From a virus: a stretch of 43,086 nt of DNA. The stretch is from positions 1 through 43,086 of the IMG/VR virus record IMGVR_UViG_3300042568_000829; one strand, given 5' to 3'. Positions 1 through 43,086 of this stretch are shown piece after piece. Position 1 is the first letter of the stretch, and each line of letters starts with the position of its first letter. The notes beneath the pieces are model-generated. The model saw only the letters and a list, made by a program, of their open reading frames with translations, had not been told where the DNA came from and did not search any database. A program made the position numbers and the translations under genes.

Positions 1-16
1 CATACATTGTTGCCAT
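1..16 (-). CDS. 5' end of a gene cut by the window edge (begins MATMY)
   Basis: Only five codons are visible, reading M-A-T-M-Y. The start lies 2 nt past the stop of the next gene, whose own N-terminus is M-A-P-M-Y-G. The similar starts suggest two tandem related proteins or a shared N-terminal tag. Function cannot be judged. Confidence 0.4.
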
Positions 17-18
17 GA

Positions 19-225
19 TTATTTCTTTTTATTGTAACGGTCTGTGATTTTTTGAGATTTCTTTTCAAACTTGGTTAATCCTTTTTCAAGTGCAGAAATC
101 GGATTAGAAGATTTCAAAGCTTTCTTTGCCATTTTAGTATCTAACTTATCAATCTTCTTTGCAGCTCTAGCTTCTCTTCTATCAGAAGCTTTACCTGAAC
201 CACCTCCGCCATACATTGGTGCCAT
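19..225 (-). CDS. small Lys-rich phage protein (68 aa)
   Basis: A highly basic 68-aa protein with a Gly-rich N-terminus (MAPMYGGGGSG) followed by a Lys/Arg-rich, probably helical body that ends in KKK. No domain is recognised. It is the third of four short Lys-rich genes read leftward toward the presumed head genes outside the window, and 2 nt separate it from its upstream neighbour. A small DNA-associated virion or scaffold-like protein is possible, but this is inferred only from charge and position. Confidence 0.65.
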   Translation of the reverse strand: MAPMYGGGGSGKASDRREARAAKKIDKLDTKMAKKALKSSNPISALEKGLTKFEKKSQKITDRYNKKK

Positions 226-227
226 GA

Positions 228-506
228 TTACTTCTTTTTTAATTGTTTAATAGCTTTCTTTTCAATTTTAGACACTACTTTGCCTGCAACATTTTGCAAT
301 TTATCTTTAGCCTTGTCTATTTTAGAAAGAGCTTTATCTACTTTAGGAGTTGTTTTTGTTGGCTTAATAGGAATATTAATTCCAAATTCTTTACCAATAA
401 AATCTACTCCTAATTTAGAAGCCTTTTTTTCAGCTTTTTCGACTTTGCCTTTTGCTCTATCGATTCTACGGCTTCCTGTTCCGCCTGTATTTTTACCCTT
501 CATCAT
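228..506 (-). CDS. small Lys-rich phage protein (92 aa)
   Basis: A 92-aa basic protein. It starts MMKGKNTGGTGS and carries two Lys-rich helical stretches separated by a Pro/Thr-rich linker near residue 50 (IPIKPTKTTPK). Composition resembles the 68-aa neighbour downstream. Its start codon overlaps the stop of the 58-aa gene upstream (TGATG), which indicates translational coupling in one leftward operon. The plus-strand ORF across the same bases is a mirror of its Lys codons. Function unknown. Confidence 0.65.
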   Translation of the reverse strand: MMKGKNTGGTGSRRIDRAKGKVEKAEKKASKLGVDFIGKEFGINIPIKPTKTTPKVDKALSKIDKAKDKLQNVAGKVVSKIEKKAIKQLKKK

Positions 507-679
507 TTCTTTCCTAGTTTAGGTTTGCTTTTACCTACTACAGACTTAGCACCTTTAGAAGGTACGCCACCTGACATAGCCAAAGGCTTTGCCTTCAATG
601 CATTTTTAATTGATGGACCTCCACCTGAAGGTGGTTGCAACTTGGAAGATGCAGGGAGATTTGGAATGTCCTTTTTCAT
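503..679 (-). CDS. small Pro/Lys/Gly-rich protein (58 aa)
   Basis: A 58-aa ORF starting MKKDIPNLPASSK and ending KPKLGKK. It is rich in Pro, Gly, Ser and Lys, contains PPSGGGPS near residue 17, and looks largely disordered. It fills the gap between two flanking minus-strand genes exactly and overlaps the downstream start by 4 nt (ATGATG region), which argues that it is real. No family is recognised. Confidence 0.6.
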   Translation of the reverse strand: MKKDIPNLPASSKLQPPSGGGPSIKNALKAKPLAMSGGVPSKGAKSVVGKSKPKLGKK

Positions 680-707
680 TTTTGTTTTTGTTTTGAAGTT
701 TTAAATA

Positions 708-971
708 TTAGTACTCTTTGTATTTCTGTTTAAATGTAGCTAATCCGCCTAACTTTCCCATACCTGAAACTCGGGTAGATGCAGATATCCTTCTCTTACG
801 ATTACTGCCAAGTTTTTCTTTGAGTTTCTCCTTACCTTCCTGCATAGCCTTAATCCTTTTAGCTTGCTCATTCTTAAAGGTAATCATGTCAAGTTCGTTT
901 CGAAAGTTTTTCAGTTCTTTCTCAACAGACTTTTCTTCCTTTTTGCTCTCGGACTTCTTAGGCTCTGCCAT
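708..971 (-). CDS. charged coiled-coil-like small protein (87 aa)
   Basis: An 87-aa protein with a Lys/Glu-rich helical first 55 residues (likely coiled coil) and a basic tail containing RKRRISAST and GMGKLGGLATFKQKY. It is the first gene of the leftmost minus-strand cluster and sits directly downstream of a good Bacteroidota-type promoter (box at 998-1005). Position upstream of the Lys-rich genes suggests a late virion or assembly function. No domain is recognised, and the opposite-strand ORF is a shadow. Confidence 0.65.
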   Translation of the reverse strand: MAEPKKSESKKEEKSVEKELKNFRNELDMITFKNEQAKRIKAMQEGKEKLKEKLGSNRKRRISASTRVSGMGKLGGLATFKQKYKEY

Positions 972-984
972 ATTATAAATTTTT

Positions 985-1029
985 TACCTTTGCTTTACAA
1001 ATGTAATAAAATAAAATTAATGAAATCAA
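985..1029. promoter_or_regulatory. overlapping divergent Bacteroidota-type promoters
   Basis: On the minus strand, TACATTTG (998-1005) fits the TAnnTTTG minus-7 box. A TTG (1027-1029) lies 21 nt upstream, within the TTG-N17-23-TAnnTTTG rule known from Flavobacterium. It would drive the 87-aa gene. On the plus strand, TACCTTTG (985-992) fits the same box and faces the gene starting at 1020, but no clear minus-33 element is seen. The two boxes are 5 nt apart back to back, so polymerases on the two strands should compete. Confidence 0.65.
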
Positions 1030-1469
1030 CACCAAGTGACTACCTAAAGTTTTGGCGTGTAATCAGATATTACATGAAAGCCAAGCACGAACTGAGTCAA
1101 GCAGACCTTGACATACTGCTATTTCTGTACTCAGAAGGATATTTTGGAAAGGAGAAGTTTGACTACTTCTCAGAACTCGTAAGTTGGGATAAGGACCGAT
1201 TCGACTCACTCCTAAGAAGAGCATGGCTCGAGCGTTTCAGAAGAAAAGGGTCAGATGGGAAAGCTCTGTACTGTCTTAGCGACAAAGCCAAACGAGTAAT
1301 TAGGGACATCTACAGAAAGCTTGAAGGCGAAGAAATTCCAACAAGCCTGTCCTACAACTCAATGTTCTTAAAAAATGTCTCATACAACGACAAGGTATAT
1401 CGCAATATGATTCTGCAGATGAATGCCTACTACAGAGAGCAGAAGCAAAAGAATAGTAGTGATGATTAA
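1020..1469 (+). CDS. winged-helix/MarR-like DNA-binding protein
   Basis: A 149-aa protein starting MKSTPSDYLKFWRVIRYYMK. The first 100 residues read as a winged-helix fold: LSQADLDILLFLYSEGYF, then a recognition-helix region (WDKDRFDSLLRRAWLERF) and a wing followed by CLSDKAKRVI, as in MarR/PadR-type regulators. Proteins of this look are, from memory, common in Bacteroidota podoviruses. The start at 1020 is preferred over an in-frame upstream one at 864 because that would run through the neighbour and the promoter. It is the only plus-strand gene in this block and is transcribed convergently with groES, overlapping it by 4 nt. Probably a transcriptional regulator. Confidence 0.7.
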   Translation: MKSTPSDYLKFWRVIRYYMKAKHELSQADLDILLFLYSEGYFGKEKFDYFSELVSWDKDRFDSLLRRAWLERFRRKGSDGKALYCLSDKAKRVIRDIYRKLEGEEIPTSLSYNSMFLKNVSYNDKVYRNMILQMNAYYREQKQKNSSDD

Positions 1470-1723
1470 ATCACCACTACTACATCTCTCTCTTGAATAA
1501 TCGTATACTGCGTATCGTCAATCAACATGGTGAAGCTGTGTGCCTTGTCGTAGTACAGCTCATCACCCTCGTCAATCACATCAACATCAGTACCCGGGGC
1601 TATCACCTCAGCTCTCTTATACCTTAGCTGATTGGTATCTTCTCCCGACAGTATCAGACCACTCTCGGTCCGAACCTCTTCTTGTATGTCTCTAACGACA
1701 ATGTATTTCCCTATTGGTCTCAT
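1466..1723 (-). CDS. groES: phage co-chaperonin GroES (Cpn10)
   Basis: An 85-aa Cpn10-like protein: RPIGKYIVV strand, a mobile-loop region near residues 18-32 (TESGLILSGEDTNQ, matching the GroES loop whose hydrophobic tripeptide docks on GroEL), then KRAEVIAPG and the end motif DDTQYTIIQERDVVVVI. It is a little shorter than host GroES (about 97 aa). Cpn10 rings cap the chaperonin cage; phage versions such as T4 gp31 assist capsid folding. It is last in the groEL operon and overlaps the preceding gene by 4 nt, suggesting coupled translation. Confidence 0.88.
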   Translation of the reverse strand: MRPIGKYIVVRDIQEEVRTESGLILSGEDTNQLRYKRAEVIAPGTDVDVIDEGDELYYDKAHSFTMLIDDTQYTIIQERDVVVVI

Positions 1724-1971
1724 AGTGTTCTTATAAAGATAGGAGTATTGTCGCCAACATAAGAGCCAACAATATTGTAGTAATAGAATTCATAAGCCTC
1801 GTCCATGCTCATGTCATCCCTCATCAGTATTGTGATGACTTTGTCAATGTCATACACAATCTTCCCGTTCTCCTCGTCAATGCCAATGATGGCATCATCA
1901 AAACCATCAGCAACAAGAAATGTCTCTTCAGGATACATCTCAATTATTTGTTGAATATTATTGTTGCTCAT
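1720..1971 (-). CDS. conserved phage protein between groEL and groES (83 aa)
   Basis: An acidic 83-aa protein with a central GIDEENGKIVYDIDKVI segment and a C-terminal motif (EAYEFYYYNIVGSYVGDNTPIF). Similar sequences occur widely in phages, as far as I recall, without an assigned function. It overlaps groEL by 14 nt and groES by 4 nt, so the three genes form one translationally coupled unit. A chaperonin accessory role is only a guess from position. Confidence 0.75.
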   Translation of the reverse strand: MSNNNIQQIIEMYPEETFLVADGFDDAIIGIDEENGKIVYDIDKVITILMRDDMSMDEAYEFYYYNIVGSYVGDNTPIFIRTL

Positions 1972-3586
1972 AGCTCCGTGCCATTGTGATGATGGCGTTA
2001 GTTGATAGAATAGTTGTTGCCACGCTGACAGCGTTTTGCAATGCGCTACGTGTTACCTTAAACGGGTCAATGACACCCATCTCAATAAGGTCACCCATCT
2101 GTCCTGTCTTGACATTGTAGCCGTAACCTATAGGTATATCCATCTTATACACTTCACTTGGCTTTAACCCTGCGTTAGCAAGTATCTGTTGGAACGGAGC
2201 CATCAATGCCTCAGTGACAATGCTTACTGCAGCGACATACTCTTTGCTTGGATGAGTAAGAGGATGCTGAACAGATGGAATCTCAGCACTCTCATTAAGC
2301 AATGCTACTCCTGCCCCCGGCAATATACCCTCCTCAAGAGCTGAACGAACCGCACACACAGCGTCATCAACACGGTCATACAACTCTTTCTGCTCAATGT
2401 CAGTCTGACCACCTACAAAAATAACACCAATGCCACCTGTAAGTGAGGCAATACGCTCCAAGATGAAGTCTTTGTCAGCCTTACGAGTAGCTTGCTCATG
2501 TGCTTGCCACAATTGCTTGACCCTTTCGTCAATTGACCCTTGGTCAACTTTTGCGTTACTGCGAATAATGATGGTTTTGTCCTTGCTGACAATAACTTTT
2601 GCCGCATGACCCAAGTCACCGTAGTTGATTCGACTCAAATCATCACCCGTCTTCTCACTAAAGTAGGTAGCTCCTACACTCAACGCAATATCTTGCATCA
2701 ATTCATGCTGCTTGTATCCGAAATTTGGCGGAGGAACAGCACAAACCTTCAAATTCCCCTTCACACTGTTAGCCGCAAGCGTGTTAATCACATTCACATT
2801 GCATGGAGAAATAATCAAAAGCTTCTTTCCCTCTGAAATTATTGGTTTTAGCACGTTCTCAATCTGCAAAATGTTGGCAATCTCAATGTCAGCTACCAAT
2901 ACCATCACATCATCAAAGATACACTCGTCTTTTTTTGCATCATTGATGAACAATGGGCTCAAATAACCCCTATTAATCTGCAATCCCTTGGTGGTCTCAG
3001 AGTATGTCTCATTCGTTTGGCTTCTCTCTACAGTTACAACACCGTTCTTACCAACCTCTTTGTATACATCAGAAATAATCTTACCAATCTCACGGTCATT
3101 GTTTGCTGAAATAGCGGCCACATCTACTAACATAGATGTCGTTACCTTCTTGCTCTTCTTTCTTAAGTTGTCCACCACCTTGTTACTGATGTCCACCATG
3201 TGTCTCAACACAGCAGTCCTGTTCATGTCCTCAGTAATGCGCTCAAGCCCACCAAGCACCAAGCCCTCTGTAAGCACGATTGCAGTAGTCGTACCATCAC
3301 CCGCAGATGTAGCAGTCTTATCGGCCGCCTCCTTCATCATGCGAACCGCAAGGTTCTCTACCGGGTCAATCAAGTCAATTGACTTGGCGACAGTAACGCC
3401 ATCCTTAGTAACAGTAACACCATGTGTGTGGTTTGCACTCTCGATTAATACCGTGTTACCCGAAGGGCCGAGAGTTGACTTTACAGCCTTCGACATCTTT
3501 ACAATGCCGTTAATCAATTTGGTCCTGCCTTCAGTACCAAACTTTAAGTCCTTGGGCGAATAGCCCAATCCTGATGTCTCTACCAT
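1958..3586 (-). CDS. groEL: phage chaperonin GroEL (Cpn60)
   Basis: A full-length 542-aa group I chaperonin. Near the N-terminus are STLGPSGNTVLIE and KDGVTVAKSIDL; the nucleotide-binding AGDGTTTA lies near residue 95; the apical domain occupies the middle; and DDAVCAVRSALEEGILPGAG carries the catalytic Asp region. It ends ARSYEQQ and lacks the Gly-Gly-Met tail of many bacterial GroELs. It should form an ATP-driven folding cage with the GroES encoded downstream, probably for virion proteins. It has its own promoter (box 3637-3644). Gene order groEL then groES is the reverse of bacterial operons. Confidence 0.95.
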   Translation of the reverse strand: MVETSGLGYSPKDLKFGTEGRTKLINGIVKMSKAVKSTLGPSGNTVLIESANHTHGVTVTKDGVTVAKSIDLIDPVENLAVRMMKEAADKTATSAGDGTTTAIVLTEGLVLGGLERITEDMNRTAVLRHMVDISNKVVDNLRKKSKKVTTSMLVDVAAISANNDREIGKIISDVYKEVGKNGVVTVERSQTNETYSETTKGLQINRGYLSPLFINDAKKDECIFDDVMVLVADIEIANILQIENVLKPIISEGKKLLIISPCNVNVINTLAANSVKGNLKVCAVPPPNFGYKQHELMQDIALSVGATYFSEKTGDDLSRINYGDLGHAAKVIVSKDKTIIIRSNAKVDQGSIDERVKQLWQAHEQATRKADKDFILERIASLTGGIGVIFVGGQTDIEQKELYDRVDDAVCAVRSALEEGILPGAGVALLNESAEIPSVQHPLTHPSKEYVAAVSIVTEALMAPFQQILANAGLKPSEVYKMDIPIGYGYNVKTGQMGDLIEMGVIDPFKVTRSALQNAVSVATTILSTNAIITMARSYEQQ

Positions 3587-3610
3587 TTGATTTGATTTTG
3601 ATTTTCCAAT

Positions 3611-3670
3611 ATACCACCCCTTGTGATGGTATAATGCAAATATAGGATTTTTGGATTAATTGCTACGCAA
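3611..3670 (-). promoter_or_regulatory. groEL promoter with hairpin at the transcript start
   Basis: On the minus strand, TATATTTG (3637-3644) matches TAnnTTTG exactly. A TTG (3668-3670) lies 23 nt upstream, at the long end of the known spacing range. About 5 nt after the box an inverted repeat begins: ATACCA (3611-3616) with TGGTAT (3627-3632). It would form a hairpin near the 5' end of the mRNA or act as an operator. It is not the CIRCE heat-shock operator. Confidence 0.6.
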
Positions 3671-3680
3671 TCAATAATAA

Positions 3681-3952
3681 ATGTCGGTTTTTTAAGCCAT
3701 GTCGGTTTTAATGCCATGTTTTTAGGATTCATGTCGATTAATGACTTGATTATCAAGTCATTGTCGGAAATGACACATTTTTCCCCCTATACTACTATAT
3801 ATATATTTCCCTCCTTTTATTTTTTTTCCTATTATATTCTCTCTTTAAAATCGACATTTTCGACATAAAAAAAATAAAGTATTAATAATCAATAAGTTAA
3901 GAAAAAAAAATCGACATAAAAATCGACATAAACCGTGACAGAAATGTCGATA
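3681..3952. repeat. iteron-like TGTCGR repeats, candidate replication origin
   Basis: Nine copies of a TGTCGR core lie in about 270 bp. ATGTCGG is at 3681 and 3699, ATGTCGAT at 3731 and TTGTCGG at 3761. In the opposite orientation, TCGACAT occurs at 3851, 3859, 3911 and 3923. A final ATGTCGAT is at 3944. The two orientations flank an AT-rich, pyrimidine-rich core (3784-3846, including TATATATATA). Iterons around an AT-rich tract are typical of origins or of operator arrays. A diverged version lies before the primase gene (15433-15591). No gene is visible in this stretch. Confidence 0.6.
3740..3762. repeat. perfect inverted repeat inside the iteron region
   Basis: AATGACTTGA (3740-3749) and TCAAGTCATT (3753-3762) are exact complements around TTA, giving 10-bp arms. 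It sits between two TGTCGR repeats (3731 and 3761). It could be a protein-binding dyad or a cruciform. No T-tract follows on either strand, so a terminator is unlikely. Confidence 0.7.
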
Positions 3953-4006
3953 TTGTGCAGATTGTAGGATTTCTATTGGGCAAAAATAAAACTAGGAATA
4001 AAAAAA

Positions 4007-4037
4007 GAGGACCCAATGTGAGCCCTCCTTTAAAACA
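4007..4037 (-). terminator. possible second minus-strand terminator
   Basis: Read on the minus strand, a short GAGG/CCTC stem is followed directly by seven T residues. The stem is only about 4 bp with a large loop, so the call is weak. It would back up the stronger hairpin at the end of the amidase gene. Confidence 0.3.
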
Positions 4038-4085
4038 CAAAACACCCGAATTATCTATGTATTCAAATGTAATAAAAAGAATTGT

Positions 4086-4106
4086 AATTCGGATAACTTC
4101 CGAATT
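4086..4106 (-). terminator. hairpin terminator of the amidase gene
   Basis: AATTCGGA (4086-4093) pairs with TCCGAATT (4099-4106) around a 5-nt loop. The hairpin begins right at the amidase stop codon. On the minus strand it is followed within about 6 nt by a T-rich run (TTCTTTTTATT), consistent with factor-independent termination before the repeat region. Confidence 0.55.
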
Positions 4107-4107
4107 G

Positions 4108-4758
4108 CTAAGTCAAACTTTTCAACATCTCAATCATTCTAGGATGAGGGTAGATGTCAATCTTATCCTTACGTACAGAGTTGTGAGTATACACACCTGC
4201 CTCACCTCTCAAAGCTCTTGGAGTAATATCCCAAATATCTTCATGATATTCTAACGGAATACCATACCTCTTGTTCCAAAGTAAAAGCAAATCCTTTACC
4301 GATTCAATCTGAGCATCCGTGTAATCATGGAAATACTGAAACCCCTTGTAAGGTTTGTCCAACTTAATGATTCCCTTGTCCATCTCCCGACCAACGTAAT
4401 TGTAAAACTTACCATTGGCCTCACGAAGATTACCCCAATTGCATATCTCAATACCAATGCTAATCTTGTCCAACTGCTGAAAAGGAATCTTGCGACTACT
4501 AAACGTAATCTTCTGCAATCCTAAATGATAAGCCCAAAACTTCGAGCTAAACCCTTGCACAATCTGACCGTCAACACATCCCTTACCAATACCCGAAATA
4601 GAAACACACGTAGCTACCCTCTCAGTATTGGATGCCCACCAACCAAAAGTACCTACACCATTAGGACTTCCTGCCGTATGATGTAGGTAAATTTGTTTTT
4701 TAGGATGCTCCTCCGCTATGTATTGACTAGATGGAAAATCAACCTGAAGTAAGTTCAT
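4108..4758 (-). CDS. N-acetylmuramoyl-L-alanine amidase (endolysin)
   Basis: A 216-aa amidase_2/PGRP-family protein that would cut the amide bond between N-acetylmuramic acid and the stem peptide of the host wall. Visible features are LHHTAG at residues 25-30 (H26 the likely first zinc ligand), IGIEICNWG in the core, and H192 followed by K199 and D201 (THNSVRKDKID), matching the second histidine and the K-x-D end of T7 lysozyme-like amidases. There is no signal peptide, so release to the periplasm would need a holin. The 77-aa gene 2 nt upstream is not obviously one. Confidence 0.88.
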   Translation of the reverse strand: MNLLQVDFPSSQYIAEEHPKKQIYLHHTAGSPNGVGTFGWWASNTERVATCVSISGIGKGCVDGQIVQGFSSKFWAYHLGLQKITFSSRKIPFQQLDKISIGIEICNWGNLREANGKFYNYVGREMDKGIIKLDKPYKGFQYFHDYTDAQIESVKDLLLLWNKRYGIPLEYHEDIWDITPRALRGEAGVYTHNSVRKDKIDIYPHPRMIEMLKSLT

Positions 4759-4760
4759 AA

Positions 4761-4994
4761 TTACATTTCTTCAGGACCTTCCATCATCTCAGCTCTCATG
4801 TATCCCATAGATACACCCTCAGCAATCATACCAACCTTGTCAATGCGCTTCATAATCTTCTTATTAGCAGCCATCTGAGCAAGGCCCGTCATACCGTCAG
4901 GACGATTGTTAATCAACCTCCCGTTCTTCACATCTAATCCTCCACCAATATTCATCTTTGAATAAATGGAGTTACTAAGCTTTAATCCTTTCAT
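4761..4994 (-). CDS. small protein upstream of the endolysin (77 aa)
   Basis: A 77-aa Met/Gly-rich protein with NIGGGLDVKNGRLI near residue 16 and a helical C-terminus containing several Met (MGYMRAEMMEGPEEM). No convincing membrane segment is seen, so a classical holin is unlikely. It is the first gene of this minus-strand unit and is followed 2 nt later by the amidase. A weak promoter-like TACCTTTA lies upstream near 5030. Function unknown. Confidence 0.6.
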   Translation of the reverse strand: MKGLKLSNSIYSKMNIGGGLDVKNGRLINNRPDGMTGLAQMAANKKIMKRIDKVGMIAEGVSMGYMRAEMMEGPEEM

Positions 4995-5040
4995 AACTAG
5001 TTTGTTTAAGTTGCAACTACGTAAAGGTAAAAAATTTTAC

Positions 5041-5340
5041 TAGATAATTAGAGTGTGGGGGTTCGGTAGCGGTTCTGCGCAGCCGGGCCTGTGGCGGAAA
5101 CGACTTTTTTTTTGAAGGGGGGGGGTGCGATTCCCTTGGCGCATGGCAGATTTTTTGGCTTTTCCCATGGCGACCTTGAGCCCCATGCAGGCCCCATGTC
5201 TGCAGGACCACAGGCACCACGTCCCACGTCCATGGCACCACTACGGGCCCTTCATTACTCATGCCCGCTCCCGCTCCTGCGCTCCATACAGAACAGAGCG
5301 AGAAGAAAGCAGGCTTCTCTTTATACCCTTCCCTTCCCTG
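5041..5340. other. GC-rich non-coding island between divergent gene blocks
   Basis: This stretch separates the leftward and rightward transcription units and holds no credible gene. By hand count 77 of 120 bases in 5161-5280 are G or C, far above the AT-rich flanks. It contains a T9 run and a G9 run a few bases apart (about 5105-5126), two CCATGG, one GGGCCC and one CTGCAG. Open frames on both strands give low-complexity Pro/Arg-rich products without family likeness. It may be acquired DNA, a structured regulatory region or an untranslated RNA. Confidence 0.5.
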
Positions 5341-5364
5341 TCCTGCATAAACTTTGCGCCCCAA

Positions 5365-5382
5365 TAGTTAGTGCACTAACTA
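5365..5382. promoter_or_regulatory. perfect 18-bp palindrome, operator-like
   Basis: TAGTTAGTGCACTAACTA is its own reverse complement over all 18 bases. It lies at the right edge of the GC-rich island, about 50 nt before the TTG of the promoter of the rightward block. That size and position suit a dimeric regulator binding site. The regulator is not identified; the winged-helix-like protein at 1020-1469 is one candidate. Confidence 0.55.
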
Positions 5383-5432
5383 ACTGACAGAAAAAAAATT
5401 GCAGGGATATTGAAAAAAAAATGCGCCACTAC

Positions 5433-5483
5433 TTGCACAGAATAAAGAAAAGTACTACTATTGTACATGCGGGAAACGCCCGA
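5433..5483 (+). promoter_or_regulatory. probable promoter of the rightward gene block
   Basis: TTG (5433-5435), a 20-nt spacer, then TACTATTG (5456-5463) fit the TTG-N19-21-TAnnTTTG pattern with one mismatch in the last box. A small hairpin, CGGG-aaacg-CCCG, lies at 5471-5483, at or just after the expected start. The first gene begins at 5530 after an A-rich leader without a Shine-Dalgarno sequence. Confidence 0.5.
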
Positions 5484-5529
5484 TATACGAGAAATCATCT
5501 AACTATCTACAAATCAACAACTTACACAC

Positions 5530-5838
5530 ATGAAAGCACTACTTAAAAAAATCGAAGAAATCAACTCCATGCTTGAGGCTGTCAACAATGCTGACGAAAT
5601 CCCTTTGACCTATGCAGGTGGGACTTGGCCTCACTACGTACAAATCAAGCCCATTGAAGTAAAGAACCAATTCGTAACCATTCGCCCTTCAGATGATGCA
5701 TCTAAATACAGCACCTATTTTGAAACTAAGGAAAGATACAACATGAACAAAAAAGATGTATGTGATGATTACGGCAGTAAGCATTTAAACTACACGTTAA
5801 ACATTATCCTAAAAGCATTTAAAAAAGCAGTTAAATAA
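5530..5838 (+). CDS. hypothetical early phage protein (102 aa)
   Basis: A 102-aa soluble protein with a helical N-terminus (MKALLKKIEEINSMLEAVNN), a middle with beta-strand character (IKPIEVKNQFVTIRPSDD) and a helical Lys-rich end. No family is recognised. It is the first gene after the main rightward promoter, the position where phages often put host-takeover proteins; that role is inference. The start follows an A/C-rich leader. Confidence 0.6.
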   Translation: MKALLKKIEEINSMLEAVNNADEIPLTYAGGTWPHYVQIKPIEVKNQFVTIRPSDDASKYSTYFETKERYNMNKKDVCDDYGSKHLNYTLNIILKAFKKAVK

Positions 5839-5864
5839 TCTATAACCATAAACAAAAAAAAACT

Positions 5865-5969
5865 ATGAATCCTTACATCATTCAAGACCTAATCATCATT
5901 GCAATTGGCACAGCATTCATTTTCGCTTTTGGATTTATCCATACAGCACTCACTCAAAAGAAAAAATAA
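5865..5969 (+). CDS. tiny single-span membrane protein (34 aa)
   Basis: A 34-aa ORF starting MNPYIIQDLIIIAIGTAFIF with one hydrophobic segment at about residues 9-26 and a Lys-rich end (TQKKK), suggesting an N-out/C-in membrane peptide. It fills the gap between two genes on the same strand and has the A-rich leader typical of its neighbours. Function unknown. Confidence 0.5.
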   Translation: MNPYIIQDLIIIAIGTAFIFAFGFIHTALTQKKK

Positions 5970-5988
5970 CCCTAAAACATCTAAAAAC

Positions 5989-6207
5989 ATGACTAATTTA
6001 CTAGCGACCGCCTTGATTATTGAGAAGTATTTTAAATCAACTAAAAGTGCATGGGAGTGCACATTTATGGCCATGGAGTTGGAGCCATACTATGAAAAAT
6101 TGGCCCTGCTTGACGTGTTGGCTCCTTACCAAGTTGCTGAAACAATCCTGCACGACTATAATGGCCTGCGAAGTGATTGCGACCACTTCGTGCCTAGATT
6201 AGCCTAG
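5989..6207 (+). CDS. hypothetical small protein (72 aa)
   Basis: A 72-aa helical protein (MTNLLATALIIEKYFKSTKSA...). The start at 5989 is preferred to an in-frame upstream one because it follows the recurring leader (CCTAAAACATCTAAAAAC). No family is recognised. A 7-bp hairpin (CGAAGTG 6169-6175 with CACTTCG 6184-6190) lies inside its last codons, and the structured element at 6215 follows 8 nt after the stop. Confidence 0.55.
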   Translation: MTNLLATALIIEKYFKSTKSAWECTFMAMELEPYYEKLALLDVLAPYQVAETILHDYNGLRSDCDHFVPRLA

Positions 6208-6214
6208 AAAAATA

Positions 6215-6255
6215 TTCCCGCCATTTAAGATGTGGCATTCGATTGCGAGCGGGAA
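6215..6255 (+). ncRNA. structured RNA-like element, copy 1
   Basis: P1 is TTCCCGC (6215-6221) with GCGGGAA (6249-6255). Inside it a small hairpin P2 is CAT (6222-6224) with ATG (6230-6232). Then comes TGGCATTCGATTGCGA (6233-6248), which runs up to the 3' strand of P1. A second element at 7527-7568 has the same layout, a 15/16-identical core, and helices kept by compensatory changes. It ends 33 nt before the start codon at 6289, so it would lie in that gene's 5' leader. No known riboswitch class was recognised. Confidence 0.6.
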
Positions 6256-6288
6256 CCAAACTTTAATTTAACCAAAACCAAAACACCT

Positions 6289-6999
6289 ATGCGAGTAACT
6301 ACGAAAGTAAATGGCGCCATTTTAGTATTTAAACTAGACAGGACCACCAATGCCAAAATTTCAAATGGCACAGAGAAAATTTTGCAGGTATATAGTTTCT
6401 CAGATTCTCAATTCAACTACGTATCTGAGTCGGTAAAAAACGGCAAAAAAATTGAGCCTAAAACGTTTTTTGACCTTGCCGACTCTGTATGTTTTGATTG
6501 CCCATTTAGAGCCTACTTGAAATGTTATACCCATAAATATCAGCAGTATTCGGGCTTCGTTTCTATGCTTAAATCAATTGCACGTGAGTTTCAAAACGTG
6601 CAGGAAATCCCTTCTGTGCACTTGCTAGAAAGCAAAATAGTTGAAATGTCTGCAGGCAAGTACATTCGATTTGGGACCTATGGAGAGCCTACTTTGGTGC
6701 CATTGGACCTAGTATCTGACATGGTTAAAGCGAGCAAAAGCCATACAGGATATACTCACCAATGGGCCAAAAAGCCCGACTACTCTGTATACTTCATGGC
6801 TTCGACTCACAGCGAAATCCAATCCAACCAAGCAAAAAATCTAGGCTTCCGTTCGTTTATTGCTACGGACAAGCCCTTGGTAGGTGCTGTAGTTTGCCCT
6901 GCAAGTAAAGAGGCGGGCTTCAAGTCTACGTGCGAGAAATGTGGCCTTTGCAGTGGCCATAGAAAGGGCACCAAAAATATCCAAATATTGGAGCATTAA
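6289..6999 (+). CDS. conserved Cys-rich phage protein of unknown function (236 aa)
   Basis: A 236-aa protein with an N-terminal Cys cluster (CFDCPFRAYLKC), a central RFGTYGEPTLVPLDLV motif followed by TGYTHQW, and a C-terminal cluster (VCPASKEAG, then CEKCGLCSG). Proteins with this order are, from memory, common in environmental phages and have no settled function. The Cys sets suggest zinc or an iron-sulfur cluster. The start at 6289 is chosen over 6232 because the earlier ATG lies inside the structured element and the 6289 start follows AAAACACCT. Confidence 0.75.
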   Translation: MRVTTKVNGAILVFKLDRTTNAKISNGTEKILQVYSFSDSQFNYVSESVKNGKKIEPKTFFDLADSVCFDCPFRAYLKCYTHKYQQYSGFVSMLKSIAREFQNVQEIPSVHLLESKIVEMSAGKYIRFGTYGEPTLVPLDLVSDMVKASKSHTGYTHQWAKKPDYSVYFMASTHSEIQSNQAKNLGFRSFIATDKPLVGAVVCPASKEAGFKSTCEKCGLCSGHRKGTKNIQILEH

Positions 7000-7022
7000 T
7001 TTAAACTTAAACACCAAAAAAC

Positions 7023-7214
7023 ATGACTAACAAATCAAAAATCGCCATCAAAAAATGGGGCATAGACCTAGTAATAAAATGCTTCCATCTAAACTATGTA
7101 GTTGGTAACGGAGCCCGAAGCATAGGTCTAGAACTTGGCCTTACCACTAGGCAGGCCGATTCCTTAATAACTGCAGGCCATGAATTATGGCTTGCAAACA
7201 AGGTCAATTTATAA
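7023..7214 (+). CDS. small helix-turn-helix-like protein (63 aa)
   Basis: A 63-aa basic protein. The second half (GARSIGLELGLTTRQADSLI) has the spacing of a helix-turn-helix (ARSIGLELG, turn, TRQADSLI), so DNA binding is plausible but not established. Its leader carries the repeated motif TTAAACACCAAAAAAC just before ATG. No specific family is recognised. Confidence 0.55.
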   Translation: MTNKSKIAIKKWGIDLVIKCFHLNYVVGNGARSIGLELGLTTRQADSLITAGHELWLANKVNL

Positions 7215-7215
7215 A

Positions 7216-7258
7216 ACCAATTTTGGAATTAAGGAGGGTTCGAATCCCTCCATTGGTT
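7216..7258 (+). tRNA. tRNA-like minihelix (acceptor plus T arm only)
   Basis: A perfect T arm is present: GAGGG-TTCGAAT-CCCTC at about 7234-7250. It is followed by a 3' acceptor-like strand, CATTGGT, and T. The matching 5' strand ACCAAT (7216-7221) lies only 11-12 nt before the T arm, giving six acceptor pairs but leaving no room for D and anticodon arms. It could be a tRNA relic, a T-arm minihelix made on purpose, or a copied tRNA 3' end. It cannot act as a decoding tRNA. Confidence 0.45.
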
Positions 7259-7293
7259 CAAACTTTATTTATCAACTTAAACACCTAAAAATC

Positions 7294-7521
7294 ATGAAAG
7301 TAAACAAAAAAACATTGGCAAAAGAACTAGCAAGTTCTCTTAGAGTTTATTCAACCATGGTCGATTATTTCGATTCAAAAAATGACGAAAAAATGTCGGC
7401 TCATTATAGGGGGAAAGCCTATGGGATTCAAGACCTTGCAATGACCATATTTGGTGTTGAAAATATGTGCGGATATTGGAAAATGGATTTAATTGAGGAA
7501 TTGGAGAAGGTCGCAAAATAA
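7294..7521 (+). CDS. hypothetical protein (75 aa)
   Basis: A 75-aa helical protein starting MKVNKKTLAKELASSLRVYS. The start at 7294 is chosen because it follows the recurring leader motif TTAAACACCTAAAAATC exactly; a longer in-frame form would cover the tRNA-like element. No family is recognised. The stop is 5 nt before the second structured RNA element. Confidence 0.55.
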   Translation: MKVNKKTLAKELASSLRVYSTMVDYFDSKNDEKMSAHYRGKAYGIQDLAMTIFGVENMCGYWKMDLIEELEKVAK

Positions 7522-7526
7522 GTATA

Positions 7527-7568
7527 CACCCTTCGCCTATGAGCGTGGCATTTGATTGCGAAAGGGTG
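7527..7568 (+). ncRNA. structured RNA-like element, copy 2
   Basis: P1 is CACCCTT (7527-7533) with AAGGGTG (7562-7568). P2 is CGC (7534-7536) with GCG (7543-7545). The core TGGCATTTGATTGCGA (7546-7561) differs from copy 1 at one base. Compared with copy 1, four of seven P1 pairs and two of three P2 pairs are changed on both strands so that pairing is kept. It ends 40 nt before the start codon at 7609. Confidence 0.6.
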
Positions 7569-7608
7569 CAATTTTAAATCAATTTAATCAACTTAAACAC
7601 CTAAAATT

Positions 7609-8184
7609 ATGACCGAAAATCTATTCAGTATTCAGCAAAAAAACTTAGTTATCGCTGATTTTATGAAGCCAAAAGAAGATTCAATCTCTGCATTAAAATA
7701 CCATGAATCATGGGATTGGCTTATGCCCGTAGTGGCTAAAATCATGCGAGAAGAAAAATGGTTTACATTGGCTCCCGAGTACATAAAGCAGTTAGAAAAT
7801 GTGCTCCCATTTGGTTACATAGAAGATGTATATCAAGCAGTATGGAAATTCCTAATTTGGAAGATTGATTTTTATAAAAGCATCAATCAAAATGTAACTG
7901 AAATTGAAGTAATCCTTTTGCTTAATTCTGAGGAACAAGAAGCCTTCGATGTATATGAGGGATATAATTGCGAGCCATATTTCCTATGGGGCCCTCATAG
8001 ATGTACAAAGTATACACCAAGAAGTGATTGGGAGATGAAATTCCCTAACTCATTTTTGATTGGTACCTGCAGGACTAAGGACCAAGTATACGACCTGCTT
8101 AATGAATTCGATTCAACCTTTGGTACCAATTACCTAAATGGGACAAATATTTCTAGCAAAATCATTTTAAAATACCATAACTAA
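7609..8184 (+). CDS. hypothetical protein under the second RNA element (191 aa)
   Basis: A 191-aa soluble, mildly acidic protein rich in aromatic residues (SWDWLMPVVAKIMREEKWF, later EPYFLWGPH). The middle (FGYIEDVYQAVWKFLIW) and the end look helical. No domain is recognised. It shares with the 236-aa gene at 6289 both the structured RNA and the leader ending ACACCTAAAATT, so the two may answer to the same signal. Confidence 0.6.
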   Translation: MTENLFSIQQKNLVIADFMKPKEDSISALKYHESWDWLMPVVAKIMREEKWFTLAPEYIKQLENVLPFGYIEDVYQAVWKFLIWKIDFYKSINQNVTEIEVILLLNSEEQEAFDVYEGYNCEPYFLWGPHRCTKYTPRSDWEMKFPNSFLIGTCRTKDQVYDLLNEFDSTFGTNYLNGTNISSKIILKYHN

Positions 8185-8199
8185 AACACCTAAAAAATC

Positions 8200-8469
8200 A
8201 TGAAACTATTTGAATTAGAAAAATCCGTACGTAGTAATCCTAAATTTACGGGAATACATTGGGCCGATTTAAATAACGGCTTTAGAATATTTGGATTCAA
8301 GTTGAATCGCAAAAATTCCCATGTGTATTACAACTTTATGGTCTATGGGCAAGATGAAAATGCTGAGGTATTTTTCAACCATAAATACAGCCAAGATACG
8401 GGCAAAAAAGACCGAAGTTATGGCGGGGCATGGAATGTATTAAAACAAATTGAAGGCTATTTAAAATAA
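8200..8469 (+). CDS. hypothetical protein (89 aa)
   Basis: An 89-aa protein, probably alpha/beta (GFRIFGFKLNRKNSHVYYNF in the middle), ending in a helix (AWNVLKQIEGYLK). It starts after TAAAACACCTAAAAAATC, the block's usual leader, 15 nt after the previous stop. No family is recognised. Confidence 0.55.
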   Translation: MKLFELEKSVRSNPKFTGIHWADLNNGFRIFGFKLNRKNSHVYYNFMVYGQDENAEVFFNHKYSQDTGKKDRSYGGAWNVLKQIEGYLK

Positions 8470-8477
8470 CTAAAACT

Positions 8478-8774
8478 ATGCAAAATTTTAATAAAATGTC
8501 AAGCGAACAAAAAATGCGGATATTGTTTGAAATCTATTATCAGCAATGTAATGGAAGAAAAATTGAGTACACGGCTGAATCGGAAAATCAATGTTGGATA
8601 GTCATGGATGGCATTGAATTAACATACATGATGTATCAAGGAATTGAGCGGCCAATATTTATGTGTGCAAGATTGGAAGATGTTTACTATTTCAAGACAT
8701 TCAACGAGTGTGAAAAGATTTGGTACATGGACGATAACGAAGTACTAGATTATAAAAAGTATATAACTATATAA
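8478..8774 (+). CDS. hypothetical protein (98 aa)
   Basis: A 98-aa acidic protein with many aromatic and Met residues (GIELTYMMYQGIERPIFMC). The start at 8478 follows the AACTAAAACT leader; a second ATG at 8496 is possible. It begins 8 nt after the previous stop in a compact operon. No family is recognised. Confidence 0.55.
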   Translation: MQNFNKMSSEQKMRILFEIYYQQCNGRKIEYTAESENQCWIVMDGIELTYMMYQGIERPIFMCARLEDVYYFKTFNECEKIWYMDDNEVLDYKKYITI

Positions 8775-8796
8775 ATATATTAAAACAACTAAAACT

Positions 8797-9006
8797 ATGG
8801 GACGATTCCTAACTGCTCGATTCAAAAGCAAGTGCGCTGAGACGGGCCAAACAATCAACAAAGGCGACCGATTTTACTTTGAAGGTAAGGCGTACTGCAA
8901 GGATTCAAAGTACTACAGGATTGCCGACAGGCCCCTTGAATTGGCCTATGTGGAGGCTCAAGAGAACGCCTACTTTGACAACTTTTGCTACCAAAATAAT
9001 ATCTGA
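8797..9006 (+). CDS. small protein with a possible metal-binding pair (69 aa)
   Basis: A 69-aa protein. CAETGQTINKGDRFYFEGKA followed by YC resembles one half of a treble-clef or zinc-ribbon knuckle, in which cysteines flank a conserved K-G-D/E-x-Y/F turn. Only three cysteines and no second clear ligand pair are present, so zinc binding is uncertain. The leader is AACTAAAACT, and the lipoprotein gene follows 3 nt after the stop. Confidence 0.55.
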   Translation: MGRFLTARFKSKCAETGQTINKGDRFYFEGKAYCKDSKYYRIADRPLELAYVEAQENAYFDNFCYQNNI

Positions 9007-9009
9007 GCC

Positions 9010-9216
9010 ATGAAAGCACTACTAATTTTCTTATGTCTATTTGGATGCGACCAAAAAAAGGTTGTGATTCAGAATGCAGGTGAGGTGGAAGGTCGTAAGA
9101 CATACCACGTAAAGGTCGGCAAGGTTACCTACGAGTATATGTATGCCGAAGAGATTGCCAATGGCCTAAAGACAGGCGATTGGTTGTATAATGAGGACTT
9201 AAAAATAAACAAATAA
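9010..9216 (+). CDS. small phage lipoprotein (68 aa)
   Basis: The N-terminus is MKALLIFLCLFGCDQKK: one Lys, a hydrophobic stretch, then the lipobox L10-F11-G12-C13, so signal peptidase II processing and lipidation at C13 are expected. The mature part, about 55 aa, is a small strand-rich domain (KTYHVKVGKVTYEYMYAEE). Short early phage lipoproteins such as T5 Llp and TP-J34 Ltp block superinfection; the same role here is inference from architecture and early-block position. Confidence 0.6.
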   Translation: MKALLIFLCLFGCDQKKVVIQNAGEVEGRKTYHVKVGKVTYEYMYAEEIANGLKTGDWLYNEDLKINK

Positions 9217-9234
9217 CCAAAACCCCTTACTACT

Positions 9235-9435
9235 ATGTTTTACCAAGTTAATTATGAAAAGAGACGTGTTTTGATTCAAGAAGTAATCGACCGCCTAACC
9301 CGATTGGATGCTGAGCAAGGCGCTCAATACCTGCAGGAACTTGAGGCCCTGCATGAGAAATTCAACATCAATTCCGAGACGGACGCCATTGGCGTGCGCT
9401 ATTATCCAACTAACTTAAATCTAAAGAAAGGCTAA
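9235..9435 (+). CDS. hypothetical helical protein (66 aa)
   Basis: A 66-aa protein, mostly helical in the first 45 residues (RRVLIQEVIDRLTRLDAEQG, then QYLQELEALHEKF). No family is recognised. The leader reads AACCAAAACCCCTTACTACT. A pair of strong hairpins follows its stop codon. Confidence 0.55.
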   Translation: MFYQVNYEKRRVLIQEVIDRLTRLDAEQGAQYLQELEALHEKFNINSETDAIGVRYYPTNLNLKKG

Positions 9436-9436
9436 G

Positions 9437-9484
9437 GTCGGGGGCCCTGCATGGGCTCCCCCGTATCGGGATGGGTGTCCCGAC
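9437..9484 (+). other. tandem strong hairpins in a 100-nt gap
   Basis: Hairpin 1 pairs GGGGGCCC (9440-9447) with GGGCTCCC (9453-9460) around TGCAT, with one G-T pair. Hairpin 2 pairs TCGGGA (9466-9471) with TCCCGA (9478-9483). GTCGGG (9437-9442) could also pair with CCCGAC (9479-9484) to close both into a three-way junction. There is no T-tract, so a terminator is unlikely. It lies 54 nt before the membrane-protein start at 9538 and may regulate it. Confidence 0.5.
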
Positions 9485-9537
9485 TGAAGATTCCAAAAGG
9501 ATGAAACGGCATTATAAATCTGCAAATTTTAATACCA

Positions 9538-9740
9538 TGAAAAAAGTTGAAAAAGTTTTGCTTACCCTTTGCTACCTGTTCACTATAGGTGCATCGATTA
9601 AATTGTATACCAAGTTACTCATGGACACTCCCGAGTTCACTTTTAGTGCGGTTGTGGACCTAGTATTCGTTGGGTTCCTGCTTAGTTTTCTGTCTGTGAT
9701 GGCTTTTGTTTTACTATTCACCAAGAGACCAAATGACTAA
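9538..9740 (+). CDS. small two-span membrane protein (67 aa)
   Basis: A 67-aa protein with two hydrophobic segments, about residues 6-24 (VLLTLCYLFTIGASIKLY) and 38-62 (AVVDLVFVGFLLSFLSVMAF), consistent with a hairpin membrane protein with both ends inside. The start at 9538 is preferred to the in-frame ATG at 9471, which lies inside a hairpin. Its stop overlaps the next start (ATGACTAA). Function unknown; a superinfection-exclusion or membrane-remodelling role is possible. Confidence 0.5.
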
Positions 9741-10017
9741 GCCAAATGATGTGTGGACCTGCTCAGAATGTGGGCACCCACAGGGACGCCATGATATGTG
9801 GTTTGAAGGGGACCTTTGCGGTAATTGTAAAGATGTGGACCTATTCGAAACAATCGAAACGCTCCCGCTGTGCATTCAAAATGTGCTGAGCCAATTTGAG
9901 CGTGAAGGATACGACTACGAGACGGGCGCCAAGTACCTACAGATTCTAGAATCCAAGGGATATACCTTTGAGTTGGGCTTGGATGGGGTACCATTTAATC
10001 TAACTAAAACAAAATAG
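9733..10017 (+). CDS. zinc-ribbon protein (94 aa)
   Basis: A 94-aa protein with C10-x2-C13 and C29-x2-C32 (CSECG, then CGNC), a four-cysteine zinc ribbon, followed by a helical C-terminus (LCIQNVLSQFEREGYDYETG). The start at 9733 overlaps the previous stop by 8 nt; the longer in-frame form from 9706 would run further into that gene. A nucleic-acid or protein-binding role is likely for such ribbons. The exact function is unknown. Confidence 0.65.
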   Translation: MTKPNDVWTCSECGHPQGRHDMWFEGDLCGNCKDVDLFETIETLPLCIQNVLSQFEREGYDYETGAKYLQILESKGYTFELGLDGVPFNLTKTK

Positions 10018-10020
10018 GCC

Positions 10021-10173
10021 GTGGAAAAGAAAAATTATTACTCCGTGTGGATAAGCAAGGAATTGATTTGGGAGGGCATAGCATCCTCCACATTCGAGGC
10101 AATTGACAGGGCGTGCGCAAAGTACGTCCATCCAATAAAACGTAGCGAATTACTTGCTAGAGTAAAAAAATAA
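10021..10173 (+). CDS. small protein with GTG start (50 aa)
   Basis: A 50-aa ORF starting at GTG 3 nt after the previous stop: VEKKNYYSVWISKELIW, then a helical end (TFEAIDRACAKYV). No ATG alternative exists near the 5' end. The compact WxxxELIWEG and EAIDRACAKY layout recalls small DUF-type proteins of phages, but no family is assigned. A perfect 9-mer DnaA-box sequence, TGTGGATAA (10046-10054), falls inside the coding region, probably by chance. Confidence 0.5.
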   Translation: MEKKNYYSVWISKELIWEGIASSTFEAIDRACAKYVHPIKRSELLARVKK

Positions 10174-10184
10174 TTCAATTTATT

Positions 10185-10214
10185 TTGATAAGTATATTTC
10201 TCGAATTACTTTCG
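10185..10214 (+). promoter_or_regulatory. candidate internal promoter
   Basis: TTG (10185-10187), a 19-nt spacer and TACTTTCG (10207-10214) match the Bacteroidota pattern with one mismatch. The site lies in the 75-nt gap before the gene at 10249, one of the few real gaps in this operon. Transcription from here would cover the alpha-CTD and DnaA-like genes. Confidence 0.5.
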
Positions 10215-10248
10215 AATACAATTAGTTTAAATCCTAACCAAAACACCA

Positions 10249-10614
10249 ATGATTCAATTAGACACACGTAATGGCCACGACTTCGGGGTAGTTACACACT
10301 TCAACAGAGTATCTAGTACTTTATCCGACAGGGACATACTAGAAGTAATCCTTAACAGGTGGGCAGATGACCACGACATTGATGAAATCAGCGACCTGTT
10401 AATCGACCTGCAATTCCATGACTTCGATGGAAACCCGCTTTGCGTTGGAGACATTGTCGTGGTTCTAGACGACACAGAACTCGTAGAGAACCCACCAAAA
10501 AGAGGCGATGTCTTAAAAGTTACCGCGCTTATTGACCAAGAGTCAAATTATATTGGATGCGGTAATCATGGCCTATTTGCTCACAGATTGTTAAAAGTTA
10601 AAAAATCCTTCTAG
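10249..10614 (+). CDS. hypothetical acidic protein with SH3-like C-terminus (121 aa)
   Basis: A 121-aa acidic protein. The first half is helical (TLSDRDILEVILNRWADDHD). The second half (NPLCVGDIVVVLDD, then KRGDVLKVTALI and FAHRLLKV) has the spacing of a small SH3/KOW-like beta barrel. First gene behind the candidate promoter at 10185. No family is assigned. Confidence 0.6.
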   Translation: MIQLDTRNGHDFGVVTHFNRVSSTLSDRDILEVILNRWADDHDIDEISDLLIDLQFHDFDGNPLCVGDIVVVLDDTELVENPPKRGDVLKVTALIDQESNYIGCGNHGLFAHRLLKVKKSF

Positions 10615-10616
10615 AC

Positions 10617-11060
10617 ATGGACATTAGAATTATTGACGGATTCGTGTGGTTAATTGTAACCCACAAAGCAAGAGAGATATGGGCTTCTGACCTGTTTGAG
10701 TTGTTTATCATATACGATGACGGCTCTGAGGCTTCGGTTTACGGGTACGGGATTGACACCGCACTTGAGATAGTAGAGAAGCATGGCCTTGAGATAGGAA
10801 TAGAGGTTGGCTACGTGTCGCTAAATGACCCTAGAAGATTCAATTCATTTGAAATCAGCACCACAGCATTTAATGAAGAGAACTTCGTGATTGCGACAGA
10901 CTTGACCGAGAGTCAAATAGTTGAGGTGATTACACCCATTGTCATGCGAGAGCGTGAGTTTGATGAGGAGTATGACAACGCTAGACTAGTGGATGAACTT
11001 GAGTACGTGTATCAAGAGAATATTATAATTGAAGTACAACCTAAAAAAATTGTAATCTAA
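10617..11060 (+). CDS. hypothetical acidic protein (147 aa)
   Basis: A 147-aa protein with strong negative charge and strand-rich text (FELFIIYDDGSEASVYGYGI). It starts 2 nt after the previous stop and its TAA overlaps the next ATG by one base. Such acidic proteins in early blocks sometimes mimic DNA or bind host enzymes, but nothing here identifies a target. No family is recognised. Confidence 0.6.
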   Translation: MDIRIIDGFVWLIVTHKAREIWASDLFELFIIYDDGSEASVYGYGIDTALEIVEKHGLEIGIEVGYVSLNDPRRFNSFEISTTAFNEENFVIATDLTESQIVEVITPIVMREREFDEEYDNARLVDELEYVYQENIIIEVQPKKIVI

Positions 11061-11281
11061 TGGAAAAGAACATCGAAGTATCTACATTCTTTGTGGGGAC
11101 ACCGCAGGATGCGACAGAGTTAGCAAACGAGTGGAATGAACTACTTAAAACTAATGAGTTTTACGCTAGGACTACGGGTAACTCTGACGTGTATTTAATC
11201 AGAGGTATGGTCAGCGAGCATGACCTAGATAATTTTGATATCGAGAGTGAGTTTATGGTAAATAGGGGGCAAGATGAATAG
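11060..11281 (+). CDS. hypothetical acidic protein (73 aa)
   Basis: A 73-aa acidic protein (STFFVGTPQDATELANEWNE, later DVYLIRGMVSEHD). Alpha/beta character. Translationally coupled to the upstream gene (TAATG) and overlapping the next gene by 8 nt. No family is recognised. Confidence 0.55.
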   Translation: MEKNIEVSTFFVGTPQDATELANEWNELLKTNEFYARTTGNSDVYLIRGMVSEHDLDNFDIESEFMVNRGQDE

Positions 11282-11405
11282 GTTCATGGCAATCTTGGGG
11301 GACCTAGCAAAATTCTTTTTTGTGTCGGTCCCCTTGGCCATTACCATTTACATCGGCCTTCACATAGGTCTTTTATTTTACATCATCTACAAAAAATTCA
11401 AATGA
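11274..11405 (+). CDS. tiny membrane protein (43 aa)
   Basis: A 43-aa ORF, MNRFMAILGDLAKFFFVSVP, continuing as a long hydrophobic stretch (residues 11-39) to a Lys-rich end (IYKKFK). One or two tight membrane spans. It overlaps both neighbours by 4-8 nt, which supports it as a real coupled gene despite its size. Function unknown. Confidence 0.5.
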   Translation: MNRFMAILGDLAKFFFVSVPLAITIYIGLHIGLLFYIIYKKFK

Positions 11406-11572
11406 AAGTAACAATCACAATCGAGGTGCCCGATAACATGGACCTCGAGCACACCCTAGAATCAGTATCTGATGCGTTGTACTATGCTGACAACATAACT
11501 TCAAAAGAGCAGGACTTAGTAATCAAATTAATTCAAAAAATCAAAAAGCAAGTAGAGAATGAACAGAACTGA
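11402..11572 (+). CDS. hypothetical protein (56 aa)
   Basis: A 56-aa ORF starting MKVTITIEVPDNMDLEHTLE and ending in a Lys-rich helix. It starts inside the previous stop (ATGA) and overlaps the alpha-CTD gene by 14 nt, so it is bracketed by coupled genes. One or two strands followed by helices; no family is recognised. Confidence 0.5.
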   Translation: MKVTITIEVPDNMDLEHTLESVSDALYYADNITSKEQDLVIKLIQKIKKQVENEQN

Positions 11573-11903
11573 AAATTTAGTATTTACATCTGTTGATGTA
11601 GATACATTAGTTGAAAAAATAGCAGAAAAAGTAATAGATATAATGCTATTCCATGGTAATCAAGAAAAAAGAAAGAAGTTTTTTGAAATAAACGACTTCC
11701 TTAAAACCCCTATCTATAAATTAGATTTCTCTGTTAGAACGTACAATTGTTTTAAAGCCAATGATATACGAACACTAGAGGACTTAATTCAACGCTCAGA
11801 AAGGGACCTAATTAAAATAAGAAATTTTGGTAAAAAGGGATTGCTTGAAGTGATAACTTTTCTTGATGAACATGGATTAAGTCTTAAAGTAGAACAAAAA
11901 TAA
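11559..11903 (+). CDS. RNA polymerase alpha C-terminal-domain-like protein
   Basis: A 114-aa protein. Residues 52-111 read as an RNA polymerase alpha-CTD: YKLDFSVRTYNCFKA, TLEDLIQRSERDLIKI, NFGKKGLLEV and EHGLSL, in the order and spacing of bacterial RpoA (TVRSANCLKA, DLVQRTEVELLK, NLGKKSL, GLSL). R60, N63 and the G91-K92-K93 hairpin match E. coli R265, N268 and the G296-K298 region, which contact UP-element DNA. The assembly domain (alpha-NTD) is missing and replaced by about 50 helical residues. It may redirect or compete with host polymerase at A/T-rich promoters; that effect is inferred. Confidence 0.8.
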   Translation: MNRTENLVFTSVDVDTLVEKIAEKVIDIMLFHGNQEKRKKFFEINDFLKTPIYKLDFSVRTYNCFKANDIRTLEDLIQRSERDLIKIRNFGKKGLLEVITFLDEHGLSLKVEQK

Positions 11904-11910
11904 TATCAAT

Positions 11911-12297
11911 ATGAAAATTCAAATTGAAATTGACGAGTCAGTCCTAGAGGACGTATTCGTAACAGCCATCGAGGGCGGCAGCAACTATTGGTACCACCTA
12001 AGCAGAAATGCCGTAGGATTGATAAGAAATGCTGTCCCTAGAGAAGAGGAGTCTTGCCTATCTGTAGCCACATTTAAGGCTGTAATGAAAGGAGTTGAGG
12101 TCCCTATCCATGACGCAGAGGATATCGAGGAGCAGATTGGTTTAATAAGCCTAGAGACAATGGCAGACAGGCTAAGCAAGTTAGCGACTAGCGATGAGCG
12201 TCACTACCTAATTGCTCACATGGAGGAGAACGGGGATTCAGAGTCGGCAGATGTCGTGTTTCAATACCTAGCGTTGGGGGAGGTAGTCTATGGGTAG
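11911..12297 (+). CDS. conserved phage protein, function unknown (128 aa)
   Basis: A 128-aa acidic protein starting MKIQIEIDESVLEDVFVTAI followed by EGGSNYWY, an arrangement I recognise from many phage genomes as an unassigned conserved protein. The remainder is helical (LETMADRLSKLATSDERHYL). It overlaps the next gene by 8 nt. Confidence 0.65.
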   Translation: MKIQIEIDESVLEDVFVTAIEGGSNYWYHLSRNAVGLIRNAVPREEESCLSVATFKAVMKGVEVPIHDAEDIEEQIGLISLETMADRLSKLATSDERHYLIAHMEENGDSESADVVFQYLALGEVVYG

Positions 12298-12604
12298 GCT
12301 AACGCAAATTGATTGGTTTGCAAGCAGGATAAGACATCACTTGGAGGATGGATTCAAACTATCTGAGAAGGACTTGGACGTGTATCTAAATGAAGCCAAG
12401 ACCATAAGAGAATACCATGACCCAATTGTAGAGCAAGTGGTCAACAAGTTTGACACTAGGTCTAGGGTTGGGATTCTAAAGTATGGGACCACGCTTGAGG
12501 ATAATAAGGCCACTCTAATTGAGTGGCTTAATCATCTACAGGAGGAACTGATGGACGCTACGTTGTACATCCAAAAATTGAAATCAGAATTGAACGAGAA
12601 ATAA
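12290..12604 (+). CDS. phage protein with MazG-like C-terminal helix pair (104 aa)
   Basis: A 104-aa helical protein. The second half (RSRVGILKYGTTLEDN, then WLNHLQEELMDATLYIQKL) resembles the phage segment K-Y-G-x-x-L followed by E-E-x-x-D-A, reminiscent of MazG/dUTPase-type all-alpha nucleotide pyrophosphohydrolases. Only part of that fold's metal-binding set is visible, so enzymatic activity is uncertain. The start overlaps the preceding gene. Confidence 0.55.
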   Translation: MGRLTQIDWFASRIRHHLEDGFKLSEKDLDVYLNEAKTIREYHDPIVEQVVNKFDTRSRVGILKYGTTLEDNKATLIEWLNHLQEELMDATLYIQKLKSELNEK

Positions 12605-12616
12605 TCTAATTAAATT

Positions 12617-12862
12617 ATGGGAAAACTTAAAGATTGGTTGGACTCAAAAAAGTCCTACACTAGAAATGAATTCAAGAAACTACATCCAAACGCAGAATTA
12701 AAAGGTGCTTGTGATGATGTATTGCTTTACAATGACGGAAACTACATCCAAGTTCTTTTCGATGGGACATTCTACGAATGCAACACCAACCGAAGCAAGC
12801 ACCTAGAACTTGTTGAGATGGAACTTTATTTAAAAAAAGTCGAGCAAAAAATATACAAGTAA
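12617..12862 (+). CDS. hypothetical protein (81 aa)
   Basis: An 81-aa Lys-rich protein (MGKLKDWLDSKKSYTRNEFK) with a short strand-rich middle (GNYIQVLFDGTFYEC). No family is recognised. It precedes the DnaA-like gene by 25 nt. The opposite-strand ORF over the same region is a shadow. Confidence 0.55.
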   Translation: MGKLKDWLDSKKSYTRNEFKKLHPNAELKGACDDVLLYNDGNYIQVLFDGTFYECNTNRSKHLELVEMELYLKKVEQKIYK

Positions 12863-12887
12863 TTAACAATTTAATATATTTACATCC

Positions 12888-13190
12888 ATGAAACATGAAG
12901 TGTTTAATCAGTACGTAGAGCGGGTCGTGGACCTGTTCGGTATTACCAAGGAGGACTTCTTCTCCAAGACAAAGAAGCGGGCCATAGTAGACGCTAGACA
13001 ATTGGTCTACTACCTATGTGCCAAGAGACCGATGCAAATTACTTACATCGAGCGGTACATGAATGATGCAGGGTACAGCATTTCGCATCCTTCAATTATT
13101 CATGGGATATCTGCGGTCGAGAAACGAATCGCAGAGGATAAGGACTACGTATCAGTAGTCAAGGAAGTAGAGCGTGCAGTATTTATTTAA
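12888..13190 (+). CDS. DnaA domain IV-like DNA-binding protein
   Basis: A 100-aa protein matching the C-terminal DNA-binding domain of DnaA without the AAA+ part: a first helix region (YVERVVDLFGITKEDFFSKT), then KKRAIVDARQLVYYLCAK, the helix-turn-helix, and the signature region SISHPSIIHGISAVEKRIAE (in DnaA, DHTTVxHA). Such stand-alone domains could recognise DnaA-box-like or phage iteron sequences and act in replication initiation or regulation. It sits just upstream of the recombination genes. Confidence 0.75.
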   Translation: MKHEVFNQYVERVVDLFGITKEDFFSKTKKRAIVDARQLVYYLCAKRPMQITYIERYMNDAGYSISHPSIIHGISAVEKRIAEDKDYVSVVKEVERAVFI

Positions 13191-13201
13191 TCCAATCTAG
13201 T

Positions 13202-13462
13202 ATGTACACATCAGAAGAGTTTTACGACCAATCAATTGAGTTCAGTTACGGGGACTCAGATTACATTTGGGAAGGCGACTACAGAGTTGAATCCTTTGAT
13301 GAGGACGGAGACTACGACAGCCCACCTTGGGGAGAAACAAAGGTGAAATTGATTCACACTACAGCGTTTCTTAAAACAAATGAGGAGGGAGAATACGAAG
13401 ACATCCTTCTTGACGATGACATGAAATACTACATTACCGAATACATCTTAGAATTACTTTAA
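13202..13462 (+). CDS. hypothetical very acidic protein (86 aa)
   Basis: An 86-aa protein dominated by Asp, Glu and Tyr (GDSDYIWEGDYRVESFDEDG), with a C-terminal helix. The charge would suit a DNA mimic or an inhibitor of a DNA-binding enzyme, but no family supports that. 13 nt before the annealing-protein gene. Confidence 0.55.
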   Translation: MYTSEEFYDQSIEFSYGDSDYIWEGDYRVESFDEDGDYDSPPWGETKVKLIHTTAFLKTNEEGEYEDILLDDDMKYYITEYILELL

Positions 13463-13475
13463 TCAATCAAATCAA

Positions 13476-14108
13476 ATGACACAAAACAAATCAGTTTTCG
13501 AAAGGCTATCAGCCATCAATGTAAATGAGTACGTTGAAAAGAAAGACGGACTTACCTACCTATCATGGGCATGGGCTTGGTCCGTTGTAAAGAAAGAATG
13601 TCCCGATGCATCCTATCAAATCCTGCCTACAGATTACGATGAGGCTCTAGGATTCATGTGCCACACTCAAGTAACCATTGAAGGGCAGACCCTAGAGATG
13701 TGGTTGCCTGTGATGGACGGCAAGAATAAGTCCATGAAGAAACATTCTTATGAGTACACCACCAAGTATGGGGTAAAGAGTGTTGAAGCGGCAACTACAT
13801 TCGACATCAACAAGACCATCATGCGATGCTTGGTTAAGAACCTAGCCATGTTTGGATTGGGCATCTACATATTTGCAGGAGAGGACTTGCCTGAGGTTGA
13901 GACATCAGCACCTGCTCCTGCTCCTGCCAAGGCTAAGCCTAGCGCAGAGTTGATTGAGTTGGTTATTGGCTCAGACAATTGGAAGAGCGTAGTGAAGTAT
14001 GTGAATGCCAACAAAGAGTTGGGCATTGGAAAGATTGGTCAGCAGTTAAACAGAAAGTACAGCATGACCAATGAAGTTAAGCAGGCAGTTGTAGACTTGT
14101 TGAAGTAA
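13476..14108 (+). CDS. single-strand annealing protein (DUF1071 / Sak3-like)
   Basis: A 210-aa protein with the DUF1071 signature near the N-terminus (residues 14-36: NVNEYVEKKDGLTYLSWAWA then W). It continues through the conserved domain (VEAATTFDINKTIMRCLVK, then GLGIYIFAGEDLP), an Ala/Pro linker (APAPAPAKAKP) and a small helical end. DUF1071 proteins are phage ssDNA-annealing recombinases. The next gene, starting on its last base, is the partner exonuclease, giving an exonuclease-annealase pair like lambda Exo/Beta. Confidence 0.85.
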   Translation: MTQNKSVFERLSAINVNEYVEKKDGLTYLSWAWAWSVVKKECPDASYQILPTDYDEALGFMCHTQVTIEGQTLEMWLPVMDGKNKSMKKHSYEYTTKYGVKSVEAATTFDINKTIMRCLVKNLAMFGLGIYIFAGEDLPEVETSAPAPAPAKAKPSAELIELVIGSDNWKSVVKYVNANKELGIGKIGQQLNRKYSMTNEVKQAVVDLLK

Positions 14109-14878
14109 TGAAGACATTGCTAGAGACAATTGACCTAACAGGGGAGCCAAATATCTTGGCTCTCCTTAATGATGACAAAGAGTACTATGGTGGGGTAGGC
14201 AAGAACTACCTATCAAACTCAGACATTGGGACCTTGCTTACAAACCCGAAGGAATTCGGTAAGTCAAGAGAGGATAGCAAGGCTTTCATGGATGGGCGAT
14301 TCTTCCATCAGTTGTTGCTTGAGCCTGAGAAGGCAGAGGCTACACCTTTCGTTGATGTGAGCACTAGGAATACCAAGGAGTACAAGAACTACTGCGAGAC
14401 AAATAACCTTCCGTTCTGTATGCTAAAGAAAGAGCAGGATGAGGTGAGGGAGTTGGTTAGTATTATGAAAAGCAATATCACATTTTACGATGAGATTTAC
14501 AGAGAGGGTAATCAGTTTGAGGTTCCCGCTGTGGGACAGATTCAAGGGATGATGTGGAAGGGTAAGGCTGACATCGTTGGTAAGGATTTCTTGATTGACT
14601 TGAAGACCACAGGCGACATTCAGAAATTTAAATACTCAGCGAAGGCATACAACTACGATTCGCAGTGTTATATTTATCAGCAATTATTTGGTAAGCCTTT
14701 GGTGTTCTATGCCATTGACAAGACAACAGGAGTTCTAGGTATTTTTAAGCCATCTCCCGAGTTTATCGAGTCAGGTGAGCGTAAGGTAGCCCGAGCCATA
14801 GAAGTCTTCTCTAAGTACTTCGGGAGCAAGCCTACGGACAACATTGATAATTACTTCATTGATGAGTTCCTAATTTAA
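14108..14878 (+). CDS. PD-(D/E)XK exonuclease (RecE/lambda-Exo-like partner)
   Basis: A 256-aa nuclease. YLSNSDIGTLLTNPKEFGKS and GRFFHQLLLEPEKAE form the typical N-terminal region. The catalytic set is visible as GKAD155 and then LID164-L-K166-T, followed by the Gln/Tyr helix SQCYIYQQLFG. It resembles phage exonucleases of the DUF3799/YqaJ type. It should resect dsDNA ends so that the DUF1071 protein can anneal the strands. The start overlaps the annealase stop by one base (TAATG). Confidence 0.85.
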   Translation: MKTLLETIDLTGEPNILALLNDDKEYYGGVGKNYLSNSDIGTLLTNPKEFGKSREDSKAFMDGRFFHQLLLEPEKAEATPFVDVSTRNTKEYKNYCETNNLPFCMLKKEQDEVRELVSIMKSNITFYDEIYREGNQFEVPAVGQIQGMMWKGKADIVGKDFLIDLKTTGDIQKFKYSAKAYNYDSQCYIYQQLFGKPLVFYAIDKTTGVLGIFKPSPEFIESGERKVARAIEVFSKYFGSKPTDNIDNYFIDEFLI

Positions 14879-14885
14879 GAGTACT

Positions 14886-14961
14886 AGTCAGGTGGGCGTA
14901 ATGCGGCAAGGTAGCCAAATCCTTTGAGGTTGCTTATCAGGTTCGAGTCCTGCCCTGACTA
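14886..14961 (+). tRNA. tRNA-like element with perfect acceptor stem
   Basis: AGTCAGG (14886-14892) and CCTGACT (14954-14960) pair perfectly, followed by discriminator A. Positions 8-9 are TG, a short D stem GGC/GCC is present, and the T arm CAGG-TTCGAGT-CCTG (14938-14952) is canonical. Total length is 76. The anticodon arm is weak: the best pairing is AATC with GGTT around CTTTGA, and the D loop is long. By resemblance of CTTTGA it may derive from tRNA-Gln(TTG), but decoding ability is doubtful. No 3' CCA is encoded. Confidence 0.5.
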
Positions 14962-14975
14962 CATAAATTGCCAAA

Positions 14976-15081
14976 AGTGTAATTTAATGCACGATTTGGA
15001 TAAATATCCAATCATCTGCTTAGCCTTAGAGGTAGGTGGTTGGTTCAAATAGACTGAGGCATACTAAAAACAATTTACACT
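14976..15081 (+). promoter_or_regulatory. structured leader of the SSB-like gene
   Basis: AGTGTAA (14976-14982) is complementary to TTACACT (15075-15081), which touches the start codon at 15082, so the whole leader could close into a multi-branched fold. Inside are TGGATA/TATCCA (14997-15002 with 15005-15010, extended by GAT/ATC past a bulge) and GCCTTAG/CTGAGGC (15023-15029 with 15054-15060). Closing the outer helix would bury the start region, which suggests translational control. No homologous second copy was found. Confidence 0.45.
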
Positions 15082-15381
15082 ATGGCACAAGATGAAAAAA
15101 TCTTTGCAGAAGGTTTCTCCTTCAAGAGAAACGAAAAGGCTCCTGACTTTGTAGTAGGGAGACTATCACTAAAGGTTGATGATGCGGTAGCATTCATTAA
15201 AGACCATCAGAAGAATGGTTGGGTGAACCTAAACATCAAGACCGCTAGAAGTGGTAACCACTATGTTGAACTCGATACCTACGAGCCAACAACACAGCAA
15301 GCTCCTAGCAAAGCGGCACCAAAGCCACAAGCAAAGGTAGTACTACCCGAGCCCGAGGATGATGGTGACCTGCCGTTCTAA
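15082..15381 (+). CDS. SSB-like ssDNA-binding protein with acidic tip (99 aa)
   Basis: A 99-aa protein. The body (FSFKRNEKAPDFVVGRLSLK and NGWVNLNIKTARSGNHYVEL) reads as a small beta-rich domain common in phage replication modules. An Ala/Pro linker leads to EDDGDLPF, matching the acidic D-D-x-[IL]-P-F tip with which bacterial SSBs recruit repair and replication proteins. It is too short for a standard full OB-fold SSB, so I call it SSB-like. It is followed by a strong terminator. Confidence 0.65.
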   Translation: MAQDEKIFAEGFSFKRNEKAPDFVVGRLSLKVDDAVAFIKDHQKNGWVNLNIKTARSGNHYVELDTYEPTTQQAPSKAAPKPQAKVVLPEPEDDGDLPF

Positions 15382-15393
15382 TAGGCAAACTAA

Positions 15394-15420
15394 GGGGGAG
15401 AAAATCTCTCCCTTTTTTTT
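15394..15420 (+). terminator. rho-independent terminator after the SSB-like gene
   Basis: GGGAGA (15396-15401) pairs with TCTCCC (15407-15412) around AAATC, followed immediately by eight T residues (15413-15420). It separates the recombination/SSB unit from the primase-helicase unit. Confidence 0.85.
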
Positions 15421-15432
15421 AGCCTTTTTGCC

Positions 15433-15591
15433 TGACGAAAATGTCAAACTCATTTCCCTATATTTTCTATATATAATTATTCTTTCTTTCTTTTTTTTCT
15501 GATTAAATTTTAAGAATAAAATTGACATTATTGACAGCAGATTGATTATCAGTAACTTACACGACATTAAACCGACACCGAATTAACATTT
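15433..15591. repeat. second origin-like region, related to 3681-3952
   Basis: After TGAC-gaaaat-GTCA (15433-15446) the order CATTTCCCTATA, TATATATAA, a CTTT-rich tract and AAAATTGACATTATTGACA parallels 3764-3866 (CATTTTTCCCCCTATA, TATATATATA, pyrimidine tract, AAAATCGACATTTTCGACA). More GACA-type copies follow (CGACATTAAA, CCGACACC, TATGACAC) up to the primase start. The stretch has no gene. It may be a second origin, a primase autoregulatory site, or a diverged duplicate. Confidence 0.5.
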
Positions 15592-18000
15592 ATGACACAG
15601 AACGTAACAATTTTCAAGAGCATCAAGGATACTGACACTCCGTTCTTCAGGGACATACGTCTGATTCTTCTCAGAATCAAGGATGGTTCAGAGACAACCA
15701 AGGAATTGGTAAAGAAGATTCGTGCAGAGAAGCGCAAGCCTGAGCGACAGGAATTAAAGAAGGAACTTCCTGCCATCTGCTTCAGCGGTACATTCAACAA
15801 GCGTACAGATGCATCTCTGATTCAGCACTCAGGGTTTATCTGCCTAGACTTTGATGGATATGAGAAGCAGAAGGAACTGCTACATGACAAAGAGAACCTG
15901 ACCAAGAACAAGTATGTTTTCTCAGTATTTATTTCTCCATCGGGAAATGGTCTGAAGGTAATCGTAAAGATTCCTGCAGATGCAGAGAACCATACCAACT
16001 ACTTTAACAGCCTAGAGAAATACTTTAACAGCCCCTACTTTGATAAGACTAGCAAGAACCTGTCTCGTGTATGCTACGAGTCTTATGACCCATTGCTATA
16101 CATCAATGAGAACTCATCTGTATGGGATGTAATCGAGGAGCCTGAGTACACAGAGGTAAGCAAGGTTAAGGACAGCCCTACCATTCCAATCACAGATGAG
16201 AATAAGATAGTGGACATACTTGTCAAGTGGTGGACAAAGAAATACCCAATGATGGAGGGACAGCGCAATCAGAACTGCTACGTCCTAGCGATGGCGTTCA
16301 ATGACTTCGGCATCAACAAGGGTCTTGCATCCTATGTCCTGAATCAGTACGCCTCTGAGGACTTTACAACTCGTGAAATTTCTAACACGATTGACTCAGC
16401 ATACAAGCACACCGCAAACTTCGGTACCAAGTACTACGAAGACGAGGAGCGTATCAATCAGATTCGTGCCAAACTCAGACGTGGTGTATCAAAAAAAGAG
16501 ATTCGCTTCCAACTGCAGGACTCCAACTTGGACAGCGATACTATCGAATCAGTACTCAACAAGGTAGAAGAGGAGAATGCGAAGCAGACTTTTTGGGACA
16601 GAAACGAGAAGGGAGTCATCAGAGTAGTACACATTCAGTTCAAGCAGTTCCTTGAAGACTCAGGCTTTTACAAGTACTGCCCTGAGGGAGGAAAGAACTA
16701 TGTATTCGTAAAGGTTACCAACAACCTGATAGACCACACCTCAGAGAAAGAAATCAAGGACTTCGTCCTGAACCACCTGCTAGAGTTGGATGACATCGGG
16801 GTATACAATTACTTCGCAGACAACACACGATTCTTTAAGGAGGAATTCCTGTCCATGCTATCAACCATTGATATTTACTTCATTGCTGATACCAAGGATG
16901 CCGCATACCTGTACTACAAGAACTGCGCTGTAAAGATTACCAAGGATTCAATCAGCACGCTAGACTACCTTGACCTTGGCGGGTATGTTTGGAAGGACCA
17001 TGTGATTGACCGCAACTTCACGCTCTGTGGGGTGACCGAGAGATGTGACTTCAGAAAGTTTGTAAGCAACATCAATGGTGGTGACGAAGGTAGAATCAAA
17101 TCAATGGAGAGCACCATTGGATTCTTGATGCATGGATACAAGAACTTATCGTTCTGTCCTGCTGTGATTCTAAACGATGAGGTAATCAGCGACAACCCTG
17201 AGGGAGGAACGGGAAAGGGATTGCTTATGAATGCGCTAAGCAAGATGAAGAAACTCGTGGTGATTGACGGCAAGTCATTTGCATTCGAGCGAAGCTTCGC
17301 TTATCAGTTGGTGTCAGCAGATACACAGATATTATGCTTTGATGATGTGAGAAAGCACTTTGACTTCGAGCGATTGTTCAGTGTGATAACTGAAGGTTTG
17401 ACTCTAGAGAAAAAGAATAAGGATGCAATCAAGATTCCGTTCAGCAAGTCGCCAAAGATTGCACTCACTACTAACTACGCCATCAAAGGTGCCGGCAATT
17501 CATTCGCAAGACGTAAGTGGGAGTTGGAGTTGCATCAGTACTACAACAAGGAGTTCACTCCATTGGATGAGTTTGGAAAGTTGATGTTCGGTGATTGGAA
17601 CGATGATGATTGGTGCGAGTTTGACAACTACATGATTGGCTGTTTAAAATCTTACCTCAAGACAGGTTTGGTTAAGAGTAAATTTGTTAACTTAAAAATC
17701 AGACAGCTGTCCGCAGAGACCTGCCATGAGTTTATCGAGTGGTGCGGATTGGTTGACAGCAACGAGCGTAACGTGGTGCTACAGACAGACACTAGGCTTT
17801 ACAAGAATGAACTCTACTACAACTTCGTGGAGGAGTATCCTGACTACGGACCTAGAGGACGAATGAGTATCAGCAGGACAAAGTTCTACAGATGGTTAGT
17901 CTCCTATGCTATTTACAAAGAGGGGACCATGCCTGAGGAGGACAGAGACCAACAGGGTAGATGGATAATCATTAAAAGCAAAAAACAAGATGAAGAGTAA
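15592..18000 (+). CDS. primase-helicase (VirE/BT4734-type primase plus SF3 helicase)
   Basis: An 802-aa replication protein. Residues 1-190 match the VirE/BT4734-like primase domain: SGTFNKRTDASLIQHSG, then LDFDGYEKQ (catalytic Asp pair) and SPSGNGLKVIVKI. A helical PriCT-like part follows (about 200-290). The C-terminal half is a superfamily 3 helicase: Walker A NPEGGTGKG with K542, Walker B ILCFDDV (D584-D585), and KIALTTNY as sensor. Walker A ends G-K-G where most have G-K-[ST]. It should unwind and prime the phage fork. The origin-like repeats lie directly upstream. Confidence 0.88.
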   Translation: MTQNVTIFKSIKDTDTPFFRDIRLILLRIKDGSETTKELVKKIRAEKRKPERQELKKELPAICFSGTFNKRTDASLIQHSGFICLDFDGYEKQKELLHDKENLTKNKYVFSVFISPSGNGLKVIVKIPADAENHTNYFNSLEKYFNSPYFDKTSKNLSRVCYESYDPLLYINENSSVWDVIEEPEYTEVSKVKDSPTIPITDENKIVDILVKWWTKKYPMMEGQRNQNCYVLAMAFNDFGINKGLASYVLNQYASEDFTTREISNTIDSAYKHTANFGTKYYEDEERINQIRAKLRRGVSKKEIRFQLQDSNLDSDTIESVLNKVEEENAKQTFWDRNEKGVIRVVHIQFKQFLEDSGFYKYCPEGGKNYVFVKVTNNLIDHTSEKEIKDFVLNHLLELDDIGVYNYFADNTRFFKEEFLSMLSTIDIYFIADTKDAAYLYYKNCAVKITKDSISTLDYLDLGGYVWKDHVIDRNFTLCGVTERCDFRKFVSNINGGDEGRIKSMESTIGFLMHGYKNLSFCPAVILNDEVISDNPEGGTGKGLLMNALSKMKKLVVIDGKSFAFERSFAYQLVSADTQILCFDDVRKHFDFERLFSVITEGLTLEKKNKDAIKIPFSKSPKIALTTNYAIKGAGNSFARRKWELELHQYYNKEFTPLDEFGKLMFGDWNDDDWCEFDNYMIGCLKSYLKTGLVKSKFVNLKIRQLSAETCHEFIEWCGLVDSNERNVVLQTDTRLYKNELYYNFVEEYPDYGPRGRMSISRTKFYRWLVSYAIYKEGTMPEEDRDQQGRWIIIKSKKQDEE

Positions 18001-18163
18001 TCTGATTATTTGGAACTACGTGTTCCATTGGAATGAGTACACAGGCAAGTGGTATGCTGTACATAGGGACAAGTACCTTGATTATTGGAATGTTGAGAAG
18101 GATGTATTCATGAGTGACGAGAACCTAGATGAATTAATCAAAAGGATAAAGGACAATGACTGA
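17990..18163 (+). CDS. small Trp/Tyr-rich protein (57 aa)
   Basis: A 57-aa ORF, MKSNLIIWNYVFHWNEYTGK and on to a Lys/Asp-rich end. It overlaps the primase-helicase end by 11 nt and the next start by 8 nt, so it fits the coupled operon. The WNYVFHWNEYTGKWYAVHRD pattern recalls short domains of phage accessory proteins, but no family is assigned. Confidence 0.5.
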   Translation: MKSNLIIWNYVFHWNEYTGKWYAVHRDKYLDYWNVEKDVFMSDENLDELIKRIKDND

Positions 18164-18491
18164 GCAACAACAAGTACATATCGGGATGATTAACTCCTTC
18201 AATATAATCACCCAAAGGAATACCGTATACGAGGTGATGTCATCAGGGATTGGGTACTTTGCTCACATCCCTGACAGGGAGCCTGACTTTGATACATTGG
18301 AGGATATGCTTCATTACTTCTCTGAGATTGAGATGTTCGAGAAATGTATTGAGTTGTTGAAGTACATGGAAGACAACTTCAATGAGGATGGTTCAGAGAA
18401 ATTTGAGAGATGCGATTGCGATTACCCTGTCATCGAGGAGTACTCCCCAAATATGGTTTGTGGTGGTTGTAAATTGAGACTACGTAAATGA
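18156..18491 (+). CDS. hypothetical protein with C-terminal zinc-binding motif (111 aa)
   Basis: A 111-aa acidic protein. The C-terminus has C-D-C-D-Y-P and, 15 residues on, C-G-G-C (SPNMVCGGCKLRLRK), four cysteines suited to one zinc. The N-terminal part is alpha/beta (HIGMINSFNIITQRNTVYEV) with an acidic helical middle. It overlaps the helicase gene start by 4 nt (ATGA), so it may act with the helicase. Confidence 0.6.
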   Translation: MTEQQQVHIGMINSFNIITQRNTVYEVMSSGIGYFAHIPDREPDFDTLEDMLHYFSEIEMFEKCIELLKYMEDNFNEDGSEKFERCDCDYPVIEEYSPNMVCGGCKLRLRK

Positions 18492-19951
18492 AAAATATAG
18501 TAGAGCGGATTGCAGGATATAGTAACGAGGCAATGTTGCACTATTGTGAAACTTTGAAATCAATAATTACTCAGACCAACGACACTAAGATTGGTCGAGG
18601 CAAGAAGGTAGAGACTATCAAGGTGCCAAAGTACAAAGTAGACCAAGACGTTCTAGATAAAATATTGCGCAGCTGCGAACACTACAAAAAATTAAATCAA
18701 ATGAAATTCAATTTCAGGGATTACCAAACCGATATAATTGAGAAAGGCTCCCGTATTCTAAACGAGCATGGGTTCTTATATCTAGCAATGGAGGTAAGGA
18801 CAGGCAAGACTCTCACGAGTCTAGGTATTGCAGAAAGGATAGAGGCTGAGCGGGTGCTGTTCGTTACTAAGAAAAAAGCAATTAGTACGATTGAAGCAGA
18901 CTACAAAGTATTGAAACCATATTATCATCTGACTGTGATTAACTACGAGAGCCTTCACTTGGTGATGGACAATGAGAAGTGGGACCTAATTATCTGCGAT
19001 GAGGCACACAGCATGGGGGCTTTCCCTAAGCCTAGCGGCAGAGCTTTATTGGTGGCTCAGGTAATAAGAAAGTATAGACCAAAGGTGATACTGCTGTCGG
19101 GTACACCAACTCCCGAAAGTTATTCTCAGATGTACCATCAGGTGTATGCCATACCAAACAATCCATTCGATGAGTTCTCAAACTTCTACAGATTCTGCGA
19201 CAAGTATGTTAATGTGAAGCAAAAGAAAATCAATGGACTGCTGATGAATGACTACAGCCATGGGCTTGAGTCTATTGTTGAGGCAATGAAACCATACACC
19301 ATAAACTACACGCAGTCTGAGGCAGGTTTTGTAACGCAAGTTGAGGAGGAAGTTTTATATGTCCCCATGAAAGAGTCAACCTACAGGTTGATTGACAAAC
19401 TGAAGCGTGACTTAGTGGTAGAGGGGAAGGAAGAGACCATACTAGCAGACACTCCCGTGAAATTAATGATGAAGGTACATCAGATATCTAGTGGGACAAT
19501 TAAGTTTGAGAGTGGGAACAGCATGGTTTTGGACACCACCAAGGCGGAGTTCATTAAACAAAAATTTCAAGGAAGTAAGATAGGGATATTCTATAAATTT
19601 AAAGAAGAGTATAACGCCTTGAAGCAAGTGTTTGGTGATGAGCTGACTAATGAGCTGAGCGTGTTCGAAGACACTAATAAGCACATTGCTTTACAGATTG
19701 TGTCGGGCAGAGAAGGGATATCCCTACGTCAGGCTGACTACTTGGTGTATTACAACATTGACTTTAGTGCCACGAGTTATTGGCAGAGCAAGGACAGGAT
19801 GACAACCAAGGAGAGACTAGATAATAAGGTCTATTGGATATTCTCAGAAGGAGGTATTGAACGGGACATATACAAGGCAGTAACAAAGAAGAAAGACTAC
19901 ACTATCAATCACTTTAAAAAAGACTTTTATGAAAGCAAAACTAATCTTTAA
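18488..19951 (+). CDS. superfamily 2 (SNF2-like) DNA helicase
   Basis: A 487-aa helicase. FNFRDYQTDIIEKG is the Q-like motif; Walker A is EVRTGKT (residues 102-108); the DEAH box is ICDEAHSMG (D171); motif III is LLSGTPTPE; motif V/VI lies near the end (GREGISLRQADYLVYYN and QSKDRMTTKERL, with Arg finger). The layout is of phage SNF2/DEAD-like helicases that remodel replication or recombination intermediates. Placement in the primase operon supports a fork or repair role. Confidence 0.9.
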   Translation: MKNIVERIAGYSNEAMLHYCETLKSIITQTNDTKIGRGKKVETIKVPKYKVDQDVLDKILRSCEHYKKLNQMKFNFRDYQTDIIEKGSRILNEHGFLYLAMEVRTGKTLTSLGIAERIEAERVLFVTKKKAISTIEADYKVLKPYYHLTVINYESLHLVMDNEKWDLIICDEAHSMGAFPKPSGRALLVAQVIRKYRPKVILLSGTPTPESYSQMYHQVYAIPNNPFDEFSNFYRFCDKYVNVKQKKINGLLMNDYSHGLESIVEAMKPYTINYTQSEAGFVTQVEEEVLYVPMKESTYRLIDKLKRDLVVEGKEETILADTPVKLMMKVHQISSGTIKFESGNSMVLDTTKAEFIKQKFQGSKIGIFYKFKEEYNALKQVFGDELTNELSVFEDTNKHIALQIVSGREGISLRQADYLVYYNIDFSATSYWQSKDRMTTKERLDNKVYWIFSEGGIERDIYKAVTKKKDYTINHFKKDFYESKTNL

Positions 19952-20153
19952 TTTACCTGAGGATTACCATGAGTGGAAGAATTCCATAGATGGAGCGAAT
20001 ATGCGCTCAACTCTATGGGAGTACGACCAATGGTTAAGAAGTAAGATAAAGTACGAGGACCTGACTGACGAGCAGTACCAAACCTATCAGAGTTGCAGAA
20101 ACAGATTGAGAGAAATTCTATACGATAACGATATAAACATAGAAAACGGATGA
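19929..20153 (+). CDS. conserved small phage protein next to helicase (74 aa)
   Basis: A 74-aa protein starting MKAKLIFNLPEDYHEWKNSI, then TLWEYDQWLRSKIKYEDL. The LPED...LWEYDQWLR order is familiar from many phage replication modules without a known role. It overlaps the helicase end by 23 nt. Probably helical and acidic. Confidence 0.65.
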   Translation: MKAKLIFNLPEDYHEWKNSIDGANMRSTLWEYDQWLRSKIKYEDLTDEQYQTYQSCRNRLREILYDNDINIENG

Positions 20154-20362
20154 ACATCTATCTAGGACAACAAGCAAAGAGCCTATTCTACATGAGGGAA
20201 GTTCCCATTGAATCAATAGGCGTGTTCCAATGCATAGGCGGTGATTGGGTGTATTGGTTCAATAATGGATTCACCTACGACACAGGTGTCGCTGACAGCG
20301 AAGCAGAAGCATTACAGATAGCAAAGAAAAACTTTAGACCTTATAAATATGATGACATTTAA
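20150..20362 (+). CDS. hypothetical protein (70 aa)
   Basis: A 70-aa protein with strand-rich text (VFQCIGGDWVYWFNNGFTYD) and a helix (DSEAEALQIAKKNF). Start overlaps the previous stop by 4 nt. No family is recognised. Confidence 0.55.
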   Translation: MNIYLGQQAKSLFYMREVPIESIGVFQCIGGDWVYWFNNGFTYDTGVADSEAEALQIAKKNFRPYKYDDI

Positions 20363-20507
20363 AGTACACGGAGAGAAGTTTCATGACATGGACAGACTCA
20401 ACAATCAAATAATGAAAGTCATGCGCAGGTATGGATTCCAATTTGGATACTTTGAGATTGGAGATGCGTATGAAGTTAACGGAACCGTTAACCTGATACT
20501 TGAATGA
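20349..20507 (+). CDS. hypothetical protein (52 aa)
   Basis: A 52-aa ORF, MMTFKVHGEKFHDMDRLNNQ and on, probably alpha/beta. It overlaps the previous gene by 14 nt and the nuclease gene by 4 nt (ATGA), consistent with a real coupled gene. Its last codons contain the inverted repeat at 20475-20492. No family is recognised. Confidence 0.5.
   Translation: MMTFKVHGEKFHDMDRLNNQIMKVMRRYGFQFGYFEIGDAYEVNGTVNLILE
20475..20492. repeat. inverted repeat GTTAACGG/CCGTTAAC
   Basis: GTTAACGG (20475-20482), AA, then CCGTTAAC (20485-20492): 8-bp arms, perfect apart from the two central bases. It lies 11 nt before the VRR-NUC start, inside the end of the 52-aa gene. It could be an operator-like site or a hairpin that affects translation of the nuclease. 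Codon choice alone (V-N-G-T-V-N) could also produce it. Confidence 0.5.
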
Positions 20508-20764
20508 CCGAGCAGCAGATACAAACCAAGTTAATTAAAGAGCTAGAAGGACAGGGATACTATGTCATCAAGTTGATAAACACCAACAAGAATGGAATCC
20601 CTGACCTGATAGCGATACCTAAAGACTCTGACGTTGAGTTCTACGAAGTAAAAAAACCAAATGGCAAGACATCAAAGTTGCAAGAGTACAGATTAAAAGA
20701 ATTAAGAAATCATGGAATAAAAGTAGAAGTTCATAAAGGAATCGAATCAAATGATACTAAGTAA
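20504..20764 (+). CDS. VRR-NUC family nuclease (86 aa)
   Basis: An 86-aa stand-alone VRR-NUC domain: EQQIQTKLIKELEGQGYYVI, GIPD34LIAI, then FYE48-V-K50 and the tail GKTSKLQEYRLKELRNHG. D34, E48 and K50 form the PD-(D/E)XK active site. Such phage proteins are thought to cut branched DNA in the manner of Holliday-junction or flap nucleases. It starts in the previous stop and overlaps the next gene by 14 nt. Confidence 0.85.
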   Translation: MTEQQIQTKLIKELEGQGYYVIKLINTNKNGIPDLIAIPKDSDVEFYEVKKPNGKTSKLQEYRLKELRNHGIKVEVHKGIESNDTK

Positions 20765-21284
20765 AGAATTAAAGATGGAGGCTCTGTCTCAAATAGTTGA
20801 CAGAGAATTTGGAGTAGTGCTTCATAAGTTTACAAAGAAGCAAGAGTATGTAGACGCAAGAAAAGTATTCTGCAAAATATTAAATGATACAGGGTTTAAT
20901 CCTCACGATGTCTGTGACTTTATGAGAAGGACCCTAACTATTCACAATTATTACTTGAAAGATGTAGACTCTCTACTCAAGTTTAATCCTGACATAAATG
21001 AGAAATACCTGAAGTGTAAGGAATTATTTTTCATTACTGTAAGGGGAGTGAATCAAGACGAAAAAGAATATGTTATCGGTACAGGAAACAAATTAAACTA
21101 TTCGGTTTGGGACAAAGAATCCTTAAACAAAGTAGAAGATAAGTATGAACGTATCAAAAATATTATTCAACTTATTGATTTCAATACCCCCGTGGGCAAA
21201 GAGGATTTTGTATTTGAAAAGTTGGTCCACGTCTTTGAAAAATTATCAGACGATGGAGAAAAAAATAGACAGAGAAAACGCTAG
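20751..21284 (+). CDS. second possible DnaA domain IV-like protein (177 aa)
   Basis: A 177-aa protein. Residues about 20-85 (KKQEYVDARKVFCKILNDTG, FNPHDVCDFMRRTLTIHNYY, then DINEKYLKCKELFF) resemble the helical DNA-binding domain of DnaA, including an A-R-x-x-F helix and the R-x-L-T-I-H-N turn in place of D-H-T-T-V-x-H. The match is weaker than at 12888. The remainder is Lys/Glu-rich (EDKYERIKNIIQLIDFNTPV). It may be a second origin or operator binder. Confidence 0.55.
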   Translation: MILSKELKMEALSQIVDREFGVVLHKFTKKQEYVDARKVFCKILNDTGFNPHDVCDFMRRTLTIHNYYLKDVDSLLKFNPDINEKYLKCKELFFITVRGVNQDEKEYVIGTGNKLNYSVWDKESLNKVEDKYERIKNIIQLIDFNTPVGKEDFVFEKLVHVFEKLSDDGEKNRQRKR

Positions 21285-21447
21285 AGCAGGAAGAATAGCT
21301 CTTAGACTGAGCATGAATCACGTGCTCTTATCAAACATTTATGAGAACCTAGTAGATAGGGATTGGAAACAAGCAGAGAAAGACTTGAGGGAAGTTATAT
21401 TCGACCTCAGGATGATGCTAAAATCAATAGAGGAAGATGATTTTTGA
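21253..21447 (+). CDS. small helical protein (64 aa)
   Basis: A 64-aa helical protein, MEKKIDRENARAGRIALRLS and on, with a C-terminal amphipathic helix (LREVIFDLRMMLKSIEEDDF). The start at 21253 is preferred to an upstream in-frame ATG at 21145 because it gives the overlap length usual in this operon (32 nt with the previous gene, 11 nt with the next). Function unknown. Confidence 0.55.
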   Translation: MEKKIDRENARAGRIALRLSMNHVLLSNIYENLVDRDWKQAEKDLREVIFDLRMMLKSIEEDDF

Positions 21448-21850
21448 AACTGAGACAGACCTAGTACGAGAAAGAAAAGCCATTGAATTGTTCGTAAGTA
21501 TATTCAAAGGGTCATACAAGAAGCTTGACCCATTCGATATTGACTACAAAGTATTCGATAAAGACAATAATCTCATCGCCTACGTTGAGGTGAAGGGAAG
21601 GATACGCACAATGAATGCCGCATATCCACTACCAATCTCTGCAGCTAAGCTAGTTAAATTAATTGACAAGCGTCTCAACCCTGTGATTGTATGGGCCTGC
21701 GAGGATGGTATCATCTACGCTCAGGCAAACAAGTTGGTGGGACAAATAAAGTGGGGAGGTCGCCCTCCCCGTGATGGTTCATACAACGATGCTGAGATGA
21801 TGGTGTACTACGATAAGCAAAGGACCATGAAGTACGTAAGGTTTACTTAA
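21437..21850 (+). CDS. PD-(D/E)XK-like nuclease-fold protein (137 aa)
   Basis: A 137-aa protein with a nuclease-like core: FDID36YKVFDKDN, then YVE51-V-K53-GR, the D...ExK arrangement of the PD-(D/E)XK fold. It continues with KLVKLIDKRLNPVIVWACED. Similar short proteins are common at the end of phage replication modules; activity is unproven. It is the last gene of the rightward block and stops 1 nt before the convergent stop of the 3437-aa gene, leaving no room for a terminator. Confidence 0.65.
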   Translation: MIFETETDLVRERKAIELFVSIFKGSYKKLDPFDIDYKVFDKDNNLIAYVEVKGRIRTMNAAYPLPISAAKLVKLIDKRLNPVIVWACEDGIIYAQANKLVGQIKWGGRPPRDGSYNDAEMMVYYDKQRTMKYVRFT

Positions 21851-21851
21851 C

Positions 21852-24800
21852 TTATTTTCTCTTAGTTTTTTCTTTGTATTCCTTGTCCTCTCTTTTCTCC
21901 CTAACCTTTCTTAGTTTACTATCAACAGATTCTGATGCTTTAGTTTGTTTATCCCAATCAGAATTAGGTCCAAATCTTTTTCTCCACAAAGCAGGATTCT
22001 GACGCTTCATTGTGGACTCATTACGATATCTAATACCTTTGCTTGAGTCATAAAGAAGAGATTCTTTCTTTGCCTTCAATGCTTCTTTCTGTTTATCAAC
22101 TGAAGCTTTAGCCTCTTCACTTCCTACAATCTCAAGAATCTTTTGGTCGATAGCCTTCCGCTCATCTTTGTTTGTAGTCTTCTTCTTTAATTCATTCAAG
22201 TCTTCTAACTTATCAAACTTTTCTTTTGCAGCCCCCGGCTCAGCAGCTTTTGACTTTTTATTTTTAAGGTCTGCGTAGATTGATTTGTTCACTACTGTCC
22301 TTACATCTTTGTACAAAGGAATAAATCCTGCGTTACCTAGAATCTCTAGAGGTATTCTCTGAGTTACTACTCTTCTCTCACGCTCTATAGCGTCTGCTTC
22401 TTTCTTAGTAGTATCTCCTGATAGCACAGCCTGTACTGAACCTGACAATATGTTCTCACCTACTAGTCTTGCTGTTTGTACAGCAGGACCAAAAGAACCT
22501 CCTAATTTAAATAGCACATCATCTATGCTTTGCTTATCTTCTTTTCCTTGTGGAATGATAGAATACGCTATTGCATCTTCATATTGGTCGTATTCTCCAT
22601 CCCTTAGGAAGTCAAGATACTCTTGATTAAACTTCTCTAGACCAAAGTTTACAAACATTTTTACTGCGTTACCAAAGTCTCGACCAAAGAACAAAGAGCC
22701 AACCGTACCTATAAATGCTTGGCCTAGACTTTGAAGGAATGTTTTATCGTCCTCCTCTTCTTCTTCATCTTCTACACCAAATAATGGAGCAGCCAATTCT
22801 ATTATACCACCTGCAAGCATCTTGCTTAACATAGAGTATACAGTCATACGTGTAGCAACAGCACCCAACAACATGGCTCCCTTAGTTCTACTCATTGGTC
22901 CGTCACCCATCATTGCATACACACCTGTTCTCGCACTCATAAATTCGAATATCAAGAACCTAGTCATGTAACTATTGAAGTTATTGTAAATCTTAGTAGG
23001 TATTGTTTGATTCGGTTTAGATGCTCCTTTAAGAATACCCATGAACGTATTGTCCGTGGCACCTGCTTGAACAGAAGTTCTGTCAGCAATTTCTGTTGCT
23101 TTATCGATGGCTTCCTTATTTTCTTTTAAATATTCCTTATTGTTCTCGCCAATTAATTTAAAGTCAACATCCTTGCCTGATACCTTCTTAAACTCCTGAG
23201 CAAATGAGCCAAACCAAAGTGCTCTAATTACAATTTTATCAGGAGTTGAAATAAGGTTATCTGACAATACCTCAACCCCATTGGTATATCTTTTACCTGT
23301 AAGATTCCAAAGCTGCTGAATTTTATTAATCACACGAGAATCAGATAGCTTACCCCCGCCAACTCTCTGTTTCATAGCACTAGTGTCCATGAAGTTTCCT
23401 GATAGGCTATCCTCAGGGAATATTCTATTTATCTGAGTACTATTTAGGTTCTCCAATACGGATGGTCCAAGTGGAGACATGATAATGTTAGCATATTTAG
23501 TTCCTAACGTGAATGCTTTTGGTTCAGCAAGAAAAGCAAAGGATATGTTAGAGGCTAATTCAGCTGTAAATCTTCCTGTACCTGCAAGCACAGAACGATA
23601 TCCCATTCTTTTGATGTATTCCACGATTATGTCTGCTGTCGTATCATCCATGATGTTGTTGACAAGCAAATTATCTACGGCCTCTTCGTATGCTTTAGTT
23701 AATGTATTGGATACTTCTCTTTGAACTTTAGTTACATTCTTTCTTTCATCTAAAGTTTTCTCAAGTTGATTCAATGCAATTCTAGCAGTTTTAATTGGTC
23801 CTGTAAGATTGTAATCCAACAACACATACTTAGCACCACGACTTGCTGAAGCAAATACATCAAAGTTAATAGGCTTCGCTCCCTTGGTTCTTTCTTCCAA
23901 AGATTTAGCCTTTGTTGATGGTCTCATATTGTTATCAGCTCTGTTTGTAATATCTGTTGCTGATTTAATATCACCCTTCTTACCATCACCTAATACAATT
24001 AGGTGCAAGTAATTATTCAAACCATTAAATACCTGACCTCTCATGACATTAGAAGTAAACTCAGCCTTACTTCTAAGGCTTTCATTTATCTTTTGAATAT
24101 CATTGATGGCATCCTTCTCAGCTTGATTAAAAGAATTGTACAATTTTTCAAGGTTAATCTGCCCATCTATTTGATACATCGAGCGTATAAACTTCAAGTT
24201 TTCTAAGTCAGTTTTACCATACTTTTTAGCAGCTCTTTGTTTCTCAATGTGCTCTATGGTTTTATTGATGTAATCCAATGCAGGATTTACTTGCTCGTTA
24301 CCTTGATTTGATTCGAATTCAAGTTGACGTAGATAAGTCATCATCTTCATCTTAGATAGAGCTAACTTTTCTTCGTTAAAAGAAAATGAACTAGCAACCT
24401 TTTGCTCTGCTTTCTCTAATGCTGAATTGATTCTTTTCAGTTCTGCTTTGTACTTCGCTTCAGCTTGAGCTGTCTTTAAAAGCAACGCATTAAATACTTT
24501 TTTATTTTTAAGACCAAGGGCTTGGTCAATAAAGAAAAGAGGTATTCTTTTGACTGCTTCATACAATGCACCTTCCTTAGTAACTAGGTTTTTAATTTTA
24601 CCTATCGCAGTAGAAATCTTTGGAAGCGAAACATTACTTGTAGCATCTTCAATAATCTTTCCATCATTTATACCATCTATTTTTAGGTATACTTGATAAG
24701 CAAAACTAGGAAGATAGTTTTTGTTAATGTTGTCAATTACCTTGGATAGGTTTGTCAAATCATTAAGTCCCAACTTCATTAAAGTTTCTTCAGAAACATT

Positions 24801-27800
24801 TTTGATGAGCTCAGCAAATTTCTCAGCAAAAGCTTTCTCTTCTTGAGAAGGAAGTCCATCAATGCCTGTTATCTTTGAAGCTTTGATTTTGTCAATTGCT
24901 TCTTTCTTCTTCTCCTCTATTTCTTCTTCAGACATCTTTTGCTTTTCATCCTGAGGCACAATCTCTTTCTTATACTTGCGCATAAGGTCTGCATCCTCCT
25001 CAGTTATCTCACCCTGCTTAACCATTTCTTTTAAGGTAGCAGCGTAATCTAATTCACCACCCTTGGTGAAAACTTTGTTCTCTGAATTTTCTAGGATATC
25101 AGCCAACTCGTAAGCTCTTGACTGCTCGTCATTAACAGCACGCAAGATGGCTTCAGTATCACTCTTTACTACATCATACTGCTCTAGTGGAAGAACTTGC
25201 TGACTAGCTCCAAGCATCTCAACTATCTCAGCATATCTGTCTAGGTATGCGTCAGGGATAAGCAAAGGATTTATTGAAAGCAATTTGTTCAATGGCCCTC
25301 GCAACGTATCAGCAATACCAATCTTAGAGGTAATGTTTTTCTTAGCGTTAGCTATCTTTCCTCTTAGTCCATCTATTATATCACGGTACTCAGCGTCAGC
25401 AAATACATTTGCCATGTAGTCAATGAAGTCTTTTACTGACTTTTCATTGAACGCATTTATGTTTAACAGCCTAGTTGTTACTCTAGTTACTTGCTTTGAA
25501 GTAAGCTTGCCTGTTGAAGCTAGTTCCTTAATTTCCTTACCTAAATCAGCTGTGATTTTTCTCCAAGCTTTTACTGCATCCTTCGCTCCTTCTGCTAGGT
25601 CCTTTAATCTTTTATTTAGGATTTCCTTTTCAGTCATGGTAATCTTAGTGACATCATTGACGATGCCAATAAGTCTACCTGCTTTTGGAGCTGACTTCTC
25701 TCTAGCTCCAAACATCTTTCGAACCTCACGTACTAGCTTTTCTTTTTGTACGTCAGTAGAATCTTTGTATGCTTTTGAGTTCTTTAGCTTTTTAATTACT
25801 TCAGTAAGCGGCATTCCTTTCGCAGCTAGATTCCCTAGCTTCTTCATCAAAGAATCATAACCACTAAGAGTCTCTTCGGACAACGTGATTTTTCCTGCTG
25901 CAGGAATATCTGTAGCCATTGCCTTATTTATAGCCTCTTCAGTAAGACCTTTTCCTTGAAGGAATTGTCTAATTGCATTCTCAGAAAATCCCTGAGCACG
26001 TGCCTGCTTTACAACATTTATTGCTTTGGCATCACTGCTAAGTTGAGCTTTCCCTTTTACCTTCTGAGTTGATTCTTCAACCCCTTCAAACATTAGTTTG
26101 GGATTGTCAAAAAGAATTTGGTCAGCTCTATCGATATTTTCAGTCTCAGATAATAATGTATTTCTTCTTTGTTCTTCAGTAAGACTTCTTCTGAACTCAA
26201 CATTTCTTGCCTCAACTTCTCCTGCAACTCTGTAATAAATATTGTAAGCGTCAGCAGGTGTAAATTCAACTCTAGATTTAAGTTTTTCAAAGACTTCTTT
26301 ATCAAGTTCTTCTTTGTATTCTTTTAGTAACTCTTCGAGTTCCTTTTTTATCTCTTTTGTTTCTTTCTTATAACTTAATAGTTCTAGAATAGCATATTTA
26401 TTTAATGCATCCTGAAGTAAATCTTTAGTAGGCTTTTGTAATCTTTCGCTATTAGGGAAAAGTTTTCTTGCAGCTTCATGCAAAAGTGTTTTTCTTTCTA
26501 CATTATTTTTTGCATTCTTTAATAACCCATCAAAAATAATTTTAGCGGTCTTAGTACTTGCCCCTCTTTCAAATAATTCTTCATACTGAATTGCGTGTTG
26601 AAGTTCATGAATAATAGTTAGCTCAGCCTCGCTTCTTTTATCGGGGTCTATATAGTTTTTGCTATTGATGGTAATCTTCTTTGCAGAAGAACTATGTTTT
26701 CCATGCTTGTTTTCAGGCATATCCTTAAAAACTATCCTATAGTTTTTGATAAATGGATATGCTTCATACAATTCAGGAGAATCAAATATGTCTGTTATTT
26801 TAGCTACTCTTATTTGAGCGCCATCAGAGTCTTTTGCTTCCTTTAAATCTTCAAGTTCAAATTTTTTAAATTTGCCATCAGGGATTTCATATCTCCACTT
26901 CTTATCTATTCCTCTTTCCCAACCTGTAGCTCTTCTGATTTCTAAAGGTGACTTTCCTTCCTTTTCTAATATTTGAGCTGTATTATAATCTTGTAATACT
27001 ACTCCTGCTAATCTAGCCTTTTTACCAATCAGCTGAGCCTTACCTTTCATTCTTGGCTCAAGCTCTCTAATTACACCTGTCTCGGCAGCAATAACTTTAG
27101 TCTGCATTGGCTTGGTCTTTTCTTCTCTACCGCCAATTACATCCTTATACTTTTCTTTGATTGACTCAGGCATGATATCCCAAGAGTCAATCTTCTTATC
27201 AGGTACACCAACTACTTCACCGCTAATAGCAAACTCGTAAGTAGAGTGAGGGGCTTTGCCTGAGACTGCTGTTGGTTTACCAACAAGCATGATATCGTTT
27301 TGACCGAATCCATTTTCTTTGTAGAAACCATCTCTCAATTCATTGTAGTCAATGAATGCATTGAATGAACCTAGCAGTTCTTTTAATGAACCTTTAGGTG
27401 CAGTCTTCAATGCACCTATTTGACCAAGTGCTATAAGAAATGGCTTTCTCTTTGGACTATCAGCCAACTCTTTGAATGAGTTAACTCCATTAAGTGCGTC
27501 TCTAAGAGTTCTTAGTTCTACTGTTTCTTTTTCAAAGTTGTTGAGAGCTTCTCTGAACTTATTAAAGTCTGATGTCTTATTGACTCTTTCAGCCAATAAG
27601 TCTAATACCCTTTTGTTAAATAGCTTAGCCTTTTCAGGAGAGCCACTAATAAAGAATATATAGTCAGCCTGATTGATTTGATTCGTCAAAGTTTTCTCAG
27701 GTAGACCACTAGCCCAAAGGATTCCTTTGCTTCGGTTGGCAGGGTCTAGTGCAAAGCTTGGTCCCGCATCTAGGTAATGCGTATCACCAACCACTTCATC

Positions 27801-30800
27801 AAAGTAGTTTCCACGACCTAGTTGGTCAGCCATCCAAAACCATACCTTCTGCTTCTTAGCTACGATGTCATCGATTAAAGCCTCGATGTCAATCTTATCT
27901 GCTTCGGTAACGAATGATAATGGAAGCGGAGTCTTAGGGAAATTCAAAGAAGCCTTACCCTTAGGGGCAGGATTGATTTCGCTTGGGGTACCAATAGGAG
28001 CAGATAGGTTTTCCTGAATAGCTGTAATGTCAGCAGGGTTAATTGCTTCACCCTTCTTAATAGACTCTGATATGTTTCTAAGGAAATCAATAGCCTGCTT
28101 GGCATCTCTAGCATTTTGAAATGGAACAAATGCTCCATTAGTAATCCTAGATACAAAGTCATTTATTATTAAAGCAATATCCTGTAACAGACTAGAAGAT
28201 ATATTTTTATCTGATTGAGAAAGCCTAGCAGCTAACTCAACTATGTACTCTTCGTATGAATCATTCTCCTCATATTGACTTGCAAATTCGGTTAATGCTT
28301 TATTACCTTTTCTATTTATTGCTGCTGCAACTCTATTCTTAAAAGTCTTAAAAGCTTCTGTGTTCTCACCAAATGTTTTACGCATTATACCATGCGCAAC
28401 CTCATGAGCAATTGTTGTATTATCAGCCACGTTAAGGTTGATGTCAATCTTGCCAACATAAGTACCATTAGGTCTTTGAACATAAGAAAAGTACCCTGCT
28501 GATTCAGCGGGACCATTGATAGAAGCCATTGCATTTCTGTAGCTGTTCTCATCATCGTGTATTACGATTTCAAAGTCAGGAAGCACAGACTTCAATGTAG
28601 TCAATGTCTTCTGAGCGAAGTCAATAACTTGTTTCTTGGCGTTGTCCTTCACTCTATTTCTCAAAGAGTCCATTCCTATTGGGTCAGCAACAGTTACTCC
28701 TGAAGTTCTAGCGGGTTCAGTAGGAGTGACAGGAGCTTCTTCCTGCGCAAACATCTCCTCCATTTTAGCAAGCTGTTCTGCTTCAGTAAGGGTAGTAGGT
28801 TGAGGTGCTACAGTAGGTTGAGCGGTCACCTCAGGCTGTGCTTCTGCTTCTGCTCTCTTAGAGTTTACATAGTTTCTGAATAAATCAGTATTACGAATAT
28901 CTCCTACATTTCTTTCTACTTTTACACCAACACCTGTAATAGTTCCATCTTTTTTCTTATTAAAAGTAAATCGAGTTCTTGTCTCATTATCATCAAAGTT
29001 GTTGTATTCAAATACAACTGAGTCACCAAGGTCTGTTCTTTGTGGCTCTGCCTGTGGCTCAAATTTCTTTGATTGTAACACCTTACCAAGTACCTCATTA
29101 TTCTTATCTGATACTTCTTCGGTAGGATTGTACTCAACGATTTGGTCATCGGTTAGCTCAACTTTAGGGGCTACTTCTTCTTGGATACCCGCTTCGGCAG
29201 TGACTTGAGGTTCTGCTTGGGATACTCCTTGCTCCACTTCTTGGCCAACTCCGGCTGTTGGCTGTACAGGTACTTGACCTGCTGCTTGCTCTTGAATGGC
29301 ATCTTGTTCTGTTGGTTTAATTCCTGTAAATTCTTGAAGTCTTTCTAAGACTCCTGTTTTATCATTATTACTAATTTCAATATTCATAGCAAGAATTTCT
29401 TCCTTGCTATACTCTCTCATTAAGTAGTCAATAAATTCAGGCTTAACTTCTTGCCCATTTACTTTATATGTCGGGGCCTCAAAAGGAATATTAGCCATCT
29501 CTCTCTCTTGAGCAGAGGCTTCTTCTTCTTTTAAATCCTGTAGTTCTTTCTCAATCCTTTGTCTCTCTTCAGTTGGTAACTTAGTAGTTAGGTTTAACTC
29601 TGTAGCTGTATCGTCATCCTCAATAGCCTTACTCAACTCAGCAATCTTAGCAGCTCTCTGAGCTTTTACATTATCAGCCTCTGATTGAATTTTCTGAGTA
29701 GCTCCTTGTTCAGCTATTTTTGAAAGCTCCTGATTTATTTCATTGATTCTATTTTTTTGAGGAGTAACTAGCGCACCATCTTTACCTTGAATGTATTGCT
29801 CTAAATCTTTTCTTTCTTTCAAAAGATTCATCGCCTCCTTCTTCTGCTGAACAGTTAATCCATCAGGTAGCTGACGATATATACCAACTGCATTTCTATA
29901 GTTTTGTTCCTCTTGCTTGGCATCAGAAGGGGATATTCTACCACTAGCTACTTTCTCTTTAAGACTAGTTATATATGCGCTTTGAAGGGTTTCATCATTA
30001 GCCATGTTCTCAAACATCTCAAATGTTTTATCATTCATTTTGAGAAACCCTGCTTTACTATATGCAGCACTAACCGCATTAGGAATTCCTAGTGTGAAAC
30101 CACCAATAGCTTCTTGAGCTCCTGCATAGAACATTTCACCTACAGCTTTCTCTATAGTTTCAGGAGTTTGAAAATACTTATCACCTTTTATATACTCATT
30201 ATATATGGCCTTGAACCCTGTCTCTACACCTTGTTGTAAAAAACCTGTCTCTCCTTCAGCAAGTCCTGCAGCAGTAAGAACTAATGCCCCTCTAGCAATT
30301 TTACTTTTTACTTCATTCTCTGCTAATTCTCTAAGTGATGTATAACCTACTCCTCTTCCTGCCTTACCTAACATAGCCATAGTAATGTTAGTTACTATAC
30401 CCTTACTTTGCAATACGTTTCTAAGACCATATGCTTCTAAAACAGATGATGCTATTCCAATAGGAGCAACGATTGCAGCTTTTTCAACTTCAGATATGTT
30501 TGCAAATGCAGGGTCTTTTTCCATCTCTTGCATTAATCCATCTGAAATCTGAGAATACATTTGAGCTGTTCTCTGAGCCCAACCTGCAGGGGTTGAGCTA
30601 CCAATCATAGCAGGCAATGATTTTGCTAAACCTAATATAGCTCCTCCCCAAAAACCTTCTTGTTTTAGATTAGTCCATTCAATAGTAGTATTTTCATCAC
30701 CTCTTCTTATTCTAAGACCTTCTCTTATGTATGGCATGATATCAGCTTTTACAAGCTTTTTACCGAAGTCATCCATTTCATCTTCCCATCTATCCAATTG

Positions 30801-32165
30801 CTCAGGAGTCAATGTCTTTTTCCAATCTTGAATAGATTGGTTTTCAGATGGAGGTGCAACACCTATTTTAGATGCTCTTTCAATTGTACCTTTTCTTAAA
30901 TTTTCAGGGCTAATTAAAAATTCAGCAGACCCAAGTTCCATAGTAGCATCTACAAATACATTTGTTGTACCTGCCGCAATACTACTAATTCCCTCTAAAA
31001 TAGAATTACCTACACCACCAAGCCAACCCCCTTGACGTGCTTTTGTTTCAACATATCTACCAACAGACTTCTCTAAAGAAGATGCCTTGTTTGTAAGCTT
31101 CTGTTCTTCACTAAGTAAAGTTGGAAGCTCATTAACTAAAGACAATCTTGTTTTTTCTGCAGCATCAACCCTTTTAATAAACTCAGGATTATTCCTTTGA
31201 GATTCAGGAATTGAATTAAGTGCATCTACTTCCTTCTCATAAGCCTGTTGTCTTAAAAGAAAATCTTTTTGCTTTTGATTTACAGCAGTAGCCTCTTTAT
31301 TTATTTTAGCAACTTCATCATCAACTTCCTTTTGATTGCTGAATATCTTAACTTCTTGGTCCTTTAAACTCTTCTCAAGAACAAACAAACCTTTCATAGG
31401 TGTATTGTCTTGAATAAACTTTTGAAGTTTAAATGCTTCTTCTGAAGATTTACTATCTAAAAAATTGTTTAATGATATTTGTATTTTTTTGCCGTCAGGA
31501 GCAGTTACGTCCATCCAATCTCCTGTAGCCCCCGCTTCCTCAAACTTAAATCCTAATCCGCCAAAACGGTATTCCATTTCGGGGACAACAAATTCTTCAT
31601 TCTTATCAATAAGGTCTTTATTAATTTGAGCTAACTGCTCATTAAGATATTTGTTATGCTCTACCTTTGGCTTTTCACCTAGCTTATCAAATTCACTTTC
31701 AGCAAGTGATTTATTTTGCTCTACTTTTTTTAATTCTTTTTGAAACTCAGGACTCGTTGCAGGTGTAGTTGGTATTATTCTATCAGCAAAAGTCTTCCTT
31801 GAAGAAGACTCTTCTGCATACTTTTTAAATAAAGCTTTTGTTTCATCGTCAGGAGCTAATACGGACGAAGCCGAAGAACCAACTCCCGAAGGTAATACCG
31901 TAGTATCTTTTTTTTTTGGCTGTTGTTCCACAGCCTCTTCTTCAACAGCAGTAGGAGTTTCTACAGCAGCAGGAGCAGGAGCAGACCCTGCATATTTTTT
32001 CATGAACGTATCTCTGTCCTTGGTATACAGTCTTAGTTTAGAGACATCGTCATAAACCTGATTCTGATATTGAGGGTTCTGCCATTCAGATTGGAAATCC
32101 TCAAAAGATTTATTGTAACGTCCCTTCAGGACTAATGTGTTGTATAACTTTTTTAATTCGTCCAT
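21852..32165 (-). CDS. giant polyvalent virion protein with two zincin motifs (3437 aa)
   Basis: A 3437-aa protein. N-terminus: LYNTLVLKGRYNKSFEDFQS, then long coiled coil. Hydrophobic helices occur near residues 500-530 (GGAILGLAKSLPAMIG) and again near the C-terminus (SMLSKMLAGGIIELAAPLFG, then an acidic run). Pro/Gln/Glu linkers lie near residues 980-1150. First zincin: HEVAHG at 1254-1259. A domain with VWFWMADQLGRGNYFDEVVG follows. Second zincin: IIHELQHAIQ with H1853, typical of phage large polyvalent proteins. Helical repeats fill the rest. No DxDxD polymerase motif was seen. Probably an internal/ejection protein delivered with the DNA; protease targets unknown. Confidence 0.85.
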   Translation of the reverse strand: MDELKKLYNTLVLKGRYNKSFEDFQSEWQNPQYQNQVYDDVSKLRLYTKDRDTFMKKYAGSAPAPAAVETPTAVEEEAVEQQPKKKDTTVLPSGVGSSASSVLAPDDETKALFKKYAEESSSRKTFADRIIPTTPATSPEFQKELKKVEQNKSLAESEFDKLGEKPKVEHNKYLNEQLAQINKDLIDKNEEFVVPEMEYRFGGLGFKFEEAGATGDWMDVTAPDGKKIQISLNNFLDSKSSEEAFKLQKFIQDNTPMKGLFVLEKSLKDQEVKIFSNQKEVDDEVAKINKEATAVNQKQKDFLLRQQAYEKEVDALNSIPESQRNNPEFIKRVDAAEKTRLSLVNELPTLLSEEQKLTNKASSLEKSVGRYVETKARQGGWLGGVGNSILEGISSIAAGTTNVFVDATMELGSAEFLISPENLRKGTIERASKIGVAPPSENQSIQDWKKTLTPEQLDRWEDEMDDFGKKLVKADIMPYIREGLRIRRGDENTTIEWTNLKQEGFWGGAILGLAKSLPAMIGSSTPAGWAQRTAQMYSQISDGLMQEMEKDPAFANISEVEKAAIVAPIGIASSVLEAYGLRNVLQSKGIVTNITMAMLGKAGRGVGYTSLRELAENEVKSKIARGALVLTAAGLAEGETGFLQQGVETGFKAIYNEYIKGDKYFQTPETIEKAVGEMFYAGAQEAIGGFTLGIPNAVSAAYSKAGFLKMNDKTFEMFENMANDETLQSAYITSLKEKVASGRISPSDAKQEEQNYRNAVGIYRQLPDGLTVQQKKEAMNLLKERKDLEQYIQGKDGALVTPQKNRINEINQELSKIAEQGATQKIQSEADNVKAQRAAKIAELSKAIEDDDTATELNLTTKLPTEERQRIEKELQDLKEEEASAQEREMANIPFEAPTYKVNGQEVKPEFIDYLMREYSKEEILAMNIEISNNDKTGVLERLQEFTGIKPTEQDAIQEQAAGQVPVQPTAGVGQEVEQGVSQAEPQVTAEAGIQEEVAPKVELTDDQIVEYNPTEEVSDKNNEVLGKVLQSKKFEPQAEPQRTDLGDSVVFEYNNFDDNETRTRFTFNKKKDGTITGVGVKVERNVGDIRNTDLFRNYVNSKRAEAEAQPEVTAQPTVAPQPTTLTEAEQLAKMEEMFAQEEAPVTPTEPARTSGVTVADPIGMDSLRNRVKDNAKKQVIDFAQKTLTTLKSVLPDFEIVIHDDENSYRNAMASINGPAESAGYFSYVQRPNGTYVGKIDINLNVADNTTIAHEVAHGIMRKTFGENTEAFKTFKNRVAAAINRKGNKALTEFASQYEENDSYEEYIVELAARLSQSDKNISSSLLQDIALIINDFVSRITNGAFVPFQNARDAKQAIDFLRNISESIKKGEAINPADITAIQENLSAPIGTPSEINPAPKGKASLNFPKTPLPLSFVTEADKIDIEALIDDIVAKKQKVWFWMADQLGRGNYFDEVVGDTHYLDAGPSFALDPANRSKGILWASGLPEKTLTNQINQADYIFFISGSPEKAKLFNKRVLDLLAERVNKTSDFNKFREALNNFEKETVELRTLRDALNGVNSFKELADSPKRKPFLIALGQIGALKTAPKGSLKELLGSFNAFIDYNELRDGFYKENGFGQNDIMLVGKPTAVSGKAPHSTYEFAISGEVVGVPDKKIDSWDIMPESIKEKYKDVIGGREEKTKPMQTKVIAAETGVIRELEPRMKGKAQLIGKKARLAGVVLQDYNTAQILEKEGKSPLEIRRATGWERGIDKKWRYEIPDGKFKKFELEDLKEAKDSDGAQIRVAKITDIFDSPELYEAYPFIKNYRIVFKDMPENKHGKHSSSAKKITINSKNYIDPDKRSEAELTIIHELQHAIQYEELFERGASTKTAKIIFDGLLKNAKNNVERKTLLHEAARKLFPNSERLQKPTKDLLQDALNKYAILELLSYKKETKEIKKELEELLKEYKEELDKEVFEKLKSRVEFTPADAYNIYYRVAGEVEARNVEFRRSLTEEQRRNTLLSETENIDRADQILFDNPKLMFEGVEESTQKVKGKAQLSSDAKAINVVKQARAQGFSENAIRQFLQGKGLTEEAINKAMATDIPAAGKITLSEETLSGYDSLMKKLGNLAAKGMPLTEVIKKLKNSKAYKDSTDVQKEKLVREVRKMFGAREKSAPKAGRLIGIVNDVTKITMTEKEILNKRLKDLAEGAKDAVKAWRKITADLGKEIKELASTGKLTSKQVTRVTTRLLNINAFNEKSVKDFIDYMANVFADAEYRDIIDGLRGKIANAKKNITSKIGIADTLRGPLNKLLSINPLLIPDAYLDRYAEIVEMLGASQQVLPLEQYDVVKSDTEAILRAVNDEQSRAYELADILENSENKVFTKGGELDYAATLKEMVKQGEITEEDADLMRKYKKEIVPQDEKQKMSEEEIEEKKKEAIDKIKASKITGIDGLPSQEEKAFAEKFAELIKNVSEETLMKLGLNDLTNLSKVIDNINKNYLPSFAYQVYLKIDGINDGKIIEDATSNVSLPKISTAIGKIKNLVTKEGALYEAVKRIPLFFIDQALGLKNKKVFNALLLKTAQAEAKYKAELKRINSALEKAEQKVASSFSFNEEKLALSKMKMMTYLRQLEFESNQGNEQVNPALDYINKTIEHIEKQRAAKKYGKTDLENLKFIRSMYQIDGQINLEKLYNSFNQAEKDAINDIQKINESLRSKAEFTSNVMRGQVFNGLNNYLHLIVLGDGKKGDIKSATDITNRADNNMRPSTKAKSLEERTKGAKPINFDVFASASRGAKYVLLDYNLTGPIKTARIALNQLEKTLDERKNVTKVQREVSNTLTKAYEEAVDNLLVNNIMDDTTADIIVEYIKRMGYRSVLAGTGRFTAELASNISFAFLAEPKAFTLGTKYANIIMSPLGPSVLENLNSTQINRIFPEDSLSGNFMDTSAMKQRVGGGKLSDSRVINKIQQLWNLTGKRYTNGVEVLSDNLISTPDKIVIRALWFGSFAQEFKKVSGKDVDFKLIGENNKEYLKENKEAIDKATEIADRTSVQAGATDNTFMGILKGASKPNQTIPTKIYNNFNSYMTRFLIFEFMSARTGVYAMMGDGPMSRTKGAMLLGAVATRMTVYSMLSKMLAGGIIELAAPLFGVEDEEEEEDDKTFLQSLGQAFIGTVGSLFFGRDFGNAVKMFVNFGLEKFNQEYLDFLRDGEYDQYEDAIAYSIIPQGKEDKQSIDDVLFKLGGSFGPAVQTARLVGENILSGSVQAVLSGDTTKKEADAIERERRVVTQRIPLEILGNAGFIPLYKDVRTVVNKSIYADLKNKKSKAAEPGAAKEKFDKLEDLNELKKKTTNKDERKAIDQKILEIVGSEEAKASVDKQKEALKAKKESLLYDSSKGIRYRNESTMKRQNPALWRKRFGPNSDWDKQTKASESVDSKLRKVREKREDKEYKEKTKRK

Positions 32166-32185
32166 GGTATACTATTTATTCAAAG

Positions 32186-33991
32186 TTAATCTAAAATTCC
32201 AAGGTCTGCTAATGCTGTTTCCGCAGCCAAATCTCTTTCAGTCAATGAAGCTCCCGGAGCATAAGCATTCAAAATAAATTTCTTCATTTGCCTTATAGCA
32301 GCTGCATTCTTCCCTGCTCCTACGTCATAGTTAGGAGATTCTTTTCCATTAACAACAACATAAATAGAATTAGCCAATGTATTTCCAACTTTAAATTCAA
32401 CTCCTAAATTTGGACCATACATTTCATTAAGCTTATCTGCAACTAGCCCTTCATCTTCTATATCACCAACATCAATAATTGCTGTAGCTGTATTTTCATC
32501 GACAAAAGTGTTAAGGCGTTGGTAAGGAGATTCAGTTTCTTCTACATCTTCATCTTCAAAACCACTTGCTGTAGCTGTTTTGTTGGCAGGATTACCTTTA
32601 TATGTCTCTCTAGTAAATTTAAGAATAGTATCTTCAGGTAATTTTGTACCAAAAGCACTAATCATTGAACTAGCTATTTTATCAGGGTCATTATTTAAAT
32701 CAAATGTAGACAGTCCTGTTCCATCCATGTTGGAAATTGTAATTGTAGCACCGTCTTTGTTGACTCTTTTTCCTGCCTTTTGAGCCAAGTATATAATAGC
32801 ATTTGCAACTTCTGTATCATCACCACTCTTCAATGCTGCACCTAACTGTCTACCAAAGTTTTTAGCTTCTTCTACTTTATCAACTCTATCAAGAACAGCA
32901 GCAGATGGGTCTTGTCTTTGAATTTGACCTGTTGACTTTTGTTCTTCAGTAATATCTATCATGCCTAAGAACTGCTGCATCATAAATTCAGAAGCAGCTT
33001 GGTCCTGCTCCTTTGTAAATGTCATAACTCCCCTACCTGTATTTGGGTCTATTACCTCAAGTACAGCCTTTGGATTCTTAGCTGCCACGTCAGGGTCGTC
33101 TGTCCAAAAGTATCCTTTAGATGCCATTGCATCCACAAGTATAGAAGCTTTATGGTTTTCATTAGCCAACATAGATTCTATAGCATCAAATGATGACGCA
33201 TAAAAATCATATAATATTTTCTTGTCATCTGAGCCAATCTTTGTCTCATCAATTCTCCGTCTAGCATCAGATATTGAGGTAACATATCCTATACTATTTA
33301 AAGTACCTCTAGTAACATCAGATGTGATAAATTTACCAAGACTAGTAGCCATTTCTTTCAATGGTTCTCGATACTTATATTTATCAATCTGACCATAGAT
33401 TGCACCATCAATATACTGCATACCAACGGTACTTCCTTTCTTCAAACCAATTACTTTCTCGCCATCAATTATCTGTTCCTCTTTTAGGCCAACATTTAGT
33501 TTTCCTGTAGGGGCATCAATAAAAAATCCTGACTGTCTAAAGTTACCGTATCCTTGAATCTTTTCTAGTCTAGCTAATTCAATTGCAGACGACTCATCTT
33601 TTTGAGCACGCTCCATAAGCTTCCCATAGTTCTCTTGAAAAGCCTTCATTGATGAATATGCTGTTCTTATGTCATCAGTTAAATTCTGATTAGCAATCAT
33701 GTAATCTTTAGGGTCTAGGATGCCTTGCTTCATAAGCCTATTTTGCATAAGCAAATATTTACTTGCTTGGTCAGCAAGTCTTATGGCTTCTGCTTTCGCA
33801 TCTACGTGTTGACCCTGAGGGGCATTTGATATTTGTTCAGCAGCTTGACGAGTTGCTTCATCTAAAGCCGCTTTCTTTTGCTCTCTGACCTGAACTTCTT
33901 GACGAAGCATATCGGTCATGTTCTTGCCTATCTCAGCCCAATTTACCTGAGACTCAGCACTACGTTCAGCATATTTGTAATATGTAGCCAT
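32186..33991 (-). CDS. internal virion/ejection-like structural protein (601 aa)
   Basis: A 601-aa helical protein starting MATYYKYAERSAESQVNWAE, then QKKAALDEATRQAAEQISNA. The first 160 residues are coiled-coil-like, followed by a mixed domain (KLNVGLKEEQIIDGEKVIGL) and an acidic tail. Position between the 276-aa protein and the giant protein matches the internal core proteins (gp14-gp15-gp16) of T7-like viruses; sequence likeness to them is not evident. The start overlaps the upstream stop (TAATG). Confidence 0.6.
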   Translation of the reverse strand: MATYYKYAERSAESQVNWAEIGKNMTDMLRQEVQVREQKKAALDEATRQAAEQISNAPQGQHVDAKAEAIRLADQASKYLLMQNRLMKQGILDPKDYMIANQNLTDDIRTAYSSMKAFQENYGKLMERAQKDESSAIELARLEKIQGYGNFRQSGFFIDAPTGKLNVGLKEEQIIDGEKVIGLKKGSTVGMQYIDGAIYGQIDKYKYREPLKEMATSLGKFITSDVTRGTLNSIGYVTSISDARRRIDETKIGSDDKKILYDFYASSFDAIESMLANENHKASILVDAMASKGYFWTDDPDVAAKNPKAVLEVIDPNTGRGVMTFTKEQDQAASEFMMQQFLGMIDITEEQKSTGQIQRQDPSAAVLDRVDKVEEAKNFGRQLGAALKSGDDTEVANAIIYLAQKAGKRVNKDGATITISNMDGTGLSTFDLNNDPDKIASSMISAFGTKLPEDTILKFTRETYKGNPANKTATASGFEDEDVEETESPYQRLNTFVDENTATAIIDVGDIEDEGLVADKLNEMYGPNLGVEFKVGNTLANSIYVVVNGKESPNYDVGAGKNAAAIRQMKKFILNAYAPGASLTERDLAAETALADLGILD

Positions 33992-34821
33992 TATCTAGAT
34001 AGTGATGTAACGGGGGCGTATTGATTATAAAGTGTTTGAAATTGGTCAGCTCCAAATATCAATTGTCTTTGTGTAGGAGTAAGTGCTTTCCTAAACTTTC
34101 TATATTGTTGAGGACTCATTTTACTTACTGCTTGTAAATCTAAGTTTGTAAAATCTCCTGTTTGCTCTGCACCTAATCCTCCTTTCTGAGAAATATTACC
34201 AATATCTTGAAACTGTTGAGTATTAAGACTCATATTTCCTAAAGCTTTTTGTTCAGCAGCTCTATTCTTCTCAAACAATGGAGCCTTCTCAGCTAGTTGA
34301 CTTCCTAAACTAGTTAGTCCTTCCATGCCCTGAGCAGTAGCATTAGCAGCCAACTCTTGAGCGTTAGCAGCAGCAAGCTGCGCACCTGCTACTTCTTCAA
34401 GGTCTAGCTGAACACCAATGTCTTGTAGTCTTGCATCCTCTTGTGCACTAAGCATTTCAAGCTGTTGCATCTCCTGTCCCATCTGACCTCTAATAGCAGC
34501 TTGCCCTTCTTGTTGAGCCATCTGAATACGACCTGCTGTAGCAGCAGCTCCTCTTTCACTCTCTACACCTGCTTGAATCCCCTGAGCTCCTTGAGCCAAC
34601 AAAGCTTCTCTAGCTAACTCATAAGGTTCTTTATTAATAGCTAACTTGTCAAATTGATTTACCTCTAGCTTTTTACGAGCTTGTTGCATTGCGGCATCTG
34701 CCTCAGCTTCAGCTTTTCTCATAAGCTTACGCTGTTTGCCCGCTTGAGCAAATGACATACCTGTTGTTGCGGCTGTTGCTGCTAAGCTTGTTGCTGCCGC
34801 TATAGTTGTGAACATTGCCAT
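33991..34821 (-). CDS. internal virion protein, gp14-like in layout (276 aa)
   Basis: A 276-aa protein with an N-terminal hydrophobic Ala/Thr-rich segment (FTTIAAATSLAATAATTGMS) followed by long Ala/Gln/Glu helices (RKLMRKAEAEADAAMQQARK, later AQLAAANAQELAANATAQGM). This is the plan of podovirus gp14-type proteins, which insert in the host envelope during ejection. The match is by composition and gene order, not by signature motif. It is coupled to the 601-aa gene by a 1-nt overlap. Confidence 0.6.
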   Translation of the reverse strand: MAMFTTIAAATSLAATAATTGMSFAQAGKQRKLMRKAEAEADAAMQQARKKLEVNQFDKLAINKEPYELAREALLAQGAQGIQAGVESERGAAATAGRIQMAQQEGQAAIRGQMGQEMQQLEMLSAQEDARLQDIGVQLDLEEVAGAQLAAANAQELAANATAQGMEGLTSLGSQLAEKAPLFEKNRAAEQKALGNMSLNTQQFQDIGNISQKGGLGAEQTGDFTNLDLQAVSKMSPQQYRKFRKALTPTQRQLIFGADQFQTLYNQYAPVTSLSR

Positions 34822-34822
34822 A

Positions 34823-35233
34823 TTATAAGACTTTTATCATTTCGCTTGTGTAAGAGTCTCCCTTGATATAGCCAAGACCCTCATACGTATTTATTAAATT
34901 AGGATGCTTAATTAAAGCATACACATACTTGCATCCAACTAACTTGCATATCTCAGTCAGTCTTGATACCAATAAAGTCATAGCGTCTTTTCTTAGTATT
35001 CTGTTGGTATATCTTTTGTTGGATACTATCCATTCAACCCATGCAAGCTTGGAATTACTAAGATACATAAAGCCTGCGCAAATAGGAACATCTCCATCGT
35101 AAATTATAATCCCACCCTTACCATCATCAGGAAGCAAATCTTTTTGTGGAGGCTCCCATCCCCAATCTTTCCACCATCCTACAAGAATGTCTTCGTAATC
35201 GCTATCGTTTAACTCTCGTATCTTTAGTGTCAT
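34823..35233 (-). CDS. GNAT-family N-acetyltransferase (136 aa)
   Basis: A 136-aa GNAT-like protein: IRELNDSDYEDI first strand and helix, DVPICAGFMYLSNSKLAWVE central strands, the acetyl-CoA region around NKRYTNRILRKDAMTLLVSR, and NLINTYEGLGYIKGDSYTSE at the end (the N-x-x-x-Y-x-x-L-G-Y pattern of GNATs). Placed among virion genes, it may acetylate a structural or host protein; similar acetyltransferases occur in other podovirus structural modules. Substrate unknown. Confidence 0.75.
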   Translation of the reverse strand: MTLKIRELNDSDYEDILVGWWKDWGWEPPQKDLLPDDGKGGIIIYDGDVPICAGFMYLSNSKLAWVEWIVSNKRYTNRILRKDAMTLLVSRLTEICKLVGCKYVYALIKHPNLINTYEGLGYIKGDSYTSEMIKVL

Positions 35234-35240
35234 GCTATAA

Positions 35241-35248
35241 CAAAGATA
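35241..35248 (-). promoter_or_regulatory. possible minus-7 box before the GNAT gene
   Basis: TATCTTTG on the minus strand fits TAnnTTTG and lies 8 nt before the GNAT start. No TTG at suitable spacing is obvious, so this is a weak candidate for an extra promoter for the ejection-protein genes. Confidence 0.3.
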
Positions 35249-35254
35249 TTAATT

Positions 35255-36061
35255 TTAAGGGAAACTTTTCATCACGTCAGACTCAACAGCAAACAACTCT
35301 ACTTTGGTATCATCTCCGTTCTCAACAGTAAATACGCAGTAGTGTCCGAGCACTCCATGAGACTCAGCTACTGAGTTCTTAGTATACAAGAAGTATGCGT
35401 CCTGAATTGGTATAGGAACTGTCCCGGGTATAGTTGTATCAATAGTAATTTGATTAATTCCATTTGGAAAGTCAACGGTTATCGCTGTGATTTTTCCTGC
35501 TAAAAGCGGCTGACCTGAATAAGGTGGTGTTAAGAAGTATAACAAATCACCAACACTCATAATGTTTCCAAGTGATACGTTCAATGAGAACTTAACTACA
35601 TTCCCTCCTACTACCTGATTGCTTTTACCTATACCACTTGTACTTCTAATCTTCAGCTCTCCCGTGGTATTGTTTCTAACAAAAGCAAACCAAGTTGCTT
35701 CTTTTTTCTCAAACCAAGATGATTGAATAAACCCTGAAAACTGAAGGTCAGTATAAAGTGAAGCAGACCAAGCCGCATCTCCCTGCAAATCTATTGTCTT
35801 GAATAGCTTGTTCTCTAACGGAGACACATTAAATACGCTCTGAACTTTAGTAGGAACAAAGTCGTCATTTGGTGTACCATTCTTTATATGCCAAGCACTA
35901 TAGAATGTATTTCTTTGCTCATTAACATTGTGTCTATACAAGTCACCACCCTTAAACGTATAGAAATAGTTGTTCATCCCTATCATCCAATCAGGATAAA
36001 AGGAATAGAAGGAAACCCACCCCGGGGCTCCTTCGCTATATGTTAGTGTATAGTTTGCCAT
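35255..36061 (-). CDS. tail/virion structural protein (268 aa)
   Basis: A 268-aa beta-rich protein: APGWVSFYSFYPDWMIGMNN, YFYTFKGGDLYRHNVNEQRN near the N-terminus, then NKLFKTIDLQGDAAWSA and a strand-rich C-terminal half. The SF.SFYPDWM...YTFKGGDLYRHN pattern is familiar from tail-associated proteins of several podoviruses. It lies downstream of the 1496-aa and 159-aa tail genes, 3 nt from the latter. Exact position in the tail unknown. Confidence 0.6.
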   Translation of the reverse strand: MANYTLTYSEGAPGWVSFYSFYPDWMIGMNNYFYTFKGGDLYRHNVNEQRNTFYSAWHIKNGTPNDDFVPTKVQSVFNVSPLENKLFKTIDLQGDAAWSASLYTDLQFSGFIQSSWFEKKEATWFAFVRNNTTGELKIRSTSGIGKSNQVVGGNVVKFSLNVSLGNIMSVGDLLYFLTPPYSGQPLLAGKITAITVDFPNGINQITIDTTIPGTVPIPIQDAYFLYTKNSVAESHGVLGHYCVFTVENGDDTKVELFAVESDVMKSFP

Positions 36062-36064
36062 ATC

Positions 36065-36544
36065 TTAACAAGGACCTCCCCATGATGATGTATCTCCTGA
36101 TGTACCTACCTGAAAACTTTGACCGCTTGCAGGAGCAGAAACAGTCTTATACCAAGTGTTGTTGCCATCAAGAAGTGTAGTTGTAGTTGAGTTTATGTAC
36201 AGAGCTTTACCTTGAGTCACAACTGCATCATACAAATCAGTTGCAGTACCAATGATGTACACCGTCAAAGGAGTACCTGTGCCTGCACAAGCAGCCGATG
36301 AGTTACTCCATCCGTATGTATTAGGACTAGTTGTCACATCAAAGTATATGGTGAAAGACTGAGTAGGTGCACAAGACGGACAAGTGCTTTGAGGTAATAA
36401 AGAGCCCGATGACTGCTGTCTAACAATGGTACCGTCAGAATAATACCCGTTAGGTGCGAGCGTTGTTAACGAAGCATTTGTGTATACTGCTGTCGCAGAA
36501 GCAAGAGATGGGCCGTTTAAATAAAATGTTGATGATGTTGCCAT
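36065..36544 (-). CDS. Ser/Thr-rich structural protein (159 aa)
   Basis: A 159-aa protein rich in Ser, Thr, Gly and Ala with a beta-rich look (FYLNGPSLASATAVYTNASL, later LYDAVVTQGKALYINSTTTT). Five cysteines include C-P-S-C. The text resembles repeats of Bacteroidota surface and tail-fibre proteins (YTNASLTTLAPNGYYSDGTI). It starts 1 nt after the 1496-aa gene ends. Likely a tail or fibre component. Confidence 0.55.
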   Translation of the reverse strand: MATSSTFYLNGPSLASATAVYTNASLTTLAPNGYYSDGTIVRQQSSGSLLPQSTCPSCAPTQSFTIYFDVTTSPNTYGWSNSSAACAGTGTPLTVYIIGTATDLYDAVVTQGKALYINSTTTTLLDGNNTWYKTVSAPASGQSFQVGTSGDTSSWGGPC

Positions 36545-36545
36545 A

Positions 36546-39500
36546 TTAGGAAGGTTCTTCGCAGCCGCAACAAGCGTCTAGGCTACTTGTGGTTGAATAA
36601 CATAATACTGTTGGAGGTGCAGGTGTAGGCTCACAGCCGCAACAAGCATCAAATGGAGTTGTACTTGAATAACATAATTCTATTGGTGATGAATCTCTGA
36701 AATCCCAAATAAGATACAAGTAATCTTGCAAAGCAGGAACTGTAAACTGAGCATAATTATTATTTCCTCCCCCTTGATTTGGTGTTGCCGTAGTAGCTAA
36801 TCCCAAAAGCGTGCTAATGGTAGCAGGAGTGTTAGGATAAAATGTATTAGTCATCAAGTACTTGAACTTGTCAGTAGCAGGATTAAATACAAATGTATCT
36901 GTTGAGAATTTATTTGCTATGATTCTAAGAGTACTTCCTACAGGAGGGAATGCTCCTGACCCTACAGGTCCTGTCAATGAACTGTATCTAGATACCAATG
37001 GATTGTTTGAAGATGTAGCAAAGGTAGTAAGCACAGATTGCAATGGAGAGTTATAGGTTCCATTGGTATATCTGTACTCAGTATGAATAGTCTGACCTGC
37101 TTCAAAGTTGTTGGTAACAACTACCTGAACAATTGTAAGACCATTTACCGTGGTACATCCTGCAAGAATAGAAAGAGAAATATCTCCTGTATATTCTATC
37201 GTCACTGTAGCAGTTTCAACAGATATGTTATTCTTAGCAATCGTTAGGCTTCCGCTAGTTGTTACAGTACCTGACGTGTAATTTGTTCCATTGTAATTTA
37301 CAGTAATCTTGAATGAAGCCCCTGCACTAATTGTATTAACAGTATAGTCAATGTCTGATGAACCAACAATAGGTCCCAAGTCTACACAATATTGGAATGT
37401 CTTAGTCTCTGCAGCTACTGTACTAAGAGTAAATGTCTGAAGTACGCCACAAGCCAAGCACTCAGGATTCAAAGGCAAATCAATATCATTAGTAGACAAC
37501 ACATATTCATTCATATATGGGTCAAACCCACCAAGCTTTTGTGTAGCATAAGACCTGTTGAACTCATCTCTAAACCAAGTACGCATACCTAATTCTGAAA
37601 TGACAGCCAATTGGTCACTACCTGTAGAATTACCTACCATCTGAATAACAGCTCCTCTCTTTACATCTGTAAAGAATCTATTGAATCCCCATTGAACATA
37701 GCTCTCAGGGTTAAAGCTGATACCATACTTCTCTGTTCTTGCAATCTGTGTACCCAATACCTCAGGTACAGAAGAGATAACACCACCACCTGTGGAGTCA
37801 GATATCAAGTTCTTGCTTGCTAGTACGTAAGAAATCTTATCTTCCTGTAAAACTAGGACGTCAGTTTCTCTACCATCCAAAACATAGATGTCTCCAAATG
37901 ATGGCTCAAGAACTTTGTAATTTAATAAGCCAAGGTTGAACTCATTTAATTTATTGACATTTGATTCTGCGCTATATACACCACTATAGGTGATGTCAGA
38001 ATATCTATCTGCCGCTTTATAGTCTTGAGTTGAAACACTAGTTACTCTGTTACCAAGATTAAACTGAGCTCCAATAATTGAGTCACGAATCTTGTAGCTC
38101 TCAGCTCCATTACCAAATGCAAAGCAGTTAAAGAACTTGGTATCGATAATTGCAGGTACGTTAGTATTGATGTCTTGATTTTGAATGTTGCCATAGTGAT
38201 TCCCATTAACAATAGGGAATGACAAATCATTCTCAAAGAACACATCAGGCAAAGCATCAGATGGTTGAGTTTCAAAGATAATAACATTGTCTGCTCTAAA
38301 GACAGTGATGTTTACCTGAACATTTGAGTCTCTGTTTCTTGGCTTTAATCCTGCTCCTGTACAAGACTCGGTTCCTGTCACCATCAAAGAAAGTTGATTG
38401 GTTGTCGTATTTCTATAAAACTTATAATAGTTTGTACATACAGATGTAGAAATAGTTGGAGGAGTTATGTCCGTAAAACCTTCAAAAACATTTTGAATTT
38501 CACAAGCATCATCACCTACAATTTTTATCCCATCATTTAAATATTGCTCAATATTTTCACCAACAAACCAATCATACATATTATCGTATGAGTTTGCAGA
38601 TACAAAAGTTTTTTCAAGAGTATAACGTCTTTCTTCACACGCTTTATTTGCTCCTGCTCTAAACTGCTTTATTGACATTACAATTCTACTTCCTGCAGGA
38701 ACATCGTAATCAACCCAAGTAGTACCATTAAATACGTTCATTGGATAAAACAAGATAGGATAATCTCCTCCTTGCTTTTCTTTTACCGTAATAGTCCCCG
38801 GAGCCACAATGGTATTTTCTTCCTTAACAATATTAAAGCTGTTTGGATTAATCTTAACATATACTCCTGCAGGTACAGGAATCAAAACCGTTGGGTCATC
38901 CTGACTTGGAATCTCAATAAACCCTGAAGCTTGAGATGATTTCTCAAGAACAGTAGCATACACGCAATTTGCAGTAGGACCTTCAGAATCTGCCTTAACT
39001 ATTAATCTATCTCCTACCTCAACCTTTCTAGAATTCTCTCCTTCCAACAGGAAGTAAGCATTATTACTTTCAGGGTCCTCAAAGAATATGCTGCAATAGA
39101 TTGTTTCATAATTAGCTTCATCAGGCTTGATTACAAATTTGTATCTAGTAGCCCAATAAGGAGGTCTTTGCTGAGGAGGTATTGTGACATATATAGAGTT
39201 CTTCTTAGAGGACAATCCGCATGGGATGTGCTCAGTATTGTTAGGACTAACTAAAGCTGTTGTAGCCCTGTTAAAATCATCCATATAGACAATACCAATC
39301 TCATAGTCTCTATTGCTATGAAGGCTTTGAGTATTGGCAATCTCTTGAAATGTAGCTTGAGCAAATGAAATATTGTAGTACTCATATACCTCCTGAGTTG
39401 GAGTTGTAGGGTTATCTACAAATTTCATCGCAGGAATCTGCAAACCAATTTGATTACTAGCAGGAGAAGTAAATATAGCTATAGGCTGATTAAGCGTAGC

Positions 39501-41036
39501 AATACCACTACCTACCTTATTCAAGGTTCCCAAGTTATTTGGGATAGCACAATTGAATTGGTCTGTAAATGTGATACCATTACAAGCGTTAGCCAATGGC
39601 TCAATGTTAAAAGCTGTTCCTATAGCTTCTTGAAACTCTACACTAGTAGCTAACTCATATACAGAGTTATAGCTCTTTGATAAGAAAAATGCAAATTCTA
39701 GTCTGACATTTTCAGTAGTCTCAGTAGGGAAAGGAGTGTCTCCTGAAAATTGACCATGCATTAAAGTTATTTCTAAACTAAATGCAGAGCCTTCATTCAA
39801 ATCCTTACCATCTAAATCAATGTATACAACTGAGTCAGCTATTGATAGTGCTCCATCAATAGAATAGTTGCCTGAAGAGACAGTTGTATCCGTTGTAGTA
39901 AGCCCAATATCAGAAGAAACCAATGATGTTTGATATTCAAACATTAGTGGCTCACCGACATCATCAATAAGGTCATACCCTTCTACATAGTTACCGTACA
40001 TTAATCGGTTACCCATGATAGTCTGAGCCTTTGCAAATCGAGGTACGTTATCGTACAGTCTTAGCAGTTCTGACTCAGACAAGATTGTAAATATCTTGCT
40101 GTTTGTAAATGTGTATTGATAATCTGTGTTATCAATCAATCCTAAGTTCTGCTTATCTAGCTTCTCAATTACACGGATGATATTACCATCAGCTTTCTTA
40201 AACAATAGGTCAATTCCAACTACTAATGGTCCCCCTGAATTATATGTGATAATTGCAGAGTTAAAGAAGTTGGTCATCCCCTCATTTAAGAAACTGTCAG
40301 TACTAAAACTAAAAGGCTTAGGAGCAAAAGCAGGAGCAGACCATTGAGAAGTTGCACTATATTCACCGTCTTCATATTTATATCTGTATGCAAAGCAAAT
40401 AAATCTAGTTTCTAAATAATTCTCTTGACCATTGTTTACAATTGGCTGTACAGCGGGAGACTCTACAGGTGGCTTCTTAATCACCAATAGAGACTCAGCA
40501 CTAACCTCATCAATGTTTGATATGGGGTTAGGATAGTTTCTAGTAACATTTATAAATCGTGGAGCATTGTAATCATCTGTGAAAAACAACAACTTGTTGT
40601 CCAAGATATCTACCCCTGTAATCAAATAGTTCGGATTGAAATTCAAAGTGGTATTAATACCACCACCATCGTTAATTGAAATAACATGGTATGTCAATAT
40701 CTTGGTGCTAACGTCAAACGATACTATCAAGTCTAGCTTACCTGTAGCACCTACAGGAAAATTAGGGTCGTGAACAAACCAATAAATAGTTTCAGTAAAG
40801 CTGTTCTCAATTGCACCAATACATCTAGCAGAAGCACTAAGTGGAGTACCATCAATATATGACAATGCAGTCAAAGGCAAGTTGCCTTTAGTGTTCTCAA
40901 TTACACCAATCTCAGATTGTTCCGTGGAACCCATCCGAACATTCATGGCATCAATGTATTCTCCATCAGGGATGACTCTTTCGTCATAGACTTTATTCAT
41001 CCTCCCTGCCGTGAAGCTTCTGCTAATCTTTACCAT
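36546..41036 (-). CDS. large tail (stabilisation-like) protein (1496 aa)
   Basis: A 1496-aa protein. The N-terminus SFTAGRMNKVYDERVIPDGE, YIDAMNVRMGSTEQSEIGVI and ARCIGAIENSFTETIYWFVH is typical of the large tail protein of Cellulophaga-type and crAss-like podoviruses. It probably forms part of the tail knob or its receptor-contacting region. The middle is beta-rich. The last 45 residues hold two tandem Cys motifs, LCYSSTTPFDACCGCE and LCYSTTSSLDACCGCE, joined by PTPAPPTV. It lies between ring-like and smaller tail genes. Confidence 0.75.
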   Translation of the reverse strand: MVKISRSFTAGRMNKVYDERVIPDGEYIDAMNVRMGSTEQSEIGVIENTKGNLPLTALSYIDGTPLSASARCIGAIENSFTETIYWFVHDPNFPVGATGKLDLIVSFDVSTKILTYHVISINDGGGINTTLNFNPNYLITGVDILDNKLLFFTDDYNAPRFINVTRNYPNPISNIDEVSAESLLVIKKPPVESPAVQPIVNNGQENYLETRFICFAYRYKYEDGEYSATSQWSAPAFAPKPFSFSTDSFLNEGMTNFFNSAIITYNSGGPLVVGIDLLFKKADGNIIRVIEKLDKQNLGLIDNTDYQYTFTNSKIFTILSESELLRLYDNVPRFAKAQTIMGNRLMYGNYVEGYDLIDDVGEPLMFEYQTSLVSSDIGLTTTDTTVSSGNYSIDGALSIADSVVYIDLDGKDLNEGSAFSLEITLMHGQFSGDTPFPTETTENVRLEFAFFLSKSYNSVYELATSVEFQEAIGTAFNIEPLANACNGITFTDQFNCAIPNNLGTLNKVGSGIATLNQPIAIFTSPASNQIGLQIPAMKFVDNPTTPTQEVYEYYNISFAQATFQEIANTQSLHSNRDYEIGIVYMDDFNRATTALVSPNNTEHIPCGLSSKKNSIYVTIPPQQRPPYWATRYKFVIKPDEANYETIYCSIFFEDPESNNAYFLLEGENSRKVEVGDRLIVKADSEGPTANCVYATVLEKSSQASGFIEIPSQDDPTVLIPVPAGVYVKINPNSFNIVKEENTIVAPGTITVKEKQGGDYPILFYPMNVFNGTTWVDYDVPAGSRIVMSIKQFRAGANKACEERRYTLEKTFVSANSYDNMYDWFVGENIEQYLNDGIKIVGDDACEIQNVFEGFTDITPPTISTSVCTNYYKFYRNTTTNQLSLMVTGTESCTGAGLKPRNRDSNVQVNITVFRADNVIIFETQPSDALPDVFFENDLSFPIVNGNHYGNIQNQDINTNVPAIIDTKFFNCFAFGNGAESYKIRDSIIGAQFNLGNRVTSVSTQDYKAADRYSDITYSGVYSAESNVNKLNEFNLGLLNYKVLEPSFGDIYVLDGRETDVLVLQEDKISYVLASKNLISDSTGGGVISSVPEVLGTQIARTEKYGISFNPESYVQWGFNRFFTDVKRGAVIQMVGNSTGSDQLAVISELGMRTWFRDEFNRSYATQKLGGFDPYMNEYVLSTNDIDLPLNPECLACGVLQTFTLSTVAAETKTFQYCVDLGPIVGSSDIDYTVNTISAGASFKITVNYNGTNYTSGTVTTSGSLTIAKNNISVETATVTIEYTGDISLSILAGCTTVNGLTIVQVVVTNNFEAGQTIHTEYRYTNGTYNSPLQSVLTTFATSSNNPLVSRYSSLTGPVGSGAFPPVGSTLRIIANKFSTDTFVFNPATDKFKYLMTNTFYPNTPATISTLLGLATTATPNQGGGNNNYAQFTVPALQDYLYLIWDFRDSSPIELCYSSTTPFDACCGCEPTPAPPTVLCYSTTSSLDACCGCEEPS
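36561..36649 (-). repeat. tandem coding repeat of a Cys-rich tail motif
   Basis: Read on the plus strand, CAGCCGCAACAAGCRTC occurs near 36562 and again near 36633, about 71 nt apart, with TTGAATAACATAAT repeated at similar spacing. The copies encode the two DACCGCE motifs at the C-terminus of the 1496-aa protein. The near-identity at DNA level suggests recent duplication. Confidence 0.65.
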
Positions 41037-41037
41037 C

Positions 41038-41961
41038 TTATTTAATTTGCTTGTCTAATCCTCTCAAGTTCATCAACAATCTTCCGGGATGGATGTTGCT
41101 TATTCTAATCTTTGCATTTCTAAGCAATGCTGACTTTTCCTTTCGAGCACGTGCCACAATATATTCTTGAACTCCTAGCTTGCTATTCAGAATTTCATAC
41201 TGAATGTAAGCATAAATGTACTTTTCAAATAACTTATTAACGGTAATCTTAGAATTATCTCCTTGCTCCATTCCATCAGAAATGTATTCAAGAACACATT
41301 GCTGACCCGCCATAGGTGAATCAAAGTTAATCACTCCTGCCTTTCTATTGATGTTGAAAGTAGGATTAAAGTTTGCGGTCTCAGTATCTAGTCCATAAGC
41401 TGCACCAATGTTTCCTTCAAAGTACCACATACCATCGTAGTTCCACCCTTCATTGCCATCAAATTGATTGTCTTTGTTTAGGTAGATACTCTTCTTAATC
41501 TTGGTAATGTTATCATATACCATGCTAGAGTACTCAGGGGATAAAGCATTTCCTTCTTCATCAAAAATAATACGACCATTGTTGTCCTGAAGGTAAGCAA
41601 TAGAAGACAATGTCTGAATGTTTTCAGTCAAAGGTCTAAGCCATCCGTCCTTGTACATAGATATCCTAACCCAATTGACATAGTCAGATGGTAAAACAAA
41701 TATCAGGTTTTCAGGAACTGTAAGCTGAAGAACCTTAACCTCCTTGAATGCATCATAGTTAAGCTCTTGAATAGCACGCTTTGCGTGAAACAATATTTTG
41801 TATCGCTCCTCGTTGTTTACCAATGAATGGTTTCCTGCATACATCAACATAAAATTGTTGACAATGTCCTGAAGACTTACATATTGATAAGACCCCCAAT
41901 TTTCATTCTCAGGAGAAGCTCCATTGTTTTCGTAGTATTGATACTGTGATATGTATGCCAT
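41038..41961 (-). CDS. ring/tail adaptor-like protein (307 aa)
   Basis: A 307-aa protein: SLQDIVNNFMLMYAGNHSLV, FHAKRAIQELNYDAFKEVKV, VLPSDYVNWVRISMYKDGWL, then NINRKAGVINFDSPMAGQQC and a helical end. Order and motifs fit the head-tail ring/adaptor proteins of crAss-like and Cellulophaga podoviruses, which join the portal to the tail hub. It lies directly upstream of the 1496-aa tail gene (1-nt gap). Confidence 0.65.
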   Translation of the reverse strand: MAYISQYQYYENNGASPENENWGSYQYVSLQDIVNNFMLMYAGNHSLVNNEERYKILFHAKRAIQELNYDAFKEVKVLQLTVPENLIFVLPSDYVNWVRISMYKDGWLRPLTENIQTLSSIAYLQDNNGRIIFDEEGNALSPEYSSMVYDNITKIKKSIYLNKDNQFDGNEGWNYDGMWYFEGNIGAAYGLDTETANFNPTFNINRKAGVINFDSPMAGQQCVLEYISDGMEQGDNSKITVNKLFEKYIYAYIQYEILNSKLGVQEYIVARARKEKSALLRNAKIRISNIHPGRLLMNLRGLDKQIK

Positions 41962-41972
41962 GTCTTAATTGT

Positions 41973-42911
41973 TTATGGATTTTCCTCCTGCTGTTCTTTT
42001 GCCATACTAAACTGAGTAACCTCAGTTTCTCTAATTGACACCCCGCAGTACTGCAATATTCTAGTTACTAATTTGTATTCGTCTTCCTGTGGTAATTCAA
42101 AATCCTGATAATCGGACTGTGATTGGTCAAATACAGGTTCTCCGCTAGACAAAGTAAGGTAAGTCCATTTTGGCGTTTTAGGAAATCTAAAGTATGTACA
42201 TTCAACCTGACCCTTATTTTGAATAGATGTAGGATAAATCGTAATAACATCTCCCTTCAATGTGTAAGCAGGAAACTGAATTGTAGGAGCGGTAAGATTT
42301 GAGTTGTTCAACAAATTAATATTTCCATTGCTCACCTTCTCAGCCTCAACCAAAGATGCAGATGAAAATATTCCATAGGAATTACCTGATGCCAAGAATA
42401 TGTTTGACTCTAGTTGAATAGTTGTATTATTCAATACTGATACAACCACAGATACCAATCCTGTAGTAAGATTGGTGACAATATCCCCGGGAACAATTCC
42501 TTTAGACAAGAATGCTCCTGCTGTATTTACTAGCTGACCTGACGATACTGATGTGTTTGTACCTATAGCTAAAATCACAGGCTTACATACAACATCTAAA
42601 ATATAGTAAGAATTAAATCCTGTAGTGGTAAGTGATGGAGCTGAGAATTTATTAGCAGAAATTTTAGTCAAGTAATCTGTCCTAAGAAATGTTTCAATTG
42701 TCTCAGACATTGGCTGCTCTAAATCAGCATAATCTGTGCCTGCCATTCTAGCATTCTCGGCATTTATAACTTTGTTATAGCTGTCGAAATACTCCTCAAA
42801 GATTTGCATCTGTGCATTTGCCGCAAACAAATTAAAATCTGACGGGGAAATGTAGCCGTAGTTGTTCTTGTTCAAAACGGATAGTACCGTATTCCTAACA
42901 GAGTTTATCAT
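41973..42911 (-). CDS. ring/adaptor-like structural protein (312 aa)
   Basis: A 312-aa protein starting MINSVRNTVLSVLNKNNYGY, then ISPSDFNLFAANAQMQIFEE, a start I recognise from Bacteroidota podovirus structural proteins. The middle holds a beta-rich insertion (GAFLSKGIVPGDIVTNLTTG); the end has TPKWTYLTL and a helical QEDEYKLVTRILQYCGVSI. Probably a head-tail ring protein. It has its own promoter (box 42927-42934) behind a terminator. Confidence 0.65.
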   Translation of the reverse strand: MINSVRNTVLSVLNKNNYGYISPSDFNLFAANAQMQIFEEYFDSYNKVINAENARMAGTDYADLEQPMSETIETFLRTDYLTKISANKFSAPSLTTTGFNSYYILDVVCKPVILAIGTNTSVSSGQLVNTAGAFLSKGIVPGDIVTNLTTGLVSVVVSVLNNTTIQLESNIFLASGNSYGIFSSASLVEAEKVSNGNINLLNNSNLTAPTIQFPAYTLKGDVITIYPTSIQNKGQVECTYFRFPKTPKWTYLTLSSGEPVFDQSQSDYQDFELPQEDEYKLVTRILQYCGVSIRETEVTQFSMAKEQQEENP

Positions 42912-42926
42912 TTTTTCGCCTTTTTA

Positions 42927-42958
42927 CAAATATAAACAAAAAAAAGGAGGCATATCAA
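42927..42958 (-). promoter_or_regulatory. promoter of the tail/ejection gene block
   Basis: On the minus strand, TATATTTG (42927-42934) matches TAnnTTTG exactly and TTG (42956-42958) is 21 nt upstream. The start codon at 42911 follows a short A-rich leader. The TTG lies in the loop of the terminator at 42938-42965, so both signals share the same DNA. Confidence 0.7.
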
Positions 42959-42965
42959 TGCCCCC
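42938..42965 (-). terminator. rho-independent terminator after the right-edge gene
   Basis: On the minus strand GGGGGCAT pairs with ATGCCTCC (plus coordinates 42958-42965 and 42946-42953; one G-U pair) around a 4-nt loop, followed by eight T (42938-42945). It would end transcription of the partial gene at 42991-43086. Confidence 0.8.
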
Positions 42966-42990
42966 CTTATTAACCAATCAATCAATCATT

Positions 42991-43086
42991 TTAAGATAAG
43001 ATTGCTTCTAACATCTTCAATGAGTCGATTCCCTCATCACTCTGCAAGAATCCTCCTGCCATTTCGTAAGGGTCTTCACCGTAAGG
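42991..43086 (-). CDS. C-terminal end of a gene cut by the right edge
   Basis: The last 31 codons of a minus-strand gene are visible: PYGEDPYEMAGGFLQSDEGI, then DSLKMLEAILS and a stop. It is followed by a terminator and lies upstream of the ring-protein genes, where a capsid or other head gene would be expected. The fragment is too short to assign. Confidence 0.6.
   Translation of the reverse strand, partial: PYGEDPYEMAGGFLQSDEGIDSLKMLEAILS

Follow-up and report, generated by a model that had tools for sequence, protein, structure and literature searches.

The tmRNA carries a tRNA-like domain without an anticodon arm, and YrlA and bacterial Y RNAs, together with the tRNA-like structures of plant viruses, are further examples of tRNA mimicry by non-coding RNA. 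Compact H-type pseudoknots, one of which is a protein operator in a phage leader (below), can also be riboswitches. Among the non-coding RNAs of phages, GOLLD and ROOL lie near tRNA arrays, are several hundred nucleotides long and form cages (PMC12286853). The gene 32 leader of phage T4 is a translational operator: gp32 binds its pseudoknot, spreads over the A+U-rich run at the ribosome-binding site and represses its own translation (PMC3014915). STAXI comprises two or three tandem pseudoknots near SSB genes and varied DNA-handling genes (PMC2864571).

Here we analysed a 43-kb linear virus record (IMG/VR IMGVR_UViG_3300042568_000829; 43,086 nucleotides, hereafter the window), whose nearest annotated relative is the podovirus-like MW202828.1 from Manatee Spring. 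On balance, we judge it probable that its exonuclease-to-SSB transcript carries two conserved RNA devices in tandem, an excised tRNA-like RNA that acts in trans and a pseudoknot operator.

Results

The replication and recombination block of the window encodes a Sak annealing protein, a PD-(D/E)XK exonuclease (DUF3799/exonuclease VIII-like; 14108..14878, + strand) and, after a gap of 203 nt, a 99-aa SSB-like protein (15082..15381, + strand) and a BT4734-like primase. We infer that the 99-aa protein is an SSB from its acidic tail (DDGDLPF, with LPF at the tip) and the position of its gene. Its PHROG match was weak (E = 0.074), Pfam gave no match, a PDB profile search returned chance-level matches only, and the predicted structure (pLDDT 52) was too poor to use. 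After the gene, a terminator-like hairpin could be read directly in the sequence (GGGGGAGA-aaa-TCTCTCCC, then a T run; 15392..15419, + strand), which suggests the end of a transcription unit. An earlier reading of this DNA, made without database searches (the sequence-only reading), had called the exonuclease-SSB gap the only one of 200 nt among the recombination genes; the 210 nt at 15382-15591, 3' of the SSB-like gene, are also of that size. Elsewhere in the window, a 542-aa ORF at 1958-3586 (- strand) was named a GroEL-like chaperonin from its sequence alone, and 21852-32165 (- strand) is a single ORF of 3,437 aa, to which a similarly outsized gene of MW202828.1 corresponds.

Within the gap, at 14886..14961 (+ strand), we found the 76-nt element described by the sequence-only reading, with its perfect acceptor stem (7 bp; AGTCAGG 14886-14892 and CCTGACT 14954-14960) and canonical T loop (TTCGAGT, 14942-14948). 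The T arm spans 14938-14952 with four of five stem pairs formed, and A-C-A directly follows the acceptor stem, with A73 at 14961. A D-like arm is present as a GG-loop hairpin (GGC-AAGGTA-GCC, 14905-14916). Two further segments on the same strand, the unpaired core TGGGCGTAATG (14893..14903) and GGTTGCTTAT (14928-14937), are invariant or nearly so in alignment, and a GGGC/GCTT helix between them is possible. What had been taken for a weak anticodon arm is not such an arm: the element lacks an anticodon stem of 5 bp and the 7-nt loop that carries U33, and the position is held by a short 3-bp hairpin (CCT-TTG-AGG, 14921-14929). ARAGORN, which had been proposed as a check, made no standard tRNA call on 14886-14961, and the Rfam tRNA model (RF00005) scored it at 19.9 bits, below the gathering cut-off of 29. 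The tmRNA covariance model (RF00023) did not match the window. Folding of a 221-nt stretch exceeded chance expectation (z = -2.3).

Elements of this type, which we call W, were found in 62 viral contigs by a 5' pattern scan and in 46 contigs by an independent 3' pattern scan. An alignment of 30 sequences supported four arms, with 98.7% of cells paired and two-sided compensatory change in 10 of 21 pairs; none of 500 shuffles was as high, and slid controls were far lower. TGGGYGTAATG and GGTYGYTTAT were invariant or nearly so in this alignment, the former being partly fixed by the 5' search pattern and confirmed by the 3'-anchored scan. The window element has the TGGGYGTAATG core, the GG-loop D-like hairpin, GGTYGYTTAT and the T arm. 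It is also the sole match in the window to a W-type covariance model (92.4 bits, E 1.6e-22) built from 30 sequences, the window sequence among them. Across the loci searched, the model parted W members (63-101 bits) from other members of a wider family (up to 44 bits). We consider it well supported that the W type is a structured, non-decoding tRNA-like RNA, and the suggestion that the element is a tRNA mimic is borne out to this extent. The W type was also considered as a host-chromosome RNA and rejected as such: among 395 Bacteroidia genomes the covariance model matched none, under strict filters and without a positive control, and the pattern search matched one.

The same data bear on the proposal that the element is a decaying tRNA-Gln or other tRNA pseudogene. 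Its sub-threshold tRNA score would fit decay, and TTG could serve as the anticodon of such a reading. However, TTG is a 3-nt hairpin loop that varies in length and sequence among W relatives, and the parts foreign to tRNA (the invariant TGGGYGTAATG core, the GG-loop D-like hairpin and GGTTGCTTAT) show conservation and covariation across dozens of phages. These findings refute decay of a tRNA-Gln, and we regard the idea as barely credible.

The W type is one subtype of a wider tRNA-like family. Scanning for exact matches to a pattern of the conserved T arm plus the end of the acceptor stem gave at least 120 matches, and the final set contained 291 distinct elements. When 218 members were compared, the median length was 102 nt (range 64-190). 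The ends are conserved (AGTCAGG-TG-GCGGAATTGGTAGACGC ... ACAGG-TTCGAAT-CCTGT-CCTGACT-A-C), which is partly imposed by the search pattern, and AGTCAGG is also dominant among relatives found through their proteins; the middle is very variable. Family elements avoid ORFs, with overlap in 32 of 291 compared with 1059 of 1455 random intervals. Our search of open-access papers turned up no account of this family, and an earlier description is possible; it is widespread in phages and apparently uncatalogued.

Some members of the family are neighbours of real tRNAs. Of 340 copies, 70 have a canonical tRNA no more than 300 nt away, and in all 70 cases the two share a strand. For W copies near canonical tRNAs the strand agreed in 24 of 24, and for seven W copies the distance is 5 nt. 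Flanks also correspond. T precedes 80% of the tRNA-like elements and 69% of canonical tRNAs (n=480) at position -1, and the 5' flank profiles match; C74 is present in 456 of 466 canonical tRNAs here, and the tRNA-like elements likewise have N73-C. Given that both flanks match those of real tRNAs, the simplest inference is excision by tRNA enzymes, and co-orientation together with the common flanks (U-1, N73-C) makes tRNA-type excision likely.

Such placement, with matching flanks, would also be expected of unorthodox decoding tRNAs whose fold escapes both ARAGORN and Rfam. Against this, the loop at the anticodon position differs in length between members, with a few nt at one extreme and about 50 nt at the other, and conserves no triplet; a canonical anticodon arm occurs in just 1 of the 218 members examined. 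A decoding function is very improbable.

Some of the variable middles recur as related groups. In one subtype that was inspected (L111:588-742, L301 ~6516, L274 ~5408, L139 ~5430 and L180 ~12636) the middle (CACCCACTCGTCTCGTGGGCGCTGA...) is kept and the acceptor stem is changed on both sides. The first ~150 nt of L207 hold a clean tRNA body in which the anticodon stem has 5 bp and about 45 nt take the place of its loop; the same insert occurs with a different D arm at L306:2307-2421. The L078 middle is freestanding, without tRNA ends, at L152:7210-7300. A phage-borne tmRNA gene (59.1 bits) lies amid tRNA and tRNA-like genes at L111:1088-1533. Strong self-folding of the middles in general was rejected, as it scarcely exceeded that of shuffled sequence (mean z -0.32). 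A search for antisense targets of the middles found none in the phage DNA examined; where inspected, matches above the reversed control were mostly other tRNA-like copies or freestanding middles, and antisense targeting of phage DNA was likewise set aside.

Conserved ends with exchanged middles, the recurrence of a middle at more than one locus and the presence of multiple copies in a single gap are features that mobile or recombining cassettes would share, the ends serving DNA exchange and the RNA having little function of its own. The compensatory changes in the acceptor, D-like and T stems argue instead for selection on RNA, as do the tRNA-like flanks on both sides, and we consider it improbable that the elements are mainly such cassettes.

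Protein searches with the exonuclease and primase gave 99 viral loci. The exonuclease-SSB gap of the relatives can be as short as 1 nt or as long as about 1,400 nt. Its inserts vary: tRNA-like elements (up to three copies) occur there, as do small ORFs and hairpins of other kinds. A perfect hairpin of the GTGTCTTCAAAGACAC type recurs in many relatives near the start of the gap, by the exonuclease stop (L013, L028, L034, L037, L063, L099 and others). Another hairpin of about 60 nt (GGGAGGCTAAGGGACCCCACCTACCTGCAATTGGGGTG...GCAGGTAGTCTCCC) is a separate element in the gaps of L002, L005, L021, L024 and L030, and is found in L081 as well.

Roughly half, if not more, of the relatives that bear the pseudoknot described below lack the tRNA-like element, so the element is not needed for SSB control. 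Where it is present, 2-3 nt separate the 3' end of its acceptor stem from the pseudoknot that follows in 18 of 25 relatives, even though the tRNA-like sequences there differ. In the window, this spacer is atypical at 46 nt (14962..15007, + strand).

The close junction, together with flanks that match those of real tRNAs, is what would be expected if the element served mainly as processing punctuation, an RNase P/Z cut yielding an independent SSB-like mRNA with a pseudoknot-protected 5' end. A cut that frees the downstream mRNA, as suggested by the sequence-only reading, is plausible. As the main purpose it is unlikely, however: many relatives have the same pseudoknot without the element, many copies are found at other sites, among them tRNA arrays with no mRNA to free, and the window itself has the long spacer. 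The junction may instead record one insertion site that preceded exchange of the middles. For these reasons we see release of the mRNA as probably a consequence of excising the tRNA-like RNA.

The leader of the SSB-like gene contains an H-type pseudoknot at 15008..15060 (+ strand), identified by alignment and covariation. Its stem S1 pairs 15008-15021 with 15030-15043, L1 is A15022, S2 pairs 15023-15029 with 15054-15060, and L3 spans 15044-15053. The 5' end is 74 nt before the ATG at 15082, and an A/U-rich, unstructured run (15061..15081, + strand) leads from the pseudoknot to the start codon and presumably holds the ribosome-binding region. Among 32 aligned sequences, 94% of cells were paired and 20 of 22 pairs showed two-sided change. 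Two-sided cells numbered 104, compared with 25.7 in shuffled alignments, and none of 500 shuffles reached the observed values.

This fold revises the earlier view of the leader, which was held to be structured through pairing of its ends, AGTGTAA with TTACACT. Both motifs are present (14976-14982 and 15075-15081), and TTACACT does touch the start codon. The stem is not conserved, because its 5' arm lies inside the atypical spacer, which most relatives lack, and we rejected it; the pairing is probably due to chance. The leader is indeed structured, but by the pseudoknot. Similarly, the tRNA-like element and the leader, described as joined, are both conserved RNA pieces of one gap but constitute two separate modules.

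Directly downstream of the pseudoknot lies the ATG of an SSB-like gene in 56 of 57 matches. The one exception (L091:2729-2782) is an orphan second pseudoknot before a very short ORF, which is followed by a tRNA-like element and a normal leader. Relatives with the most diverged SSB-like proteins have no pseudoknot, and in them the gene mostly comes directly after the exonuclease. Given the riboswitch precedent for compact H-type pseudoknots, the structure might respond to a ligand or a host protein, or affect mRNA stability only. This is a contender, but a somewhat doubtful one, in view of the near-exclusive position before SSB-like genes and the absence of the pseudoknot alongside the most diverged proteins. 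We think that the pseudoknot leader probably switches translation of the SSB-like gene, by analogy with the T4 switch.

Discussion

Our data suggest a model in which one transcript would give rise to two RNA functions. Host RNase P would cut at 14885/14886 and a tRNA 3' endonuclease close to A73-C74, and the stable, tRNA-shaped RNA set free in this way may act in trans. Our favoured guess is that it serves as a decoy for, or regulates, a host factor involved in tRNA handling. Cleavage at these two sites would also part the SSB-like mRNA from the mRNA upstream. On the SSB-like mRNA, the protein could bind its own pseudoknot and, under limiting ssDNA, spread over the A-rich run to block the start codon, following the logic of gene 32.

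More tentatively, and with rather less than even confidence, we extend this model to phages of aquatic Bacteroidota-type hosts. These may possess an extensive class of non-decoding tRNA-like RNAs, with a common tRNA body matured by host tRNA enzymes and exchangeable inserts in place of the anticodon arm, acting in trans (e.g. against tRNA-attacking or tRNA-handling factors of the host). One of them, in the phage family of the window, would be so placed that its maturation also generates the SSB-like mRNA, with the pseudoknot switch close to the new 5' end. Non-decoding look-alikes of this kind raise the question of what role such members play in phage tRNA arrays.

Compared with canonical phage tRNAs (RF00005), W elements share the acceptor stem, the T arm, placement in arrays and the U-1 and N73-C flanks, but have no anticodon arm, a rearranged D-like arm and scores below the Rfam cut-off. 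Unlike tmRNA (RF00023), they have no mRNA-like domain and are about 75 nt long. We saw no sequence link between the W type and YrlA, Y RNAs or plant-virus tRNA-like structures. GOLLD and ROOL are likewise phage non-coding RNAs near tRNA arrays, but W elements differ from them in being about 75 nt long and in having tRNA ends.

For the pseudoknot, STAXI is similar in lying near SSB genes, but here a single leader pseudoknot precedes one gene; an Rfam scan of the window gave no STAXI match at the gathering score. The gene 32 operators of T4, T2 and RB69 resemble the present leader in layout: each has an H-type pseudoknot in an SSB gene leader, then an A/U-rich unstructured run to the start (PMC3014915). 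The present leader differs in its S1 of 14-15 bp, its phage lineage, the putative status of its autoregulation and an SSB-like protein without detected similarity to known SSB families. The likeness appears to be one of layout and position, not of descent. This pseudoknot is a candidate phage SSB operator of the gene 32 type, which would be the second such operator and independent of the first.
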